The notes beneath the pieces were generated by a model. The model was not told the DNA's origin and ran no database searches. It was given only the letters and a program-made list of their open reading frames with translations. 64,000 bases of DNA from Janthinobacterium sp. (GTDB taxonomy: Bacteria > Pseudomonadota > Gammaproteobacteria > Burkholderiales > Chitinibacteraceae). This document shows positions 1 to 64,000 of this stretch, one piece after another. The DNA is taken from assembly GCA_025360045.1 (NCBI GenBank), contig JANYCY010000056.1:1-64000 (forward strand). Reading direction: 5' to 3'. The position numbers were made by a program, and so were the translations under genes. The first letter of the stretch is position 1, and each line of letters begins with the position of its first letter.

Positions 1-19
1 GGAAAAAATATGTGATTTT

Positions 20-92
20 CGTAGGGTGTGCAAGTGCCTTTCTTGCGCACCAGCCCTTGGTGCGTAACGCCTACGGCGTTTTGCACCCTACG
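20..92. repeat. Dispersed palindromic repeat, family A (GTAGGG...CCCTAC)
   Basis: The stretch begins CGTAGGGTGTGCAA and ends TTGCACCCTACG, so its ends are inverted copies of each other. Related elements with the core TAGGGTGGG or TAGGGCGGG and inverted ends recur about ten times in this window, always outside or at the edges of genes. It lies just downstream of the minus-strand hybrid kinase gene and could fold as a hairpin at the 3' end of that mRNA. Confidence 0.7.
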
Positions 93-123
93 AAAAATGC
101 ATGATTTAAAAAGATTGGATAAT

Positions 124-2814
124 TTATGCTTGGGTACTTATATTTTTCACCGGCAACCATTTTTCTATTTCAAGTTGCAAAGCATCAATACTAATTGGCT
201 TGGATAAAAACCCATTCATCCCCGCCTCTTTGCAGCGCTTCATATCTTCCTTAAAAGCATTCGCCGTGAGTGCCAAGATCACAATATTGCTTTTATCACT
301 ATTTAATAAGCGAATGGCTCGGGTGGCGTCAAATCCATCCATTTTAGGCATTTGGCAATCCATAAGTACCAAATCATAATTTTGTTGCTCAACAGCCTGC
401 ACGGCAGCCACGCCGTCTTCTACCACGTCAACACGACAGCCAATTTTCTCTAGCATTAATACCGCAATTTTTTGATTTAATGAATTATCTTCCGCTAATA
501 ATAAATAGGGCTTAATCACCGCTCTTTGCTCTTCGATTGCGCCTAAGGTGATTAATACCCGCTCAGGCTTTTTAACTTCAGTCAAACTAAACACCACTTC
601 TAAACAGCCATACAATTGGGAAGTGCGAATAGGCTTACTTAAAAAAGCAGTAAACCCAGCCTCATGCGCCATATCGTTCTGCCCTAATCCACCAATTGAG
701 CTTAATAACACTAAGGGCATCGCGGCATGGGCGGGCATGGCATTAATTGATTTAGCCAAGGCAAAGCCATTCATATAGGGCATTTGCCCATCTAAAAATG
801 CCACGCTAAAATCATTGCCCTCATTGAGGCGTAATAAGGCGGCCACAGCAGAGCCAAAAGCCTCTGTTTCTAAACCCATTGATTGCAATTGCAGCGACAG
901 CAATTCACGATTAGCCGCTAAATCATCGACGATTAACACCCGTTTCCCTTTTAAACTTAAAGGCAGGGTTGGCGCTAATACTTGGACTTTAGCCCGATTT
1001 AGAATGATTTCAAACCAAAATATAGAACCCTTATTGGGCTCGCTAATCACATCAATTTTCCCACCCATCGCTTCGGCTAAGCGTTTACAAATAGAAAGCC
1101 CTAAACCCGTACCGCCAAAACGCCGTGTAGTCGAGGCATCGGCCTGAGAAAAAGGCTGAAATAAAATCGCCTTTACTTCAGCGTCCAACCCAATACCATG
1201 ATCCTCTACCTCAATATGCAATTGATATTGCTCATGATAAACCGCCTGTGCCCGCACCCGAATCAAAACGGGTCCTGCTGCGCTAAATTTAATCGCGTTA
1301 TTTAATAAATTTAAAACTATTTGTCTTAGTCGCACAGGGTCGCCATTTAAACGCCAAGGCACCGATGGATCCACCAAACCCACTAATTCTAATTTTTTCT
1401 CTACCGCTTTAGCCGCCACCAACTCTAAAGACTCCTCAATGGAGCGGCGCAAATCAAAATCAATATATTCTAGCTCTAGTTTCCCTGCTTCAATTTTAGA
1501 GAAGTCCAGTAAATCATTAATCTGCGAAAGTAGCGCGTCCCCTCCGGTATTAATCGATTCTAAAAAATCTCTTTGCTGAGGATTAAGTTCTGTATCAAGC
1601 AGTAAAGCAGAGAACCCTAAAATAGCATTCAGTGGAGTGCGTATTTCATGACTCATATTGGCTAAAAAGTCACTTTTTGTTTGATTGGCCTTGTCTGCGG
1701 CCAGCTTGGCTTCTCTTAATGTCACGGCCAATTTTCTGGTTGATTCTTCGGCTCTTTTCCGGTCAGAAATATCATTCAGTAAACCTTGCAGCATATCTTC
1801 TTCAATAGGATTGAGGACTAAACTAATCCATTTGTTTTCTTTTTCTTCCAAAAAAGAAACAAAGATATCTTCACCCACCCCTCTATTTTCCCTGAGTGAT
1901 AGCTCAATCAGCTCGCTACACTTGGCCGCAGCTTCCCCCATATACTCTTGTAGCATTTTATTAGCTTGTGGCTTTGAAGAAATATCTTCAAGCCCTAATA
2001 CTCTGGCAAAAGCACGATTATATGAATATAAACGCCCAAATCGATCCACGACAAAAATGCCTGTCTCTGCATTTTCAAAAATAGCTCTGAATTTTTTTTC
2101 ATCGATCCCACGCTGAATGCGCAGGTTGCGCTCATCATCCAAAATCATCACTAAGCGATTCAATAATGCATTCACATCCTCGACTAATCGGCCAATTTCA
2201 TCATGCTGATGACCACTAGGTATATTGAGCTTTGCCCCTAATTCGGCAGATAAATGATGTAATCGATCTGAGATATTTTTAATCGGCTGGGTAATTAATT
2301 TAAAAACCATAACCACAACGGAACAAGCCACCACCACGGCCTGCATTAATAATAAATAAACCACCAAGAGTGATCGCTCAGCCACGCTTTGTTGAATAAC
2401 AAGGGGGTTTAAATTCAATATAATTTTACAAACGACTTCTTGCGAATTAAATGGAGATGTCACTTGGCGGATCACTTGCCCATCCCCCAATACTTGCAAG
2501 CCTTCTTTTGTGTCACCTACTTGAGCCAATATATTGGTTTCATTTTTAATCATCACCTGGCTAATAAAATGATTTTTAAGCATCCCTCTTGCTACCTCAG
2601 CAGCAAGAGTCTTATCATTTAAATAACAAGCAATTTTTATGGTGTCTTCAACGGTACTTAGTAATTCATTCACCCGCACATGGTGCAGGTCTCGCTCTTT
2701 TTGCGCCAAGACCATATAGCTGATACCAGAGAATACTGTACCCGCAAGCAAAGCAATACAAAGCACAATAGCCGCGCTGCGAAAAACCAAACTGGTGCTA
2801 AATATTTTTAGCAT
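124..2814 (-). CDS. Hybrid sensor histidine kinase with two receiver domains
   Basis: The 896-residue protein has a first membrane segment at about 12-36, a short periplasmic region, a second membrane segment at about 148-171, HAMP (172-225), PAS (240-350), HisKA with the phospho-acceptor His389 in the SHEIRTP box, and a HATPase domain (N box NLLNNAIKF, G2 box GGTGLGL). Two receiver domains follow; their likely phospho-Asp residues are Asp675 (FLDGQMP) and Asp819 (LMDCQMP). There is no Hpt domain or DNA-binding output, so phosphate must pass to a separate Hpt or regulator not seen nearby. It is the last gene of a minus-strand operon with a small binding protein and an outer-membrane protein, which may form its input. 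The domain reading is firm; the signal is unknown. Confidence 0.93.
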   Translation of the reverse strand: MLKIFSTSLVFRSAAIVLCIALLAGTVFSGISYMVLAQKERDLHHVRVNELLSTVEDTIKIACYLNDKTLAAEVARGMLKNHFISQVMIKNETNILAQVGDTKEGLQVLGDGQVIRQVTSPFNSQEVVCKIILNLNPLVIQQSVAERSLLVVYLLLMQAVVVACSVVVMVFKLITQPIKNISDRLHHLSAELGAKLNIPSGHQHDEIGRLVEDVNALLNRLVMILDDERNLRIQRGIDEKKFRAIFENAETGIFVVDRFGRLYSYNRAFARVLGLEDISSKPQANKMLQEYMGEAAAKCSELIELSLRENRGVGEDIFVSFLEEKENKWISLVLNPIEEDMLQGLLNDISDRKRAEESTRKLAVTLREAKLAADKANQTKSDFLANMSHEIRTPLNAILGFSALLLDTELNPQQRDFLESINTGGDALLSQINDLLDFSKIEAGKLELEYIDFDLRRSIEESLELVAAKAVEKKLELVGLVDPSVPWRLNGDPVRLRQIVLNLLNNAIKFSAAGPVLIRVRAQAVYHEQYQLHIEVEDHGIGLDAEVKAILFQPFSQADASTTRRFGGTGLGLSICKRLAEAMGGKIDVISEPNKGSIFWFEIILNRAKVQVLAPTLPLSLKGKRVLIVDDLAANRELLSLQLQSMGLETEAFGSAVAALLRLNEGNDFSVAFLDGQMPYMNGFALAKSINAMPAHAAMPLVLLSSIGGLGQNDMAHEAGFTAFLSKPIRTSQLYGCLEVVFSLTEVKKPERVLITLGAIEEQRAVIKPYLLLAEDNSLNQKIAVLMLEKIGCRVDVVEDGVAAVQAVEQQNYDLVLMDCQMPKMDGFDATRAIRLLNSDKSNIVILALTANAFKEDMKRCKEAGMNGFLSKPISIDALQLEIEKWLPVKNISTQA

Positions 2815-2869
2815 AGGAATCGCTTTAGGGAATAAGCTGCATTTATATCTCGGGCAATAGCAATATCAA

Positions 2870-3289
2870 TCAATGATTAAAATCAAAAACAACTTTCACT
2901 TTATCCGTGACCTTACTCCTATCGCAATAAGCTATATAATTAATATTACTCGCCACCATTTGCACCACGGCATCGCTACTATCAACCCCCAAAGGAGGGG
3001 CCACCTGCCCCGAAAACTTGAGCCTTGCCCAATATGAATCCACCTCGGCCAATTCTTTATTTAATAAACCACGATAAAATTGCTCTCTACCCGATACAGG
3101 ATGCAGCACATCCAAAGGCATTACACTTTGCCCTGAAGGAAATCGACGATAACGGCCCATGAAAATATTAATCACCTCTCCTTTGTTTAATTGTGTGACG
3201 CCGCTATTGGGGTGCACAATCACCACCCAATCACCTGCCCACGCAATATTTGCAAATAATAGGCTGATAAAGAAAATAAGGACTCTCAT
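2870..3289 (-). CDS. Small periplasmic phosphate-binding-like (PstS-like) protein
   Basis: The 139-residue protein has a clear signal peptide (hydrophobic segment then IAWAG) and a mature domain beginning WVVIVHPNSGV. The segment NKGEVINIFMGRYRRFPSG is typical of short PstS-like substrate-binding domains. It is about half the length of a true PstS, and no permease or ATPase gene lies nearby, so it is unlikely to serve a transporter. It sits 9 bp after the outer-membrane protein gene and 55 bp before the hybrid kinase gene on the same strand. I infer that it acts as a periplasmic sensing accessory of that kinase. The ligand is not known and could be an anion other than phosphate. Confidence 0.8.
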   Translation of the reverse strand: MRVLIFFISLLFANIAWAGDWVVIVHPNSGVTQLNKGEVINIFMGRYRRFPSGQSVMPLDVLHPVSGREQFYRGLLNKELAEVDSYWARLKFSGQVAPPLGVDSSDAVVQMVASNINYIAYCDRSKVTDKVKVVFDFNH

Positions 3290-3298
3290 AGGGCCGCC

Positions 3299-4543
3299 TT
3301 AGAAGATAAAATCTAAGGTCAAGCTGTAAATGGTTGCACGCCCATCCCAGCTAGGCTGTTTATTTGCCCACTGAAATGAATCGAGACCATCAACCCGATC
3401 AACTTGGAATTTAACATCTAAATTGCGCATTACATCGTAACGCACCCCCAGAGTATAGGTAGATTGATCACTCAAAGGATAAGGCTGAATCCGCCTGGCT
3501 AATCCATTCACTTGGGCGAAAGGAGGGATATCAGGCAAGCCGACATCCTTTTTAACAATATTTGGCTTTACTTTTGAATATGAAGCATAGGGGGTAAATG
3601 CGTCTAGGCGATAAGCTAGCATTAAATACCCAGCATCATTGTCTGGATAGGAAATGGTCGTTGCTAATAACCTGCGCAGCATTAATTGAATTTGCAAAGG
3701 ACCATTATCATAAATCATCCCTGCGGAAATAAATTCAACCGTTTTTCCTTCGATCATGGCCTCGTCTGCAAATCGAGCGGGGCCCTTACTCAATGCGCTA
3801 AGCTGGGGTGAGCGTAATACATTTAATAACAATTCTAGATCAAGCAGTTCGTTTTCTAATTTTAATTTGGCATAGCCCACTCTAAATTGCCAATTTTGCA
3901 ATTGATAATCTAAATATCCTCCCCAAAGTAGAGAGCCATTTAAATCAAGTACACTATCGGCCCCCTGAACAGGTAGCTTTTCTCGGGCGTAGCCCATTGA
4001 AAATTCCAGCCGTGCAATCCCCTCGCCAATAGGATGTTTTAAAACCACATCCATACCATCTACATAACTAATAGGTAATCCACCATAATAATCAACCGGT
4101 GGACGAACGGGTAAATAGGAATACCCCACATTTCTGGAATCCGCTTGCATATACACGTCAAAACCCAAGCGCCCAATCCGTGCTTGCAAGCTGTCATTAG
4201 GCGTGTATTTAATAAAACCCCAATTTAATTCTGGGGTATAACTATTATCGTAGCGACGATGGCTCAATAATTGAGCCGATGCGGAAAATTCTGAATTAAA
4301 TTTTGCGTCTAGCTGCAAGCCCAAGAGCGAATCCACCCCAAAATCAAGCTGCCGTGAATGGCCTGCTCCTTCCTGCTGCGATAAATCCCGTAAAAAGTCG
4401 GCTTGATCCGTGCTGTTATACGCCGCGCCCAAGGTTGCAAAGCCACTTAAAGACAATAAATCTTGCTTAGAATACTCCTCCGCCCATCCCAAATTGGGTA
4501 GCAGCAACAACATCAAAAAATATCGAATTAAGGCTCTGAACAT
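3299..4543 (-). CDS. Outer-membrane beta-barrel protein (porin-like)
   Basis: The 414-residue protein starts with a signal peptide ending near GWAEE. The rest is rich in alternating hydrophobic and polar beta-strand segments (for example LQARIGRLGFDVYMQ and TYTLGVRYDVMRNLDVKFQVD). The last residue is Phe in TLDFIF, the usual C-terminal signature read by the BAM complex. I do not recognise a specific porin family. It is the first gene of an operon with the PstS-like protein and the hybrid kinase. That linkage suggests the three genes deal with one external compound, with this protein allowing entry, but this is inference. Confidence 0.75.
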   Translation of the reverse strand: MFRALIRYFLMLLLLPNLGWAEEYSKQDLLSLSGFATLGAAYNSTDQADFLRDLSQQEGAGHSRQLDFGVDSLLGLQLDAKFNSEFSASAQLLSHRRYDNSYTPELNWGFIKYTPNDSLQARIGRLGFDVYMQADSRNVGYSYLPVRPPVDYYGGLPISYVDGMDVVLKHPIGEGIARLEFSMGYAREKLPVQGADSVLDLNGSLLWGGYLDYQLQNWQFRVGYAKLKLENELLDLELLLNVLRSPQLSALSKGPARFADEAMIEGKTVEFISAGMIYDNGPLQIQLMLRRLLATTISYPDNDAGYLMLAYRLDAFTPYASYSKVKPNIVKKDVGLPDIPPFAQVNGLARRIQPYPLSDQSTYTLGVRYDVMRNLDVKFQVDRVDGLDSFQWANKQPSWDGRATIYSLTLDFIF

Positions 4544-4712
4544 ATTCCTTTCCTAGCTGCAACTTTGGCTAACTTTTTACTGACACCTCCTTGAAGATAG
4601 CTAAGAAGTACATAACATCAAGCCCTAGCTACTTAAGATGGTTTTTATAACAAAAAAACAAAGCCAAACCTACTTCAAGCTTACCACTCAAGGCAAAAAT
4701 GAAAGTTATGCG

Positions 4713-4740
4713 CAAAAAAAACGCCTCATCTGAGGCGTTT
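4713..4740 (-). terminator. Rho-independent terminator after argD
   Basis: AACGCCTCA (4720-4728) pairs with TGAGGCGTT (4731-4739). Read on the minus strand the stem is followed by a run of T from the A tract at 4714-4720. It lies 15 bp beyond the argD stop codon. Confidence 0.9.
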
Positions 4741-4755
4741 CAGTGTGCTCACTTG

Positions 4756-5976
<1,221 letters not shown>

Positions 5977-5984
5977 TTAAATAT

Positions 5985-6021
5985 AAAAACGGCGGGTCCG
6001 ATTTTGTATCGTAACCCGCCG
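5985..6021 (-). terminator. Probable terminator between ppsA and argD
   Basis: CGGCGGGT (5990-5997) and ACCCGCCG (6014-6021) form an 8-bp stem. On the minus strand the stem is followed by TTTTTATA. It lies after ppsA and upstream of the argD start, so it fits termination of ppsA transcription; it could also act as a leader hairpin of argD. Confidence 0.65.
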
Positions 6022-6070
6022 CGGATGTTTAATTCAATACGAAGGCACATTAATTGCAACAAAGCCATCT

Positions 6071-6129
6071 TAGGGTGGGTGCAACCCGCAAGCGATGCTG
6101 AAAAACACGCGGGTTTCACCTGCCCTACG
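6071..6129. repeat. Dispersed palindromic repeat, family A
   Basis: The element begins TAGGGTGGGTGCAACCCGC and ends GCGGGTTTCACCTGCCCTACG, with arms inverted relative to each other. It abuts the ppsA stop codon on its 3' side. Confidence 0.75.
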
Positions 6130-6135
6130 CGACAT

Positions 6136-8508
6136 TTACTTTGCCGCAGCACCCGATAGATACAACCATGTTTCCACTACGGTGTCTGGGTTCAGAGAGA
6201 TCGTTTCGATCCCTTCTTCTACCAGCCACTGCGCGAAATCAGGGTGATCCGATGGGCCTTGGCCGCAAATGCCGACGTATTTATTGGCTTTACGACACGC
6301 TTTAATCGCCATCGACAACATGGCTTTCACCGCATCATCGCGCTCATCAAACGAAGCAGAAACCGGCCCGCCTGAATCCCTATCAATCCCCAGTGTCAGC
6401 TGAGTCATATCGTTAGAGCCAATCGAGAAGCCGTCAAAGAAGTTAAGGAAACGATCAGCCAGCACTGCATTGGCAGGGATTTCGCACATCATGATCACAC
6501 GCAGACCATTTTCGCCACGTTTCAGACCATTACGCTCCAGCAAATCGATCACACATTCGGCTTCTTTTAGAGTACGCACAAAGGGAATCATCACTTCCAC
6601 ATTGGTCAAGCCCATGACATCACGTACTTTTTTCACTGCGCGGCATTCTAGCTCGAAGCAATCACGGAAGCTCTTGTCCACATAACGCGCTGCACCACGG
6701 AAACCAATCATTGGGTTTTCTTCGTGCGGCTCGTATTCGCTGCCACCGATCAAATTGGCGTATTCATTCGACTTAAAGTCAGACAAACGCACAATCACTT
6801 TCTTCGGCCAGTAAGCAGCGGCTAGCGTTGAAATCCCTTCGGCAATTTTATCGACATAAAAATCAACTGCCGTGCGATAGCCCGCGATGCGTTCTTCAAC
6901 CTGTGCTTTTAACTCAGGCGGCAAGTGCGGATAAGCCAACAATGCTTTCGGGTGCACGCCAATCATGCGGTTAATAATGAATTCTAAACGCGCCAAACCC
7001 ACGCCTTCATTTGGCAATTGGCAGAATTCAAAAGCCAGCTCTGGGTTCCCCACATTCATCATAATTTTGACTGGCGATTCAGGCATATGACCAAGCGAGG
7101 TATCCATACGCTCAAATTTCAAAATCCCTTCATACACATTACCTGTGTCGCCTTCCGCACAAGAAACAGTCACCAAATCGCCATCTTTTAAGACGCGTGT
7201 TGCATCGCCGCAACCGACCACCGCAGGAATACCCAATTCACGCGCAATAATCGCAGCGTGGCAAGTACGGCCACCACGGTTGGTGACGATGGCAGAAGCG
7301 CGCTTCATCACCGGTTCCCAATCTGGATCGGTCATGTCAGAAACCAAGACGTCGCCAGCTTCAACTTTGTCCATTTCAGACACATCACGAATCACGCGCA
7401 CACGGCCTTGGCCAATTTTTTGCCCGACCGAGCGGCCTTCGCTCAAGACTTTACCGGTTTCTAGCATGCGGAACTTAGTCAGCTTCTCGGCATTGCTTTC
7501 TTGCGATTTCACTGTTTCTGGGCGAGCTTGCAAGATGTACAACTTGCCATCAATCCCGTCACGACCCCATTCCACATCCATTGGACGGCCATAATGCGCT
7601 TCAATAATCAGTGCGTAGCCTGCTAATTCTTCTACTTCTGCATCGCTAATCGAGAACTTACGACGCTCGCTTAACTCTACATCCACCGTTTTAACTGATT
7701 TGCCTGCGACCGCTTCAATGTCGAACTCCATCTTGATGGCTTTGCCACCTAAATGGCGGCGCACAATCGCTGGACGGCCGGCACGAAGCGTTGGCTTATG
7801 CACGTAAAACTCATCAGGATTAACCGCACCTTGCACCACGGTTTCACCGAGGCCATAAGATGCCGTAACAAACACCACTTGATCGAAGCCTGTTTCGGTA
7901 TCAATGGTAAACAAAACACCGGCAGCGCCCACATCAGAGCGCACCATGCGCTGAATACCTGCAGACAAGGCGACCAATTTATGATCAAAGCCTTTGTGTA
8001 CACGGTAGGAAATAGCGCGGTCGTTATACAGTGACGCAAATACTTCTTTCATCGCCACTAAGACATTTTCAAAGCCACGAATATTCAAGAATGTTTCTTG
8101 CTGACCGGCAAAAGACGCATCCGGCAAGTCTTCGGCCGTAGCAGAAGAGCGCACAGCAACCGTCACATCGTCGCCAAGCAGTTTATAATGCTCGCTAATC
8201 TCGGCTTCCAGCTGAGCTGGGAATGGTGTTTCTAAAATCCAAGTGCGAATTTGCTTGCCCACGATGGCGAGGGCGCGGACATCATCCACATCAAGAGTGT
8301 TCATAATCGCATCAATACGATCAGCGAGGCCTTGGTGAGCTAGAAATTGTCGATATGCTGCAGCGGTGGTCGCAAAACCACCGGGTACACGAACGCCTTT
8401 TTCTGTAAGCTGAGAGATCATCTCACCGAGCGAGGCGTTTTTGCCGCCTACTTGTTCTACATCGTGCATGCGTAGATGAGCTAAATCGATCACGTAGCGT
8501 TCGGACAT
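6136..8508 (-). CDS. ppsA: Phosphoenolpyruvate synthase
   Basis: The 790-residue enzyme converts pyruvate, ATP and water to PEP, AMP and phosphate for gluconeogenesis. The N-terminal PEP/pyruvate-binding domain shows [11 protein letters not shown] and [20 protein letters not shown] (about 120-139). The swivelling phosphohistidine domain has GGRTCHAAI with catalytic His417 and the neighbouring Thr415, the residue type that PSRP kinases modify. The C-terminal PEP-utilising barrel contains [19 protein letters not shown] and the catalytic region [11 protein letters not shown]. Length matches the family. The divergent neighbour ppsR encodes its regulator. AAGG lies 8 nt before the ATG on the minus strand. 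Confidence 0.97.
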
Positions 8509-8810
8509 GGTGCGGGCCTTATTGAAATGTTGCGTTGCGATAAACTGAGTGCATTTTAGGCTGAGAGCGCATTAAGAAAACTCAGGATAAACCATTACAG
8601 GAAAATCCATTACAGGCGAGCAAGCGGAAATATTCCCTCTTAAAGGCTAAAAACGCGCTTTACTGTAGATTTCTTGCATTTTTAGACGAAAAGCTTACTA
8701 TCGACAGAAAAATTGCGTGAAACATTGAAAAACCTCGTTTTTTCGTAGCAAAACAACCTTTTGTGGACGGCCTGCCCAGCCCCATCTAGACTTATATTTG
8801 GAGATTTACG
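8509..8810. other. Divergent ppsA-ppsR intergenic region
   Basis: About 300 bp separate the two divergent start codons and should hold both promoters. I see no open frame of note and no repeat. A Shine-Dalgarno-like TGGAGA lies just before the ppsR ATG. I could not assign a -35/-10 pair or an operator with confidence. Confidence 0.6.
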
Positions 8811-9629
8811 ATGCGTCGAACGGCTTTTTTTGTCTCCGATCGAACTGGTATTACTGCCGAAATGCTCGGCCACTCGCTGCTTACGCAATTTGAAGATGTG
8901 ACTTTCCACCGCGTCACCCTGCCTTACGTAGATACGCCAGAAAAAGCAATCGAAGTCGCGCTGGAAATCCGCAAACATTCAGTCATCGATGGCTGCAGGC
9001 CGCTGGTTTTCAGTACCGTTGTGGATCCGATTATCCGCAAATTGACGCATGTCCCTGAAGCGCTGATCATCGATTTCTTTGAAATGTTTATCGGGCCGCT
9101 AGAAGCAGAGCTTGGGCAGGACTCATCGCATACCGTTGGCAAATCGCATGCCATCGTTAATTTTGAAGAATATAAAAATCGAATTGATGCGGTTAATTTC
9201 ACGCTTAATCACGACGATGGCGTAATGCCACGGGATTTATCTGAAGCAGATTTGATCTTAGTTGGCGTTTCCAGATCAGGAAAAACACCAACCTGTCTCT
9301 ATTTAGCCCTGCAATTTGGGATTAAAGCCGCCAACTATCCGCTCACACCCGAAGACTTTGGCAACCACACCATGCCAAAACTACTGCTCCCCTACCGTAA
9401 TAAATTATTTGGCTTAACTATTGAAGCAGATCGTTTAGGCGAAATACGCGAAGAAAGAAAACCCGCTAGCAAGTATTCCTCTGTCGACAATTGCCGTTTC
9501 GAAATTGCCGAAGCCGAAGCGCTGATGCGCCATGTGGGCGTTCCCTATCTCAACACGACGAGAATGTCGATTGAAGAGCTGGCTACCACCATCATGCATC
9601 GCACTGGCTTGGTAAGACGGACGTATTGA
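8811..9629 (+). CDS. ppsR: PEP synthase regulatory protein (bifunctional kinase/pyrophosphorylase)
   Basis: The 272-residue protein belongs to the DUF299/PSRP family, which inactivates PEP synthase by ADP-dependent phosphorylation of a Thr beside the catalytic His and reverses this by phosphorolysis. The N-terminus [12 protein letters not shown] and the P-loop [10 protein letters not shown] (152-161) are characteristic, and the C-terminal [19 protein letters not shown] region is typical. It is divergent from its target ppsA. The last codons ([10 protein letters not shown], stop) form the first unit of a 74-bp tandem repeat that continues downstream, so the 3' end of this gene has been duplicated locally. 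Confidence 0.96.
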
Positions 9630-9826
9630 TCAGAGCGAAGATATCCTGACCAGCTCACCACGCTGTGAGGCACCGCACTGGCTTAGTAAGATGGACGTAT
9701 TGATCCGTGCGAAGATCTCCTGACCGGCTTACCACGCTGTGAGGCATCGCACTGGCTTAGTAAGATGGACGTATTGATCCGTGCGAAGATCTCCTGACCG
9801 GCTCACCACGTTTATAGTGCACCGCA
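9601..9826 (+). repeat. Three tandem 74-bp copies of the ppsR 3' end
   Basis: Units start at 9601, 9675 and 9749 with GCACTGGCTTRGTAAGAYGG. Copy 1 carries the genuine last codons and stop of ppsR plus about 45 bp downstream. Copies 2 and 3 repeat this with few changes, and each still reads HRTGLVRWTY-stop in its own frame. Copy 3 breaks off near 9810 and runs into GTGCACCGCA, which resembles the start of another unit. Confidence 0.92.
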
Positions 9827-9845
9827 CAATATTGCTGCGGTGCAC
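9817..9845 (+). terminator. Hairpin after the ppsR repeats, possible terminator
   Basis: GTGCACCGCA (9817-9826) and TGCGGTGCAC (9836-9845) are perfect 10-bp inverted copies around a 9-nt loop. No T run follows directly, so intrinsic termination is uncertain; it may protect the ppsR 3' end. The next 180 bp to minC hold no other recognisable feature. Confidence 0.55.
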
Positions 9846-10023
9846 CTATTATAGGTAGAGGCCGGTTTTTCTGATCCACACACAGTCATGCAGCAAGTCA
9901 TAAAACAAAGCTGTGGATATGAAGCGTCAAGTTCAGGCCGTAGATCATTCATTTACGCTTACGCCCTAACACAGCTTCCTTGACGTAGCACTACACGGTA
10001 AACTCCCTCTCTTCAATGATCAA

Positions 10024-10758
10024 ATGCTTACTCGGCTTACGCGCATGACAAATCCTGCTACTGATTTAGACAGCATTTTTGAATTTAAAAGCAGCAGCAT
10101 TAAACTACTGTCTTTCGTTCCTGCCACACTCGATCCGGCCCGATTAGAAGCCGCCCTCTTTGAAAAACTAGGTGGGCGTGAGCATTTTTTGGCGGGCGAG
10201 CAACTAATCATCGATTTTAGCAGCCTGCCCGAGCTACCTTCTGCGCTAGAAGTTGGCACTTTAGTGCGGCTTTTACAGCAATTTAGCCTTTTTCCCATTG
10301 CGGTGCATGGTGGCAATAGCGATCAAAAATTAGCTGCGGCGGCCGCTGGCCTTGTCGTGTTGCAAGATGATTCGCTCTCGACCCCCTTGCCTACCGCCAA
10401 CAAAGCAACTCCGCCGCCCCCCGCCTTAGTCATCACTCGCCCAGTGCGAACCGGCCAGCAGGTTTATGCCAAAGGCGGTGATTTAATTGTGCTGGCCTTG
10501 GTGTCTGCGGGGGCCGAGGTGATAGCCGATGGCAACATTCACGTCTATGCGCCCCTAAGGGGCCGTGCACTAGCGGGCGCAAAGGGCGATAATCAGGCCA
10601 GAATTTTTACGACCTGCATGGAAGCGGAGTTAGTTTCTATTGCCGGCATTTATCGCTCATTACAAGAAGACCTGCCTGATTCAATTAAAACCAAGCCGGC
10701 ACAAATATACCTAGATCAAGAAAAAATCGTGATCGAAGCTTTAAGCGAAACTAATTAA
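10024..10758 (+). CDS. minC: Septum site-determining protein MinC
   Basis: MinC inhibits FtsZ assembly away from midcell and is carried to the membrane by MinD. The 244-residue frame has an N-terminal FtsZ-interacting domain (about 18-110), a proline-rich linker (KATPPPPALV near 135) and the C-terminal beta-helix with PVRTGQQVYAKGGDLIVLALVS and YAPLRGRALAGAKGD, typical of the MinD-binding domain. It is the first gene of minCDE. The start is not certain: an in-frame ATG at 10045 (MTNPATDL) would be seven residues shorter, and neither has a strong ribosome binding site. Confidence 0.95.
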   Translation: MLTRLTRMTNPATDLDSIFEFKSSSIKLLSFVPATLDPARLEAALFEKLGGREHFLAGEQLIIDFSSLPELPSALEVGTLVRLLQQFSLFPIAVHGGNSDQKLAAAAAGLVVLQDDSLSTPLPTANKATPPPPALVITRPVRTGQQVYAKGGDLIVLALVSAGAEVIADGNIHVYAPLRGRALAGAKGDNQARIFTTCMEAELVSIAGIYRSLQEDLPDSIKTKPAQIYLDQEKIVIEALSETN

Positions 10759-10781
10759 ATAAAAAATTCAGGGGATTTATA

Positions 10782-11591
10782 GTGGCGAAAATCATTGTTA
10801 TTACATCGGGCAAAGGCGGCGTGGGTAAAACCACCACCAGCGCCAGCTTTGCCTCTGGCCTCGCCCTGCGCGGGTTTAAAACAGCCGTCATTGATTTTGA
10901 TGTGGGCCTACGCAATCTCGATTTAATTATGGGATGCGAGCGTCGCGTGGTTTACGACTTTGTAAACGTCATCAAAGGCGAAGCATCGCTCAACCAAGCA
11001 CTGATTAAAGACAAAAACTGCGACAATCTTTATATCTTGCCGGCATCGCAAACACGCGATAAAGATGAGTTATCTAAAGAAGGCGTTGAAAAAGTTCTCA
11101 AAGAACTTGAGCAAAGTGGCTTTGATTACATTATTTGCGACAGCCCTGCGGGCATTGAAACAGGCGCATTTATGGCGCTGTATTTCGCCGAAGAAGCGAT
11201 TGTCGTTACCAATCCTGAAGTCTCATCGGTACGCGATTCTGATCGCATCATCGGCATTTTGGATGCTAAATCCAAACGCGCCGAAGATGGTGGCACAGTA
11301 AAAACACATCTGCTCATTACCCGCTATAGCCCTAAGCGTGTTGATTCGGGCGAGATGTTATCGCTCGATGATGTACAGCATCTACTGCGCATTAAACTAA
11401 TTGGTGTAATCCCAGAATCCGAAAGCGTCTTGCAAGCGTCTAACTCGGGCAGCCCGGCCATTCACTTGGCAGGCAGCGATGTTTCTGAGGCTTACAAAGA
11501 TGTGGTCGCCCGTTTCTTGGGTGAAGAGCGTCCATTGCGTTTTATTGAAACACCCAAGGCACCGTTCTGGAAACGGTTATTCGGGGGTTAA
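10782..11591 (+). CDS. minD: Septum site-determining ATPase MinD
   Basis: This 269-residue ParA/MinD-family ATPase dimerises on the membrane with ATP, recruits MinC, and oscillates under MinE control. The deviant Walker A GKGGVGKTTT is at 10-19, DFDVGLRNLD follows near 40, and the C-terminal PFWKRLFGG is the amphipathic membrane-targeting helix. The start codon is GTG at 10782 with CAGGGGAT about 8 nt upstream. It lies between minC and minE with very short gaps, so the three genes form one operon. Confidence 0.97.
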   Translation: MAKIIVITSGKGGVGKTTTSASFASGLALRGFKTAVIDFDVGLRNLDLIMGCERRVVYDFVNVIKGEASLNQALIKDKNCDNLYILPASQTRDKDELSKEGVEKVLKELEQSGFDYIICDSPAGIETGAFMALYFAEEAIVVTNPEVSSVRDSDRIIGILDAKSKRAEDGGTVKTHLLITRYSPKRVDSGEMLSLDDVQHLLRIKLIGVIPESESVLQASNSGSPAIHLAGSDVSEAYKDVVARFLGEERPLRFIETPKAPFWKRLFGG

Positions 11592-11594
11592 TGC

Positions 11595-11855
11595 ATGTCT
11601 ATTCTTAGCTACTTCTTTGGTGAAAAGAAAAAAACGGCGTCCGTGGCGCGCGAACGACTGCAAATTATTCTGGCGCACGAAAGAAATGGTAGAAATACCC
11701 CAGACTACCTACCCCAATTGCAAAAAGAGCTGATTGCCGTCATCTCAAAGTATGTTGCAATTAATCCAGAAGACATCATTGTGCAACTTGATCGCAAGGA
11801 TGACTTCGAAGTTTTAGAAGTAAATATTGTGCTGCCTGAAAGTAATAAGCGCTAA
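11595..11855 (+). CDS. minE: Cell division topological specificity factor MinE
   Basis: MinE (86 residues) stimulates the MinD ATPase and so drives the oscillation that frees midcell for division. The N-terminal membrane helix [13 protein letters not shown], the MinD-binding stretch [13 protein letters not shown] (about 19-31) and the C-terminal dimerisation domain with [21 protein letters not shown] are all visible and of normal length. The ATG is three bases after the minD stop codon, consistent with translational coupling. Confidence 0.97.
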
Positions 11856-11887
11856 AGCACAAGAATTACTATTATTAAAGAGCACCC

Positions 11888-11930
11888 CGAAGAGAGGCTG
11901 GCACGGCTGCCAATTCCTCTCTTCGCTATT
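11888..11930 (+). terminator. Probable terminator between minE and map
   Basis: CGAAGAGAGG (11888-11897) pairs with CCTCTCTTCG (11916-11925), and TGGCA/TGCCA inside extends the stem. It is followed by CTATTTT, a modest T tract. It separates the min operon from map. Confidence 0.7.
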
Positions 11931-11944
11931 TTGAGGCCCACATC

Positions 11945-12748
11945 ATGAGCATTGTTATTAAAAACGCCGACGACATCGCCAAGATGCGCGTAGCTGGCAA
12001 ATTAGCCAGCGAAGTACTGGATTACATCACTCCCTTTGTAAAAGTGGGAGTCACCACGGCAGAAATCGATAGGCTCTGCCACGAATATATGCGCGATGTG
12101 CAAGGCACCATCCCTGCGCCGCTCAACTACTGCCCACCTGGCTACACACCTTACCCAAAAGCCATTTGCACCTCAGTAAACCAAGTGGTTTGTCACGGCA
12201 TTCCTGCTGATAAGCCACTCAAAAGCGGCGACTGCGTCAATCTGGATATCACCGTCATTAAAGATGGCTACCACGGCGACAATAGCCGTATGTATCTGGT
12301 AGGCGATGTTTCTGCACCTGCACGCCGCTTGGCACAAGTCACTTACAACGCCATGTGGCTTGGCATTGATCAAGTCAAGCCCGGTGCTCATTTTGGTGAT
12401 ATCGGTGCGGCGATTCAAAAATACGCCGAAGGCGCGGGTTATTCCGTCGTACGTGAATTCTGCGGCCACGGCATCGGCACAAAATTCCACGAAGATCCTC
12501 AAGTTCTGCATTACGGAAAAGCGGGCACCGGCCCTGAAATCAAAGTTGGCATGATTTTTACCATTGAGCCGATGATTAATGCAGGCAAGCGCGACATTAA
12601 AGGCATGAGCGATGGCTGGACCATCGTCACCAAAGATCGCAGCCTATCCGCACAGTGGGAGCACACGATTTTGGTCACCGAAACCGGTTATGAAGTGCTG
12701 ACGCTATCGGCAGGCACCCCTGCTCGCCCGGATAGCTACGCCATTTAA
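11945..12748 (+). CDS. map: Methionine aminopeptidase, type I
   Basis: The 267-residue enzyme removes the initiator methionine from nascent proteins. All five metal ligands of the pita-bread fold can be placed: Asp101, Asp112 (DGYHGDNS), His175 (FCGHGIG), Glu208 (FTIEPM) and Glu239 (QWEHT). The substrate-binding His84 in VVCHGIP is also present. No N-terminal extension is seen, so it is the short bacterial class. It stands alone after the min operon. Confidence 0.97.
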   Translation: MSIVIKNADDIAKMRVAGKLASEVLDYITPFVKVGVTTAEIDRLCHEYMRDVQGTIPAPLNYCPPGYTPYPKAICTSVNQVVCHGIPADKPLKSGDCVNLDITVIKDGYHGDNSRMYLVGDVSAPARRLAQVTYNAMWLGIDQVKPGAHFGDIGAAIQKYAEGAGYSVVREFCGHGIGTKFHEDPQVLHYGKAGTGPEIKVGMIFTIEPMINAGKRDIKGMSDGWTIVTKDRSLSAQWEHTILVTETGYEVLTLSAGTPARPDSYAI

Positions 12749-12752
12749 AAAA

Positions 12753-12820
12753 TGTAGGGCGCAACCCGTGAGACTTTGACACGAAATGCGACAGAAACGG
12801 CGGATTGCACCCGCCCTACA
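12753..12820. repeat. Dispersed palindromic repeat, family A, degenerate
   Basis: TGTAGGGCGCAACCCG at the left and CGGATTGCACCCGCCCTACA at the right are imperfect inverted arms. It fills the space between map and the next small gene. Confidence 0.65.
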
Positions 12821-12837
12821 AATGCAGGAACAAAACC

Positions 12838-13113
12838 GTGCTTCTTCTTACTTCACCTTGGCTAATTGGCCTACTCGTGATTGTTTTTTCTATTGGCGCG
12901 GCACTGTGTTTTGTGGGCCTGATGGTGTCTTTAATGACGGCATTGGGTCATAAAAACTGGCTATGGGCTGCGGGCATGCTGGCTGTATTTCCGCTAGCGG
13001 CCGTGTATTGCCTGCGCCGCTGGCAGATTGCTGCGTGGCCAGGCAAAATGCTGCTATCGGGCATGGGCCTGCTGATTTTGCCAATTGGCTATTATTTAGC
13101 GATGATCCAATAG
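12838..13113 (+). CDS. Small hydrophobic membrane protein of unknown function
   Basis: The 91-residue product has about three membrane segments (residues 6-35, 40-58 and 70-88) and no recognised domain. I chose the GTG at 12838 because CAGGAA lies about 8 nt upstream; a TTG at 12805 is in frame but falls inside a dispersed repeat. A strong hairpin terminator follows, so it may be a single-gene unit or read from map. I do not recognise a family and propose no function. Confidence 0.6.
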   Translation: MLLLTSPWLIGLLVIVFSIGAALCFVGLMVSLMTALGHKNWLWAAGMLAVFPLAAVYCLRRWQIAAWPGKMLLSGMGLLILPIGYYLAMIQ

Positions 13114-13158
13114 CGATTAAATAATATCTTACTGGCTTCGCCTGCAAACGTAGCTAAC

Positions 13159-13192
13159 AAAAGGGGAGCAATTATTTGCTCCCCTTTTGCTT
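13159..13192. terminator. Strong intrinsic terminator
   Basis: AAAAGGGGAGCAA (13159-13171) and TTGCTCCCCTTTT (13176-13188) are perfect 13-bp inverted arms with a 4-nt loop. The A and T flanks would let it work on either strand; the nearest upstream gene is the small membrane protein. Confidence 0.85.
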
Positions 13193-13296
13193 TCCTGCTC
13201 TATTCAGAAATTTAATTTTTACTCCTCCCCACCAAGAAAACCTGACTATATGCCATGTGGTTTGATACACTCACCTTACACCACAAGGAGGTGAGT

Positions 13297-13791
13297 ATGC
13301 ACAGTATTCGCCATAGCGAAAGAAAAGATATAGAGCAGATTCGCCAACTGTATGCCGAGCCCAGCAATTACTCGGCCACGCTGCAAGGCCCGTTTCCATC
13401 GATTGAGCTTTGGGAATCAAGGCTTGGGCAAGCGGCCGCAGCGGGGGTGATAAGCTTGGTTGCGGTACATGGAGAAGAAATTCTGGGGCAATTGGGTCTG
13501 CATATTGAGCAAAACCCACGCCGCAAGCATGTGGCCCATATTGGCATGGCGGTTAAAACCAGCGCGCGCAGGCAAGGTGTAGCCGACGCTTTAATGCGGG
13601 CGGCGATCGAAATCGCCGAGCAATGGCAAGCGATCAGCCGCATCGAGCTTTCCGTTTACACCGACAACCTCGCCGCCCTTGCCCTTTATGAAAAGCACGG
13701 CTTTATCAAAGAAGGCCAGTGCAAAAACTATGCTTTTAGAAATGGTCAGCTTGCTGATGTATATATAATGGCCCGATGTAAAACTGCTTAA
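13297..13791 (+). CDS. yhhY: GNAT N-acetyltransferase, YhhY/AaaT-like
   Basis: The 164-residue protein closely follows the E. coli YhhY pattern, an L-amino-acid N-acetyltransferase of the GNAT superfamily: IRHSERKDIEQIRQLYAEP at the start, ENPRRKHVAHIGMAVKTSARRQGVADALM for the acetyl-CoA pyrophosphate loop (RRQGVA), and IELSVYTDNLAALALYEKHGF. The start at 13297 is fixed by a near-perfect Shine-Dalgarno AAGGAGGTGA at 13285-13294; the upstream in-frame ATG at 13255 lacks one. The natural substrate is not shown by sequence. Confidence 0.88.
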   Translation: MHSIRHSERKDIEQIRQLYAEPSNYSATLQGPFPSIELWESRLGQAAAAGVISLVAVHGEEILGQLGLHIEQNPRRKHVAHIGMAVKTSARRQGVADALMRAAIEIAEQWQAISRIELSVYTDNLAALALYEKHGFIKEGQCKNYAFRNGQLADVYIMARCKTA

Positions 13792-13820
13792 GCCCCTCAA
13801 CCCACAAAAGGTAAGCCAGA

Positions 13821-14456
13821 ATGAAGATCACGCCCTTTACGCTTTATGCTGATTCGCTTTTCACCAGTCCCTATGCGATGTCGGTGTTTGTTGCGCTGCT
13901 TGAAAAAGACCTGCCTTTTGAAGTCAAAACACTTGATCTAGATGCGGGCGAGCAGCAGCAAAACGCATTTCGCCAGCAGTCTCTGACTAGCCGCGTACCG
14001 ACGTTGGTGCAAGGTGATTTCTCCCTTTCCGAATCGTCAGCCATCACCGAATACTTAGAAGAGCTATTCCCCGCACCAGAATATGCAGCACTCTACCCCG
14101 TAAACCTGCAACAACGCGCCAAAGCACGGCAAGTTCAAGCATGGCTGCGCAGCGACTTACTCGACTTGCGCATAGAGCGTTCGACCAATGTGGTGTTCTT
14201 TGCGCCCACAGATCAGCCGCTTTCTGCCAAGGGCCAAGCCGCCGCAGACAAGTTGATCGCCGCCGCAGACTTACTGATCAAAGATGATCAAAGCAGCCTA
14301 TTTGGCCAATGGTGCATTGCCGATACCGATCTTGCCCTCATGCTGAACCGCCTAATTAAAAACGGCGACCCTGTGCCTGTGAAACTAGTGAACTACGCCA
14401 ACGGGCAATGGCAAAGACCTGCGGTACAGCAATGGCTAAAACGGGGACGTGACTAG
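13821..14456 (+). CDS. yfcF: Glutathione S-transferase family protein, YfcF-like
   Basis: The 211-residue protein has an N-terminal thioredoxin-like GST domain with SRVPTLVQGDFSLSESSAITEYLEELFP, including the glutathione-contacting SES pair, and an all-helical C-terminal domain with QVQAWLRSDLLDLRIERSTNVVF and WCIADTDLALMLNRL. These segments match YfcF, a GST with peroxidase activity in E. coli. It follows the acetyltransferase by 29 bp and ends at a terminator, so the two probably share an mRNA. Confidence 0.88.
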   Translation: MKITPFTLYADSLFTSPYAMSVFVALLEKDLPFEVKTLDLDAGEQQQNAFRQQSLTSRVPTLVQGDFSLSESSAITEYLEELFPAPEYAALYPVNLQQRAKARQVQAWLRSDLLDLRIERSTNVVFFAPTDQPLSAKGQAAADKLIAAADLLIKDDQSSLFGQWCIADTDLALMLNRLIKNGDPVPVKLVNYANGQWQRPAVQQWLKRGRD

Positions 14457-14495
14457 GCCGAAGGCCCCTTCCTCAGAAACCTTTGGCATTCAGTA

Positions 14496-14517
14496 GGGGG
14501 CCAAGCCCCCTGTTTTT
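14496..14517 (+). terminator. Terminator after the YfcF-like gene
   Basis: GGGGGC (14496-14501), loop CAA, GCCCCC (14505-14510), then TGTTTTTA. It overlaps the stop codon of the convergent transporter gene. Confidence 0.82.
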
Positions 14518-15727
14518 ACGTCAAGACTTCGCTTGGCTGTACGACAGAAAACACCGCCATCATCACCAAGACCGCAGGTAAGGAGAACAAGAGCATGGCA
14601 GAGACTAGGCCGGATTGGTCGGCATAAAAGCCGGGCGGCAGGGAGAATAAGGCCAATATCAGCGTGGTGCTTTGGTAAGAAAATACCGATGCAGCGCCGA
14701 TCTCATCCTCGCCAAAACGACTCAACATGGTGGAATACGACGAGGCGAATAATATATTTGAGCTGATATGCGCCAGAATCACCGCCACAATCACCAAGAC
14801 TAAATAGGGGCTATAAAACGCAAACAAATACATCAAGAAAAAGCCTAGGCCTAATATGGATTTGGCCCAAGCCGAATCAAACAAGCGATCCACCATTTTT
14901 TGGCTGGTTAATAATGGCCCGATTAATTGACCGATACAGCGAGCAAAGAGCAGAATCAATACCGGATTAATGACCAGCCCTAATACTTTAAAGTCGTTAA
15001 ACTCCAAACCCTTTACCGGCAACAAAGCCATTGCAGGTGCTGAAATTAAAGTAAGTAGCGGCATAATGAGTAAAATCGTTTTTTTCTCAAGATTTAAAGA
15101 GAAAAACCGTATTTTGATCACCACCTCTTGATCGATCCGATTCAGGGCAGCATCCTCAATCAAAGCGCGCGAATAAAACAAACACGCAATCGCCAAAAGA
15201 TAAGACAGTGCATCCAAGGCAAAATAGAGCGAGCTACTTAAAAGAGGATAAAGCAGCCCGCCGATTCCCGTACCAACAATAGTAATCGCAGAAAAAGTAA
15301 GGGTTTCTATGGTGGCGATATGCAAATAGTCTGCCTCGCCAAAACCCCGTTTATTAATAGTGTGATAAGCCGAAACCGCCAAGCCAGAAAAAAGACTCGG
15401 CAAAGCCAGTGCCATACTGAGTATCAGCAAATTACCCGAATCCAAAGCATAAAAAGGCAGCAATAAAGACAATACCCCACCTATTTCTGCGGCAATCAAT
15501 ATAGAAAAAGGCTTGCACCATTGGCCTAAATACTTACCAATTTCAGAGCTCAATAAAGTCGGCACAATCGACATCGAGAAAGTCAGTGCAAAATCAGACG
15601 GTGCCGCAGCCGTCTTAGATAAAGCACCAAATACGGCGACCGCAGTTAAACCTGAACCAATACTCGTAATTAATAGGCCTAGGCAAAACCACAGATACCA
15701 GCGGGCAGAGATAAACAATTTAATCAT
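14516..15727 (-). CDS. Major facilitator superfamily transporter
   Basis: The 403-residue protein has about ten to twelve membrane helices with the usual MFS two-half layout (N half about 1-200, a loop with HPF-like basic residues near 215-230, C half after). No substrate-specific motif stands out. The first ATG of the frame is 26 codons earlier; I chose 15727 (MIKLFISARWYLWFC) because it gives a normal first helix. It resembles efflux-type MFS proteins of the macrolide-exporter kind, but this is a weak comparison. It is convergent with the GST gene. Confidence 0.75.
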   Translation of the reverse strand: MIKLFISARWYLWFCLGLLITSIGSGLTAVAVFGALSKTAAAPSDFALTFSMSIVPTLLSSEIGKYLGQWCKPFSILIAAEIGGVLSLLLPFYALDSGNLLILSMALALPSLFSGLAVSAYHTINKRGFGEADYLHIATIETLTFSAITIVGTGIGGLLYPLLSSSLYFALDALSYLLAIACLFYSRALIEDAALNRIDQEVVIKIRFFSLNLEKKTILLIMPLLTLISAPAMALLPVKGLEFNDFKVLGLVINPVLILLFARCIGQLIGPLLTSQKMVDRLFDSAWAKSILGLGFFLMYLFAFYSPYLVLVIVAVILAHISSNILFASSYSTMLSRFGEDEIGAASVFSYQSTTLILALFSLPPGFYADQSGLVSAMLLFSLPAVLVMMAVFSVVQPSEVLT

Positions 15728-16132
15728 CAAAATTCCAATAGCGTGCACGCGCCTGCCTTGCCGCAGCATTGGCAGACGAGCTGGAAAGCATAAGTACCTA
15801 CACACACTTAATGTATTCCCCCCTTTGACAAAGGAGGAGGCTGCAGCAGTGAAGAGCGCAGTACGTCATTAAGCAACGGTAGATAAAGCCCATGCTCAAA
15901 CAAAACATCAAGGGATTGGATAACACGCAGGCGTTCACAACCTGCTGGGCAGGCGGCTAGTGGGGAGTCATCAGAAATGCATCAGCAGAACGGGCTACTG
16001 AGGAAAGGCTCGCACGAAACATTCGCGGATATCCTTTTATTAAATGAGCGGCGAATTTATCAAACTGAAAGCATGCTGTAAATATAATCTCGATATATCT
16101 TAATAAAACGCACGCATTTACAACAAGCTAAC
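15728..16132. other. Gene-free region upstream of the MFS gene
   Basis: I find no credible gene in these 400 bp on either strand. Near 15811-15835 is a fragment of the CCCCTTTGACAAAGG repeat family, seen in full at 33.3 kb. The stretch should include the MFS promoter, but I could not identify it. Base composition is more AT-rich from about 16020 to 16130. Confidence 0.5.
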
Positions 16133-16163
16133 GAAAAAAAACGGGCCTCCGAAGATGCCCGTT
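16133..16163 (-). terminator. Terminator for the nap operon
   Basis: AACGGGC (16140-16146) pairs with GCCCGTT (16157-16163); on the minus strand the stem is followed by a run of seven or more T. It lies about 190 bp beyond napC, the last gene of the operon. Confidence 0.75.
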
Positions 16164-16306
16164 CTTACATATCAAACCAAGGAAGCTTAATCCTTCATCA
16201 TAGATCGACGCGGTATTGATAGGATCTACAACAACGCAGTCGGAGCGCTGAAAAACGGTGCGCAAGAAAAACGACTTGCACACCCTATACCCCCCCTTCA
16301 CCTTCC

Positions 16307-16360
16307 TTGGTTTTTTCCGTGAAACTCCGTGTTCTCCGAGACTCAAGGTTGGGGTTTTAC
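16307..16360. repeat. Dispersed CTCCGTG repeat (family B), fragment
   Basis: TTCCGTGAAACTCCGTG followed by TCTCCGAGACTCAAGG and GGGGTTTTAC matches the right half of family B elements elsewhere in the window. It ends at the napC stop codon. Confidence 0.6.
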
Positions 16361-17058
16361 TGCGTCCCAGCCATCTCTTCCTCACTGGCACTTTCTGCCT
16401 TAGGCGTTGCGGCTTTAGGCTGAACAGGATGCATGACCTCTTTGCTTACACCCTTGCCATCTGGCCCTACGTTTTGATTCACGGCGGGCAGGTGGTGAGC
16501 GATGCCTTTGTGGCAGTCGATACAGGTCATACCTTCAGACAAGCCTTTTTGGTGGGCGTTGGCCGAGCGAGTGTTTTGCTCCATATAGTCAAAATATTCG
16601 TAATTATGGCAGTTACGGCAGGCTTTGGAATCGTTGGCCTTCATCCTTGCCCATTCGTGCTGTGCCAGCTCGATACGTTTATCTAAGAATTTCTCACGCG
16701 TATCGATATAGCCAGTGAGCTTGCCCCAGACTTCTTTAGAAGCCTCAAGCTTACGCCACATTTTTGGACCCCATTCATGCGGCACATGGCAATCAGGACA
16801 GGTTGCACGTACACCGGAGCGATTGGTGTAGTGAACAGTTTCTTGATATTCCGGATACACATTGCTCGCCATTTCATGGCAGCTTAAACAGAATTTCTCG
16901 GTATTGGTCATTTCTAGCGCGGTGTTAAAACCGCCCCAAAAGATAATCCCCACAATAAACGCCACAATTACACCGACATAGCCGATACGTAAGCTACGTA
17001 ATTTTGCCAGCAAGGCACAAAGGCGTGCCTTAAGTGAGGGCTTGGTTTCATCGCTCAT
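16357..17058 (-). CDS. napC: Membrane-anchored tetrahaem cytochrome c NapC
   Basis: NapC oxidises quinol and passes electrons to the periplasmic NapAB complex. The 233-residue protein has one N-terminal membrane helix (about 25-47) and four CxxCH haem sites: CLSCH (57-61), CPDCH (87-91), CRNCH (147-151) and CIDCH (179-183), as expected for the NapC/NirT family. The C-terminal tail after residue 200 is charged and variable. It is the last gene of napFDABC. Haem attachment would depend on the Ccm system encoded 8 kb away. Confidence 0.96.
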
Positions 17059-17070
17059 TATTCAATCCTT

Positions 17071-17514
17071 TTACTTAACCAAGCCATCCGCTGGCTTAAA
17101 GGTATTGCCAACCAAAGGTTTGGCATCCGTTTGTGGTACGTGGCATTGTTGGCAGAAATAACGGCGTGGCGAGATATTGGTAAGCTCAGTACCGCCACGG
17201 GTTTTAAAGTGAGTAATCGATACCTTGGTTGCACCCGTATCCGCGGTGCGATCCCAGCTGTGGCAATCGAGGCATTTATTAAACTCTTTGGTAATCAAAT
17301 AGCCCTTGGTGGTGTGCGGAATCAGCGGCGGCTGCTGCACAAATTGGCGAGGCAGCGGTTTGCGATCTTTTTCCCAGCGATAGTTTTCAGAAGGTGCATC
17401 GCCTTTAACCGCTTCGCTACCACGCAAAGATTTCAAAGTTTCCGCCTGCGCCATGGGAGCGCAGATCATACAGAAGCTCAACAATAGAGCCATTACACGC
17501 ATTAGTTTTTTCAC
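17071..17514 (-). CDS. napB: Dihaem cytochrome c subunit of periplasmic nitrate reductase
   Basis: NapB transfers electrons from NapC to NapA. The 147-residue precursor has a signal peptide (about 1-24, ending MAQA) and two haem sites, CLDCH (81-85) and CQQCH (121-125), with the NapB-type motif YLITKEFNKCLDCHSWD. It ends 12 bp before napC. The gap back to napA is 130 bp, wide for this operon, and is partly filled by a dispersed repeat. Confidence 0.96.
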   Translation of the reverse strand: MKKLMRVMALLLSFCMICAPMAQAETLKSLRGSEAVKGDAPSENYRWEKDRKPLPRQFVQQPPLIPHTTKGYLITKEFNKCLDCHSWDRTADTGATKVSITHFKTRGGTELTNISPRRYFCQQCHVPQTDAKPLVGNTFKPADGLVK

Positions 17515-17580
17515 TTCCCTCTCCTTTGGGGCAGGCCAACGGCTTGATAAAAATCGCTCATTGACCTAGCTCCCCTTTCG

Positions 17581-17640
17581 TAGGGCGGGTAAAACCCGCC
17601 GTTTTATTCAGAGTGCCTTGGCGGATTTTACCCGCCATAC
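17581..17640. repeat. Dispersed palindromic repeat, family A, inside the nap operon
   Basis: TAGGGCGGGTAAAACCCGCC is followed after a short spacer by GGCGGATTTTACCCGCCATA; the arms are inverted. It sits between napA and napB, immediately after the napA stop. Confidence 0.75.
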
Positions 17641-17644
17641 ACTT

Positions 17645-20185
17645 CTAAGCCTTGACCACTTTCACCGCACATTTTTTGTAGTCGGTTTGCTTAGAAATTG
17701 GGCAAGTCGCGTCCAGCGTCAGCTTATTCACCAAGCGGCCTTCGTCAAAGAAGGGGATAAAAATCAGCCCCATCGGTGGTTTATTGCGGCCACGCGTTTC
17801 TAGGCGGGCTTTGATATCACCACGGCGAGACGATACTTTCACCAACATACCGCGCTGTAAGCCACGTTTTTTAGCGTCATTTGGGTTCATAAACACCATC
17901 GCTTCTGGCACGGCTTTATGTAGCTCTGGCACGCGGCGTGTCATTGTGCCGGTATGCCAGTGCTCTAACACGCGGCCCGTGCAGAGCCACATATCAAAGT
18001 TGGCATCAGGCATTTCCGGCGGCGCTTGATATGGCAGAGCAATAATATTGGCACGGCCATCTTTATTACCGTAGAAACGCACACCCTCGCCTTTCTTCAC
18101 GTAGGTGTCGTAACCTTCGCGATAGCGCCATTTGGTTTCTTTGCCATTCACCACCGGCCAGCGCAAGCCGCGCACCTGATGATACATATCAAACGGCGCT
18201 AAATCGTGACCATGGCCGCGACCAAACTGGGCGTACTCTTCAAACAAGCCTTTCTGGATATAAAAACCAGCCAGCTTGGCTTCAACATTATCAAAGCCCT
18301 TGTACTGATCGGCGGCTTTAAATTTATCTACATTGCCATTCACATACAGCACGTCGTAGAGCGTTTTGCCTTTGACCGCGGGCTGCTTGGCAATCAAATC
18401 AGCAGGCCACACGTCTTCCACCTTAAAGCGCTTAGCAAATTGCATCAGCTGCCATAAATCAGATTTTGCTTCACCCGGTGCATTCACCTGCTGACGCCAT
18501 AGCTGGGTACGGCGCTCGGCATTACCAAAGCCGCCTTCTTTTTCTACCCACATTGCGGTCGGCAAGACCAGATCGGCGGCTAAAGTCGATGCGGTTGGGT
18601 AAGGATCAGACACCACAATAAAGGTGTCTGGCCTACGCCAGCCGGGGTAGAGCTCTTCATTAATATTGGGGCCGGCTTGCATATTGTTATTACACATCTG
18701 CCAGTAGACTTTCACCTTACCGTCTTTAATCGCCCGCGCCATGGCTACTGCGTGTAAGCCGATTTTGGCAGGGATAGTGCCCTCAGGAATACGCCAGATT
18801 TCTTCGGCGTGTTTACGGTGCTCTGGATTAGTGACCACCATATCGGCAGGCAAGCGGTGAGCAAAGGTGCCCACTTCACGCGCCGTACCACAGGCCGAAG
18901 GCTGGCCAGTGAGCGAGAACGGGCTATTGCCCGGCTCGGCAATTTTGCCCGTCAGCAAGTGGATGTTGTAAATCATATTGTTCGCCCATGTGCCACGGGT
19001 GTGCTGATTAAAGCCCATGGTCCAGAACGAGGTGACTTTGATTTTAGGGTCGGCGTAGAGCTCAGCCAACGCAATCAGGCGGTCCTCAGGAATACCGCAG
19101 AGCTTGCTGACTTTATCTACCGTGTAATCGGATACAAATTTTGAAAACTGCTCAAACGAGCCATCTTTCATATCATTTGGATTATTCTTTGGTTTGCCCG
19201 AAGCATCAGGATAACCATTGAATTTGGCATTCACTTCTAACGGATTATTGGGGCGCAGGCCATAACCGATATCGGTCTCACCAATTTTGAAATTACAGTG
19301 ATCTTTTACAAACTTCTGATTAACGCGGCCGGTTTTGATGATGTGATGGCAAATAAAATTCATCATCGCCAAATCGGTTTGCGGGGTAAATACCAAGCCA
19401 TAGCCGATATCGGCCAGCTCAAAAGAGCGATGCTCATAAGTCGATAACACAGCGACTTTTACTTTGGGATTAGATAAACGTCGATCAGTAATCCGGCTCC
19501 ATAAAATCGGGTGCATTTCGGCCATATTAGAGCCCCAAAGCACAAAGGCATCGGCGGCTTCGATATCGTCGTAGCAGCCCATCGGCTCGTCCATACCAAA
19601 GGTACGCATAAAGCCGGTGACCGCGCTGGCCATACAGTGGCGGGCATTTGGGTCTAGATTATTAGATCTGAAACCTGCCTTCATCAGTTTAACGGCGGCA
19701 TAGCCTTCATAAATCGTCCACTGACCCGAGCCAAACATGGCAATAGATTCTGGGCCGCTGGTTTTAAGCGCTTCTTTCCACTTTTTTTCCATAATGGCAA
19801 ACGCCTCATCCCAGCTAATCGGGGTAAATTCGCCATCTTTATCGTACTGGCCGTTTTTCTTGCGTAGCAAAGGCTGGGTTAAACGATCTTCGCCGTACAT
19901 AATTTTGGAAAGGAAATACCCTTTCACACAGTTCAAGCCCCGATTCACTTCACCATCAGGATCACCCTGAGTGGCCACTACTCGGCCATTTTGCGTACCC
20001 ACCAGCACCGCACAGCCCGTACCACAGAATCGACAGGGTGCTTTATCCCAGCGAATCGCGCTTTTACCATCGCCTGCCGTTGCTGGCATGGGTTTGGGTG
20101 CAGCATTTGCGAGGGGTATCCCTGCACTGGCTACCGCAGCAGCGACGGCAGATATTTTAATAAACTCACGGCGATCCAAGCTCAT
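17645..20185 (-). CDS. napA: Periplasmic nitrate reductase catalytic subunit
   Basis: NapA reduces nitrate to nitrite in the periplasm using a bis-MGD molybdenum cofactor and one [4Fe-4S] cluster. The 846-residue precursor has a Tat signal (DRREFIK followed by an Ala-rich segment to about residue 28). Cluster cysteines are Cys51, Cys54, Cys58 and Cys86 (CRFCGTGC...LNCVKG). Cys184 in ARHCMASAV is the expected molybdenum ligand. The C-terminal MGD-binding region has [17 protein letters not shown]. The start codon overlaps the napD stop by four bases. MoaA, needed for the cofactor, is encoded 4 kb away. Confidence 0.98.
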
Positions 20186-20463
20186 GATAAGCGCTCCTCA
20201 GATTTTTTTGATTTAAGTGAAGGGGGTGGTGGCATTTCTTCGTCACAATATTCATAAGCCAGTGTGGCCGATGCAACATGAGGAATCTCTTGAATTTGTT
20301 TAAGCAGGTCGGATGATCGAATACCTGGCACATCCTCAATGGTGATAATCAGCCGCCCTTCGTGCTCCAGATGTAGCTCCACCCCTTGCACCGCAAGCAC
20401 TGCTGCTTTGACTTCTTCTAAATGATTGGGAACGGCCCGAATCACTAGGCTAAAGATATTCAT
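20182..20463 (-). CDS. napD: NapA maturation chaperone NapD
   Basis: NapD is a small cytoplasmic chaperone that binds the NapA Tat signal peptide and holds back export until the cofactor is inserted. The 93-residue protein has the ferredoxin-like NapD pattern, with [18 protein letters not shown] at the start and [10 protein letters not shown] in the middle. Four-base overlaps with napF before it and napA after it suggest translational coupling. A Pro- and Ser-rich tail follows residue 78. Confidence 0.93.
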
Positions 20464-20993
20464 ACGATCAACTCCAACAAACGAATGCTGTTACTTGGGC
20501 AAGATGAAACACAGGCACCACAGCCGGTGCATTGCTCAGCACTAACAAGGGGATGGGCGACTTTACCAACGGCAAGCTGAAAGCGAATCGCCTGCTCATC
20601 ACAGGATTCGCCGCAAATACGGCATTCAACACCGCGATCGGCCAAGCAGCTGGCATTGATTTCTGCGTAAATCTGCCAAGGGGGGCTGATGCTTTGATCG
20701 AGGGCCAAAGACGTACAGGTGCGCGCGCAATCGCCGCAAAAAGTACATTCAGCCTGCGCAAAATCCACCATCGGAAAACCACCCTCGCCCACTTTGATAA
20801 TTTGCGTCGGGCACGCGCTAGCGCAATCACCACAACGCGTACAGCGATCCAGAAAATGCGCCGTTGCCCACGGAGGGCGCGGTGCAGTGGGCGTTTGCGG
20901 TCGACGGCCAAAAAGTAAATTGCGACGAGAAGGGTCCACTCGGCAGCCATCCAAATAGTAAGTTTTTAAGATTAGGCCGCATGTGAAATACAT
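20460..20993 (-). CDS. napF: Ferredoxin-type protein NapF
   Basis: NapF is a cytoplasmic iron-sulfur protein thought to help assemble the NapA cluster. Three four-Cys cluster motifs are visible: CTRCGDCASACP, CTFCGDCARTCT and CTGCGACVSSCP, plus CRICGESCD. The 177-residue form starts at an ATG with AAGAGG seven bases upstream. The first 18 residues are not family-like, and a GTG at 20939 (VDPSRRNLLFGRR) would give the usual 159-residue length, so the start is open. It is the first gene of napFDABC; napE, napG and napH are absent. Confidence 0.92.
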   Translation of the reverse strand: MYFTCGLILKTYYLDGCRVDPSRRNLLFGRRPQTPTAPRPPWATAHFLDRCTRCGDCASACPTQIIKVGEGGFPMVDFAQAECTFCGDCARTCTSLALDQSISPPWQIYAEINASCLADRGVECRICGESCDEQAIRFQLAVGKVAHPLVSAEQCTGCGACVSSCPSNSIRLLELIV

Positions 20994-21038
20994 ACAATGC
21001 CTCTTTAGAGGTGTAAGGCACGGTGCTCGCCACGCGTC

Positions 21039-21054
21039 TACCCCTTTGGAGGTA
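21039..21054. promoter_or_regulatory. Candidate NarL 7-2-7 binding site upstream of napF and narX
   Basis: TACCCCT-TT-GGAGGTA consists of two inverted heptamers separated by 2 bp. It fits the known NarL/NarP dimer pattern (TACYYMT with its inverted copy) at 13 of 14 positions. It lies between divergent napF and narX, 46 bp from the napF ATG. NarL is encoded just beyond narX. Confidence 0.65.
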
Positions 21055-21251
21055 AACGAAACGAATCAAAGACTTGTCTTGCGTTTAAAGTACATAGCGC
21101 GATGCGGGCGATTAGGCTATGTTTTGCTACCTTGCATCGATCGACCCCTTATGCAGACTAAAAGTAGGCAAAGCAGGCTCTGTGAATGAGAAGCTGTAAA
21201 TGAATCACGCTGCCGCACAACAACGGGCATGGAAATTTGGAGGTATGGCTT

Positions 21252-23102
21252 ATGCGTATTGGGGATTATTTCCGCCAAGCGTCGATTTTGCAGTTTATTA
21301 CCCGCGCATTATTGCTGATGGTTTTGCCCGCGTTTCTGGCGTTTTTTATGAGCTGGAGCACGGTTGTGCGCTCCACAGGCGAAGGGGCTGCGATTAATCT
21401 GGCGGGCTCCTTACGTAAGCAAGTGTATTTAATCGTCGCTACTCACGAATCCCCGCCCGCCCCAGTGCCCGGCAGCCGCCCTCTACTGCAAGAAGTGATC
21501 GCTGAATTTGAGCAGCGCCTTTATCACCCTATCCTGCTAAATAATCTACCTAAGCAGGCCGATGACCCTGTGCGCGTCAGCTACAACCATATGGAAATGA
21601 CTTGGCGTACCGATGTTAAAAATGAGCTATCGCAACTCAATAGCGAACACGACGGCAGCCTGCTTCCTGAAGCGATTCGTTTTGTCTCTTTAATTGATAC
21701 CTATGTAGAAGCCATCGAAGCTAAGCACGAAAGCCGCTTACTCTGGCTGGGGCGGATTCAGTGGATTACTTTAGGCGTGATGTTGTTGATCCTGCTAGGC
21801 ACTGTGCGCTGGCTGTCGAAACGCGTAACTCAGCCGCTGATCGCCATGGCCCACGCAGCGAGCAAAATTAAAGATGGCGATTTAAGCGTGCGTGCCCCAG
21901 AACAGGGCGCAGGTGAAATCACCCAACTTGGCCAAGCCATCAACCATATGGTGGCCGAATTAGCGCGTGGCATTGGAGAGTTAGAATCGCGCGTGAACGA
22001 GAAAACCAAGGCCTTATCGCAAAACCAGCGCAGTCTAGAACTGCTCTACCGCATTAAGCAGCGTCTATCTGATCAAGACCCCAACCAAGCCACGTTTAAT
22101 CAAGTATTAAGCGACTTAGGCAGCGTGATCGAGCTAGAACACGCGGCCATTTGCATCACAGAAACCGAGCAAGCTCCGCTTGCATTTCGCTTTGCCATCA
22201 TGCCCAACAAGGCAAACGAGCATTGCGATCAAAAAGCCTGTGCATCCTGTAGTGATGCCGTCAACACGCCTACTCTAAACACCAATTACCCTGTATTTCA
22301 GCTGACTGACGGCCGAAAAAACTACGGCATCATGCCCATTCAACTCAAGCCAGGCCGAAAACTAGCCGACTGGCAGCAGCAATTATTGGAAGCCGTGGCG
22401 CGGCAAATTGGCACGGCGCTGGCCAATGCCAAACGCACGCAGGCACTGCACCGCCTAGCCCTGCACGAAGAGCGCTCGGTGATTGCACGTGAGCTGCATG
22501 ATTCTTTAGCGCAATCTTTATCCTATTTAAAAATCCAAGTACTTCGATTACAAAACGAATTCCCCGAGGCCGCCCGCAGCGACACCGCCCAAGCCGTGCT
22601 CACTGAATTACGCCAAGGCTTAAATGATGCTTACCGCCAGCTACGCGAATTACTCAACACCTTTCGCCTACAAATGCACGAGCGCGGGCTGGCCGAGGCG
22701 CTCGAGCAAACCGTGAGCGAATTCGCAGAACGTGCAGCCCATCCGGTGATTCTAGAAAACCAGCTGATGGGGGTTGAGCTGAGTGCGCATGAAGAAATCC
22801 ATATCTTACAAATTGTGCGAGAAGCACTCGCCAACATCGAACGCCACGCCCATGCCGAGCACGCTTGGGTCACGCTGATATGGCAAAAAAGTACGATTTT
22901 GGTCACCGTTCGAGATGATGGCTGCGGCATCGATGATCTCCCCGACAAAAAACAACACTACGGCCTAGGTATTATGCGCGACCGCGCCAATAGCTTACAA
23001 GGCCAGCTCAGCATCGTCCGTCAACAACCCAACGGCACCCTTATTTCCTTACAATTCACCCCCAATACGCCATTCTCAGTGGCCGAAGGAAACGCACTAT
23101 GA
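21252..23102 (+). CDS. narX: Nitrate/nitrite sensor histidine kinase NarX
   Basis: The 616-residue kinase has a membrane helix at about 13-35, a periplasmic sensor containing a P-box-like stretch AINLAGSLRKQVYLI (47-61) that matches the nitrate-binding helix of NarX, a second helix near 172-188, HAMP, a central module with Cys325, Cys330 and Cys333, and a HisKA_3 domain with His416 in RELHDSLAQSLSYLK. The HATPase domain shows REALANIERHA and YGLGIMRDRA. I chose ATG 21252, preceded by GGAGGT, over the TTG at 21237. The gene overlaps narL by four bases. Confidence 0.93.
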   Translation: MRIGDYFRQASILQFITRALLLMVLPAFLAFFMSWSTVVRSTGEGAAINLAGSLRKQVYLIVATHESPPAPVPGSRPLLQEVIAEFEQRLYHPILLNNLPKQADDPVRVSYNHMEMTWRTDVKNELSQLNSEHDGSLLPEAIRFVSLIDTYVEAIEAKHESRLLWLGRIQWITLGVMLLILLGTVRWLSKRVTQPLIAMAHAASKIKDGDLSVRAPEQGAGEITQLGQAINHMVAELARGIGELESRVNEKTKALSQNQRSLELLYRIKQRLSDQDPNQATFNQVLSDLGSVIELEHAAICITETEQAPLAFRFAIMPNKANEHCDQKACASCSDAVNTPTLNTNYPVFQLTDGRKNYGIMPIQLKPGRKLADWQQQLLEAVARQIGTALANAKRTQALHRLALHEERSVIARELHDSLAQSLSYLKIQVLRLQNEFPEAARSDTAQAVLTELRQGLNDAYRQLRELLNTFRLQMHERGLAEALEQTVSEFAERAAHPVILENQLMGVELSAHEEIHILQIVREALANIERHAHAEHAWVTLIWQKSTILVTVRDDGCGIDDLPDKKQHYGLGIMRDRANSLQGQLSIVRQQPNGTLISLQFTPNTPFSVAEGNAL

Positions 23103-23752
23103 GTGAAAGATACTCCGTCGTCGTCATCGACGATCACCCCCTATTTCGCAAAGGCGTAGTGCAGCTTTTAGCCTTAGATAGCCGTTTTAATGTGATTGGC
23201 GAAGCCGCCAGCGGCGCGGAAGGCCTTATGCTGGTTGAAGCCCAAAATCCAGATTTAGTGATCTTAGATTTAAATATGAAAGAAATGGACGGTATTGCCA
23301 CGCTACGCGCCATTAAAGAACTTGATCTGGATTCTCGCGTAGTGATGCTCACCGTTTCCGATCAATCATCCGACTTAGTCGCCGCAGTGCGGGCTGGGGC
23401 TGATGGTTATTTGCTCAAAGATATGGAGCCGGAAGAAATCGTGGCCAGCCTAGCCGAAGCGCTAGACGGCCAAATGGCGATTCCAGAGCGCTTGGGCCGC
23501 GTACTCGCCCTAGCGATGCGGGAAGACGACGGCAGCGAGCGCAACGCCATGATGGCATCCTTAACCGAGCGAGAACGAGAAATCCTCGGCTGCCTTGCCA
23601 ATGGCTTATCCAACAAACTGGTCGGCAGGGAGCTAGGCATAGCGGAGGGCACAGTCAAAGTGCACGTAAAAAGCCTGCTCAGAAAACTAAACTTCCGCTC
23701 CCGTTTGGAAGCGGCAATTTGGGCGGTGGAGCAGGGAATAAAACTGGGGTAG
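23099..23752 (+). CDS. narL: Nitrate/nitrite response regulator NarL
   Basis: The 217-residue regulator has a receiver domain with the acidic pair DD at 11-12, phospho-Asp57 in ILDLNM and Lys near 107 (LLKDM), followed by a LuxR-type helix-turn-helix (about 150-213) with LTEREREILGCLANGLSNK. It should bind NarL heptamers such as those before napF and ccmA. NarP-type function is equally possible on sequence alone. The ATGA overlap with narX indicates coupled translation. Confidence 0.94.
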   Translation: MSERYSVVVIDDHPLFRKGVVQLLALDSRFNVIGEAASGAEGLMLVEAQNPDLVILDLNMKEMDGIATLRAIKELDLDSRVVMLTVSDQSSDLVAAVRAGADGYLLKDMEPEEIVASLAEALDGQMAIPERLGRVLALAMREDDGSERNAMMASLTEREREILGCLANGLSNKLVGRELGIAEGTVKVHVKSLLRKLNFRSRLEAAIWAVEQGIKLG

Positions 23753-23775
23753 TGGTTGAATCACATTGTGTTAAA

Positions 23776-23920
23776 TCTTAAACCACAGAGTAAAACGAGC
23801 ACACAGAGCGCCACAGAGAAAACCCAAAACGAGGGAAATTCTCCACAATAATTTGAAGAAATAGTGCGGTTTTCTCTGTGTAACTCTGTGTCCTCTGTGC
23901 TCTCTGTGGTGTAAGACTTA
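23776..23920. repeat. Dispersed repeat, family B (CACAGAG...CTCTGTG)
   Basis: The left half has AACCACAGAG, CACACAGAG and CCACAGAG; the right half has the inverted CTCTGTG, CTCTGTGTCCTCTGTG and CTCTGTGGTGTAAGACTT. The whole can fold into a long imperfect hairpin. It lies between convergent narL and moaA, where it could end both transcripts. Confidence 0.8.
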
Positions 23921-23959
23921 ACACTGTGTGCAAAAACTTTAACCCTTACTCAAGGAACA

Positions 23960-24955
23960 TCACCCACCCGTTTGCGACATAAAGCGGATGATTTTGCCGG
24001 GTTGTTCTTTAAACTCGTGGCGCTCTGGTTTTAGTTCGATGGCGGATTTCAGTGCGGCTAGGATCTCATCATCGCTAGCCCCGCCTCTCAGCAGCGGTGC
24101 AAATTCAAACTTTTCTTCTTGTCCTAAGCACATATATAAAGTGCCATCCACGGCCAGCCGAACCCGATTACAGGTGGCACAGAAGTGTTGTGAGATGGGC
24201 GTAATAAAACCCACTCGCCCGCTGCCGTCGCTCGTTTGCCAGTAACGCGCTGGCCCACCGCCTAGCTCGGCCACTTCGGGGATCAGGCCAAACTGGGCAA
24301 CTAGCTGTTCACGCACCGGGTTTAAATCTAGATACTGCGCATTGCGACCCGTGCTGCCCATCGGCATGGCTTCGATCAGGCGCAAAATAAAATCATTTTC
24401 TAAACAAAACGCCACCATGCGGTTGATTTCATGCTCGTTCACACCGCGCATCGCCACCATATTCAGCTTAATCGGCTCAAACCCAGCCGCCTTGCCCGCC
24501 ATAATCCCCGCCATAATCGCGTCAAAACTATCGCGGCCGGTAATCGTATTAATACAGCCTTTATCCAGCGAATCGAGACTCACATTGATGCGCTTCACCC
24601 CTGCGGCTTTGAGCGCTACGGCATGTTTGACCAGTTGCGTTGCGTTAGTAGAGAGCGATAAATCTTCCACCCCCGGCAGCGCCGATAATCTAGCCGCTAG
24701 CTCAGGCAAATTGTGCCGCAGCAAAGGCTCGCCCCCTGTAAGGCGCACACGAGAAACACCTGCTTGGGCAAAGATGCCCACTAAGCGCGTCATTTCATCA
24801 AAACTTAACCAGTTTGCAGGCTCTTCATAGCCATTAAAGCCTTTAGGCAGGCAGTAATTACAGCGCAAATCACAGCGATCCGTTACCGACAAACGCAGGT
24901 AGCGTATGGCGCGGCCAAATCGATCTTGTAAGGGAGCAATCGGTGAAGCAAACAT
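23960..24955 (-). CDS. moaA: GTP 3',8-cyclase MoaA
   Basis: MoaA is a radical SAM enzyme that carries out the first step of molybdenum cofactor synthesis with MoaC. The 331-residue protein has the N-terminal cluster motif Cys28, Cys32, Cys35 (CDLRCNYC), the SAM-binding TGGEPLLR, and the C-terminal second cluster motif with Cys259, Cys262 and Cys276. The chain ends in Gly-Gly (SQTGG), which is required for catalysis in the family. Its position beside nap fits the cofactor demand of NapA. Confidence 0.96.
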   Translation of the reverse strand: MFASPIAPLQDRFGRAIRYLRLSVTDRCDLRCNYCLPKGFNGYEEPANWLSFDEMTRLVGIFAQAGVSRVRLTGGEPLLRHNLPELAARLSALPGVEDLSLSTNATQLVKHAVALKAAGVKRINVSLDSLDKGCINTITGRDSFDAIMAGIMAGKAAGFEPIKLNMVAMRGVNEHEINRMVAFCLENDFILRLIEAMPMGSTGRNAQYLDLNPVREQLVAQFGLIPEVAELGGGPARYWQTSDGSGRVGFITPISQHFCATCNRVRLAVDGTLYMCLGQEEKFEFAPLLRGGASDDEILAALKSAIELKPERHEFKEQPGKIIRFMSQTGG

Positions 24956-25369
24956 CGGGCTTCCTTAAAACGGGGAGAGAGCAGCTTTCAATGAAGCTCA
25001 TCATGAGTCGCACTATATGGCGATTTATGACAGCTCAACAACGTATATTCTGACAATCTGCAGCAGGGAATTTATTGCAGATGACGATGCAGGCACAAAA
25101 ACGTACCCCACCCTGCCCATACATACCCCCCTTTAAACATTCCCAAATCGTCACCTCCCACTATAACGCCAAGCCTGTGAATTAGCCTGTTGCATTTAGG
25201 ACTACCTCTTCTGAGATAGGCCCAAATACCTGTCAGCAAAAAGCGCTACATCCCTATACTAGGGTCTATTGATGTTTCATTCACCATTACGCCTGAGCTG
25301 GAAAACTTGCCAGGCGAAAAAACCATCAATTTCTAAACCGCCTTTTCTAACCTGACTGACTACTGAACC
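24956..25369. other. Divergent moaA-ccmA regulatory region
   Basis: These 414 bp hold no credible gene and no copy of the window's repeat families. A NarL-type inverted site lies at 25203-25218 and further TACC-type half sites at about 25122-25131 and 25228-25234. The stretch TATACT at 25255-25260 could be a -10 for ccmA, but I see no matching -35. Confidence 0.5.
25203..25218. promoter_or_regulatory. Candidate NarL 7-2-7 binding site upstream of ccmA
   Basis: TACCTCT-TC-TGAGATA: the first heptamer fits the NarL consensus fully and the inverted second at five of seven positions, with the correct 2-bp spacing. It lies about 150 bp before ccmA. In E. coli the linked nap-ccm genes are known NarL/NarP targets, which supports the reading but does not prove it. 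Confidence 0.45.
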
Positions 25370-26002
25370 ATGCTTTCTGTATCCAGACTTTCAGCAGAGC
25401 GCGCTGATCGCCCCCTTTTTACCGATCTGTCTTTTGCCCTGAATGCGGGGCAATGCCTGCACCTGCGCGGCGCGAACGGTGCGGGTAAAACGAGCTTGCT
25501 TAAAATGCTGGCGGGACTGAGCACTGCGCAGGATGGCGAAATCATCTGGCAAGGCAAAGCATTGGCGGCTTGGGGCGATGATTACTACACCGCGCTGCAT
25601 TATCTGGGCCACAAAGATGGCTTAAAAGATTTACTCAGCCCGCTGGCCAATTTAAAGCTTGCCGCCGATTTGTCAGGACAGGCTTTAAGCGAAGCCGCAG
25701 CACTTAAAACCCTCGCTCAAGTCGGGTTGATCCACCAATGCGATCTAGCCGTTCGCTCCCTTTCGCAAGGGCAAAAAAAACGCGCGGCCTTGGCAAGACT
25801 ACTCGCCATTAGCCGCCCTCTTTGGTTACTTGACGAGCCTTTTGTTGGCCTCGATCAAGCCGCGCAAAATCAGCTTGGCGAATGGATCGCCGCGCACAAT
25901 CGTGGCGGCGGCATGGTGATGCTAACCTCGCATCAAGCCCTACCCCCAGCCATTCAAAACATCATCGAGCTGGATTTAAAGCGGGTGGCGCAATATGAGT
26001 AG
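25370..26002 (+). CDS. ccmA: Haem exporter ATP-binding protein CcmA
   Basis: CcmA is the ATPase of the CcmABCD complex, which releases holo-CcmE from CcmC. The 210-residue protein has Walker A GANGAGKTS (about 35-43), signature LSQGQKKRAALARLL and Walker B WLLDEPFVGLD. It is the first gene of the ccm operon and overlaps ccmB by eight bases. Confidence 0.95.
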   Translation: MLSVSRLSAERADRPLFTDLSFALNAGQCLHLRGANGAGKTSLLKMLAGLSTAQDGEIIWQGKALAAWGDDYYTALHYLGHKDGLKDLLSPLANLKLAADLSGQALSEAAALKTLAQVGLIHQCDLAVRSLSQGQKKRAALARLLAISRPLWLLDEPFVGLDQAAQNQLGEWIAAHNRGGGMVMLTSHQALPPAIQNIIELDLKRVAQYE

Positions 26003-26669
26003 CGCACACTTTTTTGCAGCCATCGTTCACCGTGATTTATTACTGGCCTGGCAGCAGCGTGGCGATTTACTGGTGGGCGTGGTGTTCTTTGTTTTGATCG
26101 CCTGTCTATTTCCGCTCGCCATTGGGCCTGAGCCTAAGCTACTCGCCCGTATCGGCCCCGGCGTGCTGTGGGTGGCGGTGATTCTCGCCAACCTGCTCGC
26201 CCTGCCCCGGCTATTTAATAACGATTGGCAAGATGGCAGCTTAGAGCAATTACTCATCGCCCCTGCCCCCGCCAGCGTGATGGTGGCAGGCAAGCTGGTC
26301 GCTCATTGGTTAACGACGGGCATTCCGCTCACCTTAATCGCCCCTCTTTTAGGCATTCAATACGGATTAGAAAGCGACACCCTACTGATGTTGATGGCCA
26401 GCTTACTACTCGGCACACCCACACTCAGCGCACTGGGCAGCATAGGCGCAGCGCTGACCCTTGGCGTGCGTCAAGGCGAAATGTTATTGGCTCTTTTAGT
26501 ATTACCGCTCTACGCCCCCGTGTTGATTTTTGGCAGTGGCGCGGTCGCTGCCGTGGCAGGCGGGCAATCGGGCATGGCCGAGCTATCCTTACTGGCCGCC
26601 ATCCTTTGCGGAACGCTATTTTTAGCGCCGTGGCTGGCGGCAATGGCCGTGAGATTGGCGGTTGAATAG
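25995..26669 (+). CDS. ccmB: Haem exporter permease CcmB
   Basis: CcmB is the membrane partner of CcmA. The 224-residue protein has six predicted helices, the cytoplasmic segment RLFNNDWQDGSLEQLLIAP typical of the family, and LLVLPLYAPVLIFGSGAV in the C-terminal half. The start overlaps the end of ccmA. The gap to ccmC is occupied by a dispersed repeat. Confidence 0.95.
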   Translation: MSSAHFFAAIVHRDLLLAWQQRGDLLVGVVFFVLIACLFPLAIGPEPKLLARIGPGVLWVAVILANLLALPRLFNNDWQDGSLEQLLIAPAPASVMVAGKLVAHWLTTGIPLTLIAPLLGIQYGLESDTLLMLMASLLLGTPTLSALGSIGAALTLGVRQGEMLLALLVLPLYAPVLIFGSGAVAAVAGGQSGMAELSLLAAILCGTLFLAPWLAAMAVRLAVE

Positions 26670-26700
26670 TTTTGTTTAATGCTGAGAAAAGCTGATGTTT

Positions 26701-26769
26701 TGTAGGGCGGGTGCAACCCGCCATTATTTAATATAAAAGACGAAAACGGCGGGTTTCACCCGCCCTACA
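26701..26769. repeat. Dispersed palindromic repeat, family A, between ccmB and ccmC
   Basis: TGTAGGGCGGGTGCAACCCGCC and GGCGGGTTTCACCCGCCCTACA form long, nearly perfect inverted arms around about 25 bp. This is one of the best-preserved copies. Confidence 0.82.
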
Positions 26770-26805
26770 CATGGCAGCCCACATAAAGAAATATTCAGGA
26801 AAACA

Positions 26806-27573
26806 ATGAAACCAAGCCATAACGGCCCGCGCTGGCTGAATTTATTTTCTTTCGCCTCCCCCATGCAGTTTTACCCGCTGGCTGGGCGGCTAATCCCGCT
26901 ATTTATGGTTGCAGCCCTTATATTCTGTGCTGTGGGGCTGTGGCTGGGCTTTGCCATTGCGCCTAGCGATGCACAGCAGGGCGAGGGCTACCGGATTATT
27001 TTTCTGCATGTGCCCACCAGCTGGATGGCGATGTTTATTTATATGGTGATGGCGTTTTGGTCGGTAATGCATCTGGCTCTGCGCACCCGCTTATCCGCGA
27101 TGATGGCGCAAGCCTTGGCCCCGACGGGCGCTTTGATGGCATTTTTATCGCTTTTCACAGGCGCACTATGGGGCAAGCCGATGTGGGGCACCTGGTGGGT
27201 GTGGGATGCACGGCTCACCTCGATGTTGCTGCTATTTTTTCTGTACCTGGGCTTTATCGCCCTCACCCGCAGCATTGATGAGCCAGATCGCGCCGACAAG
27301 GCAGGCTCCGTACTGGCGATCGTCGGCGTATTTAATGTGCCGGTGATTTATTTCTCGGTTAAATGGTGGAACACCCTGCACCAAGGCGCGTCGATCTCGA
27401 TGGAGAACGGCAGCCGCATGGCCAGCACCATGCTGATCGCGATGCTGGTGATGTCGCTGGCGGCGTGGATGTACAGCATCGCCACCTGCTTATCCCGCGT
27501 TTGCACACTGATTTTGCAACGTGAAGGCCGCACCCGCTGGGTAAAAGAGCGCATCGCCCAAGGAGAAAAATAA
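26806..27573 (+). CDS. ccmC: Haem delivery protein CcmC
   Basis: CcmC attaches haem to CcmE in the periplasm. The 255-residue protein has six membrane helices and the tryptophan-rich WWD segment GKPMWGTWWVWDARLTS (about 125-141), flanked by likely haem-ligand histidines in FLHVPTSWMA and KWWNTLHQGAS. The stop codon overlaps the ccmD ATG (TAATG), so the two are coupled. Confidence 0.96.
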   Translation: MKPSHNGPRWLNLFSFASPMQFYPLAGRLIPLFMVAALIFCAVGLWLGFAIAPSDAQQGEGYRIIFLHVPTSWMAMFIYMVMAFWSVMHLALRTRLSAMMAQALAPTGALMAFLSLFTGALWGKPMWGTWWVWDARLTSMLLLFFLYLGFIALTRSIDEPDRADKAGSVLAIVGVFNVPVIYFSVKWWNTLHQGASISMENGSRMASTMLIAMLVMSLAAWMYSIATCLSRVCTLILQREGRTRWVKERIAQGEK

Positions 27574-27791
27574 TGTTCTCAACAATCTACTGGGCCAGCT
27601 TCAGCGATTTTATTCATATGGGCGGCTATGGCCTTTATGTGTGGGGATCTTTTATTGCCTGTGTTTTTGGGCTGGGCATAGAGTGGCTATTGATCAGGCA
27701 GCAACGTAAGCAAGTGATTCAGCATTTAAGAAGAATGGCTTTGGCGGAGGAGGTGGAATCAGAAAGCGGCGAGCATCCAGCGCTATTGTAG
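27573..27791 (+). CDS. ccmD: Haem exporter subunit CcmD
   Basis: The 72-residue protein has one membrane helix (about 16-38) followed by a basic cytoplasmic segment IRQQRKQVIQHLRRM, as in other CcmD proteins, and begins with the family-like WASFSDFIHMGGYGLYVW. CcmD holds CcmE to the CcmABC complex. It overlaps ccmC by one base. Confidence 0.93.
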   Translation: MFSTIYWASFSDFIHMGGYGLYVWGSFIACVFGLGIEWLLIRQQRKQVIQHLRRMALAEEVESESGEHPALL

Positions 27792-27843
27792 GGAGGGTGT
27801 AACCCGCCTCGCTCATTACCCTTCACATTGGCGGTGTTCACCC
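27787..27843. repeat. Degenerate family A repeat after ccmD
   Basis: TGTAGGGAGGGTGTAACCCGCC is a left arm; a decayed right arm GGCGGTGTTCACCCC follows at 27826-27842. It begins at the ccmD stop codon. Confidence 0.55.
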
Positions 27844-27844
27844 C

Positions 27845-28110
27845 ATGCGCGCTAAGCAAAGTCAAAAAGACCTTTTGAGTGCCTTCGGCACGTTGATTTT
27901 GGAGCGGTTGCCACCGCAGGGGCCTTCCTTTCTTGAACGGCCAAGAAACGAAGCCAAAGAAGGCCGCCCCACGAAACACGAAGGCCCCTGCGCTGCGGAC
28001 AATCGAGTCGGCGGCAGGCGGGATTGGCTCGCTGCCTCGCTCCCAAGCGATCCCCCGCCCCGCTTGTTCCTCGCTCCGGCGTGTTTCAAGGGGACTTTAA
28101 AAAGCCCTAT
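27845..28110. repeat. Probable dispersed element between ccmD and ccmE
   Basis: GCAGGGGCCTTC (27916-27927) and GAAGGCCCCTGC (27980-27991) are perfect inverted copies, and GTGCCTTCGGCAC near 27878-27890 is a small hairpin. The ends are loosely inverted as well (AAAAAGACCTTTTGAGTGCC against GGGGACTTTAAAAAGCCC). The sequence is more GC-rich than its surroundings and carries open frames on both strands with no protein-like character. I read it as a non-coding mobile remnant, not a gene. Confidence 0.55.
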
Positions 28111-28228
28111 GCAAAGAGTGTGGTTGTGATGCTTTTCGCTGTTCATTAATGAAATAACAATTTGGTTAGCGCGCATGGGATTGCACCCACCCGACAAAAA
28201 CCCATCAACAATCATCAAGGAAAAACCC

Positions 28229-28678
28229 ATGTCCCCCAGACGTAAACGTATTTTTTGGATTGTGGGTGCTTTAATCACTTTGGCTTTGGTCACTTTTTTT
28301 GTAGTAAATGCCTTTCGCCAAAACTTGGTGTTTTTCTACTCACCAACGCAAATCATCAATGGTGAAGCGCCGCACGGCAGGGCGTTCAGGCTGGGTGGGA
28401 TGGTGGTGGATAAAAGCCTGATCCGCGCAAGCGATGGCGTCAGCATTCGCTTTGTTGTCACCGACACCGATAAAAATATCCCGGTGCAATTTCGCGGATT
28501 GCTGCCGGATTTATTTAAAGAAGGCAAAGGCGTAGTGGCCGAAGGGAGCTGGGAAAACGGCATCTTCACCGCCACCGAAGTGCTCGCCAAACACGACGAA
28601 AACTACATGCCCCCCGAAGCGCAAGATGCGGTAAACAAAGCGCATCAGAAAGCGGCAGCAAACAAACCCAAACCTTGA
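28229..28678 (+). CDS. ccmE: Haem chaperone CcmE
   Basis: CcmE carries haem covalently from CcmC to CcmF. The 149-residue protein has a short basic N-terminus (MSPRRKR), one membrane anchor (8-28) and a periplasmic OB fold. His122 in LAKHDENYMPP is the covalent haem attachment residue, and Tyr126 is the nearby conserved tyrosine. I chose ATG 28229, preceded by AAGGA. The last codons and the stop lie within the left end of a dispersed repeat. Confidence 0.96.
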   Translation: MSPRRKRIFWIVGALITLALVTFFVVNAFRQNLVFFYSPTQIINGEAPHGRAFRLGGMVVDKSLIRASDGVSIRFVVTDTDKNIPVQFRGLLPDLFKEGKGVVAEGSWENGIFTATEVLAKHDENYMPPEAQDAVNKAHQKAAANKPKP

Positions 28679-28780
28679 ACCACGGAGTTAAGGAGGACAC
28701 GGAGCTTCACGGAGAGCCCAAGTAAGTATTCGCTTCCGATGTAAAACGCCGTGCTCTCTGTGATGCAAGGTTTTGGTTTT
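28664..28780. repeat. Dispersed repeat, family B, overlapping the ccmE 3' end
   Basis: The left arm AACCCAAACCTTGAACCACGG begins within ccmE and contains its TGA; the right arm has GTGCTCTCTGTG and GCAAGGTTTTGGTTTT. Arms are inverted relative to each other. Confidence 0.7.
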
Positions 28781-28807
28781 AAAAGCCATTTAATTTCAGG
28801 AAAAACA

Positions 28808-30784
28808 ATGATTGGTGAACTCGGTACTTTCACGCTGATTCTGGCGCTACTGGTGGCGCTGGTGCAAGGCTCGCTGGGGATTTGGGGCGGGGTTAGGCAG
28901 TGGCTGCCCGCCATGCGCATCGCTAGGCCAGCGGCACTATTGCAATTAGCGCTCACCGCCTCGGCCTTTGCGCTGCTGGCAACGGCTTTTTTGCAAGACG
29001 ATTTTTCGATTCGCTATGTAGCGCGGCAATCTAACAGCCTGCTGCCGGTCTGGTTTAAATTTGCTGCTGTTTGGGGCGGGCACGAAGGCTCGCTGCTGCT
29101 GTGGGTATTGATGCTCTCCGGCTGGGGCGCGGCGGTGGCCGTGTTTGCACGCAACTTACCGCTCTCGGTGCAATCTTTGGTAAGCGGTGTATTGGCTTGG
29201 GTAGGCAGTGGCCTGTATCTGTTTATTTTGCTGACTTCTAGCCCCTTTATTCGCCAGCTTCCCGCGCCAAGCGACGGGGCAGATTTAAATCCGCTGTTGC
29301 AAGACCTAGGACTCATCCTTCACCCGCCGCTGCTTTATATGGGTTACGTGGGCTTTTCTGTGGCCTTCGCCTTTGCCGTGGCCGCGCTCATTTCTGGCCG
29401 CTTAGATGCCAGCTGGGCGCGCTGGAGCCGCCCTTGGACAGCCGCCGCGTGGGTGTCGCTCACGCTGGGCATTATGCTGGGCAGCGCATGGGCTTATTAC
29501 GAATTAGGCTGGGGCGGCTGGTGGTTTTGGGATCCGGTTGAAAACGCTTCCTTTATGCCTTGGCTGGCCGGAACGGCGCTGATTCACTCGCTGGCGGTGG
29601 CCGAAAAACGCAATGCTTTTAAACACTGGACGGTATTGCTGGCCATTGGCACCTTTTCGCTCTCGCTCTTAGGCACGTTTTTAGTGCGCTCTGGCGTACT
29701 GACATCGGTACACGCCTTTGCCACCGATCCGGCACGCGGCTTATTTATTTTGATTTTCCTCTGCGTGGTGATCGGCGCATCGCTGGCACTGTATGCTTGG
29801 CGCGCACCCTTGCTGGAAGGCGGCGGCGCATTTAACTGGTGCTCACGTGAAGCGCTGCTACTCGCCAATAATGTAATTTTAGTCGTCGCCTGCGCCACGG
29901 TTTTCCTTGGCACGCTTTACCCGCTGCTGATTGACGCACTCGGCCAAGGCAAGCTCTCCGTCGGCCCGCCTTATTTTAACAGCGTGTTTATTCCACTGAT
30001 GATGCCCGCCATGTTGCTCATGGGTTTAAGCGGCAGCGTGCGCTGGAAAAACCAAGATGGCCACGGCCTGTGGCTGGCTTATTACGGCCCGATGATTCTG
30101 GCGATTGTAGGCGGCGTCTTGCTGCCACTTTGCTGGGGGCAATGGAAATGGGGCGTGGCCATCGCACTCGCCGTGGCGCTTTGGGTGGCAATCACCTCGT
30201 TACGCGACTGGAGCCGCCGTTTAATCAGCAACCGCCGTAATGGCAACACATGGTGGAAAGCGCTCTGCAATGTACCTGCGGCTTTTTCTGGCATGCACAT
30301 CGCCCACTTTGGGATTGCCGTGTTTGTAGCTGGGGTTACCGTGGTATCGAGCTACGAGCACGAAGACGATTTACGCATGGCCTTTGGCGACACACACAAT
30401 ATTGCGGGTTACACCCTCAGTTTTGACGCTGTGAAATCAACCCGAGCCAGCAATTACGCCGCGCTCACAGGTCAGCTTACACTCAGTCAAAACGGCAAGG
30501 CAATTAGCGTGCTGCAGCCCGAAAAGCGCCAGTATTTTTCTAGCCAAATGCCCATGACCGAAGCGGCAATTCACCATACGGCGATCAAAGATATCTATGT
30601 ATCCCTCGGCGAGCCGCTGGGCGACAACCCATTTACCGGAGACTGGCTAGTGCGCATCCATTACAAACCAATGGTTGGCTGGATCTGGCACGGCTGCCTG
30701 CTGATGGCGCTGGGCGGAGCCATCGCCCTGTCCGACCGCCGCTATCGCCAAAAGCGTTTAGCTAAGAAGCACTCCGGCGAATAA
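28808..30784 (+). CDS. ccmF: Cytochrome c haem lyase subunit CcmF
   Basis: CcmF takes haem from CcmE and, with CcmH, joins it to apocytochromes. The 658-residue protein has about 14-15 membrane helices. The WWD motif GWGGWWFWDPVENASFMPW lies at 234-252, and the family stretches ILHPPLLYMGYVG and GTFLVRSGVLTSVHAFA are present. I chose ATG 28808, with AGGA upstream, over an earlier frame start that lies in a repeat. The following gap holds a family B repeat. Confidence 0.96.
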   Translation: MIGELGTFTLILALLVALVQGSLGIWGGVRQWLPAMRIARPAALLQLALTASAFALLATAFLQDDFSIRYVARQSNSLLPVWFKFAAVWGGHEGSLLLWVLMLSGWGAAVAVFARNLPLSVQSLVSGVLAWVGSGLYLFILLTSSPFIRQLPAPSDGADLNPLLQDLGLILHPPLLYMGYVGFSVAFAFAVAALISGRLDASWARWSRPWTAAAWVSLTLGIMLGSAWAYYELGWGGWWFWDPVENASFMPWLAGTALIHSLAVAEKRNAFKHWTVLLAIGTFSLSLLGTFLVRSGVLTSVHAFATDPARGLFILIFLCVVIGASLALYAWRAPLLEGGGAFNWCSREALLLANNVILVVACATVFLGTLYPLLIDALGQGKLSVGPPYFNSVFIPLMMPAMLLMGLSGSVRWKNQDGHGLWLAYYGPMILAIVGGVLLPLCWGQWKWGVAIALAVALWVAITSLRDWSRRLISNRRNGNTWWKALCNVPAAFSGMHIAHFGIAVFVAGVTVVSSYEHEDDLRMAFGDTHNIAGYTLSFDAVKSTRASNYAALTGQLTLSQNGKAISVLQPEKRQYFSSQMPMTEAAIHHTAIKDIYVSLGEPLGDNPFTGDWLVRIHYKPMVGWIWHGCLLMALGGAIALSDRRYRQKRLAKKHSGE

Positions 30785-30977
30785 ACCCCAAAACCTGCAG
30801 ACACAGAGCTATACGAGGACGCGGAGAACACTGAGAAAAAGATTCAAATACACACAAACTCAACGTTGCTCAAGGCATTGGTTTTCTCCGTGTAACTCCG
30901 TGTTCTCTGTGCCCTCCGTGGTTCAAGATTTGGGTTTTTCAACATTGTGTTCTCCCCGTGCTCTGTGTCTGCAGACC
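30785..30977. repeat. Dispersed repeat, family B, between ccmF and ccmG
   Basis: CTGCAGACACAGAGC (30795-30809) and GCTCTGTGTCTGCAG (30960-30974) are perfect 15-bp inverted copies. Inside them are CTCCGTG and TTCTCTGTG units and GTGGTTCAAGATTTGGG. A long hairpin could form in the ccm mRNA. Confidence 0.8.
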
Positions 30978-31001
30978 TTTTGTGCAGCTTAGGAAGTTTT
31001 A

Positions 31002-31520
31002 ATGAAACGCTTTGCTCCTTTAATTATTTTTGCGGCTCTGGCGCTGTTGCTGGCGGCGGGGTTAACGCTTAATCCGCGCGAAATTCCTTCCGTGCTGATC
31101 GGCAAGCCTGCGCCGCAATTTAAGCTTGATCGCCTGGATGCCCCCGGGCAGTTTTCGCCTGCCAGCCTCAAGGGCCAAGCGTGGCTACTCAATGTATGGG
31201 CCTCATGGTGCAGCGCCTGCATACAGGAGCACCCGGTGCTCAATAGCATTGCTTCAGAACATAAAGTCACCATCGTTGGGCTAGCTTATAAAGATTTAGA
31301 TACAGACGCCAAGCAATGGCTACAAAGCCGTGGCAATCCTTACAATGTAGTCGTGGCGGATAGGGATGGCAGAGTGGGTATCGATTACGGCGTGTATGGC
31401 GTGCCCGAGACTTTTGTGATCGACAAAAACGGCAACATTACTTACAAACACATAGGCGCGGTCACACCCGACATCTTTAAAAACATCCTACTGCCTGAGC
31501 TGCAAAAGGCACGGCTATGA
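31002..31520 (+). CDS. ccmG: Thiol:disulfide interchange protein CcmG (DsbE)
   Basis: CcmG is a membrane-tethered periplasmic thioredoxin that keeps apocytochrome c thiols reduced. The 172-residue protein has an N-terminal signal anchor (5-20) and the active site WASWCSACIQEH, where CSAC replaces the more common CPTC or CPSC. GVYGVPETFVIDKNGNI carries the cis-proline loop. Its stop overlaps an ATG (ATGA) that opens the ccmH frame. Confidence 0.95.
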   Translation: MKRFAPLIIFAALALLLAAGLTLNPREIPSVLIGKPAPQFKLDRLDAPGQFSPASLKGQAWLLNVWASWCSACIQEHPVLNSIASEHKVTIVGLAYKDLDTDAKQWLQSRGNPYNVVVADRDGRVGIDYGVYGVPETFVIDKNGNITYKHIGAVTPDIFKNILLPELQKARL

Positions 31521-32260
31521 TAAAAATATTTTCAAAATTTGAGGTCAGAAAGATCTGTAGACACAGAGCTAAAGACTTTGCTCTTATTAACTTCCCTGAT
31601 CTAAATGGTAGGGCGGGTGAAACCCGCCGATTTTGCAGCACTTCATTATTAATGATGGCGGGTTTCACCCGCCCTACAAGTGCTCTAAACACCGAGGGAC
31701 TGAACCACAAAGAATCCAGAGAACACCGAGTTACACAAGCTTGGTTTTCTCCGTGGCTCTCCGTGTCCTCCTTTTCCTCCGTGGTTCAAGGTTTGGGTTT
31801 TAGTACTCTGGCTATATGTGGATTATGGCTTGCACTGATGCTGCCTGCAGCGGCCAAGGAGGCCGCACCTGCTGCCAGCGATGTGGCTGCGAATGCGCGT
31901 TTGGTCGAGCTATCAGCCGAGCTGCGCTGTCTGGTTTGCCAAAATGAAAGCCTAGCCAGCTCGCGTGCGCCGCTGGCCGAAGACCTGCGCCGTGAAGTGC
32001 GGGAGCGCATTGCCGCTGGCGACAGCAATCCGCAAATCATCAGCCACCTCACCGACCGCTACGGTGACTTTGTCACTTACCGCCCGCCATTCAAAGCCAG
32101 AACGTTGCTTTTATGGCTATTACCTCCGCTACTGCTTTTAATTGGTTTGCTTCTGTTGCTGCGGCAAATACGCCGCCGAAAAGCCACACCCAGCAACGTC
32201 GACCCCGCCCAGCTGGCCGCTTTGCGAGCAGAGTTTGATGGCACAAACAGCTCTCAATAA
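31517..32260 (+). CDS. ccmH: Cytochrome c maturation protein CcmH, reading frame extended through repeats
   Basis: CcmH reduces the apocytochrome haem-binding cysteines together with CcmG. The recognisable protein begins near 31800: a hydrophobic segment (LAICGLWLALMLP), then VELSAELRCLVCQNESLA with the LRCxxCQ pair, and a C-terminal membrane helix with RQIRRR. The frame is open back to an ATG at 31517, which overlaps the ccmG stop and has AAAGG upstream, but the first 90 or so codons are made of dispersed repeat sequence. Later in-frame starts (GTG 31781, TTG 31793) lack a clear ribosome site. The true start is therefore undecided: an ancestral coupled start cut off by repeats, or an N-terminally extended protein. 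Confidence 0.85.
   Translation: MIKIFSKFEVRKICRHRAKDFALINFPDLNGRAGETRRFCSTSLLMMAGFTRPTSALNTEGLNHKESREHRVTQAWFSPWLSVSSFSSVVQGLGFSTLAICGLWLALMLPAAAKEAAPAASDVAANARLVELSAELRCLVCQNESLASSRAPLAEDLRREVRERIAAGDSNPQIISHLTDRYGDFVTYRPPFKARTLLLWLLPPLLLLIGLLLLLRQIRRRKATPSNVDPAQLAALRAEFDGTNSSQ
31608..31678. repeat. Family A repeat inside the ccmH frame
   Basis: TAGGGCGGGTGAAACCCGCC and GGCGGGTTTCACCCGCCCTACA are near-perfect inverted arms. It is nested between the two halves of a family B element (31545-31580 and 31703-31801). Confidence 0.82.
31703..31801. repeat. Family B repeat just before the ccmH signal segment
   Basis: GAACCACAAAGAATCCAGAG at the left, then TTCTCCGTGGCTCTCCGTG and CTCCGTGGTTCAAGG and TTTGGGTTTT at the right. 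The right end runs directly into the codons of the CcmH signal segment. Confidence 0.75.
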
Positions 32261-32268
32261 TTGCATTT

Positions 32269-32328
32269 GTAGGGCGGGTGAAACCCGCGAATCTGCATAA
32301 AAAACACGCGGGTTTCACCCGCCCTACG
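32269..32328. repeat. Dispersed palindromic repeat, family A, between ccmH and ccmI
   Basis: GTAGGGCGGGTGAAACCCGCG and CGCGGGTTTCACCCGCCCTAC are near-perfect inverted arms around a short spacer. It fills the gap between the ccmH stop and ccmI. Confidence 0.82.
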
Positions 32329-32343
32329 ACAGATGGAAAAACA

Positions 32344-33186
32344 ATGAACACATCGCACTTTGGCTTATTTACCCTGATCTGCGCACTGATGGTGGTGATC
32401 ACACTGGCCGCGCTGGTTTGGCCTTTGCTACGGGGCCGCTCGCAAGCCGGTGATATTCGCCGCGCGCGCTATGCCCTGCACGACACGATTTTGGCCGAAC
32501 TGGATGAAGATTTACGCTATGGCCGATTAAGCGAGAGCGATCACGTTATCGCCCGCCAGGAAGCCGAAAGCCGCCTTATCAACGAAGTCGGCAACGCCAG
32601 CCCAACGCTGAACGAGCGATCTGCACGTGGCCTGGTCATCACGATATTGCTATTACTGCCTCTGGCAGCAGGCGGGTTGTATTTCAAGCTGGGCACGCCC
32701 ACCGCTCTCGACCCAAGCACGCGCCAGCGCCCCAACATCGGCCCGAATGAAATAGCCGCCATGGTCAAAAAGCTCGAAGCACGAATGGTTTTAGAGCCGA
32801 ACGATCAAAAAGGCTGGCTAATGCTGGCCCGCAGCTACCGATCCCAAGCCCGCTATAGCGACGCGATCAGCGCTTACGAAAAAGCATGGCCCGCCATTGA
32901 AAAAGACGCAGGAGAAATCGCCCGTTTTGCAGGCGTACTCGCCATCGAGCAGAAGAGCTTCAAAGGCCGTCCAACCGATCTACTCGTCAAATCGCTATCC
33001 GTCAACGCCAGCGAACCCGACGCCCTGATGCTAGCCGGCAGCGCCGCCGTCGAGCGAGGCGACAAAGCGGCCGCAAAAGAGTGGTGGAATAAACTACTGA
33101 TTTTGCTGGAAGTGGGCTCGGAAGATGAGCAATGGCTGAAAGAAGAAATTCGCTTATTGGATAAGCCTAAGGATGCGGCGAAGTAG
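32344..33186 (+). CDS. ccmI: Cytochrome c biogenesis protein CcmI
   Basis: CcmI binds apocytochromes and presents them to CcmFH. The 280-residue protein has two membrane helices (about 7-30 and 93-113) separated by a cytoplasmic loop with YALHDTILAELDEDLRYGRL, followed by a periplasmic TPR region with GWLMLARSYRSQARYSDAISAYEKA. ATG 32344 was chosen; the upstream extension is repeat sequence. It closes the ccm operon. Confidence 0.92.
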   Translation: MNTSHFGLFTLICALMVVITLAALVWPLLRGRSQAGDIRRARYALHDTILAELDEDLRYGRLSESDHVIARQEAESRLINEVGNASPTLNERSARGLVITILLLLPLAAGGLYFKLGTPTALDPSTRQRPNIGPNEIAAMVKKLEARMVLEPNDQKGWLMLARSYRSQARYSDAISAYEKAWPAIEKDAGEIARFAGVLAIEQKSFKGRPTDLLVKSLSVNASEPDALMLAGSAAVERGDKAAAKEWWNKLLILLEVGSEDEQWLKEEIRLLDKPKDAAK

Positions 33187-33200
33187 CTCTGTGCTGCATT

Positions 33201-33268
33201 ACAACCCAATTTTTGTACCACGGAGGGTGCGGAGAACACAGAGTTTCACGGAGAAAAACAAGATTTGA
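33201..33268. repeat. Family B repeat fragment after ccmI
   Basis: TACCACGGAGGGTGCGGAG and CACAGAGTTTCACGGAG match the left half of family B. No right half follows. Confidence 0.6.
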
Positions 33269-33300
33269 ATCTATGGCGCTTAAATCCCACTCAATCCCTG

Positions 33301-33505
33301 ATGCCGTTCACTTAAGGAGTTGTTTTTGCTTCCACCTTAGAAAAGGGGGATTGAGGGGGATTTGCCTTAGATTTTTTGCTTTTTTCAGCCGAACATCCAC
33401 TGCAAATCCCCCCTGACCCCCCTTTGACAAAGGGGGGGACTCAAGCAAAACCACTTAAGTGAACGGCATTACCCCTCAATCCCCCTTTTTCAAAGGGGGA
33501 GGTGT
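33301..33505. repeat. MITE-like element with 16-bp inverted ends (family C)
   Basis: ATGCCGTTCACTTAAG (33301-33316) and CTTAAGTGAACGGCAT (33454-33469) are perfect inverted copies enclosing 137 bp. Inside are AAAAGGGGGATTGAGGGGG and its near-inverse CCCCCCTTTGACAAAGGGGG. After 33469 comes a further CCCCTCAATCCCCC and CAAAGGGGGA, so a second copy of the inner part abuts it. No open frame of note is present. Confidence 0.75.
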
Positions 33506-33567
33506 GGCACGGAATTGATGGCAAGAAGTTGTGTAGATACTTATGCCCTACAAGCCCCCACTCAAAA

Positions 33568-34881
33568 CTACCCCTCACCCGCCCCCAAATGATATTTCTT
33601 CACTTTGTCATACAGCGTTTTACGCGGCAGGCCGAGGGATAGGCTGGCGGCGGTGATTTGGCCTCCGGCGCGCAGTAGTGCATCTTCGATGAGATTTTTT
33701 TCGAAGCGCTCCACTAAGGAGGGTAAATCAAGCGCAGCTTCGCTGGCGGGCAGATCGTCCAGTAGTGCAAGCACAAAGCGATCGGCCACATTGCGCAGCT
33801 CGCGTACATTGCCGGGCCAACTTTGCAACATCAGCTCTCGCATCCGAGCTGGGTCAACAATCGGTGCGGGGCGGTGATAGCGCAGCGCGGCTTGCAGTAC
33901 AAAATGCTCAAATAATAGCGGGATATCTTCGCGCCGCTCCCGCAGGGGCTGCAGATTCAGCGTGGCTACATTTAAGCGGTAGTAAAGATCCAGCCGAAAC
34001 TGCTGCTGATCGCTCAACAGCTTTAAATCACTTTTACTGGCGGCAATCACCCGGCAATTGACGGGGATACTGACATTGCCGCCAAGGCGCTCCAGCTGCC
34101 GCTCTTGCAAGACCCGCAGCAATTTTACTTGCAGCGTCAGCGGCATGCTTTCCAGCTCGTCCAGAAACAGCGTGCCGCCATTGGCGTATTCAATTTTGCC
34201 GATCCGCAGCTTGCTTGCGCCGGTGAATGCGCCTGCTTCATGGCCGAAAATTTCGCTTTCAAACAATTGCTCGGGCAGCGCGCCGCAGTTAAGCGCCACA
34301 AAGGGATGCGCTGCGCGATGGCTGTGCTCGTGCAGGCAACGCGCTACCAGCTCTTTACCCGTGCCGGTTTCGCCCATAATCAGCACATCGGCATCGGTAT
34401 CGGCGATATTCATAATGCGGCGGCGCAATTGCTCTATGCCTGCACCACGCCCCAACAAGCGCCCTTCTATGCCGGATCTGCGCTCTAGTTCACGGCGCAG
34501 TTGGCGATTTTCCAGCACCAGCTTGCGTTTTTCCTCTGCGCGCCGCACCACTTCAATCAGCTGCTCGGATGAAAAAGGCTTTTCGATAAAATCATAAGCG
34601 CCATCCCGCATCGCCTGCACGGCCATCGCCACATCACCATGACCAGTAATCAGCACCACGGGCAGCTCGGCGTCCCGCTGCACACTTTTAGCCAGCAGCT
34701 GCAAACCGTCCAGCCCCGGCAAGCACACATCGCACACCACCACGCCTGCAAAATCAGTTTGCAAGAGCGGCAGGGCCGATTCGGCGTCGGCAAAGGTTTC
34801 CACAGCAAAGCCTGCCAGCTCCAGCGTTTGGCTGCCTGCGTGACGGATCATTGCTTCATCGTCGATTAATAGCACTTTCAT
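33568..34881 (-). CDS. Sigma-54-dependent response regulator, DctD-like
   Basis: The 437-residue NtrC-class activator has a receiver domain with phospho-Asp51 (VCDVCLPG), an AAA+ domain with Walker A GETGTGKE (170-177), the sigma-54 contact loop GAFTGA (217-222) and Walker B GGTLFLDELE, and a Fis-type helix-turn-helix at the C-terminus (LSLGLPRKTLYDKVKKY). It is the last gene of the ABC-transporter operon and overlaps its kinase by four bases. It most resembles DctD-type regulators of C4-dicarboxylate uptake, but here the linked transporter is an ABC importer, so I give no symbol. A sigma-54 promoter lies before the operon. Confidence 0.92.
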   Translation of the reverse strand: MKVLLIDDEAMIRHAGSQTLELAGFAVETFADAESALPLLQTDFAGVVVCDVCLPGLDGLQLLAKSVQRDAELPVVLITGHGDVAMAVQAMRDGAYDFIEKPFSSEQLIEVVRRAEEKRKLVLENRQLRRELERRSGIEGRLLGRGAGIEQLRRRIMNIADTDADVLIMGETGTGKELVARCLHEHSHRAAHPFVALNCGALPEQLFESEIFGHEAGAFTGASKLRIGKIEYANGGTLFLDELESMPLTLQVKLLRVLQERQLERLGGNVSIPVNCRVIAASKSDLKLLSDQQQFRLDLYYRLNVATLNLQPLRERREDIPLLFEHFVLQAALRYHRPAPIVDPARMRELMLQSWPGNVRELRNVADRFVLALLDDLPASEAALDLPSLVERFEKNLIEDALLRAGGQITAASLSLGLPRKTLYDKVKKYHLGAGEG

Positions 34882-36704
34882 TGCTGCTCCCCTGCTGCTA
34901 GCAATTCCAGCTCAAAACAAGCCCCGCCTTCAGGTCGATTGCTGGCCTGCAAATTGCCACCAAAATCACGCACAATCGATAGCGAAATCGCCAGCCCCAA
35001 ACCCAAACCCTCGGCGTCGCCCTTGGTGGTAAAAAAGGGGTCAAACACATTAGACAACTGCTCTGCGGCAATGCCGGGGCCATTATCGAGTACGCTTATT
35101 TTTACTTTTCCCAGCACCTGCTGCACCGCCAGCGTGATCTGGGCATTAGGCTGATTTTTTACTGCATCTAGTGCATTTCTGAGCAAATTAATCAGCACCT
35201 GCTCTAGCCGCACCGCATTGCAAAGTACCCAAGCCTGATCAGGCTGCTCGATACTTAACCCCACCCTTTGCTGGCGCAAGCGTTGTTCCAGCAAAAGCAG
35301 GGCATTGGCAATGGATTGCGTCAGCAGTACCGGCTCGGCGCGGTTATCGCTTTTGCGGGCAAAAGAGCGCAACTGGCCGGTGATTTTGCCCATGCGCTCG
35401 GTAAGCTGGCTGATATACAGCAGATTACCTGCTACCTCAGTGATATTGCCGCGCTCCAGTAGCAGCTTGGCATTGTCGGCCAAGGCACGCATGGCGGTGA
35501 GGGGCTGATTAAGCTCATGCGTGACACCCGCGGCCATCTGGCCCAGCACGGCCATTTTGCCTGCTTGCACCAGCTCATTTTGCGCCGCACGCAGATCAAG
35601 CTCGGTGCGAATACGCTCGGCTATTTCGCGTTGCAACTGGGTATTGGCCCCTAGTAAATCATCGGTACGCGCCGCTACTTTTTGTTCCAGCTGATCATGG
35701 GCCTGTTTAAGCGCTTGGCCGGCGCGCAGATTATCGTGGATGCGCCGCCGCCTTTGCCGCCAGAATAAAAACCAAGCCAGCAAAGCCAATAGACCCAGGC
35801 TGGTGCCAAGCAAAACGCGGCTTACGCCCTGCCGGATGGGGGTGAGGTCCGTAAACAGTACCATTTGCCAGCCCAGATCAGGCACTTGGGCCGTTTGCAC
35901 CAGTAAATCGGCTTGATCGCTGCCTGCTTTAAAACGCGCCAATTCGGTATTACTATCCAATCGCTGCTGTTTTAGCAAACCCAGCTCTGGAAAAATATTG
36001 CGACCATATTGGCGGCTCTCTTTAATATATCGCAGCGTATAGCGCGGCAAGGAGGCTAAGGTATGCCATTTCCAAGCGGGATCAGTGGCTAAAAAGGCAA
36101 TACCATCTTTATCACTCACCAGCATGCGCTCACCAGTAAGCCGCCAATTACTCTCCAGTGCATCAAGGCTCACTTTGGCCACCACCACCCCCAGCACCCG
36201 CTCGCCATCCCGAATAGGATAAGATAAAAAATAACCGGGTTGTTGCGTAGTAAAACCCACACCATAAAAGCGCCCCGCATAGCCTAAGCGGGCTTGTTGA
36301 TAATAGGGCCGAAAAGCATAGTTATTGCCAACATAGCTCTGCGGGGTATCCCAGTTGCTCGATGCCAGCGCTAGGCCTTCGGCATTTAACACATAAATCG
36401 CCGATGACTGAGCGGCATCGTTCACGGATTTTAAATAACGATTCACCCGCTCTAATTGCACCGCATCCTGTGGAGCACGGAGTAAATCGGCCAGATCACG
36501 CTGGCTGGATAAGACAAAGGGCAGCCATGTATAACGCTCTACCGCATTACGCAAGCTGCCGGTGTAAACATCGAGGCGATGCTGACCGGCAGTGCGCAAT
36601 TGCGCCAGCGCGCTGCGCTCACTCCACTGGGCGGCCAGCCACAACAGGCTGCCCGCCAAGCAAAGTGTCGCCAATATCCAAAAGTATCGCGCTGGTTTAA
36701 GCAT
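34878..36704 (-). CDS. Sensor histidine kinase, DctB-like
   Basis: The 608-residue kinase has two membrane helices (about 8-26 and 296-316) flanking a long periplasmic double-Cache sensor (27-295) with NNYAFRPYYQQARLG, typical of DctB-type ligand domains. After a coiled-coil linker (325-375), the HisKA domain carries His396 in AAGVTHELNQPL, and the HATPase domain shows NLLRNALDA and GLGLGLAIS. It ends in overlap with the DctD-like regulator and starts 2 bp after the ABC ATPase gene. The ligand may be the substrate of the linked transporter. Confidence 0.92.
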   Translation of the reverse strand: MLKPARYFWILATLCLAGSLLWLAAQWSERSALAQLRTAGQHRLDVYTGSLRNAVERYTWLPFVLSSQRDLADLLRAPQDAVQLERVNRYLKSVNDAAQSSAIYVLNAEGLALASSNWDTPQSYVGNNYAFRPYYQQARLGYAGRFYGVGFTTQQPGYFLSYPIRDGERVLGVVVAKVSLDALESNWRLTGERMLVSDKDGIAFLATDPAWKWHTLASLPRYTLRYIKESRQYGRNIFPELGLLKQQRLDSNTELARFKAGSDQADLLVQTAQVPDLGWQMVLFTDLTPIRQGVSRVLLGTSLGLLALLAWFLFWRQRRRRIHDNLRAGQALKQAHDQLEQKVAARTDDLLGANTQLQREIAERIRTELDLRAAQNELVQAGKMAVLGQMAAGVTHELNQPLTAMRALADNAKLLLERGNITEVAGNLLYISQLTERMGKITGQLRSFARKSDNRAEPVLLTQSIANALLLLEQRLRQQRVGLSIEQPDQAWVLCNAVRLEQVLINLLRNALDAVKNQPNAQITLAVQQVLGKVKISVLDNGPGIAAEQLSNVFDPFFTTKGDAEGLGLGLAISLSIVRDFGGNLQASNRPEGGACFELELLAAGEQQ

Positions 36705-36706
36705 CT

Positions 36707-37501
36707 TTAATCAGAGCTCGATCCGCATAGCTCGGCCTGCTGATGGCGTTGCTGCTCTTCCATCACCAGCGCACCCAGCTCACGTTTAAGCGCGTTGAAT
36801 TCGGCCGAGCTAGGGTCACGCGGCCTTGGAATATCCACCAGCACATCGCGCTTCACCGTGCCCGGGCGGTAAGTGAGCACAATGATGCGATCGGCCAGAT
36901 AGATTGATTCCTCGATACTGTGGGTCACAAACAGAATGGTTTTTTTATGCTCCTGCCAGATTTTAAGCAGCTCATCTTGCAAGCTGCGGCGGGTGAGCGC
37001 ATCCAGCGCGCCAAAAGGCTCGTCCATCAGCATAATCGGCGAATTAAGCGCCAAAATACGCGCAATGGCCACACGTTGGCGCATCCCGCCAGACAAATCC
37101 TTAGGAAAACGCTTGCGAAACTCCACCAGCTTCAGCGTTTCTAGCAGCTCAGCCACTTTGCTATCGATCTGTCCCTGCGGCATTTTTTGGATAGTCAGGC
37201 CAAAGGCAATATTTTGCTCAACCGTCATCCATGGGAAAAGCGCGTACTCCTGAAACACCATGCCGCGATCTGGCCCGGTGTCTTTAATCAGCGTGCCATC
37301 CACTATGATGCTGCCGCTTGTTGGGTGAGAAAACCCAGCCACCGCGTTGAGCAAGGTTGATTTGCCACAGCCCGATGGCCCAAGCAGGCAAACAAACTGC
37401 CCATTTGGGATCTCCAAATTGATATCCCGCAAGGCCACCACATCGTCCCCTGGCGTTTTAAAAACTTTATTAACCTGCGCTATTTTGATTTGTGCCGTCA
37501 T
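36707..37501 (-). CDS. ABC transporter ATP-binding protein, NitT/TauT type
   Basis: The 264-residue ATPase has Walker A GPSGCGKST (about 41-49), the Q loop MVFQEYALFPW, signature LSGGMRQRVAIARIL, Walker B MLMDEPFGALD and switch His in VTHSIEE. It matches the TauB/SsuB/NrtD subfamily, whose substrates include nitrate, sulfonates and thiamine precursors. Two bases separate it from both the permease upstream and the kinase downstream. Confidence 0.93.
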   Translation of the reverse strand: MTAQIKIAQVNKVFKTPGDDVVALRDINLEIPNGQFVCLLGPSGCGKSTLLNAVAGFSHPTSGSIIVDGTLIKDTGPDRGMVFQEYALFPWMTVEQNIAFGLTIQKMPQGQIDSKVAELLETLKLVEFRKRFPKDLSGGMRQRVAIARILALNSPIMLMDEPFGALDALTRRSLQDELLKIWQEHKKTILFVTHSIEESIYLADRIIVLTYRPGTVKRDVLVDIPRPRDPSSAEFNALKRELGALVMEEQQRHQQAELCGSSSD

Positions 37502-37503
37502 GA

Positions 37504-38325
37504 TTAGTGCTCCAAGCCGCGGTGCCAGCGCAACAAGTGGTTATTGAGTTTATTCATTGCCATATCAATCGCAAGGCCCAGTAAGCCGATCGTCAACATA
37601 CCCGCAATGATTTTGTCTGACCAAAAATACTCACGCGCTTCCAAAATTCTGAAGCCCAGCCCGTTATTTACCGCAATCATTTCGGAAACGATCACCACAA
37701 TAAACGCCGTGCCCACCCCGATACGCGCACCGGCCAGAATATACGGTGTGGCCGCTGGTAAGATCACTTTCAGAAATAGCGTACTTTGGCCTGCGCCTAA
37801 ATTACGCGCCGCACGCAGATAAATAGAATCCACCTGACTCACCCCGGCAATGGTATTCATCAATACAGGAAAAAACGCCCCAATCACAATCAGGAAAATC
37901 GCCGGTGCATTGCCCAGACCAAACCATAAGATGGAGAGCGGAATATAGGCAATCGGTGGAATCGGCCGTAAAACCTGAATCATGGGATTAAACCAGCTAT
38001 ACACCCGTGGGCTAGCGCCCATTAATAGCCCCAGCGGCAAAGCCAGCGCCGCGCCAATTGCAAAACCCACAATCACCCGATACAGCGTGCCGATGGCGTC
38101 GTGAATCATCTCGCCCGAAAACAACCAGGCGGTATAGCTGCTCTGGCTGGCGTCATAGGCTTCCATTGGCAATAAATACGCATACCAGCGCACCACCACC
38201 TGCCATGGAGACGGCAGAATCTGCGGGTTTAACCAGCCCGCCATTGCCGCTGCCTGCCAAAGTGCAATCAATAAAACGGGCAGCCAAAGGCCGGTTGCGA
38301 TACGGCCTACTATTGCTTTATTCAT
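37504..38325 (-). CDS. ABC transporter permease, NitT/TauT type
   Basis: The 273-residue protein has six predicted membrane helices and the EAA-type ATPase contact loop near ARNLGAGQSTLFLKVILPAATPY. It resembles SsuC/TauC. It is the middle gene of the importer and pairs with the adjacent ATPase and binding protein. Confidence 0.93.
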   Translation of the reverse strand: MNKAIVGRIATGLWLPVLLIALWQAAAMAGWLNPQILPSPWQVVVRWYAYLLPMEAYDASQSSYTAWLFSGEMIHDAIGTLYRVIVGFAIGAALALPLGLLMGASPRVYSWFNPMIQVLRPIPPIAYIPLSILWFGLGNAPAIFLIVIGAFFPVLMNTIAGVSQVDSIYLRAARNLGAGQSTLFLKVILPAATPYILAGARIGVGTAFIVVIVSEMIAVNNGLGFRILEAREYFWSDKIIAGMLTIGLLGLAIDMAMNKLNNHLLRWHRGLEH

Positions 38326-38335
38326 CGGATTGCCC

Positions 38336-39304
38336 TTATTTCACGTTTAAAGATTTCTTAGCCTGATCGAGCAGATCAAGCTTCACCCACTCTTTGGCCA
38401 CCGGTGGCTTCACCATTTTGCCCACACCATATTTGGCCATAAAATCGGTGGTGATCTGCATATGCTCAACGCTCAGATTGTAATAAAACGGCGAATTAGC
38501 GATGGCATCCTGATAATCATCCACCGTAATCTGGCCCTTAAACATATTGCTGCGCACATAGTTTTCGGCGAGCTTAGGGTCATCCATAAAGGCTTTGGTG
38601 GCTTGCACAAAACACTTCATAAACTTTTCAGCCAGCGGGCGATTACTACTGTAAAGCTTCTCGCTCATCACCAGGGTACGAATCGGCTCGCCCATTGGTG
38701 TTTCATAAGGCTTTAGCAATTCCACACCAAAGCCCTTATTAATCGCTTGCGAAGCCTGCGGCTCTGATTGAGACATAGCATCAATCTGCTTTTGCATCAG
38801 CGCCTGGTTTAAATCTGCAAACGGCAGGTAAACGATTTTGACATCCTTGCCCGGCTTTTCAGACCAGCTCAGATTCGCCTTGGCTAGCTCCGCTAACAGC
38901 GCCAGCTCTTGTGCCCCGCCGCGTGCCACGCCCACAGATTTACCTTTAAAATCAGTCACGGTTTTAATGGCTGAACCCGGCTGCACCACAATCCTAATCC
39001 CGCCTTTGGCAAAACCCGCCACCGCATACACCGGTACGCCGCCCGCCCGCCCAGCAATGGCAGCGTCTGCCGCACTGGCCGCCACATCAATCTCGCCCGC
39101 AATAATGGCCGGCATGATATCCAGCCCCTTAGCAAACATCCTCTCCTCTACCTTAATCCCACACTTAGGCGCGATTTCTTTGATATACGAGACCGCACCG
39201 TAGTGGGCGAACTTGAGATTACCTAATCTAATCACATCATCTGCGGCATAAGCAGGCAAAGCAGCGATGGCCAGTGCAGCAGCAAGCAAAGTTAATTTCA
39301 TCAT
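38336..39304 (-). CDS. ABC transporter substrate-binding protein, NitT/TauT type
   Basis: The 322-residue precursor has a signal peptide (1-21, ALPAYA) and a two-lobed binding fold with IMPAIIAGEIDVAASAADAAIAG and DFKGKSVGVARGGAQELAL, as in SsuA/TauA/NrtA-like proteins. I chose ATG 39304, with CGGAG 8 nt upstream; the frame is open for 43 further codons but these are not protein-like. It is the first gene of a five-gene operon ending in a two-component system. The substrate is unknown; an aromatic or aliphatic sulfonate or a carboxylate are both possible. Confidence 0.9.
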   Translation of the reverse strand: MMKLTLLAAALAIAALPAYAADDVIRLGNLKFAHYGAVSYIKEIAPKCGIKVEERMFAKGLDIMPAIIAGEIDVAASAADAAIAGRAGGVPVYAVAGFAKGGIRIVVQPGSAIKTVTDFKGKSVGVARGGAQELALLAELAKANLSWSEKPGKDVKIVYLPFADLNQALMQKQIDAMSQSEPQASQAINKGFGVELLKPYETPMGEPIRTLVMSEKLYSSNRPLAEKFMKCFVQATKAFMDDPKLAENYVRSNMFKGQITVDDYQDAIANSPFYYNLSVEHMQITTDFMAKYGVGKMVKPPVAKEWVKLDLLDQAKKSLNVK

Positions 39305-39373
39305 TAAACTCCGTAAGTGAAGGAAGAGGACTGCTGCTCTGTCAGGCAAAAGCAGCATCCGCCTCATTAACTG

Positions 39374-39389
39374 AGCAATTTCCTTGCCA
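39374..39389 (-). promoter_or_regulatory. Sigma-54 (-24/-12) promoter before the ABC-transporter operon
   Basis: On the minus strand TGGCAAGGAAATTGCT matches the sigma-54 consensus TGGCAC-N5-TTGCW at all but one conserved base, with exact GG-N10-GC spacing. Transcription would start about 60 bp before the ATG at 39304. The operon encodes its own NtrC-class activator, which fits autoregulation. A CCTTTGCAAGCAAGG stretch at 39422-39436 (read on the minus strand) might be part of an upstream activator site. Confidence 0.8.
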
Positions 39390-39768
39390 GCCGCACAGCA
39401 CAAGCCAACTACATTGCAGCCCCTTGCTTGCAAAGGAGAAACGATAAAACACCGTTGGCGGCACTGACTACTCTACTGGCGAAACTACGGAATAAGGCTA
39501 TTTATAACGGCGGTAAGCCGCCACAAATAGGCACCAACATTACGTTGAAGTCCGTCTTTAAGCCATCCATCAGCAGACCAGCTTAGATATGCAGACACGC
39601 CTCACCTCATCAACAAGGCTAAGCATGATCGGCCACGAGCCACGCATTGCAAAATTTGAAAAATCCACTTCAGCTAGGGCAATGCGCACAGCTCGCCCAT
39701 GCTGACTCCCTTTCTCATATAAACTACAAGAAAGCCTTACAACCTCCTCATTGAGACCGAGCCTGAAT
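39390..39768. other. Divergent region between the ABC operon and glnD
   Basis: No gene is visible in these 380 bp. They should contain activator sites for the sigma-54 promoter on the left and the glnD promoter on the right. I see no member of the repeat families here and cannot name the glnD promoter. Confidence 0.5.
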
Positions 39769-42336
39769 ATGCGCCCTGTTAGTGCCATCCGAGCGTCTTA
39801 TGCCGCAGATAAAATAGCCTTACATCAACAATTTGATACCCCTAGCGAAGCCTTGCCTCTGCTTGGCGAGCTAACACAGCTAACAGATCGCACATTAAGC
39901 GAGCTGTGGGGAAGGCATCAGTTTATTGATGAGGTGCTACTGGTGGCCGTTGGGGGCTATGGGCGGGGGGAGTTGTTTCCTTATTCGGATGTGGATTTAC
40001 TGATTTTATTACCTGATCTGCCCTCGCCAGCCCTTTTAGAAAAGCTCGAGGTTTTTGTGGGCGAGCTGTGGGATATTGGCCTAGAAGTGGGCCATTCGGT
40101 GCGCACCACGGCGGACTGTATGCACGAGGCTGAAAAAGATATCACCGTGCAAACTACCATTTTAGAAGCGCGGCTTTTGGTGGGGGACCCGGAACGTTTT
40201 AAAGAATTTTATGACACGGTACATCGCTATATCGATACCAAGGAATTCTTTGAAGCCAAATTATTAGAGCAGCAGGCACGCTATGGCCGCTTTCAAAACG
40301 CTACTTATAATCTTGAGCCCAATATCAAAGAAGCGCCGGGTGGCTTACGTGATTTGCATTTAATTGGCTGGATTGCCGCCAGCCAAGGTTTGGGCCGCGA
40401 TTGGCATGCCTTGGCGCAGCTTAATATGCTGACCGATGAAGAAATCATTAAATTAGAAAATGCCGAACGGGTATTGCGTGCCTATCGGATTCAATTGCAC
40501 TGGCGGGCCAAGCGCCGTGAAGATCGTATTCTTTTTGATTACCAGCACACGCTCGCCAGCGATTTTAAATTTGAAGACAGCGAGAAAGGCTCAATTCGCT
40601 TGCGGGCCAGCGAAGCCCTGATGGCCACCTATTACCGCTCTGCCCGTATTATTAGCCAACTCGCCCCTTTATTATTAGAAGCCCTTAAAGCGCGTATTTT
40701 TTCGCAGGTTGGGATTGAGATTCGCCCGATTAATGAATCATTTCAATTACGTGGCGGATCGATTGAAATCACCAGTCCCGATGTATTTGAGCGCCAGCCT
40801 TCAACTATTTTAGAATTATTTTGGCAATTAGAGCGTCTAAGAGACGCCCGAGATATCTGCCCCGCCACGCTCAGAGCGCTTTGGCATGCCAGATCCCGTA
40901 TTGATGATGATTTCCGTAGCAATCCAATTAATCAGCAATGTTTTATTGATATTTTCCGCGAGCCACGCGGGCTAACCCGCGTATTACGCCGTATGAATCA
41001 ATACGGTGTATTAGGCCGTTTTATTCCAGAATTTGGGCAAATTGTTGGCCGTATGCAGCATGATTTATTTCATGTTTATACCGTGGATGAACACACCTTA
41101 ATGGTATTGCGCAATGTGCGGCGCTTTGCGGTGAATGCCTTTACTCACGAATACCCAATGTGTTCTCGGCTATTGGCGGAATTCGATCGGCCCGAAGTTT
41201 TATATCTGGCGGCGCTGTTTCACGATATTGGCAAGGGGCGTGGTGGCGATCATTCCTTATTGGGCAAAGAGATCGCAGCTAAATGGTGCGCCAGCATGCC
41301 GCTGACAAAGGACGACGCACAGTTAATCACTTGGCTGGTTGAGCATCACCTGACCATGTCTTCCGTGGCGCAAAAGCAAGACGTGTACGACCCCGAAACC
41401 ATTCAAGCCTTTGCCACTTGGGTAGGGGACCAACGCAAGCTCACCGCGATTTATTTGCTGACGGTGGCCGATATTCGCGGCACCAGCCCCAAGGTTTGGA
41501 ATGCATGGAAAGCCAAGCTGCTTGAGGATTTATTTAAGGCCACTCAGCGCCTATTCAGCAACACCAGTAGTAATCGATCATGGCTAGAGGAGCGGCAAGA
41601 CGAGGCACTGCGCTTAATTCGCCTGCATGGCTTACGCCAAGAAGCACATGAAGATTTCTGGAAAGTGCTCGATACCGTGTATTTCTTGCGCCACGACGCC
41701 AAAGAAATTGCTTGGCACACCCGCATGCTGTTTTCCCGCGTCAGCACAGACAAGCCGGTTGTACGTGCACGGCTCTCAGAATCAGGCGAAGGCTTGCAAG
41801 TGATGGTGTATAGCGTGGATAAAAATGATTTATTTGCGCAAATTTGTAGTTTCTTTGAGCGCGCTGGTTATACCATTTTTGATGCGCATATTCATACCAC
41901 CCAAAATGGCTATGCCCTAGATAGTTTTTATATTTATATTCCTGATAATCGCGTCGATAATTATCGGGATTTAATTGGCTATATCGAGTTTGAACTCAGC
42001 CAGCAATTAGAAAAAGGGCTGCCGCTCGCCACGGTGCATAAAACACGCATATCACGGCAATTAAAACATTTCCCCATTCAGCCACATGTGATGATACGTG
42101 CGGATGAGCGCGGCAAATATCATGTCTTATCGATTGCAGCTGGGGACAGAACCGGCCTGCTCTCGACCATTGCCCGAGTGCTAGCCAAGAATCGGATTGA
42201 GATTCAATCGGCCAAGATTATGACGCTGGGCGAGCGGGCGGAAGATAATTTCTTAATTAGCGGGGAATTACTCAAAGATCAACACGCCTCTCGCGCTTTA
42301 GAGGCCGAACTATTACAGGCGATTCATGCTTATTAA
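39769..42336 (+). CDS. glnD: Bifunctional uridylyltransferase/uridylyl-removing enzyme GlnD
   Basis: GlnD senses glutamine and adds or removes UMP on PII proteins. The 855-residue protein has the nucleotidyltransferase motif GGYGRGELFPYSDVD (62-76) with Asp74 and Asp76, a central HD hydrolase domain (ALFHDIGKGRGGDHS), and two C-terminal ACT domains (LSESGEGLQVMVYSVD and HVLSIAAGDRTGLLS). I chose ATG 39769 over a TTG six codons upstream; neither has a good ribosome site. The length is normal. It is convergent with the following hybrid kinase gene, 14 bp away. Confidence 0.95.
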   Translation: MRPVSAIRASYAADKIALHQQFDTPSEALPLLGELTQLTDRTLSELWGRHQFIDEVLLVAVGGYGRGELFPYSDVDLLILLPDLPSPALLEKLEVFVGELWDIGLEVGHSVRTTADCMHEAEKDITVQTTILEARLLVGDPERFKEFYDTVHRYIDTKEFFEAKLLEQQARYGRFQNATYNLEPNIKEAPGGLRDLHLIGWIAASQGLGRDWHALAQLNMLTDEEIIKLENAERVLRAYRIQLHWRAKRREDRILFDYQHTLASDFKFEDSEKGSIRLRASEALMATYYRSARIISQLAPLLLEALKARIFSQVGIEIRPINESFQLRGGSIEITSPDVFERQPSTILELFWQLERLRDARDICPATLRALWHARSRIDDDFRSNPINQQCFIDIFREPRGLTRVLRRMNQYGVLGRFIPEFGQIVGRMQHDLFHVYTVDEHTLMVLRNVRRFAVNAFTHEYPMCSRLLAEFDRPEVLYLAALFHDIGKGRGGDHSLLGKEIAAKWCASMPLTKDDAQLITWLVEHHLTMSSVAQKQDVYDPETIQAFATWVGDQRKLTAIYLLTVADIRGTSPKVWNAWKAKLLEDLFKATQRLFSNTSSNRSWLEERQDEALRLIRLHGLRQEAHEDFWKVLDTVYFLRHDAKEIAWHTRMLFSRVSTDKPVVRARLSESGEGLQVMVYSVDKNDLFAQICSFFERAGYTIFDAHIHTTQNGYALDSFYIYIPDNRVDNYRDLIGYIEFELSQQLEKGLPLATVHKTRISRQLKHFPIQPHVMIRADERGKYHVLSIAAGDRTGLLSTIARVLAKNRIEIQSAKIMTLGERAEDNFLISGELLKDQHASRALEAELLQAIHAY

Positions 42337-42350
42337 AGCGGATATAAACA

Positions 42351-45300
42351 TCAATTTAAAGCGCCGTATTTTTGCAATAGCGTTTCACATTGTTTTAGCC
42401 CACGCATAAAATCGAATGCGCCCATCGCGTCGTATAAGGCTTTCAGCTCTCCTGCGGCGGTGCGGGCATGGGTTTTTTGTAATCTGGCATGCACATCAAA
42501 GGCCAGCATGTCGGAACAACGCAATAAAACGTGTAATTCTTGGATATCGACCACGAGCTGCTGCGTATCCAGCCCTTGCTCCGTCATCACCATGGCAGGA
42601 GGCGCCGTGCCTTGGGCCACTTGAGTGATCACCTTAGTGCTGGATATAACGGCCACTCTGATTTGCGCAGCTAAATCATCCCCTGCAAAAGTGTCCGCGG
42701 CTTGCTTCAGGGTGTTTTCAGCATTTTTAGCTACCGCCGCCAAATAGCTCGCCCCGACGGTTGCCGAAAGGCCTTTCACGGTGTGCATTAAACGGCAAGC
42801 TTCCGCTTGATTGCCCGCATGTAAGAGGGCATCTAGTTGATCTGGAACATTGCTGATTTCCACTAAAAAAGATTGCAGCACACGGGCATAAAGCGCGGTG
42901 TTATTGCCTAATCGCTCGAGGGCCCCCACCGTATCAACCTCGTCTTCCTTTGGCAGTACGTTCTCAATGACGCTTCTCGATGCGTCAACAAGGCTTGCAG
43001 CAACTTGGCGATGGGCATGCCGCACTTGGCTTTGTAAAATATTAACTAAGTGCGCTAGATCAAACGGCTTGCCAATATGGTCATTCATGCCTGCGGCCAA
43101 ACAAGCTTCCCGATCTGAGGCCATTGCATTGGCGGTCATGGCAATAATCGGCAGCGCAGTCAGCCCCATGCCGTGGCGAATAATATGGGTGGCGGTATAG
43201 CCATCCATAATCGGCATTTGTAAATCCATCAGTACCACATCAAAAGGGCGCGGCGTTTTAGTAATGGCATCAATGCCCAATTGCCCATTAGCGGCCAACT
43301 CAACCTGTGCACCCTCGGCATTGAGCAGCTCTTGTGCCACCTGCTGATTAAGTAAATTATCTTCCACCACCAGCACATGTAATCCCGCCAATCGCTGCGG
43401 CTTGCCCCCTGCTGTTCTGGGAACGCTAACTTGCTGATTGAGCAAGCCTACTTTAGCGTCTACCACCGCATCAAATAGCATGGATGCGGTCACTGGTTTA
43501 ACTAAAAAGCCATTTAAAGCGGCTTGTTCCTCGCTACTTCGCTGCGCCAATAATTCTCGGCCATGCGTCGTCACCATCACAATAATAGGCGCATCCGCGA
43601 TAAGGCTCATTTGCCGAATACGTAAGCTCACTTCCCAGCCATCGATATCAGGCATTTTCCAATCCATAAAAATAACTTGATAGCCCGCTTGTGCCGTATT
43701 GGCTCGGGCCTCCACCATTGCCAGCGCCTCACCTCCTCCTCTTGCCTCATCCGCCTGCCAACCTAAGGAGCGCACCATATTCAGCATCATTTCACGCGCA
43801 GTGGCATGATCATCCACCACTAAAACCTGTAAATTTTCAAGGGAAGAACGAGGTAGATAAGGCTGATCGGCGTCATTAGGCAGCTCCTCTGTAGCAGGCA
43901 GGGTAAGGGTGAAATGAAAGGTGCTTCCCTTACTAGGCTCGCTGTCCAGCATCAGCTGCCCACCCATCATTTCCACCAACCGCTTACAAATCGACAAACC
44001 TAATCCTGTGCCGCCAAAGCGCCGTGTTGTTGATGCTTCGGCCTGAGAAAAGCCATCAAAAATATGCTGCTGATTTTCAGCGGATATGCCAATTCCGCTA
44101 TCTCTTATCGAAATATGCAAGGTCGTATCTATGCCAACCTTGGCTAATACTTTAATTTGAACCACCACCTCGCCTGTGGCCGTAAATTTAATGGCATTGC
44201 CTGCCAAGTTAATTAGGACTTGGCGCAGGCGCAGCATATCGCCGACCAGGCCTTTGGGCGTTGCAGGATCAATATCAAACAGCACTTCTAGCTGCTTTGC
44301 TCCCACATTAGCCGATAACACAACCGCCAGATCTCGCAGCAGCCTATCTACACGAAACGGCTCAGGATTTAACTCCATCTTGCCCGCTTCCATTTTAGAG
44401 AAATCCAAAATATCGTTAAGCAAGCCTAATAATGATTGCGCTGCGCCTTCTGTCTTGCTGGTGTAATCCAATTGCTGAGTGCTTAACTCCGTATTTTTCA
44501 AAAGCTTAAGCATGCCTAAGATGGCATTCATTGGCGTGCGAATTTCATGGCTCATATTGGCAAGGAATTGGCTTTTAGCCAGCGTAGCCGCCTCGGCATT
44601 GGCTTTGGCTTCTTGCAAGGAAGATTCAAAATCTTTTATTTCAGTGATATCGGTACGAATCGCAATATATTGCTCGGGAATACCCTCAGCATCCAAAAGA
44701 GGCACGATCGTGGAATCCACCCAATAATGCTTACCGTTTTTACTCCGATTTTTAATTGCGCCATGCCACACTTTTCCGCTGGTAACAGTGGCCCAAAGCG
44801 CTTTAAAAAATGCATCAGAATGAAAGCCTGAATTGATAATTCGATGATTTTTTCCAACAAGTTCGCTGCGTAAATAACCCGTTATTTCGCAAAAGAAATC
44901 ATTGGCATAGCAAATCGTGCCATTAAGATCCGTAATGCTCACAATAGCATGCTGATCCAAGGCGAATTTCTGATTATTGAGCGCCCTATTTTGTGCAAAT
45001 AATCGAGCAGAAACTTGATTCAGCGCACTCCCCAAGGCTTGAATTTCTGTTGCCTCACTGGAAACATCAATTTTCGCACCAAGCGCGTGATCCAAATCGG
45101 TAGCAAATTGTGTTGCCAACGCTAAAGCACGCATCGGTGGGCGCAGCAAGAGCGTCAGCAGCCCCAACATCACCCCCAACGCCAGCACAATCACCAAAAT
45201 AGCCTGAGTCCAAATGGCGATGGCGGCTTGATTTAAGCTATCCAACTGATAACTTACCCGCACCCAGCCCACCAGCGAACCCGCAATAATGGGGTGCCAT

Positions 45301-45812
45301 GCTGAGCGCCTTTCTGCCTGAATCGTGTTCGCAAGGGGCTTTTCAATCAGGGTAATCGGCTGGGCTATTTTTGGCACCTGCCGTGTTGCATGGCTAAATC
45401 TTGGGGCTGCATGCCCTTTTTCATATACCACTTCGCTCAGCAGCTTGCCTGATGTATCCATCACTTCCAGCAATAAAACCGAAGGTGTGGCCGCCGTTTG
45501 CATTGAAACTGATTCAATACTCACCAAATCATCCACCAGTAAAAACTGAGCATCTACCGTGGCTAAGTTTTGCGCCAAGGCCGCCATATGCGTCGTAATC
45601 GTGGTACGGAGTAGATCGGTTTGCTTTTGTGCCGTATATGCGCCGTAGCTTAAGATGGACACCATCAAACACAGTGTTGTAAGCAGCATAATTTGCCGTG
45701 ATAAGCTGCGCGGCAAGTGCCGGTAAGCAGCCTGCAATAGGCTGCTGTGCAAAGGCAGGTGAGGCACATCAATTGCAGCCCCCAAGGCCGCTTGGTGGCG
45801 TTCTTTTTTCAT
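42351..45812 (-). CDS. Large hybrid sensor histidine kinase with two receivers and an Hpt domain
   Basis: The 1153-residue protein has membrane helices at about 40-60 and 200-222, HAMP (223-275), PAS with PAC (280-395), HisKA with His422 (MSHEIRTPMNA), HATPase (GGTGLGLS near 600), receivers with Asp717 (FMDWKMPD) and Asp863 (LMDLQMPIMD), and an Hpt domain with His1010 in LMHTVKGLSATVGA. A full intramolecular His-Asp-His relay is therefore possible. No partner DNA-binding regulator is adjacent. I chose ATG 45812; a TTG eight codons earlier is less likely. It lies downstream of a PhnD-like binding protein gene on the same strand, which may supply its ligand. Confidence 0.93.
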   Translation of the reverse strand: MKKERHQAALGAAIDVPHLPLHSSLLQAAYRHLPRSLSRQIMLLTTLCLMVSILSYGAYTAQKQTDLLRTTITTHMAALAQNLATVDAQFLLVDDLVSIESVSMQTAATPSVLLLEVMDTSGKLLSEVVYEKGHAAPRFSHATRQVPKIAQPITLIEKPLANTIQAERRSAWHPIIAGSLVGWVRVSYQLDSLNQAAIAIWTQAILVIVLALGVMLGLLTLLLRPPMRALALATQFATDLDHALGAKIDVSSEATEIQALGSALNQVSARLFAQNRALNNQKFALDQHAIVSITDLNGTICYANDFFCEITGYLRSELVGKNHRIINSGFHSDAFFKALWATVTSGKVWHGAIKNRSKNGKHYWVDSTIVPLLDAEGIPEQYIAIRTDITEIKDFESSLQEAKANAEAATLAKSQFLANMSHEIRTPMNAILGMLKLLKNTELSTQQLDYTSKTEGAAQSLLGLLNDILDFSKMEAGKMELNPEPFRVDRLLRDLAVVLSANVGAKQLEVLFDIDPATPKGLVGDMLRLRQVLINLAGNAIKFTATGEVVVQIKVLAKVGIDTTLHISIRDSGIGISAENQQHIFDGFSQAEASTTRRFGGTGLGLSICKRLVEMMGGQLMLDSEPSKGSTFHFTLTLPATEELPNDADQPYLPRSSLENLQVLVVDDHATAREMMLNMVRSLGWQADEARGGGEALAMVEARANTAQAGYQVIFMDWKMPDIDGWEVSLRIRQMSLIADAPIIVMVTTHGRELLAQRSSEEQAALNGFLVKPVTASMLFDAVVDAKVGLLNQQVSVPRTAGGKPQRLAGLHVLVVEDNLLNQQVAQELLNAEGAQVELAANGQLGIDAITKTPRPFDVVLMDLQMPIMDGYTATHIIRHGMGLTALPIIAMTANAMASDREACLAAGMNDHIGKPFDLAHLVNILQSQVRHAHRQVAASLVDASRSVIENVLPKEDEVDTVGALERLGNNTALYARVLQSFLVEISNVPDQLDALLHAGNQAEACRLMHTVKGLSATVGASYLAAVAKNAENTLKQAADTFAGDDLAAQIRVAVISSTKVITQVAQGTAPPAMVMTEQGLDTQQLVVDIQELHVLLRCSDMLAFDVHARLQKTHARTAAGELKALYDAMGAFDFMRGLKQCETLLQKYGALN

Positions 45813-45845
45813 CAAGACAAACCCTTTTTGCCTCAAAGCAAGCTA

Positions 45846-46002
45846 AGGACCTAGCTTCTATTAACTTCTCGCTATGGAATGTCGTCATTCCCGTGGGTCT
45901 TTGGCAAGAATCCAGCTGAGTGGCTGGACGCCCAATAAAACCACTCAGAGATCACGGTTTTGCGTTGATATATCCAGCGAGAAGTTATTTCGAGCCCTAC
46001 CC
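45846..46002. repeat. Dispersed element, family D (copy 1)
   Basis: The element starts AGGACCTAGCTTCTATT and ends GAAGTTATTTCGAGCC, with CGTCATTCCCG near its left end and CTCAGAGATCACGG to the right. AACTTCTCGCT and AGCGAGAAGTT form inverted arms. A related copy lies at 49798-49957. It fills the gap between the hybrid kinase and the PhnD-like gene. Confidence 0.75.
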
Positions 46003-46032
46003 TAAAAGTCATTTATTTCGCCACATTAGGGG

Positions 46033-46884
46033 CTAATTTTTCTCGATCACTAAATATTTTTGAATTTTCATCGTTTCTAAAGGCAAATAATCTTTTTCAT
46101 AGCTGGCAATGACTGGATTTGGAAAACGAATTTCTTTGAGTAAAGCCCGCCCTGCCTCATCTTTAGCCATCGCCAACAAAGCACGCATAATCGCCTCTCG
46201 CACCTTGGCGGGCACGCGCGGATGCACCACTATCGGGTGCGATGCGACTTCGGGGGTTTTATAGATGATATGCAATGGCTCGCGCACTTCTGGCAGCTCG
46301 TCATTAAACGCCGATATGACACTGCCCCCGGCCGCTACATCATTACGTGCCAGATGCCTAAATACATTGGAATGCGTGCCTAAATAACGCGGTGTAAATT
46401 GCAGTGCAAAATGCTCAGTCAGTAATGCCCGTATAAAGAGAGAAGCACCGAACGCATTTGGAGCAGGAAAGGCAATAATTTGCCCCTTTAAATCTTGCGG
46501 CGATTTAAAGGCACTATCTTTACGCGCTAATAAAATACCCACCAAAGGCTTGCTGTCCCGCAGCAAAGGCAAATAGCCCTGAGTGGGCTGGCTCATCACC
46601 ACATGATAGGGATTCACATAGGCAAAATCGGCCTTACCACGCATCAAATCAGACTCAAACTTTGGAAAAGAAGCAACGAGTTTCAACTCCAAAGCAATAC
46701 CGGTCTCATGCGAAATTCGCTGTAAAACGGGGGTCCATTCTTGGTGCAATTGGCTGGGACTAAACTGAGGGACCACTGCAAAGGTATATTTAAGCGGAGA
46801 AAGAGCCAATGCCCCACTTGCAACACACAAGCTCATGGCACAAAACCCCAACATCGCGCTTAGCAAATACTTACGCATCCCCAC
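46033..46884 (-). CDS. PhnD-like periplasmic substrate-binding protein
   Basis: The 283-residue precursor has a signal peptide (about 1-28) and the PhnD/PtxB pattern: VPQFSPSQLHQEWTPVLQRIS at the start, GKADFAYVNPYHVV in the first lobe and FPAPNAFGASLFIRALL at the hinge. No permease or ATPase gene is near, so it probably does not serve a transporter. It precedes a hybrid kinase gene by about 220 bp on the same strand; comparable PhnD-like proteins paired with kinases act as ligand receptors. GAGGGG before the ATG supports the start. Confidence 0.87.
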   Translation of the reverse strand: MGMRKYLLSAMLGFCAMSLCVASGALALSPLKYTFAVVPQFSPSQLHQEWTPVLQRISHETGIALELKLVASFPKFESDLMRGKADFAYVNPYHVVMSQPTQGYLPLLRDSKPLVGILLARKDSAFKSPQDLKGQIIAFPAPNAFGASLFIRALLTEHFALQFTPRYLGTHSNVFRHLARNDVAAGGSVISAFNDELPEVREPLHIIYKTPEVASHPIVVHPRVPAKVREAIMRALLAMAKDEAGRALLKEIRFPNPVIASYEKDYLPLETMKIQKYLVIEKN

Positions 46885-47088
46885 CCCTCAAGCAAGAAGT
46901 AACACCACATGGCATTACGCTTATTATCAGGATAGTGCGCAATAAATAAATAGTGAGGAACTCAGCTATTTATTTCAAAAAAGCAGGTGGCAACGGCTGC
47001 TATCAATAGGCGGGATTAAGAATGGAAAATCTGCTGCCGTGCAGTGACCGACCGCGGCTGTCAAGGAAAAGTACTTCATACAAAACAC

Positions 47089-47835
47089 TTACATCTGTTT
47101 AAATAAATGGGTAAAGCTACGGCTGACTTCTAGTTTTTCGCTTAGGCCATTCACTTTAACCAATAAACGCCCGCGCAAATCCTTCACCACGCCTTCAATT
47201 GCCTTGCTATTAACCAAGGTGGCGCGGTGAATTTGCCAAAAGAGATCAGGATTAAGTTCTTCTAATAAATCACGCACGGGTTTTCTAATTAAAGCTTCGT
47301 AATTTTTAGTTTGCACCCGCGTATATTTTTCATCCGATTGAAAAAATAATACTTCCTCAACCGGAATCAAACGTAATTCCTGCCCCATCGATGCCTGTAT
47401 CCACTGTAAATAAGCAGGCTTATTGCTAACCTGCTTGGCAATTTGTGCAATTAACGTTTGCATATCATTGGGCGGGCTAGCGAGGCGTTTTTTTAAACGC
47501 TCTACCGTTAAAGCTAAGCGTTCAGTGTCCGCAGGCTTTAATACATAATCAATTGCGCCATGCTCAAACGCTTCTACCGCATATTGATCATAAGCCGTTA
47601 CAAACACCACATGGGTTAATTGCGAAATGGCTTGCGCTGCCTCTAAACCTGTCAACCCTGGCATGCGAATATCTAAAAAAGCAAAATCAGGACGATGCGC
47701 TAATGTTTGGCTAATCGCTTCTTCGCCATTTTTGGCCTCAGCAATGATTTCTAATTCTGGCCACACCTGTGCAAGGCGTAGTTTTAATTGATCACGCATT
47801 AAACGTTCATCATCGGCAATTAGCGCAGTAGGCAT
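47089..47835 (-). CDS. LytTR-type response regulator (AlgR/LytR family)
   Basis: The 248-residue regulator has a receiver with DDE at 8-10 and phospho-Asp55 in FLDIRMPG, and a C-terminal LytTR DNA-binding domain (about 145-246) with FFQSDEKYTRVQTKNYEALIRKPVRDLLEEL and HRATLVNSKAIE. LytTR proteins bind direct repeats and often control surface or competence genes and peptide signalling. It is the last gene of a three-gene operon with the LytS-like kinase and a small secreted repeat protein. Confidence 0.93.
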   Translation of the reverse strand: MPTALIADDERLMRDQLKLRLAQVWPELEIIAEAKNGEEAISQTLAHRPDFAFLDIRMPGLTGLEAAQAISQLTHVVFVTAYDQYAVEAFEHGAIDYVLKPADTERLALTVERLKKRLASPPNDMQTLIAQIAKQVSNKPAYLQWIQASMGQELRLIPVEEVLFFQSDEKYTRVQTKNYEALIRKPVRDLLEELNPDLFWQIHRATLVNSKAIEGVVKDLRGRLLVKVNGLSEKLEVSRSFTHLFKQM

Positions 47836-47861
47836 GGCAATCCTTTAAGAAATAGGCTCAT

Positions 47862-49169
47862 TTATGTTGCCAAAGTATAAGGCACTTCAATGGTAATACA
47901 CACACCCGATGGCTTATTTTCTGTAATGGAAAAAAGGCTATTTCCTTTATAAAGCAAAGCCAGCCGCTCTCGAATATTTTGCAAGCCCAATCCTGTGCCG
48001 CTGCTTTTGGCCATACCAAAACCCAGACCATTATCAATCACACTAATTCTTAATTTCTGGTGCGCAATTTCTGCAAACACGCTTAAGCTTCCGCCTTCTG
48101 TTTTAGGCTCTAAGCCATGCTTAATGGCGTTTTCAACCAAGGTTTGCAAAATCATCGGCGGAAAAGCCGCCGAGCGTAAGCCTTCGGGGATATGGATATT
48201 AAATTCTAAGCGCTCTTCCATACGCATTTTTAATAGTTCTAAATACGCCGCCACCATATCGGCCTCACGCCCCAAATGATTGCTAGTGGCATGATCCCGT
48301 ATCTGCGGCAACACTTGGCGCAAATACTGAATCAGGCTGCGCTGCATAGCAGATGCGCGTGGTGGATCGGTTTCAATTAAATACTCAACGGACGCCAAGG
48401 TATTAAATAAGAAATGTGGCTCAATTTGTGCCTGCATCATTTGTATTTTGGCCTCGGCCACTTGCCTTAATAAGGCTTCCCTTTCAGATTCTTTTTGTGC
48501 TTCTCTGGCAAGGGCTTCGGCACGTTTTTTTCCACCCATGAATACTTTAATGCCCAACAACATCATTACAAATAAAAACACCCAATTACTCACGGAAACT
48601 TGATTGATGATCACGGGTTCGGGTGGCGTGTTTTTTTCAAGCCCACATATATAATCGCTCACGGCATCAATCAATTCATTTTTATCATCTGGAGATAAAA
48701 TACTTTCCTGAATTACGCTTAAATTGGCAATTTTGTCATGCAATTTTTTCTTGAATTTCTCTTTATCGTGGCCTGCTTTTGCCATGTCGGCTTGTTCTTT
48801 TGCTGCATCCGCTTTTTCTTGCTCTGCTTGCCGCTGATCTGCACCTTGATCGACTTGCTTCTCCCATACATCAGATGATTTGTCTAATGGATTAGGGCTT
48901 GCTTCTTTTTCCCCATCCTTGCGTGGCGCATGAATCACAACAGGCGGCGCAGGAGGGACCGGCAAAGCAACGGGGTATTCTGCTTTTCTAAAACCATTAA
49001 TCCCATCCTCGATCGCGCTCCCCATAATCATCAATAAAATCATTAAGAAAATAAACTTACCCCAGCCCATCTGAATCACCCAAACAGCCAGCCGGTCAAA
49101 TACTTTCTTCGAATAATCAAACAACTCATAGAAACGCGCTTTGATTATTTGTATATTTTTATCATTCAT
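47862..49169 (-). CDS. LytS/AlgZ-type sensor histidine kinase with a large extracytoplasmic loop
   Basis: The 435-residue kinase has two membrane helices (about 38-52 and 194-212). Between them lies a loop of about 140 residues with a Pro-rich start (70-80) and a highly charged, helical stretch (100-150) that looks like a coiled coil. The cytoplasmic part is a His_kinase domain with His252 in QIEPHFLFNTLASVEYL, followed by HATPase motifs VENAIKHGLEP and GTGLGLQNIRERL. It is 26 bp before the LytTR regulator gene and 27 bp after the secreted repeat-protein gene. The loop is not a sensor family I recognise. Confidence 0.9.
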   Translation of the reverse strand: MNDKNIQIIKARFYELFDYSKKVFDRLAVWVIQMGWGKFIFLMILLMIMGSAIEDGINGFRKAEYPVALPVPPAPPVVIHAPRKDGEKEASPNPLDKSSDVWEKQVDQGADQRQAEQEKADAAKEQADMAKAGHDKEKFKKKLHDKIANLSVIQESILSPDDKNELIDAVSDYICGLEKNTPPEPVIINQVSVSNWVFLFVMMLLGIKVFMGGKKRAEALAREAQKESEREALLRQVAEAKIQMMQAQIEPHFLFNTLASVEYLIETDPPRASAMQRSLIQYLRQVLPQIRDHATSNHLGREADMVAAYLELLKMRMEERLEFNIHIPEGLRSAAFPPMILQTLVENAIKHGLEPKTEGGSLSVFAEIAHQKLRISVIDNGLGFGMAKSSGTGLGLQNIRERLALLYKGNSLFSITENKPSGVCITIEVPYTLAT

Positions 49170-49196
49170 ACGCAGCCTTTATATTTGCACGATGTT

Positions 49197-49661
49197 TTAC
49201 ACGCCATAAGGCATAAAAATATTAATTCTTTTCACCAATATCATTGATGGTGTAGTGGTATTAAAAAAAACCCCATCGCCCTGCTCTGCGGCCATGATCA
49301 TTGATGGCAATAGCGGAGCGTGTTCTCGCTTAGCAATCACTTCTATTCTTGGTAATTTAATAATTACTGCGTTTTTAGCCAGTTTTGTATCAGGCACGGC
49401 CATTTCTGTTGGCATTTTATTAATTGCATTATGACGCTTTCCAATTACCTCTATTCTTGGCAACTTAATAATCACTGCGTCTTTAGCCAATGGCGTATCA
49501 AATGCGGCTAACTTTATTGGCGCTTTATTGATTTCATCATGACGCTTTCCAATCACCTCTATTCTTGGCAACTTAATAATCACTGCGTCTTTAGCAATAG
49601 GTGCAGCAAAAACAGGAGAAGAAATCATCAGTGCAGTAGCAATCAACATTAAGGCTTTCAT
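49197..49661 (-). CDS. Secreted protein with three 36-residue repeats, unknown function
   Basis: The 154-residue product has a signal peptide (1-20, ending VFAAP) followed by three copies of a 36-residue unit whose core is AKDAVIIKLPRIEVIGKRH; the third reads AKNAVIIKLPRIEVIAKRE. At DNA level the units are spaced exactly 108 bp (starts of CTATTCTT at 49343, 49451 and 49559). Each core ends in a Lys-Arg pair. Linkers between cores differ, and a non-repeated tail of about 40 residues follows. I chose ATG 49661 over a TTG five codons earlier. It heads an operon with a LytS-like kinase and a LytTR regulator. I do not recognise the family; the LPRIEVIGKR string recalls TonB-box-like segments, which is only a resemblance. 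Confidence 0.8.
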   Translation of the reverse strand: MKALMLIATALMISSPVFAAPIAKDAVIIKLPRIEVIGKRHDEINKAPIKLAAFDTPLAKDAVIIKLPRIEVIGKRHNAINKMPTEMAVPDTKLAKNAVIIKLPRIEVIAKREHAPLLPSMIMAAEQGDGVFFNTTTPSMILVKRINIFMPYGV

Positions 49662-49797
49662 GACATTCTCTTGCAAAGTTGGAGTAATGTCACTTTAAAC
49701 AAAGCCATTCCTAGGCGAAATAGCGCTGCGATCAAGTGTAAAAAGTGAGGTTTAAACTGCAAAAAAGCATGGATAGGATGCAAAGGTCGATTTATTT

Positions 49798-49957
49798 AGG
49801 ACTTAGCTTATATTTAATTTCCCCGTTTTGAAACGTCGTCATTCCCGCATGCTTTTGGCGGGGATCCAGCTGCGCGACTGGATCCCCAATAAAAACACTC
49901 GGGGATGACGGTTTTTTTAGATTAACCATACACAGGAAGTTATTTCGAGCTACATCC
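49798..49957. repeat. Dispersed element, family D (copy 2)
   Basis: It begins AGGACTTAGCTTATATTTAA, contains CGTCATTCCCGCATGC, GGATCCAGCTGCGCGACTGG and CTCGGGGATGACGG, and ends GGAAGTTATTTCGAGCTACATCC. Order and ends match copy 1 at 45846-46002. The central GCGGGGATCC and GGATCCCC parts make a hairpin. Confidence 0.78.
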
Positions 49958-49961
49958 TTAT

Positions 49962-50030
49962 AAAATCTTGTTTTCCTCCGTGAAACTCCGTGTCCTCATT
50001 GGCCTCCGGTGGTTCAAGACTTAGGTTTTA
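49962..50030. repeat. Family B repeat, right half, after the MltF-like gene
   Basis: TTTTCCTCCGTGAAACTCCGTG, CCTCCGGTGGTTCAAGAC and TTAGGTTTT match the right half of family B. It directly follows the family D element. Confidence 0.65.
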
Positions 50031-50042
50031 CTAAACAAACCC

Positions 50043-51440
50043 TTATTTAAGCTCGCTCGCAGCAGAAGCCACCTCATGCTTTTTACGGGCTTTTTCAGCC
50101 GCCTGATAGGCGATGTAATAGCGGCTAACGGTAGAGACATAATCAACCATGCCTTTGCTTACTGATTTTAAAGCCACTTTTTCTACATTACCTAGCCAGC
50201 GATTTCGATCCAAGCCTTGGGCCGCGGCCTGATTTCGTAATTGCTGCACGCGGCCCTCGCCTGCGTTATAGGCAGCGATCATAAAATACAGCTGGTCTTC
50301 ATCATTGATGCCAGGATTATTAAAAAAGTCGCGTAAATGACCGAGATAGCGCGCGGCAGCGGTCACATTCCCCTCGGCCTCGTGCGGATTTTTAACCCCC
50401 ATATTGCGTGCCGTATTCGGGTTAATTTGCATCACGCCCGTAGGGCCTTTTTTACGCACAATAGAATTTAAACCGGTTTCTTTTTGACCAATTGCCGCTA
50501 ATAACAGCCAATCTAAATTATTCGCCGCCGCTACGATTTGAAAAACGGGGGCAAAGAAAGCCAGCTTGTCCAAGGAGCCGAGTTTTTCTGAGCTTTGCAC
50601 CTTACCATCGGCTACGAGAAAGCGTTTGGTGGCCGTTGCAGCCCGCTCAATCAAGCCAGATTTTTCTGCAAAGCGATTTAATGTAGCAAGCAGCACACTA
50701 TCTTCTTTACGCACCGCCCATGCCACAGGCACGCGTTCTTCAACACAGCTAATCGATTTTAATTTGGGCCATGTTTTGCCCCATAAACCCAAGACAAAGC
50801 TACTGGCCAATGTGGTTTTATCTGCGCCTTTATTTATTTGCGCGAGCAGCATTTCACTGCTCACCCCTGGGGCGGCGCTTTCCACTTCAAACTCATTTGC
50901 CCCCGCTCGGCGGCGAGTATCATTAAAATCACCGAATAAACGCTGAGCATAGCTACTGGCGGGCAGTGTAAGAGTGCGGTTCTCTTCTGCTCCCGACACG
51001 GTACACCAGCGATCTTGTAAATAGGGGGTAGAAAACGCCACCAGCTGCTTAGCGCCTTCCGTGACAGGCATCAGACCTGCGGCAATATCCCCGCGCCCAG
51101 CTCGGAGTGCGGGAATTAACTCACCGGCATCCACAGGAATAAATTGTAAGCGGATAGGAGGGAGGGTTTTTTCTCGGCCTTGATTAAGCGTTTTTTCAAA
51201 CTCGGTGAACATACTGTATTCCACACCATACTGACGGCCATTCTTAATAAAGAAAGTGGAGGGCCCCAGAGCCACCAAGACGCGCAGCCGCTCTGGTGGA
51301 TGCTCGGGATCAAAATCAGCGCCTGTTGCCGCCAATTGAGTAGGCTTACTTAAAGTCGGATGCGTACTTTTTACACTCGCCACGGGCTTGGCCCAAAGCG
51401 GGGTTACAAGGAACAAACAGAGCATTAAGAATCGTATCAT
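50043..51440 (-). CDS. MltF-like membrane-bound lytic murein transglycosylase
   Basis: The 465-residue protein has a signal peptide (1-17), an N-terminal SBP_bac_3-type domain (about 52-275) and a C-terminal SLT transglycosylase domain. Glu321 in AIGQKETGLNS is the expected catalytic acid, followed by GPTGVMQINPNTARNMG and YNAGEGRV. This two-domain order is that of MltF, which cleaves peptidoglycan glycan strands to 1,6-anhydro products and is controlled by its regulatory domain. I chose ATG 51440 because the upstream 45 codons are not protein-like. It is divergent from uup. Confidence 0.88.
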   Translation of the reverse strand: MIRFLMLCLFLVTPLWAKPVASVKSTHPTLSKPTQLAATGADFDPEHPPERLRVLVALGPSTFFIKNGRQYGVEYSMFTEFEKTLNQGREKTLPPIRLQFIPVDAGELIPALRAGRGDIAAGLMPVTEGAKQLVAFSTPYLQDRWCTVSGAEENRTLTLPASSYAQRLFGDFNDTRRRAGANEFEVESAAPGVSSEMLLAQINKGADKTTLASSFVLGLWGKTWPKLKSISCVEERVPVAWAVRKEDSVLLATLNRFAEKSGLIERAATATKRFLVADGKVQSSEKLGSLDKLAFFAPVFQIVAAANNLDWLLLAAIGQKETGLNSIVRKKGPTGVMQINPNTARNMGVKNPHEAEGNVTAAARYLGHLRDFFNNPGINDEDQLYFMIAAYNAGEGRVQQLRNQAAAQGLDRNRWLGNVEKVALKSVSKGMVDYVSTVSRYYIAYQAAEKARKKHEVASAASELK

Positions 51441-51669
51441 TCGCGGTTTCCGAGTTTGCTTTTGCTTGATTCTAAAGGCACAAGGTCGATTGTTCCAATA
51501 CTGTAGGTATCGGCTTGGGCCGCCCTGCCGTATAATCGCCGCTAAGATTTTTGTTGGCAAATCAATGCACGCCACCGTCTCAGCCCTTACAAGCTCAAAC
51601 AGAAGTGCAATAGTTGTCCTGTATATTTAAACATTCAAAACAAGCAAAACCCCTGCTTCAAGGTATCAA

Positions 51670-53568
51670 ATGCCCATTTTAATTGTAGAAAACGCCCATC
51701 TTGCCTATGGCCATGTCCCACTCTTAGACGGTGCCAGCTTTATTCTTGAGCCCGGCGAGCGCGTGGGTCTGATCGGCCGCAATGGCGCGGGCAAGTCTTC
51801 CATGCTCAAAACAATTGCTGGCGTCAACAAGCTAGATGACGGTGTGATTCGCCTCGAAACAGGCGCAAAAATGGCTTTTGTTTCACAAGAGCCTGTGTTT
51901 GATATGGAACAAACCGTTTACGAAGCCGTGGCCGAAGGCCTAGGCAGCGTGCGTCAAGTGCTGATTGATTACCATGCAGCCCTGCAAACCCTCGATGACA
52001 GCGAAGAAAGCCTGACTCATCTGATGGATTTGCAACACGAACTCGAAGCCCAAGATGGCTGGCGCCTCGATTCCTTGATCGCCTCAATTATGTCTCACCT
52101 CGATTTGCCTGCTGAAACAAAAATTGGCGCTTTGTCAGGCGGCTGGAAAAAACGCGTGGCCCTCGCCCGTGCGCTGGTTTCTGAACCGCAACTCTTGCTA
52201 CTGGATGAGCCAACCAATCACTTGGATGTGAGCGCAATTGAGTGGCTGGAAGAGCTGCTGAAAAACTTTGCCGGTAGTGTGTTGTTTATTACCCACGATC
52301 GACGCTTCTTGGATAATATTTCCACCCGCATTATTGAGCTGGATCGTGGCAACTTAACCAGCTTCCCAGGCAATTTCAAAGCTTATGAAGTCAAAAAGCA
52401 AGAATTGCTTGAGCAAGAAGAATTTACCAATAAGAAATTTGACAAAGCTTTAGCGCAAGAAGAAGTGTGGATACGCCAAGGTGTAAAAGCCCGCCGCACC
52501 CGCAATGAAGGCCGCGTTCGTCGCCTAGAAGCTTTACGCATCGAGCGCAGCCAGCGCCGCGAGCGTGTAGGTAATGTCAGCTTTAATGTGGATGCAGGGG
52601 ACAAGTCCGGCAAGTTGGTTGCCGAGCTAGAAAACGTGACTAAGGGCTATAACGGCCGCACGCTGATCAATAACTACAGCACACGCTTGATTCGTGGCGA
52701 TCGCATTGGTTTAGTTGGCCCGAACGGCGCAGGCAAGACCACCTTGCTGAAAATGATTTTGGGTGAATTGCAGCCAGATCAGGGTGTGGTTAACTTAGGC
52801 ACTAATTTACAAGTAGCCTACTTCGATCAATTCCGTGAGCAGCTCGACGAAAACGCCACCGTGATCGACACCATCAGCCAAGGTAATGATTTCATCGAGA
52901 TTGGTAATCAGCGCAAGCATGTAATCAGCTACCTCGAAGAATTTCTATTCGCGCCCGCTCGCGCACGCAGCCCAGTTAGCTCCCTATCTGGTGGCGAGCG
53001 TAATCGCTTGCTGCTGGCGCGTTTGTTTACTCGCCCAGCCAATGTCTTGGTATTGGATGAGCCAACCAATGACTTGGATATCGACACGCTAGAGCTGCTC
53101 GAAGAACTGCTATCTGGCTACTCGGGCACGGTATTCTTAGTCAGCCACGATCGCGCCTTCCTTGATAACGTCGTGACGCAAGTCATTGCCTTTGAGGCCA
53201 ACGGTGTGCTGATTGAAAACGCCGGTGGTTATGCTGACTGGATGGAAGCCAAAGCACGGATGGCTAGCCTCGCCCCTGCCGCGCCAGTTGCCACACCTAA
53301 AGCCAATGCCCCACAAGCCAAGCCAGCGGAGCCGGTCAAAGCCAAGAAAAAGCTTTCTTTTAATGACGCTCGGCTTTTAGAGCAATTGCCATTACAAATT
53401 AGCGCACTCGAAGCTGAAAAACTGGACATCCAGCAGCAATTACTTGATGCCAGCATCTATCGCAACGGCCCAAAGCTGGCGCAGGATATGCAACGACGTA
53501 TTGATGAGCTAGATGGCCTGATTCTTGAAAAAATGAATACTTGGGAAGAGTTAGACGCTAAGTCTTAA
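51670..53568 (+). CDS. uup: ABC-F family ATPase Uup
   Basis: The 632-residue protein has two ABC domains without membrane segments: Walker A GRNGAGKSS (about 36) and GPNGAGKTT (about 350), signatures LSGGWKKRVALARAL and LSGGERNRLLLARLF, and Walker B LLLDEPTNHLD and LVLDEPTNDLD. The interdomain linker is rich in Arg (KARRTRNEGRVRRLEAL). A C-terminal coiled coil (about 565-630) distinguishes Uup from EttA. ABC-F proteins act on the ribosome; Uup also affects transposon excision and growth competition. A TATAAT at 51531-51536 may be its -10, without a clear -35. Confidence 0.93.
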   Translation: MPILIVENAHLAYGHVPLLDGASFILEPGERVGLIGRNGAGKSSMLKTIAGVNKLDDGVIRLETGAKMAFVSQEPVFDMEQTVYEAVAEGLGSVRQVLIDYHAALQTLDDSEESLTHLMDLQHELEAQDGWRLDSLIASIMSHLDLPAETKIGALSGGWKKRVALARALVSEPQLLLLDEPTNHLDVSAIEWLEELLKNFAGSVLFITHDRRFLDNISTRIIELDRGNLTSFPGNFKAYEVKKQELLEQEEFTNKKFDKALAQEEVWIRQGVKARRTRNEGRVRRLEALRIERSQRRERVGNVSFNVDAGDKSGKLVAELENVTKGYNGRTLINNYSTRLIRGDRIGLVGPNGAGKTTLLKMILGELQPDQGVVNLGTNLQVAYFDQFREQLDENATVIDTISQGNDFIEIGNQRKHVISYLEEFLFAPARARSPVSSLSGGERNRLLLARLFTRPANVLVLDEPTNDLDIDTLELLEELLSGYSGTVFLVSHDRAFLDNVVTQVIAFEANGVLIENAGGYADWMEAKARMASLAPAAPVATPKANAPQAKPAEPVKAKKKLSFNDARLLEQLPLQISALEAEKLDIQQQLLDASIYRNGPKLAQDMQRRIDELDGLILEKMNTWEELDAKS

Positions 53569-53772
53569 AGCGGTTTTACTGCATCCTGTCCAACGTAAGC
53601 AATGTGCGCGAGGAAAAGTTCGGCTTGAGATAGATTTCTCGGATTTTTAAAACGGGCTGGTGCTGACTAAACGCCCAGCCCAGTGATTCAACGAAAAAAT
53701 ACGTGAAAGATGAGCAAAGCTGGCTTTTCCGCAGTCCGAGCCACATGACGTTCAAGCCGCTTAAGTGAATAA

Positions 53773-53808
53773 CGTATTGCGACGCTCATCTAGAGCGTTC
53801 GCAATACG
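53773..53808. other. Inverted repeat hairpin before the multi-PAS kinase gene
   Basis: CGTATTGCGACGCT (53773-53786) and AGCGTTCGCAATACG (53794-53808) pair along 14 bases with one bulge, around a 7-base loop. No T run follows on either strand. It lies about 50 bp before the kinase start, so it may be an operator or leader hairpin. The rest of the 290-bp gap shows nothing I can name. Confidence 0.5.
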
Positions 53809-53858
53809 CTATATATATGTGAAGCCATCACGACGCATCTCATCCAAATTTCTATGCC

Positions 53859-56753
53859 ATGAACCGGTTTTTCACCCAATTACTGCGCCCAACGGGCTCC
53901 GCTTCCTCACTAAAGCTGCTGCGAGGCGGCCTTATTCTGCTGTATGCCATCTTAGCGATCGTCACCACGCTCGCTCTGATTTTAATATCCATCAATGACT
54001 ACCAAGAAACGATTAAAGAAGCCGAACGCAGCAGCCTATCGCTCGCCCGCTCCCTTGATGAGCACGCCACCCGCACGTTTGTATCGGTTGAGCAATCCAT
54101 GCAAAATATCGTGGAAAATCTTAATCAATTTGGCGGAGTCGATCATGCCAATGAATTGCAAACGCATCAAATTTTGCAAGATAAAGTCACCCTAACACCA
54201 CAAGTGCGCGGCATTATCACCATTGATAGCAAAGGCTATATCCAAAGCCATGGCTTAGAGTACCCCACTCGGCATGTTCATTTAGCCGACCGGAGCTATT
54301 TTAAATATCACCAGCAATTTCATGATCCCCGCCCAATGATAGGCAATCCTGTACTCAGCCGCACGGACGGGAAATGGTTGATTCCTGTGACGCAAAGAAT
54401 TAAAAAAAATGAAGGTGAATTTGGCGGCGTCATTTTGGCAGGGGTAGAACCGCAATACTTTATTCAGTTTTATCAATCTCTTAAATTACCAGACGGCAGC
54501 CATGTGCATTTACTACGCAGCGATGGCGTTATTTTACTCAGCTACCCCTTTGACGAAACACAAATCGGCCGAAATTTACGCGAGGTTGATCCGCTTTTAT
54601 TTGAACAGCGCCGCCTGCAAGGCTCTAGCGTCTACCCTAGCACCTCAAATAACACGCAATTACTAACGGCTTTTCATACGAGCCAAAGCACTCAACCGCT
54701 GATTATTCTGGTTTCTACTGATCGTAATACCTTATTAAATCGCTTTAATAATGATTTAATTGCCCGCGCCATTGCAGGGCTCAGTTTTATGCTTATTATT
54801 TCTTGCTTACTTTATTTGCTATTACAACAATTACGCCGTGTAGAAACGATTGAAGCTCGACTACACCTGACCCAATTTACCGTTGATGAAGCCCCCGATA
54901 TTATTCTTTGGACGGATATATCCGGCCAGATCTGCTATGCCAATCGTGCCACATCAATCAGCACCAGCTTTACACAAAATGAACTCCTTAAATTACATTT
55001 TTTCGATATTTTTCCACAAATAGATCAGGCCCAATGGCAGGTTTTCTGGGACACTCTGATAGTAGAAAAACGCCTGCTCTACACAACTTATCAAATTAAT
55101 TCACAACAGTTACAGCTACCTGTTGAAATCACTTTCAGTCGAATTACTTTTTCGGATGCCGCCTATCTCTGCGCGACCGTGCGTGATATTTCTGAGCAAC
55201 AAAATAGTGAACACGAATTACGCCGCCACCGAGATCATTTACAAGACCTCGTATTAGAGCGCACCGCCGAAATTCGCTCCGTATTAGATGCCAGCCCTTT
55301 AGCCATTATGCTTTCTGTAAAAGGCACGATTCGTTTAGTTAATCCTGCTTTTGAAACATTATTTGGCTATAGCACCGCTGAAATCACCGATATGCCGACC
55401 GATATGCTTCACGCTTCAACACAGGATTTTAGCGCCTATAACAAACCCATTCGTGATGCAATCAAGAACAAGGGCACTTACCGCGGTGAAATGGAATTAT
55501 ATCGCCGCGACACCTCCCGTTTTTGGGCGATGGTTTATGCAAAAGAAATGGTAGAGGGAGATATCAGCAAGGGGCTGATTTGTGTCATCGAAGACGTCAG
55601 CGCCGCACGGATTGCAGCACATGCGCTCAAGCAATCAGAGCGACTTAAACGCACCATTATTGAAGGCACCGCCGATGGCTTTATTTTAATTGATAGCCAA
55701 AGCCATATTGTGGATATCAATCAAGCATTTTGCCAACAACTAGGCCTTAGCCGAGAAACCCTTATTGGTAGGCAACCCGATCAACTATGGCCAGAACACG
55801 CAGACGCGATCTTTCCCGACAATTTATCTAGCCAGCATGTTCGCTCCAATCATGCAGGCGAAGTCACCTTGCGCTCGGCGGGTGGTGAAGTCCGGCCATT
55901 TTTAGTAAACTCAGCCTGTATTTACGATGAACATCATCACTTAGAATATGCTTTTGCCTTCCTGACTAATATTTCAAAATTAAAAGAAGTGGAATCCCGT
56001 TTACTGGAAGCCAAAGAAGCGGCAGAAGCCGCCAATATGGCAAAATCAATTTTCCTTGCCAATATGTCGCATGAATTACGCACCCCGATGCATGCCATTT
56101 TATCTTTTTCAGAAATTGGCCTATCTAAAGTTGACAATACAGATCGAACCAATTTAGTTCGCTACTTTGAACGGATTCATTCTAGTGGCAATCGCCTGCT
56201 TATTTTACTCAATGATCTTTTAGATATGTCACGTCTTGAAGCCAATAAAATGCGCTATAGCAAGATGAATTACGATTTAAAAATCATTGCCAAACAGGCT
56301 GCAACCGAGCTGGCCACCCTTATTTCTAGTAAACAAATCCGGCTAATATTGGACTCCCCCACTCAAGCTATTTTACTGACCCTTGATAAAGCACGGATTA
56401 CGCAAGTTATTATTAATTTACTCTCCAACGCCATTAAATTTAGCCCAAGCGGCAATGAAATTCACATTCACTTTATAGAAAATGCACAGCTTAAAAATGG
56501 TAACGCCGCCATGGGATTAAGCGTTAGAGATCACGGACTGGGCATTCCAGAGGGTGAGCTTGATTTGATTTTTGATAAATTCATCCAAAGCAGCCGCCTC
56601 AATGGGCACGCCAGCGGCACGGGCTTGGGGCTAGCCATTAGCCGCCAAATCATGACCGATCATGGCGGTGAAATCTATGCCGAAAACGCCGAGGACGGTG
56701 GAGCCATCCTTAGCATCTTGCTGCCCATCGAGCCCCCAGACAAAACGCAATGA
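53859..56753 (+). CDS. Multi-PAS sensor histidine kinase with a Cache-type periplasmic domain
   Basis: The 964-residue protein has membrane helices at about 22-45 and 303-323 flanking a double-Cache-like sensor (with DRSYFKYHQQFHDPRPMIGNPVLS), then three PAS domains (about 335-450, 470-585 and 595-710), a coiled linker, HisKA with His738 (MSHELRTPMHA) and a HATPase domain (NLLSNAIKF, SGTGLGLAIS). No receiver domain or adjacent regulator gene is present, so its partner lies elsewhere. It is followed by prfC 69 bp downstream on the same strand. Confidence 0.91.
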   Translation: MNRFFTQLLRPTGSASSLKLLRGGLILLYAILAIVTTLALILISINDYQETIKEAERSSLSLARSLDEHATRTFVSVEQSMQNIVENLNQFGGVDHANELQTHQILQDKVTLTPQVRGIITIDSKGYIQSHGLEYPTRHVHLADRSYFKYHQQFHDPRPMIGNPVLSRTDGKWLIPVTQRIKKNEGEFGGVILAGVEPQYFIQFYQSLKLPDGSHVHLLRSDGVILLSYPFDETQIGRNLREVDPLLFEQRRLQGSSVYPSTSNNTQLLTAFHTSQSTQPLIILVSTDRNTLLNRFNNDLIARAIAGLSFMLIISCLLYLLLQQLRRVETIEARLHLTQFTVDEAPDIILWTDISGQICYANRATSISTSFTQNELLKLHFFDIFPQIDQAQWQVFWDTLIVEKRLLYTTYQINSQQLQLPVEITFSRITFSDAAYLCATVRDISEQQNSEHELRRHRDHLQDLVLERTAEIRSVLDASPLAIMLSVKGTIRLVNPAFETLFGYSTAEITDMPTDMLHASTQDFSAYNKPIRDAIKNKGTYRGEMELYRRDTSRFWAMVYAKEMVEGDISKGLICVIEDVSAARIAAHALKQSERLKRTIIEGTADGFILIDSQSHIVDINQAFCQQLGLSRETLIGRQPDQLWPEHADAIFPDNLSSQHVRSNHAGEVTLRSAGGEVRPFLVNSACIYDEHHHLEYAFAFLTNISKLKEVESRLLEAKEAAEAANMAKSIFLANMSHELRTPMHAILSFSEIGLSKVDNTDRTNLVRYFERIHSSGNRLLILLNDLLDMSRLEANKMRYSKMNYDLKIIAKQAATELATLISSKQIRLILDSPTQAILLTLDKARITQVIINLLSNAIKFSPSGNEIHIHFIENAQLKNGNAAMGLSVRDHGLGIPEGELDLIFDKFIQSSRLNGHASGTGLGLAISRQIMTDHGGEIYAENAEDGGAILSILLPIEPPDKTQ

Positions 56754-56822
56754 GTGCCTTGATCCGTGCTTATCCATCGTAATTAACGTAAAATCGCTCT
56801 TTTGCTTTTTTGTAGCCCTTAC

Positions 56823-58412
56823 ATGACTGATTTAGCACGCGAAGTAGGCCGTCGCCGCACCTTCGCCATTATCTCCCACCCTGATGCGGGTAAAACGACG
56901 CTCACCGAAAAGCTGCTTTATTTCTCGGGAGCAATTCAAAACGCCGGTACGGTTAAAGGTAAAAAAGGCGGCAAGTTCGCCACTTCCGACTGGATGGATA
57001 TCGAAAAGCAACGGGGTATTTCGGTGGCATCCAGCGTGATGCAGTTTGACTACCGCGATCACGTTGTGAATCTGCTCGACACACCGGGCCACCAAGACTT
57101 CTCTGAAGACACTTACCGCGTGCTCACCGCCGTAGATAGCGCCTTGATGGTGATTGATGCGGCCAAGGGTGTGGAAGCGCAAACCATCAAGCTTTTAAAT
57201 GTCTGCCGCCTGCGTAATACGCCAATTATTACCCTGATGAACAAGCTCGACCGCGAAGTACGCGATTCGCTTGAGCTATTAGACGAAGTAGAAAGCGTGC
57301 TCGAAATCCGCTGCGCGCCGATTACTTGGCCAATCGGCATGGGTAAAACCTTCCGTGGCGTGTACAGCATTCTTACCGATACGGTATTGCTGTTCACCCC
57401 AGGCAAAGGCCCGCTGGATGAAGTCGAAATCATTGAGGGCCTAAACAACCCGCGCCTCGATGAATTATTTCCGCTGGAAATCGAAAACACCCGTATGGAG
57501 CTAGAACTCGTACGCGGCGCTTCGCACCCCTTTGTGCTGGAAGAATTTTTAGCCGGTGATTTAACGCCCGTCTTCTTTGGCTCAGCGATTAATAACTTCG
57601 GGATTCGCGAAATCTTAAACGCGCTGGTCGATTGGGCACCGTCCCCCGGCGAGGCGCATGCCACCGTGCGCACAGTAAGCCCTACCGAAGAAAAGTTCTC
57701 GGCTTTTGTGTTTAAGATTCAAGCCAATATGGATCCTAAACATCGTGACCGAATTGCTTTCTTGCGCGTGTGCTCAGGTGAATTTACTCGTGGTATGAAA
57801 TTCAAGCATTTGCGACTGAATCGTGAAATTGCCGCCAACTCGGTCGTCACCTTTATGGCGCAAGGCCGCGAGCAAGTAGAAGAAGCTTACGCTGGTGATA
57901 TTATCGGTCTGCCCAATCACGGCAATATTCAGATTGGCGATTCATTCTCTGAAGGCGAATTGCTGGCCTTTACCGGTATTCCTTACTTTGCCCCCGAGAT
58001 GTTCCGCATTGTGCGCATCAAAAACCCACTGAAGATCAAGCAATTGCATAAAGGCTTGCAACAGCTGGGTGAAGAAGGTGCAGTGCAGGTATTTAAGCCG
58101 CTCAATGGCTCGGATCTGATCTTGGGCGCGGTGGGTGTGCTGCAATTTGAAGTGGTTGCTTCCCGCCTTGCCAATGAATATGGCGTAGAAGCGGTATTTG
58201 AATCCACCACCATTTTCACCGCACGTTGGGTGAGCTGTGATGATGCAAAAATACTGGAAGATTTTGAAGACCAGCTAGTCAACAATCTGGGGCGAGATGC
58301 CGCACATAGCTTGGCTTATCTTGCAACAAGCAGGGTGAACCTGCAGCTCACCCAAGAGCGGTGGCCCAAAATTGTGTTTCATGCAACCCGTGAACATGCC
58401 GTTACCTTGTAA
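56823..58412 (+). CDS. prfC: Peptide chain release factor 3
   Basis: RF3 is a GTPase that recycles RF1 and RF2 from the terminating ribosome. The 529-residue protein equals the E. coli length and has G1 SHPDAGKTT (18-26), the G2 region with [10 protein letters not shown]3 DTPGHQDF and G4 NKLDRE. Domains II and III follow with [20 protein letters not shown] chose ATG 56823 because the seven codons before it, from a TTG, do not match the family. A strong terminator follows. Confidence 0.97.
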
Positions 58413-58424
58413 ATATTCAACCCA

Positions 58425-58455
58425 ACAGCGCCGCAATATGGCGCTGTTTTTTTTT
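58425..58455 (+). terminator. Rho-independent terminator after prfC
   Basis: ACAGCGCC (58425-58432), loop GCAATAT, GGCGCTGT (58440-58447), then nine T. Confidence 0.93.
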
Positions 58456-58521
58456 GCAATTTATGCTCCACTTTTATCGGGCAAAAGTAGTCAACTCTAT
58501 ACAAGCTACAAACCCAAGAAC

Positions 58522-58570
58522 TTGACTTAGATTAAGTTTTTGCGCCAAACATCGGACTAGGATGGATGCA
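58522..58570 (+). promoter_or_regulatory. Candidate class II FNR-dependent promoter of pflB
   Basis: TTGACTTAGATTAA (58522-58535) matches the FNR box TTGAT-N4-ATCAA at eight of ten bases. Its centre lies at 58528.5. TAGGAT (58558-58563) is a plausible -10, which puts the start near 58570 and the box centre at -41.5, the class II position. Anaerobic FNR control of pfl is well known in other bacteria. Confidence 0.6.
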
Positions 58571-58595
58571 TTGGAAGCGACAAAATCGCTTCCAA
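58571..58595 (+). promoter_or_regulatory. Perfect 10-bp hairpin at the 5' end of the predicted pflB mRNA
   Basis: TTGGAAGCGA (58571-58580), loop CAAAA, TCGCTTCCAA (58586-58595). It would begin at the first transcribed base of the predicted promoter. A second short inverted repeat, TGTCTT-TAT-AAGACA, lies at 58616-58630. No T run follows, so a stabilising 5' stem or an operator is more likely than a terminator. Confidence 0.6.
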
Positions 58596-58668
58596 ACAGA
58601 TCAAACTTAAAGCGTGTCTTTATAAGACATGCACGGCAACAGGGTCTTGGCCCATTAGGAGCATCATT

Positions 58669-60981
58669 ATGAGCACACCAGAAAACCATCTGCACCTTGA
58701 CGCTTGGCGTGGGTTTAAAACCGGCGAGTGGCAAGATAAAGTCGACACTCGTGGCTTTATCCAACTCAACTACACGCCTTACTTGGATGATGATCGCTTC
58801 CTCGCTGGCCCGACCGAACGCACTACCCAGCTTTGGACTGAGCTTTCTGCCCAGCTTAAAGAAGAACGTAAACGTGGCGTATTAGAAGTATCTACCCATG
58901 TTGGCGCATCCATTACTGCGCACGGCCCTGGCTACATTAATAAAGACTTAGAAACCATCGTTGGAGTTCAAACCGACAAACCACTGCGTCGCGCCATTAT
59001 GCCGAACGGCGGTTTGCGCATGGTGCAAAACGGCCTTGAAGCCTACCACTTTGAAATGAACCCACAAATTGTAGATATCTTTAGCAAGTACCGTAAAGAT
59101 CACAATATGGGTGTGTTTGATGCTTACACACCAGAAATCATGGCTTGCCGTAGCTCGGGCGTCATTACCGGCTTACCAGATTCATATGGCCGTGGCCGTA
59201 TTATTGGTGACTATCGTCGCGTTGCACTTTACGGCGTTGATTTTTTGATTGTTGACAAAAAACGCGAAAAAACCGAACTCAATGATGTTCCGTTTACCGA
59301 ATCCGTGATTCGTCTGCGTGAAGAATTGTCCGAGCAAATCAAAGCGCTGGGCGAACTCAAGCAAATGGCTAAGTCTTACGGCTTTGATATTTCCAAGCCA
59401 GCCACTACCGCTCAGACCGCCATCCAATGGTTGTACTTTGGCTACCTTGCTGCCACAAAAGAGCAAAACGGCGCGGCGATGTCGATTGGCCGTACTTCCA
59501 CCTTCCTTGACGTGTATATCCAACGCGACTTGGTCGAAGGCCGTATTAACGAATCACAAGCGCAAGAATTGATTGACCATATGGTTATGAAGCTACGCAT
59601 TATTCGCTTCTTGCGCACACCAGAATACGATGATTTATTCTCTGGCGACCCAACATGGGTAACTGAGTCTATTGGTGGTACAGGTCTTGATGGCCGCACA
59701 CTGGTCACAAAAACCAGCTTCCGTGTTCTGCACACTCTGTACAACCTTGGACCGGCTCCAGAGCCTAATCTGACCGTATTGTGGTCGACTGCTTTCCCGC
59801 AAGGCTTTAAAGAATTCTGCGCGAAAGTTTCGATTGATACCTCAGCCATCCAGTACGAAAACGATGACTTGATGAATCCAAAATGGGGTGACGATTACGC
59901 CATCGCATGTTGTGTTTCAGCCATGGCGGTCGGTAAGCAAATGCAATTCTTTGGCGCACGGGTCAACCTTGCCAAAGCCATGCTCTATGCGATCAACGGC
60001 GGTGTGGACGAAAAAACCGGCAAAGTTGTGGCCAATGGTTTTGAACCACTCAAGGGCGATGTACTCAATTACGATGAAGTGATGGCTAAATACGATGTGA
60101 TGCTGGATTGGTTGGCAAAAACATACGTGACTGCGCTGAACTCCATCCATTATATGCACGATAAATACTCGTACGAACGCATCGAAATGGCACTGCATGA
60201 TAGAGATATTCTGCGCACCATGGCGTGTGGTATTGCGGGCCTATCCGTTGCTGCAGATTCACTTTCTGCCATCAAACACGCAAAAGTGTCTGTGATTCGT
60301 AACGAAAAAGGTATTGCTGTCGATTACAAAATCGAAGGCGATTACCCTGCTTACGGCAATAACGATGATCGCGTTGATGATATTGCAGTGTGGCTGACAG
60401 AAACATTCATGAACAAGATCAAGGCTCAGCCTGTGTTCTATCGTGACTCCATGCCAACGCAATCGGTACTGACCATTACCTCTAATGTGGTTTACGGCAA
60501 AAAAACAGGTAACACACCCGACGGCCGCCGTGCAGGCACACCGTTCTCTCCTGGTGCTAACCCAATGAATGGTCGTGACACCAATGGCTTTATCGCTGCC
60601 GGTTTCTCGGTATCGAAAATCCCATACGAAGCGGCTTTGGATGGCGTGTCTTGGACAGCATCCATGACCCCAGACGCACTAGGCCACAACGCAGCAGATC
60701 GCGTTAAAACATTAGCTGCTTCGATTGATGGCTTGTTTGGGCCACACGGCGAAGAATGCTCTACTTGCTTGGATATTGATGCTGTTGATCAAACCATGGA
60801 TCAACTTTTCCATCTAAATATGAATGTATTGAACCGTGACACCCTGCTGGACGCGATGGAACACCCAGAAAACTACCCACAACTCACCGTGCGTGTTTCT
60901 GGCTACGCAGTGAATTTCGTCAAGCTCACCCGTGAGCAGCAAATGGACGTGATTAGCCGGACATTCCACGGCAAGTGCTAA
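58669..60981 (+). CDS. pflB: Pyruvate formate-lyase (formate C-acetyltransferase)
   Basis: PflB converts pyruvate and CoA to acetyl-CoA and formate without oxygen, through a glycyl radical. The 770-residue protein has the catalytic cysteine pair Cys414-Cys415 (AIACCVSAM) and the radical Gly745 in RVSGYAV, 26 residues from the end, with the usual tail [18 protein letters not shown]. Length is typical. The activase gene pflA and a mini glycyl-radical gene lie downstream. The last 90 bases of the glycyl region are almost identical in DNA to that small gene. Confidence 0.98.
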
Positions 60982-60988
60982 AGGGATA

Positions 60989-61082
60989 GTAGGGTGGGCA
61001 CGGTTTTGTGCCCACGCGGTGATTTTAACGAAATATCTGCTTCGCCTGCGTGGGCACGATAAACCGCTGTGCCCACCCTACT
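60989..61082. repeat. Palindromic repeat, family A variant, between pflB and the grcA-like gene
   Basis: AGTAGGGTGGGCAC and GTGCCCACCCTACT mark the outer ends, and TGTGCCCACGC and GCGTGGGCACG are nested inside, giving a two-level hairpin. It fills most of the gap. Confidence 0.75.
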
Positions 61083-61114
61083 GACCCATCAATCTTTCAC
61101 CCAAGGAGCAGCTC

Positions 61115-61300
61115 ATGGCACAACTCTTTCACCTCAATATGAATGTGCTGAACAAAGAAACACTGCTCGATGCAATGGAAAACCCAGACAACTACCCACA
61201 ACTCACCGTGCGTGTTTCTGGCTATGCAGTGAATTTCGTCAAGCTCACCCGTGAGCAGCAAATGGACGTGATTAGCCGCACTTTCCACGAAAAGACCTAA
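61115..61300 (+). CDS. grcA: Mini autonomous glycyl radical protein (GrcA-like, 61 residues)
   Basis: The 61-residue product is only the glycyl-radical tail of pyruvate formate-lyase: [18 protein letters not shown], then RVSGYAV with radical Gly36, then the [18 protein letters not shown] tail. GrcA (YfiD) of E. coli is about 127 residues and replaces the PflB tail after oxygen cleaves it. This form lacks the N-terminal half. AAGGAG (61103-61108) six bases before the ATG argues that it is translated. From 61190 to 61278 the DNA matches pflB 60871-60959 at 88 of 89 positions, while the upstream part differs more. It is either a recent partial copy of pflB or kept alike by gene conversion. Confidence 0.9.
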
Positions 61301-61320
61301 TGAGCACGGCAATGTAAAAC

Positions 61321-61357
61321 AAACGGACCATTAAGCGCAGGCTTAATGGTCCGTTTT
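61321..61357. terminator. Strong terminator after the grcA-like gene
   Basis: AAACGGACCATTAAGC (61321-61336), loop GCAG, GCTTAATGGTCCGTTT (61341-61356): a perfect 16-bp stem with A and T flanks. It can end pfl transcripts before pflA. Confidence 0.9.
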
Positions 61358-61423
61358 AACGTAAAGAAACAGCAACAACTCAGGTGCACGGAAAAGCACC
61401 GTCGACTAAAAAGATAGAATGCT

Positions 61424-61536
61424 AAACCTTGAACCACAGAGTAAAACGAGGGCACAGAGGGCCACAGAGAAAACCATCAAATCTATCATTTTCTCTGTGA
61501 AACTCTGTGCTCTCTGTGGTTCAAGATTTGGGTTTT
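61424..61536. repeat. Dispersed repeat, family B, upstream of pflA
   Basis: AAACCTTGAACCACAGAG at the left and CTCTGTGGTTCAAGATTTGGG at the right are inverted, with CACAGAG and CTCTGTG units between. This is the most complete copy of the family in the window. It lies between the terminator and pflA. Confidence 0.82.
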
Positions 61537-61589
61537 GCTCACACACCTGAGTAGTTACAAAAAACAATTAAAATAGCCACTGGAAAAAC

Positions 61590-62375
61590 ATGAAGCCTAC
61601 CAAGCCACTAGGGGAAATTATCCCCATCTCTTTTGATATCGAGCACCACCAACAGGGCTTTGTTCACTCGATAGAAACCGGTGCGGCCGTCGACGGCCCC
61701 GGCATGCGCTTTGCCCTTTTTGTAAGCGGCTGTCAGTTCCGCTGCCTGTATTGCCACAATCCAGACACATGGAAGCTGCATAACGGCAAAAGCTACACCG
61801 TTGAAGCCGTGATGACCGAGCTTAAAAAATACGCCAGCTTTTTGCGTATCGCAGGCGGGCTGACGATTTCTGGTGGCGAGCCTTTGATGCAAGCGCACTT
61901 TGTAGGCGAAATATTCCGCCGCGCCAAGCAAGAGCTTAAGCTGCACACCGCCCTCGATACTCAAGGCTTTTTAGCCGCCCACCTCGATGATGCATGGTTT
62001 GATAATGTGGATCTCGTGCTGCTCGACATCAAACAAATCGACCCGATCAAATACGAAGCACTGACCAGCAAACCACTCCAACCCACGCTCGACTTTGCCG
62101 AACGCTTACAAAAGATGGGCAAACCGGTTTGGGTTCGCTATGTACTCATCCCCAGCATCAGCGACGACTTTAACGACGTAGAAAAACTGGCCGATTATCT
62201 AAAGCCAATGCAAAACATCGAACGCGTTGAAGTGCTGCCCTTCCACAAAATGGGTGAGAGCAAATGGGCTGAGCTGGGTATGAAGTACGAGTTAACCGAC
62301 ACCAAAAGCCCAAGCATGGAGCTGGTCGAGCGAGTGCGAGATCAATTCCGCCAACGCGGGTTGTTTACCTGTTAA
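61590..62375 (+). CDS. pflA: Pyruvate formate-lyase activating enzyme
   Basis: PflA is a radical SAM enzyme that abstracts hydrogen from the PflB glycine under anaerobic conditions. The 261-residue protein has the cluster motif Cys48, Cys52, Cys55 (CQFRCLYC), DGPGMRFALF before it, and TISGGEPLMQ for SAM binding. It should also activate the mini GrcA-like protein. It is separated from pflB by a terminator and a repeat, so it may have its own promoter. Confidence 0.96.
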   Translation: MKPTKPLGEIIPISFDIEHHQQGFVHSIETGAAVDGPGMRFALFVSGCQFRCLYCHNPDTWKLHNGKSYTVEAVMTELKKYASFLRIAGGLTISGGEPLMQAHFVGEIFRRAKQELKLHTALDTQGFLAAHLDDAWFDNVDLVLLDIKQIDPIKYEALTSKPLQPTLDFAERLQKMGKPVWVRYVLIPSISDDFNDVEKLADYLKPMQNIERVEVLPFHKMGESKWAELGMKYELTDTKSPSMELVERVRDQFRQRGLFTC

Positions 62376-62392
62376 TAAACGCGCCTTAGGTC

Positions 62393-62424
62393 TAGGGTGG
62401 GCACGCCTTTGTGCCCACACCACC
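62393..62424. repeat. Short family A variant after pflA
   Basis: TAGGGTGGGCACG followed by TTTGTGCCCACACC: one arm pair only, like the inner half of the element at 60989-61082. Confidence 0.6.
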
Positions 62425-62530
62425 ATTTATAAAAAATACAGACCCGACCTCCACATTTACCCCTTCCGCAAGCAAACGATGTGATCTAAGCATGCTAAAC
62501 TAGCCGCCTTTCTCGCCTTGTTAGATTCCC

Positions 62531-63769
62531 ATGTATGAACTTCTGATCGGCCTGCGCTATACGCGTGCCAGCCGTCGTAATGGCTTTATCTCGTTTATTT
62601 CTCTTGTTTCTGTGATTGGCATTGCGCTCGGTGTAGCAGCGCTGATTATTGTGCTGTCCGTAATGAATGGCTTTCAAGAAGAGGTGCGTAACCGCATTCT
62701 TGGCATGGCCGCGCATGTGCAAATTAGCGGGGTTGGCAATCAGCTGAATGACTGGCAATCTGCCGCCAGTACCGCAAAAAAGAACCCACATGTACTTGCT
62801 GCCGCCCCCTATGTATTAGGGCAAGGTCTATTAACCAATGGCGGCGAGCAAGTTAAAGGCGTGATGATCCGCGGGATTGACCCCAAGCTGGAAAGCGCTG
62901 TCAATGAAGTTGCAGGCAAACTAGTCAGCGGCGAGCTGCAATCCTTACGCGCGGATGAATTCGGCGTCATCCTTGGCATTTCTCTTGCCAATGAGCTGGG
63001 CGTTCGCACGGGCGATCGCGTCACGCTGATTACACCGCAAGGCCAAGTCACGATTGCGGGATTTACCCCAAGATATAAGCAATTCACCGTCACGGGCATT
63101 TTTAAAGCCGATTACGCACCTTACGATATGGGCGTGGCCATGATTCATCTTGGTGATGCACAAAAATTATTCAGAACGGGCCCTGCCGTTTCCGGCCTGA
63201 GGCTAAAGCTAGATGATCTAAATTTAGCCCGCAGCGTATCGCGCGAGCTAAATCAAGAAATGCCTAATTTATTGGTTGGTGATTGGACTCAAGAAAATCC
63301 CACTTATTTCCGCGCCGTTGAAATCGAAAAACGCATGATGTTTATCATCCTGACGCTGATTGTGGCAGTAGCTGCATTTAATCTGGTTTCTACCCTAGTG
63401 ATGGTGGTGACCGACAAGCAAGCCGATATCGCCATTCTTCGCACGCTGGGCGCATCCCCCGGCTCAATCATGAAAATTTTCGTGATTCAAGGCGCTTTAT
63501 CTGGCTTCATAGGCACTGGCTCTGGCGTACTAGCTGGCGTGTTTATCTCCAAGAATCTGGATGTCATCGTGCCGTTTATTGAACGCGTGCTCGGCACGAC
63601 CATCTTGTCCCCAGATGTTTATTTGATTTCTGAGCTGCCATCGCGCGTGCTATGGAGCGATGTCAGCAGCATTGGCGGTATTTCGCTGGTCTTAGCGCTG
63701 GTCGCGACCCTCTACCCTAGCTGGCGCGCATCCCGCGTTAATCCTGCCGAGGCTTTACGTTATGAGTAA
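62531..63769 (+). CDS. lolC: Lipoprotein-releasing ABC transporter permease LolC
   Basis: LolC/LolE proteins, with the ATPase LolD, extract outer-membrane lipoproteins from the inner membrane and hand them to LolA. The 412-residue protein has an N-terminal helix (about 22-48) after the motif RYTRASRRNGFISFISLVS, a large periplasmic domain (about 50-265), and three C-terminal helices ending WRASRVNPAEALRYE. It overlaps lolD by eight bases. Some betaproteobacteria use a single LolF-type permease here, which this could equally be. Confidence 0.94.
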   Translation: MYELLIGLRYTRASRRNGFISFISLVSVIGIALGVAALIIVLSVMNGFQEEVRNRILGMAAHVQISGVGNQLNDWQSAASTAKKNPHVLAAAPYVLGQGLLTNGGEQVKGVMIRGIDPKLESAVNEVAGKLVSGELQSLRADEFGVILGISLANELGVRTGDRVTLITPQGQVTIAGFTPRYKQFTVTGIFKADYAPYDMGVAMIHLGDAQKLFRTGPAVSGLRLKLDDLNLARSVSRELNQEMPNLLVGDWTQENPTYFRAVEIEKRMMFIILTLIVAVAAFNLVSTLVMVVTDKQADIAILRTLGASPGSIMKIFVIQGALSGFIGTGSGVLAGVFISKNLDVIVPFIERVLGTTILSPDVYLISELPSRVLWSDVSSIGGISLVLALVATLYPSWRASRVNPAEALRYE

Positions 63770-64000
63770 TCCCGATCAAGCGCCTATTTTAGCGGCACAA
63801 AATTTAAGCAAAAGCTATAAAACCGGCAAGCTAGAAACCCAAGTATTGGCACATATTGATTTTGAACTGCACCGTGGTGAAACCGTGGCGATTGTGGGCG
63901 CGTCTGGCTCAGGCAAATCAACCCTGCTGCACTGTCTTGGCGCGCTTGACGCTCCCAGCAGCGGGCAAATCCAGCTGATGGGGAAAGATCCGCTGGCCGG
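63762..64000 (+). CDS. lolD: Lipoprotein-releasing system ATP-binding protein LolD (cut by the window edge)
   Basis: The first 79 codons are present. They read MSNPDQAPILAAQNLSKSYK at the start and contain Walker A GASGSGKST (about 48-56) followed by LLHCLGALDAPSSGQI, typical of LolD and related ATPases. The start overlaps the lolC stop. The gene continues beyond base 64000. Confidence 0.92.
   Translation, partial: MSNPDQAPILAAQNLSKSYKTGKLETQVLAHIDFELHRGETVAIVGASGSGKSTLLHCLGALDAPSSGQIQLMGKDPLA

Follow-up and report, generated by a model that had tools for sequence, protein, structure and literature searches.

The gene at positions 49,197 to 49,661 of the window (the whole stretch of DNA analysed here, 64,000 nucleotides of contig JANYCY010000056.1) encodes a small secreted protein whose repeated 13-residue core resembles, by sequence comparison, the TonB box, the plug through which nutrient receptors in the outer membrane obtain power. 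The gene adjoins those for a sensor kinase and a LytTR response regulator and, judging from a conserved element in its promoter, is probably an output of that regulator. The features of the locus, each with its basis, are as follows.

47089..47835, minus strand: LytTR response regulator, 248 aa (Pfam Response_reg and LytTR; synteny conserved).
47862..49169, minus strand: sensor kinase of the His_kinase family, 435 aa, with two TM segments and a hypervariable loop (Pfam; eight orthologs aligned).
49197..49661, minus strand: secreted TonB-box-like repeat protein, 154 aa, three cores (ORF list and translation; seven intact orthologs aligned; no Pfam family).
49200..49235, minus strand: C-terminal tail VKRINIFMPYGV, conserved, unexplained (seven-ortholog alignment; readable too in the one-core copy of genome G030).
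49326..49364, minus strand: core 3, IIKLPRIEVIAKR (13.3 bits on the TonB-box matrix; purifying selection).
49434..49472, minus strand: core 2, IIKLPRIEVIGKR (matrix score and purifying selection).
49542..49580, minus strand: core 1, IIKLPRIEVIGKR, TonB-box-like (12.9 bits on the matrix; purifying selection).
49605..49661, minus strand: signal peptide, residues 1–19 (sequence; relatives keep a VFA-A cleavage motif).
49754..49782, minus strand: direct repeat TGCATCCT-N13-TGCAGTTT, candidate LytTR site, 93 bp upstream of the ATG (conserved in eight species).
50043..51575, minus strand: MltF-like protein (SBP_bac_3 and SLT), the conserved upstream neighbour (Pfam; present likewise in the relatives examined).

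The preliminary description had placed a small exported repeat protein 27 bp before a kinase gene, with a LytTR regulator following, and this layout was confirmed by the open reading frames, the Pfam matches and a tandem repeat search (TRF). The repeat protein starts at the ATG at 49661 with a typical Sec-type signal peptide (MKALMLIATALMISSPVFA-AP), and the kinase ATG lies at 49169. In the TRF output, the array has 2.5 copies of a 108-bp period, with 83% matches. The protein had been described as three near-identical 36-residue units, each ending in Lys-Arg. The 36-residue period holds, and the three cores in the window (IIKLPRIEVI[GA]KR) begin exactly 36 residues apart, but near-identity is limited to the 13-residue core while the linkers diverge, and Lys-Arg stands at the end of the core rather than of the unit. 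Across orthologs, the core consensus is IIKLPRIEV[IVL][GA]KR, with the last core of one relative (G031) closing with KK instead of KR, and the consensus of the tail, from the alignment of seven orthologs, is [KR][KR]IN..[MT]PY[GS][VA].

We did not detect any match to the repeat protein in Pfam, NCBIfam, plasmids (tblastn), viral contigs or the PDB. An NCBIfam match to the sporulation protein YqfC and PDB matches to ribosomal L18 were weak chance matches, and the second weak match in its own genome (L002) is a peptidase-like frame and not a relative. The protein is probably disordered: AlphaFold found no fold (pLDDT 39), which fits disorder, yet this is weak evidence because the alignment of seven sequences was shallow.

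The window belongs to a genome of the genus Iodobacter, as matches to named members of that genus show. Among 43 genomes of the family searched at the protein level, the repeat gene turned up in seven of the nine from Iodobacter, whereas ten other genera yielded none. A kinase ortholog, 74–100% identical over the catalytic part, was present in eight of the nine. In the eighth of these genomes (G030), a one-core repeat gene lies between the kinase and SLT genes (L049, about 4659–4848) and carries a frameshift where eight T stand in a row within the signal peptide; its promoter element and C-terminal tail are intact, as are the kinase and the regulator, and the frameshift may be a sequencing error, a pseudogene or phase variation. 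The ninth Iodobacter genome (G028) has neither repeat gene nor kinase. The genetic link proposed between the repeat gene and the kinase/LytTR pair was therefore upheld, with the gene found in all eight kinase species (once frameshifted) and both absent from the ninth; every repeat gene that we found adjoins the pair, and the homologue search with a check of linkage returned no homologue without a linked kinase. Outside Iodobacter, no relatives emerged from a profile search covering 399 genomes from the order and 370 from the class, from a search for the exact motif within the order, or from a scan of plasmids, viral contigs and genome contigs. The exact pattern LPR[IV]..V.[GA]KR recovered from the 399 order genomes the repeat gene and scattered single matches at chance level.

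Repeat number, which had been put forward for comparison between strains, was compared here between genomes and ranges over one core (G030), two (G033), three (five genomes) and four (G034), with spacings of 16, 29, 35 or 36 residues. When the gene in the window was compared with three orthologs of equal length, the 39 core codons showed 11–14 synonymous and 2–3 nonsynonymous differences, whereas the 65 linker codons showed 12–16 synonymous and 25–31 nonsynonymous differences. The cores are thus under purifying selection and the linkers drift. Because the core codons are conserved and the linker codons free, we take the 13-residue core to be the working unit and the linkers to be spacers. Conservation in eight species, together with the mostly synonymous differences in the cores, shows that the gene is not a product of chance.

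Receptors from the same genome and family carry the boxes TIQLPAVVTTAAR, VVQLEAMTVTGEKTKR and KVERVEVTGSSIKR just behind their signal peptides, and core 1 of the repeat protein occupies this TonB-box position behind its own. To a matrix of 10 columns built from 32 receptor boxes, with the repeat-protein sequences left out, the cores matched at 12.2–13.3 bits, scores that 1–2 of 73,487 background 10-mers match or exceed; the three cores are duplicates and count as one in this evidence. Against a wider background, 1.6 Mb of the relative G031 scanned in 446,737 steps, 28 positions reached the core score, among them nine receptor TonB boxes and three positions in the repeat protein. The false-positive rate was 16/446,737, or about 0.5% for a protein of the length of the repeat protein, and in this relative the repeat protein was the sole exported non-receptor with a box directly after the signal peptide.

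A blind profile, made from the repeat protein alone and containing no receptors, gave five matches outside the genus with E below 0.05 in about 770 genomes. Three of these contain stops, and both stop-free matches are TonB-dependent receptors (Plug confirmed) that align at the TonB box, one through IDLPRIEASA...ELPRIDVVGT and the other through KQLPRIDVIG. Their E-values are weak (0.006 and 0.028 per genome), and the search supports the TonB-box likeness because both matches fall on a tiny part of the proteome. In the receptor L194 (genome G452), the two TonB-box-like motifs, IDLPRIEASA and ELPRIDVVGT, lie 31 residues apart and before the plug.

Among real TonB boxes the core scores low: 97% of the left-out boxes score above it. 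It does not contain the T-A/T-G pair that is commonest in TonB boxes, and it carries invariant K and R residues that are dispensable in them. Five candidate TonB_C proteins passed the cut-off in the genome of the window.

Upstream of the repeat gene, the direct repeat measures 21 bp from start to start and is kept in all eight species amid diverged DNA; in G029, G032 and G035 its halves are TGCATCCT and TGCATTCT. Across the genus, the pattern TGCAKYYT-N13-TGCAKYYT was found in the repeat-gene promoter of six genomes and in three to four other places, and the reversed control gave no matches in the genus. The promoters of G031 and G034 have mismatches to the pattern. As the pattern was derived from this promoter, its weight rests on conservation and near-absence elsewhere. 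LytTR sites consist of two repeats of 9–11 nt with 11–13 nt between them, such as GGCATTTCAT-N11-GGCATTTCAT of yhjX, and the geometry of the direct repeat agrees with this rule (PMC4847170). In Escherichia coli, the transporter genes yjiY and yhjX are targets of BtsR and YpdB (PMC5552118). The repeat gene looks like a target of its neighbouring regulator because the LytTR-type direct repeat upstream is conserved and nearly unique, and the regulator would bind it there.

The kinase had been called LytS-like, and its Pfam matches, His_kinase (PF06580) and HATPase_c, bear this out for the catalytic half only. The 5TM-5TMR_LYT sensor domain was absent from the Pfam matches and the protein has only two hydrophobic segments. 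Its loop is the least conserved region in the alignment of eight orthologs, varying in both length and sequence, and the charged coiled-coil stretch of the loop is missing in three species. The AlphaFold model of the kinase reached a pLDDT of 51 with a shallow alignment and, like that of the repeat protein, yielded no usable structure.

The gene order SLT, repeat gene, kinase, LytTR is kept among relatives. The close spacing of repeat gene and kinase holds for the window and G034, which share the 27 bp, but not in general: a cupin gene separates the two in G035 and G032, while G033 has a gap of about 230 bp and G029 one of about 470 bp. The intervening gene encodes an exported cupin-domain protein (L043 4617–5063; L046 4486–4932). 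In four relatives, a protein of 180–182 aa adjoins the LytTR gene (L043 1665–2213; L044 2887–3435; L046 1431–1979; L047 8617–9159). It has one TM helix and a proline-rich stretch, an architecture like that of TonB; TonB_C and other Pfam or NCBIfam matches were not detected in it, and it is not found at the corresponding place in the window.

We tentatively favour, at somewhat less than even chances, a reading in which the gene encodes a regulated, disordered periplasmic protein with stand-alone TonB boxes that engages or competes for TonB. The two-TM kinase would sense a condition, and the LytTR regulator would then induce the repeat gene via the direct-repeat site. The product would be exported to the periplasm and display one to four boxes, which would add as a β strand to the C-terminal domain of TonB, the manner in which receptor TonB boxes join that domain. 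There it would vie with the TonB-dependent receptors for access to TonB, a motor in short supply, or be engaged or acted on by it, and energised uptake would be throttled or redirected under the sensed condition. The anatomy of the locus, its conservation, the selection on the core, the likeness to TonB boxes and the conserved promoter element were observed directly, whereas LytTR binding, periplasmic export, TonB binding and the throttling effect are inferred. An array of short linear motifs would be expected to look like this protein, since its cores are conserved, its linkers free and both spacing and copy number vary. The stricter proposal of a dedicated, transcriptionally controlled periplasmic decoy that titrates TonB and so acts as a switch over all energised outer-membrane uptake seems to us rather unlikely, if worth stating.

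Known TonB boxes belong to receptors or to the bacteriocins parasitising them. A self-made, regulated protein with multiple TonB boxes would, if the favoured reading is true, form a third class; it would bear on how cells share few TonB among many receptors and would point to a natural template for inhibitors of TonB. In the literature covered, which mostly did not include subscription journals, neither a natural TonB decoy nor an array of stand-alone TonB boxes came to light, so novelty is unproven. E. coli has 300–1000 TonB per cell, against as many as 14,000 copies of one receptor, and under iron limitation a single receptor type outnumbers TonB (PMC11658791). A multivalent competitor for TonB is plausible because TonB is so outnumbered by a single receptor type.

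The repeat protein shares with TonB-dependent receptors the motif L/V-P/E-R-V/I-E-V-x-G/A right after the signal peptide, as seen in the matrix and profile matches. Unlike them, it has no plug or β barrel (no Pfam match), is small, and carries one to four boxes, the extra invariant K and R and a conserved C-terminal tail. In TonB-dependent colicins such as colicin M, too, a soluble protein bears a TonB box within a disordered segment (PMC11658791), whereas the 154-aa repeat protein has no receptor-binding or killing domain that we could find and has a Sec signal peptide, a repeated box and a link to a two-component system. The pairs YpdA/YpdB and BtsS/BtsR of E. coli likewise combine a His_kinase protein with a LytTR regulator, and the direct repeats in their target promoters are about 21 bp apart (PMC4847170, PMC5552118). 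Where those kinases have a 5TM-LYT sensor, the present one has a variable loop and two TM helices, and the apparent target is a TonB-box-like protein and not a transporter.

The repeat protein could instead be an envelope protein of short linear motifs whose β-strand core binds a partner other than TonB, for instance a TolA-like protein, a cell-wall enzyme or an outer-membrane assembly factor, with the TonB-box likeness arising by convergence or from a receptor N-terminus that switched partner. Such a partner would account for the extra K and R and the low-end matrix scores, and the conserved lytic-transglycosylase neighbour is in keeping with it. The blind profile search, however, arrives at the TonB boxes of receptors, and core 1 stands where a TonB box would, and we consider a non-TonB partner on balance unlikely but a serious contender. 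Least probable, and close to dismissible, is that the gene descends from a receptor N-terminus and is now neutral or decaying: the frameshifted one-core copy in G030 and the restriction to one genus would suit it, but the cores are under strong purifying selection across species and the promoter element and C-terminal tail are conserved.

The preliminary description had suggested a signalling role for the repeat protein, as a periplasmic partner of the kinase or a precursor of several peptides. As a partner or ligand, its cores would bind the loop or the membrane-proximal part of the kinase, perhaps in feedback. The linkage in all eight species, the joint absence from the ninth and the shared 27-bp spacing in the window and G034 speak for such a partner. 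Against this, the loop is hypervariable and the core invariant, which speaks against a matched peptide–sensor pair; repeat number (1–4) and spacing (16–36 residues) vary; and the kinase and regulator are intact beside the frameshifted one-core gene. The promoter element, moreover, suggests an output, with feedback still possible. A signalling role is thus not borne out, and we regard the kinase-partner form of it as improbable. Cleavage at Lys-Arg into multiple peptides sensed by the kinase is very improbable. In its favour, a conserved Lys-Arg follows almost all cores and precedes the C-terminal tail, and LytTR regulators elsewhere respond to peptides. The dipeptide needs no protease to explain it, because ordinary TonB boxes in receptors of this genome also run KVERVEVTGSSIKR, with Lys-Arg behind them. 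The copy number falls to one, G031 ends its last core in KK, the sensor loop fails to track the core, no dedicated protease or exporter was seen near the repeat gene, and the promoter site makes the gene look like a target.

Two further repeats were seen in the window. One, in the stretch that separates the SLT and repeat genes, is a near-perfect palindrome, GGGGATCCAGCTGCGCGACTGGATCCCC (49860–49887), the sole copy in the window and not recovered in dinucleotide shuffles; it looks like a mobile intergenic repeat. At 9596–9810, a 74-bp unit is repeated in tandem (2.9 copies, 92%), the array spanning the 3′ end of the ORF at 8811–9629 (272 aa), which by eye resembles a PpsR-type regulatory kinase, and the intergenic stretch after it.
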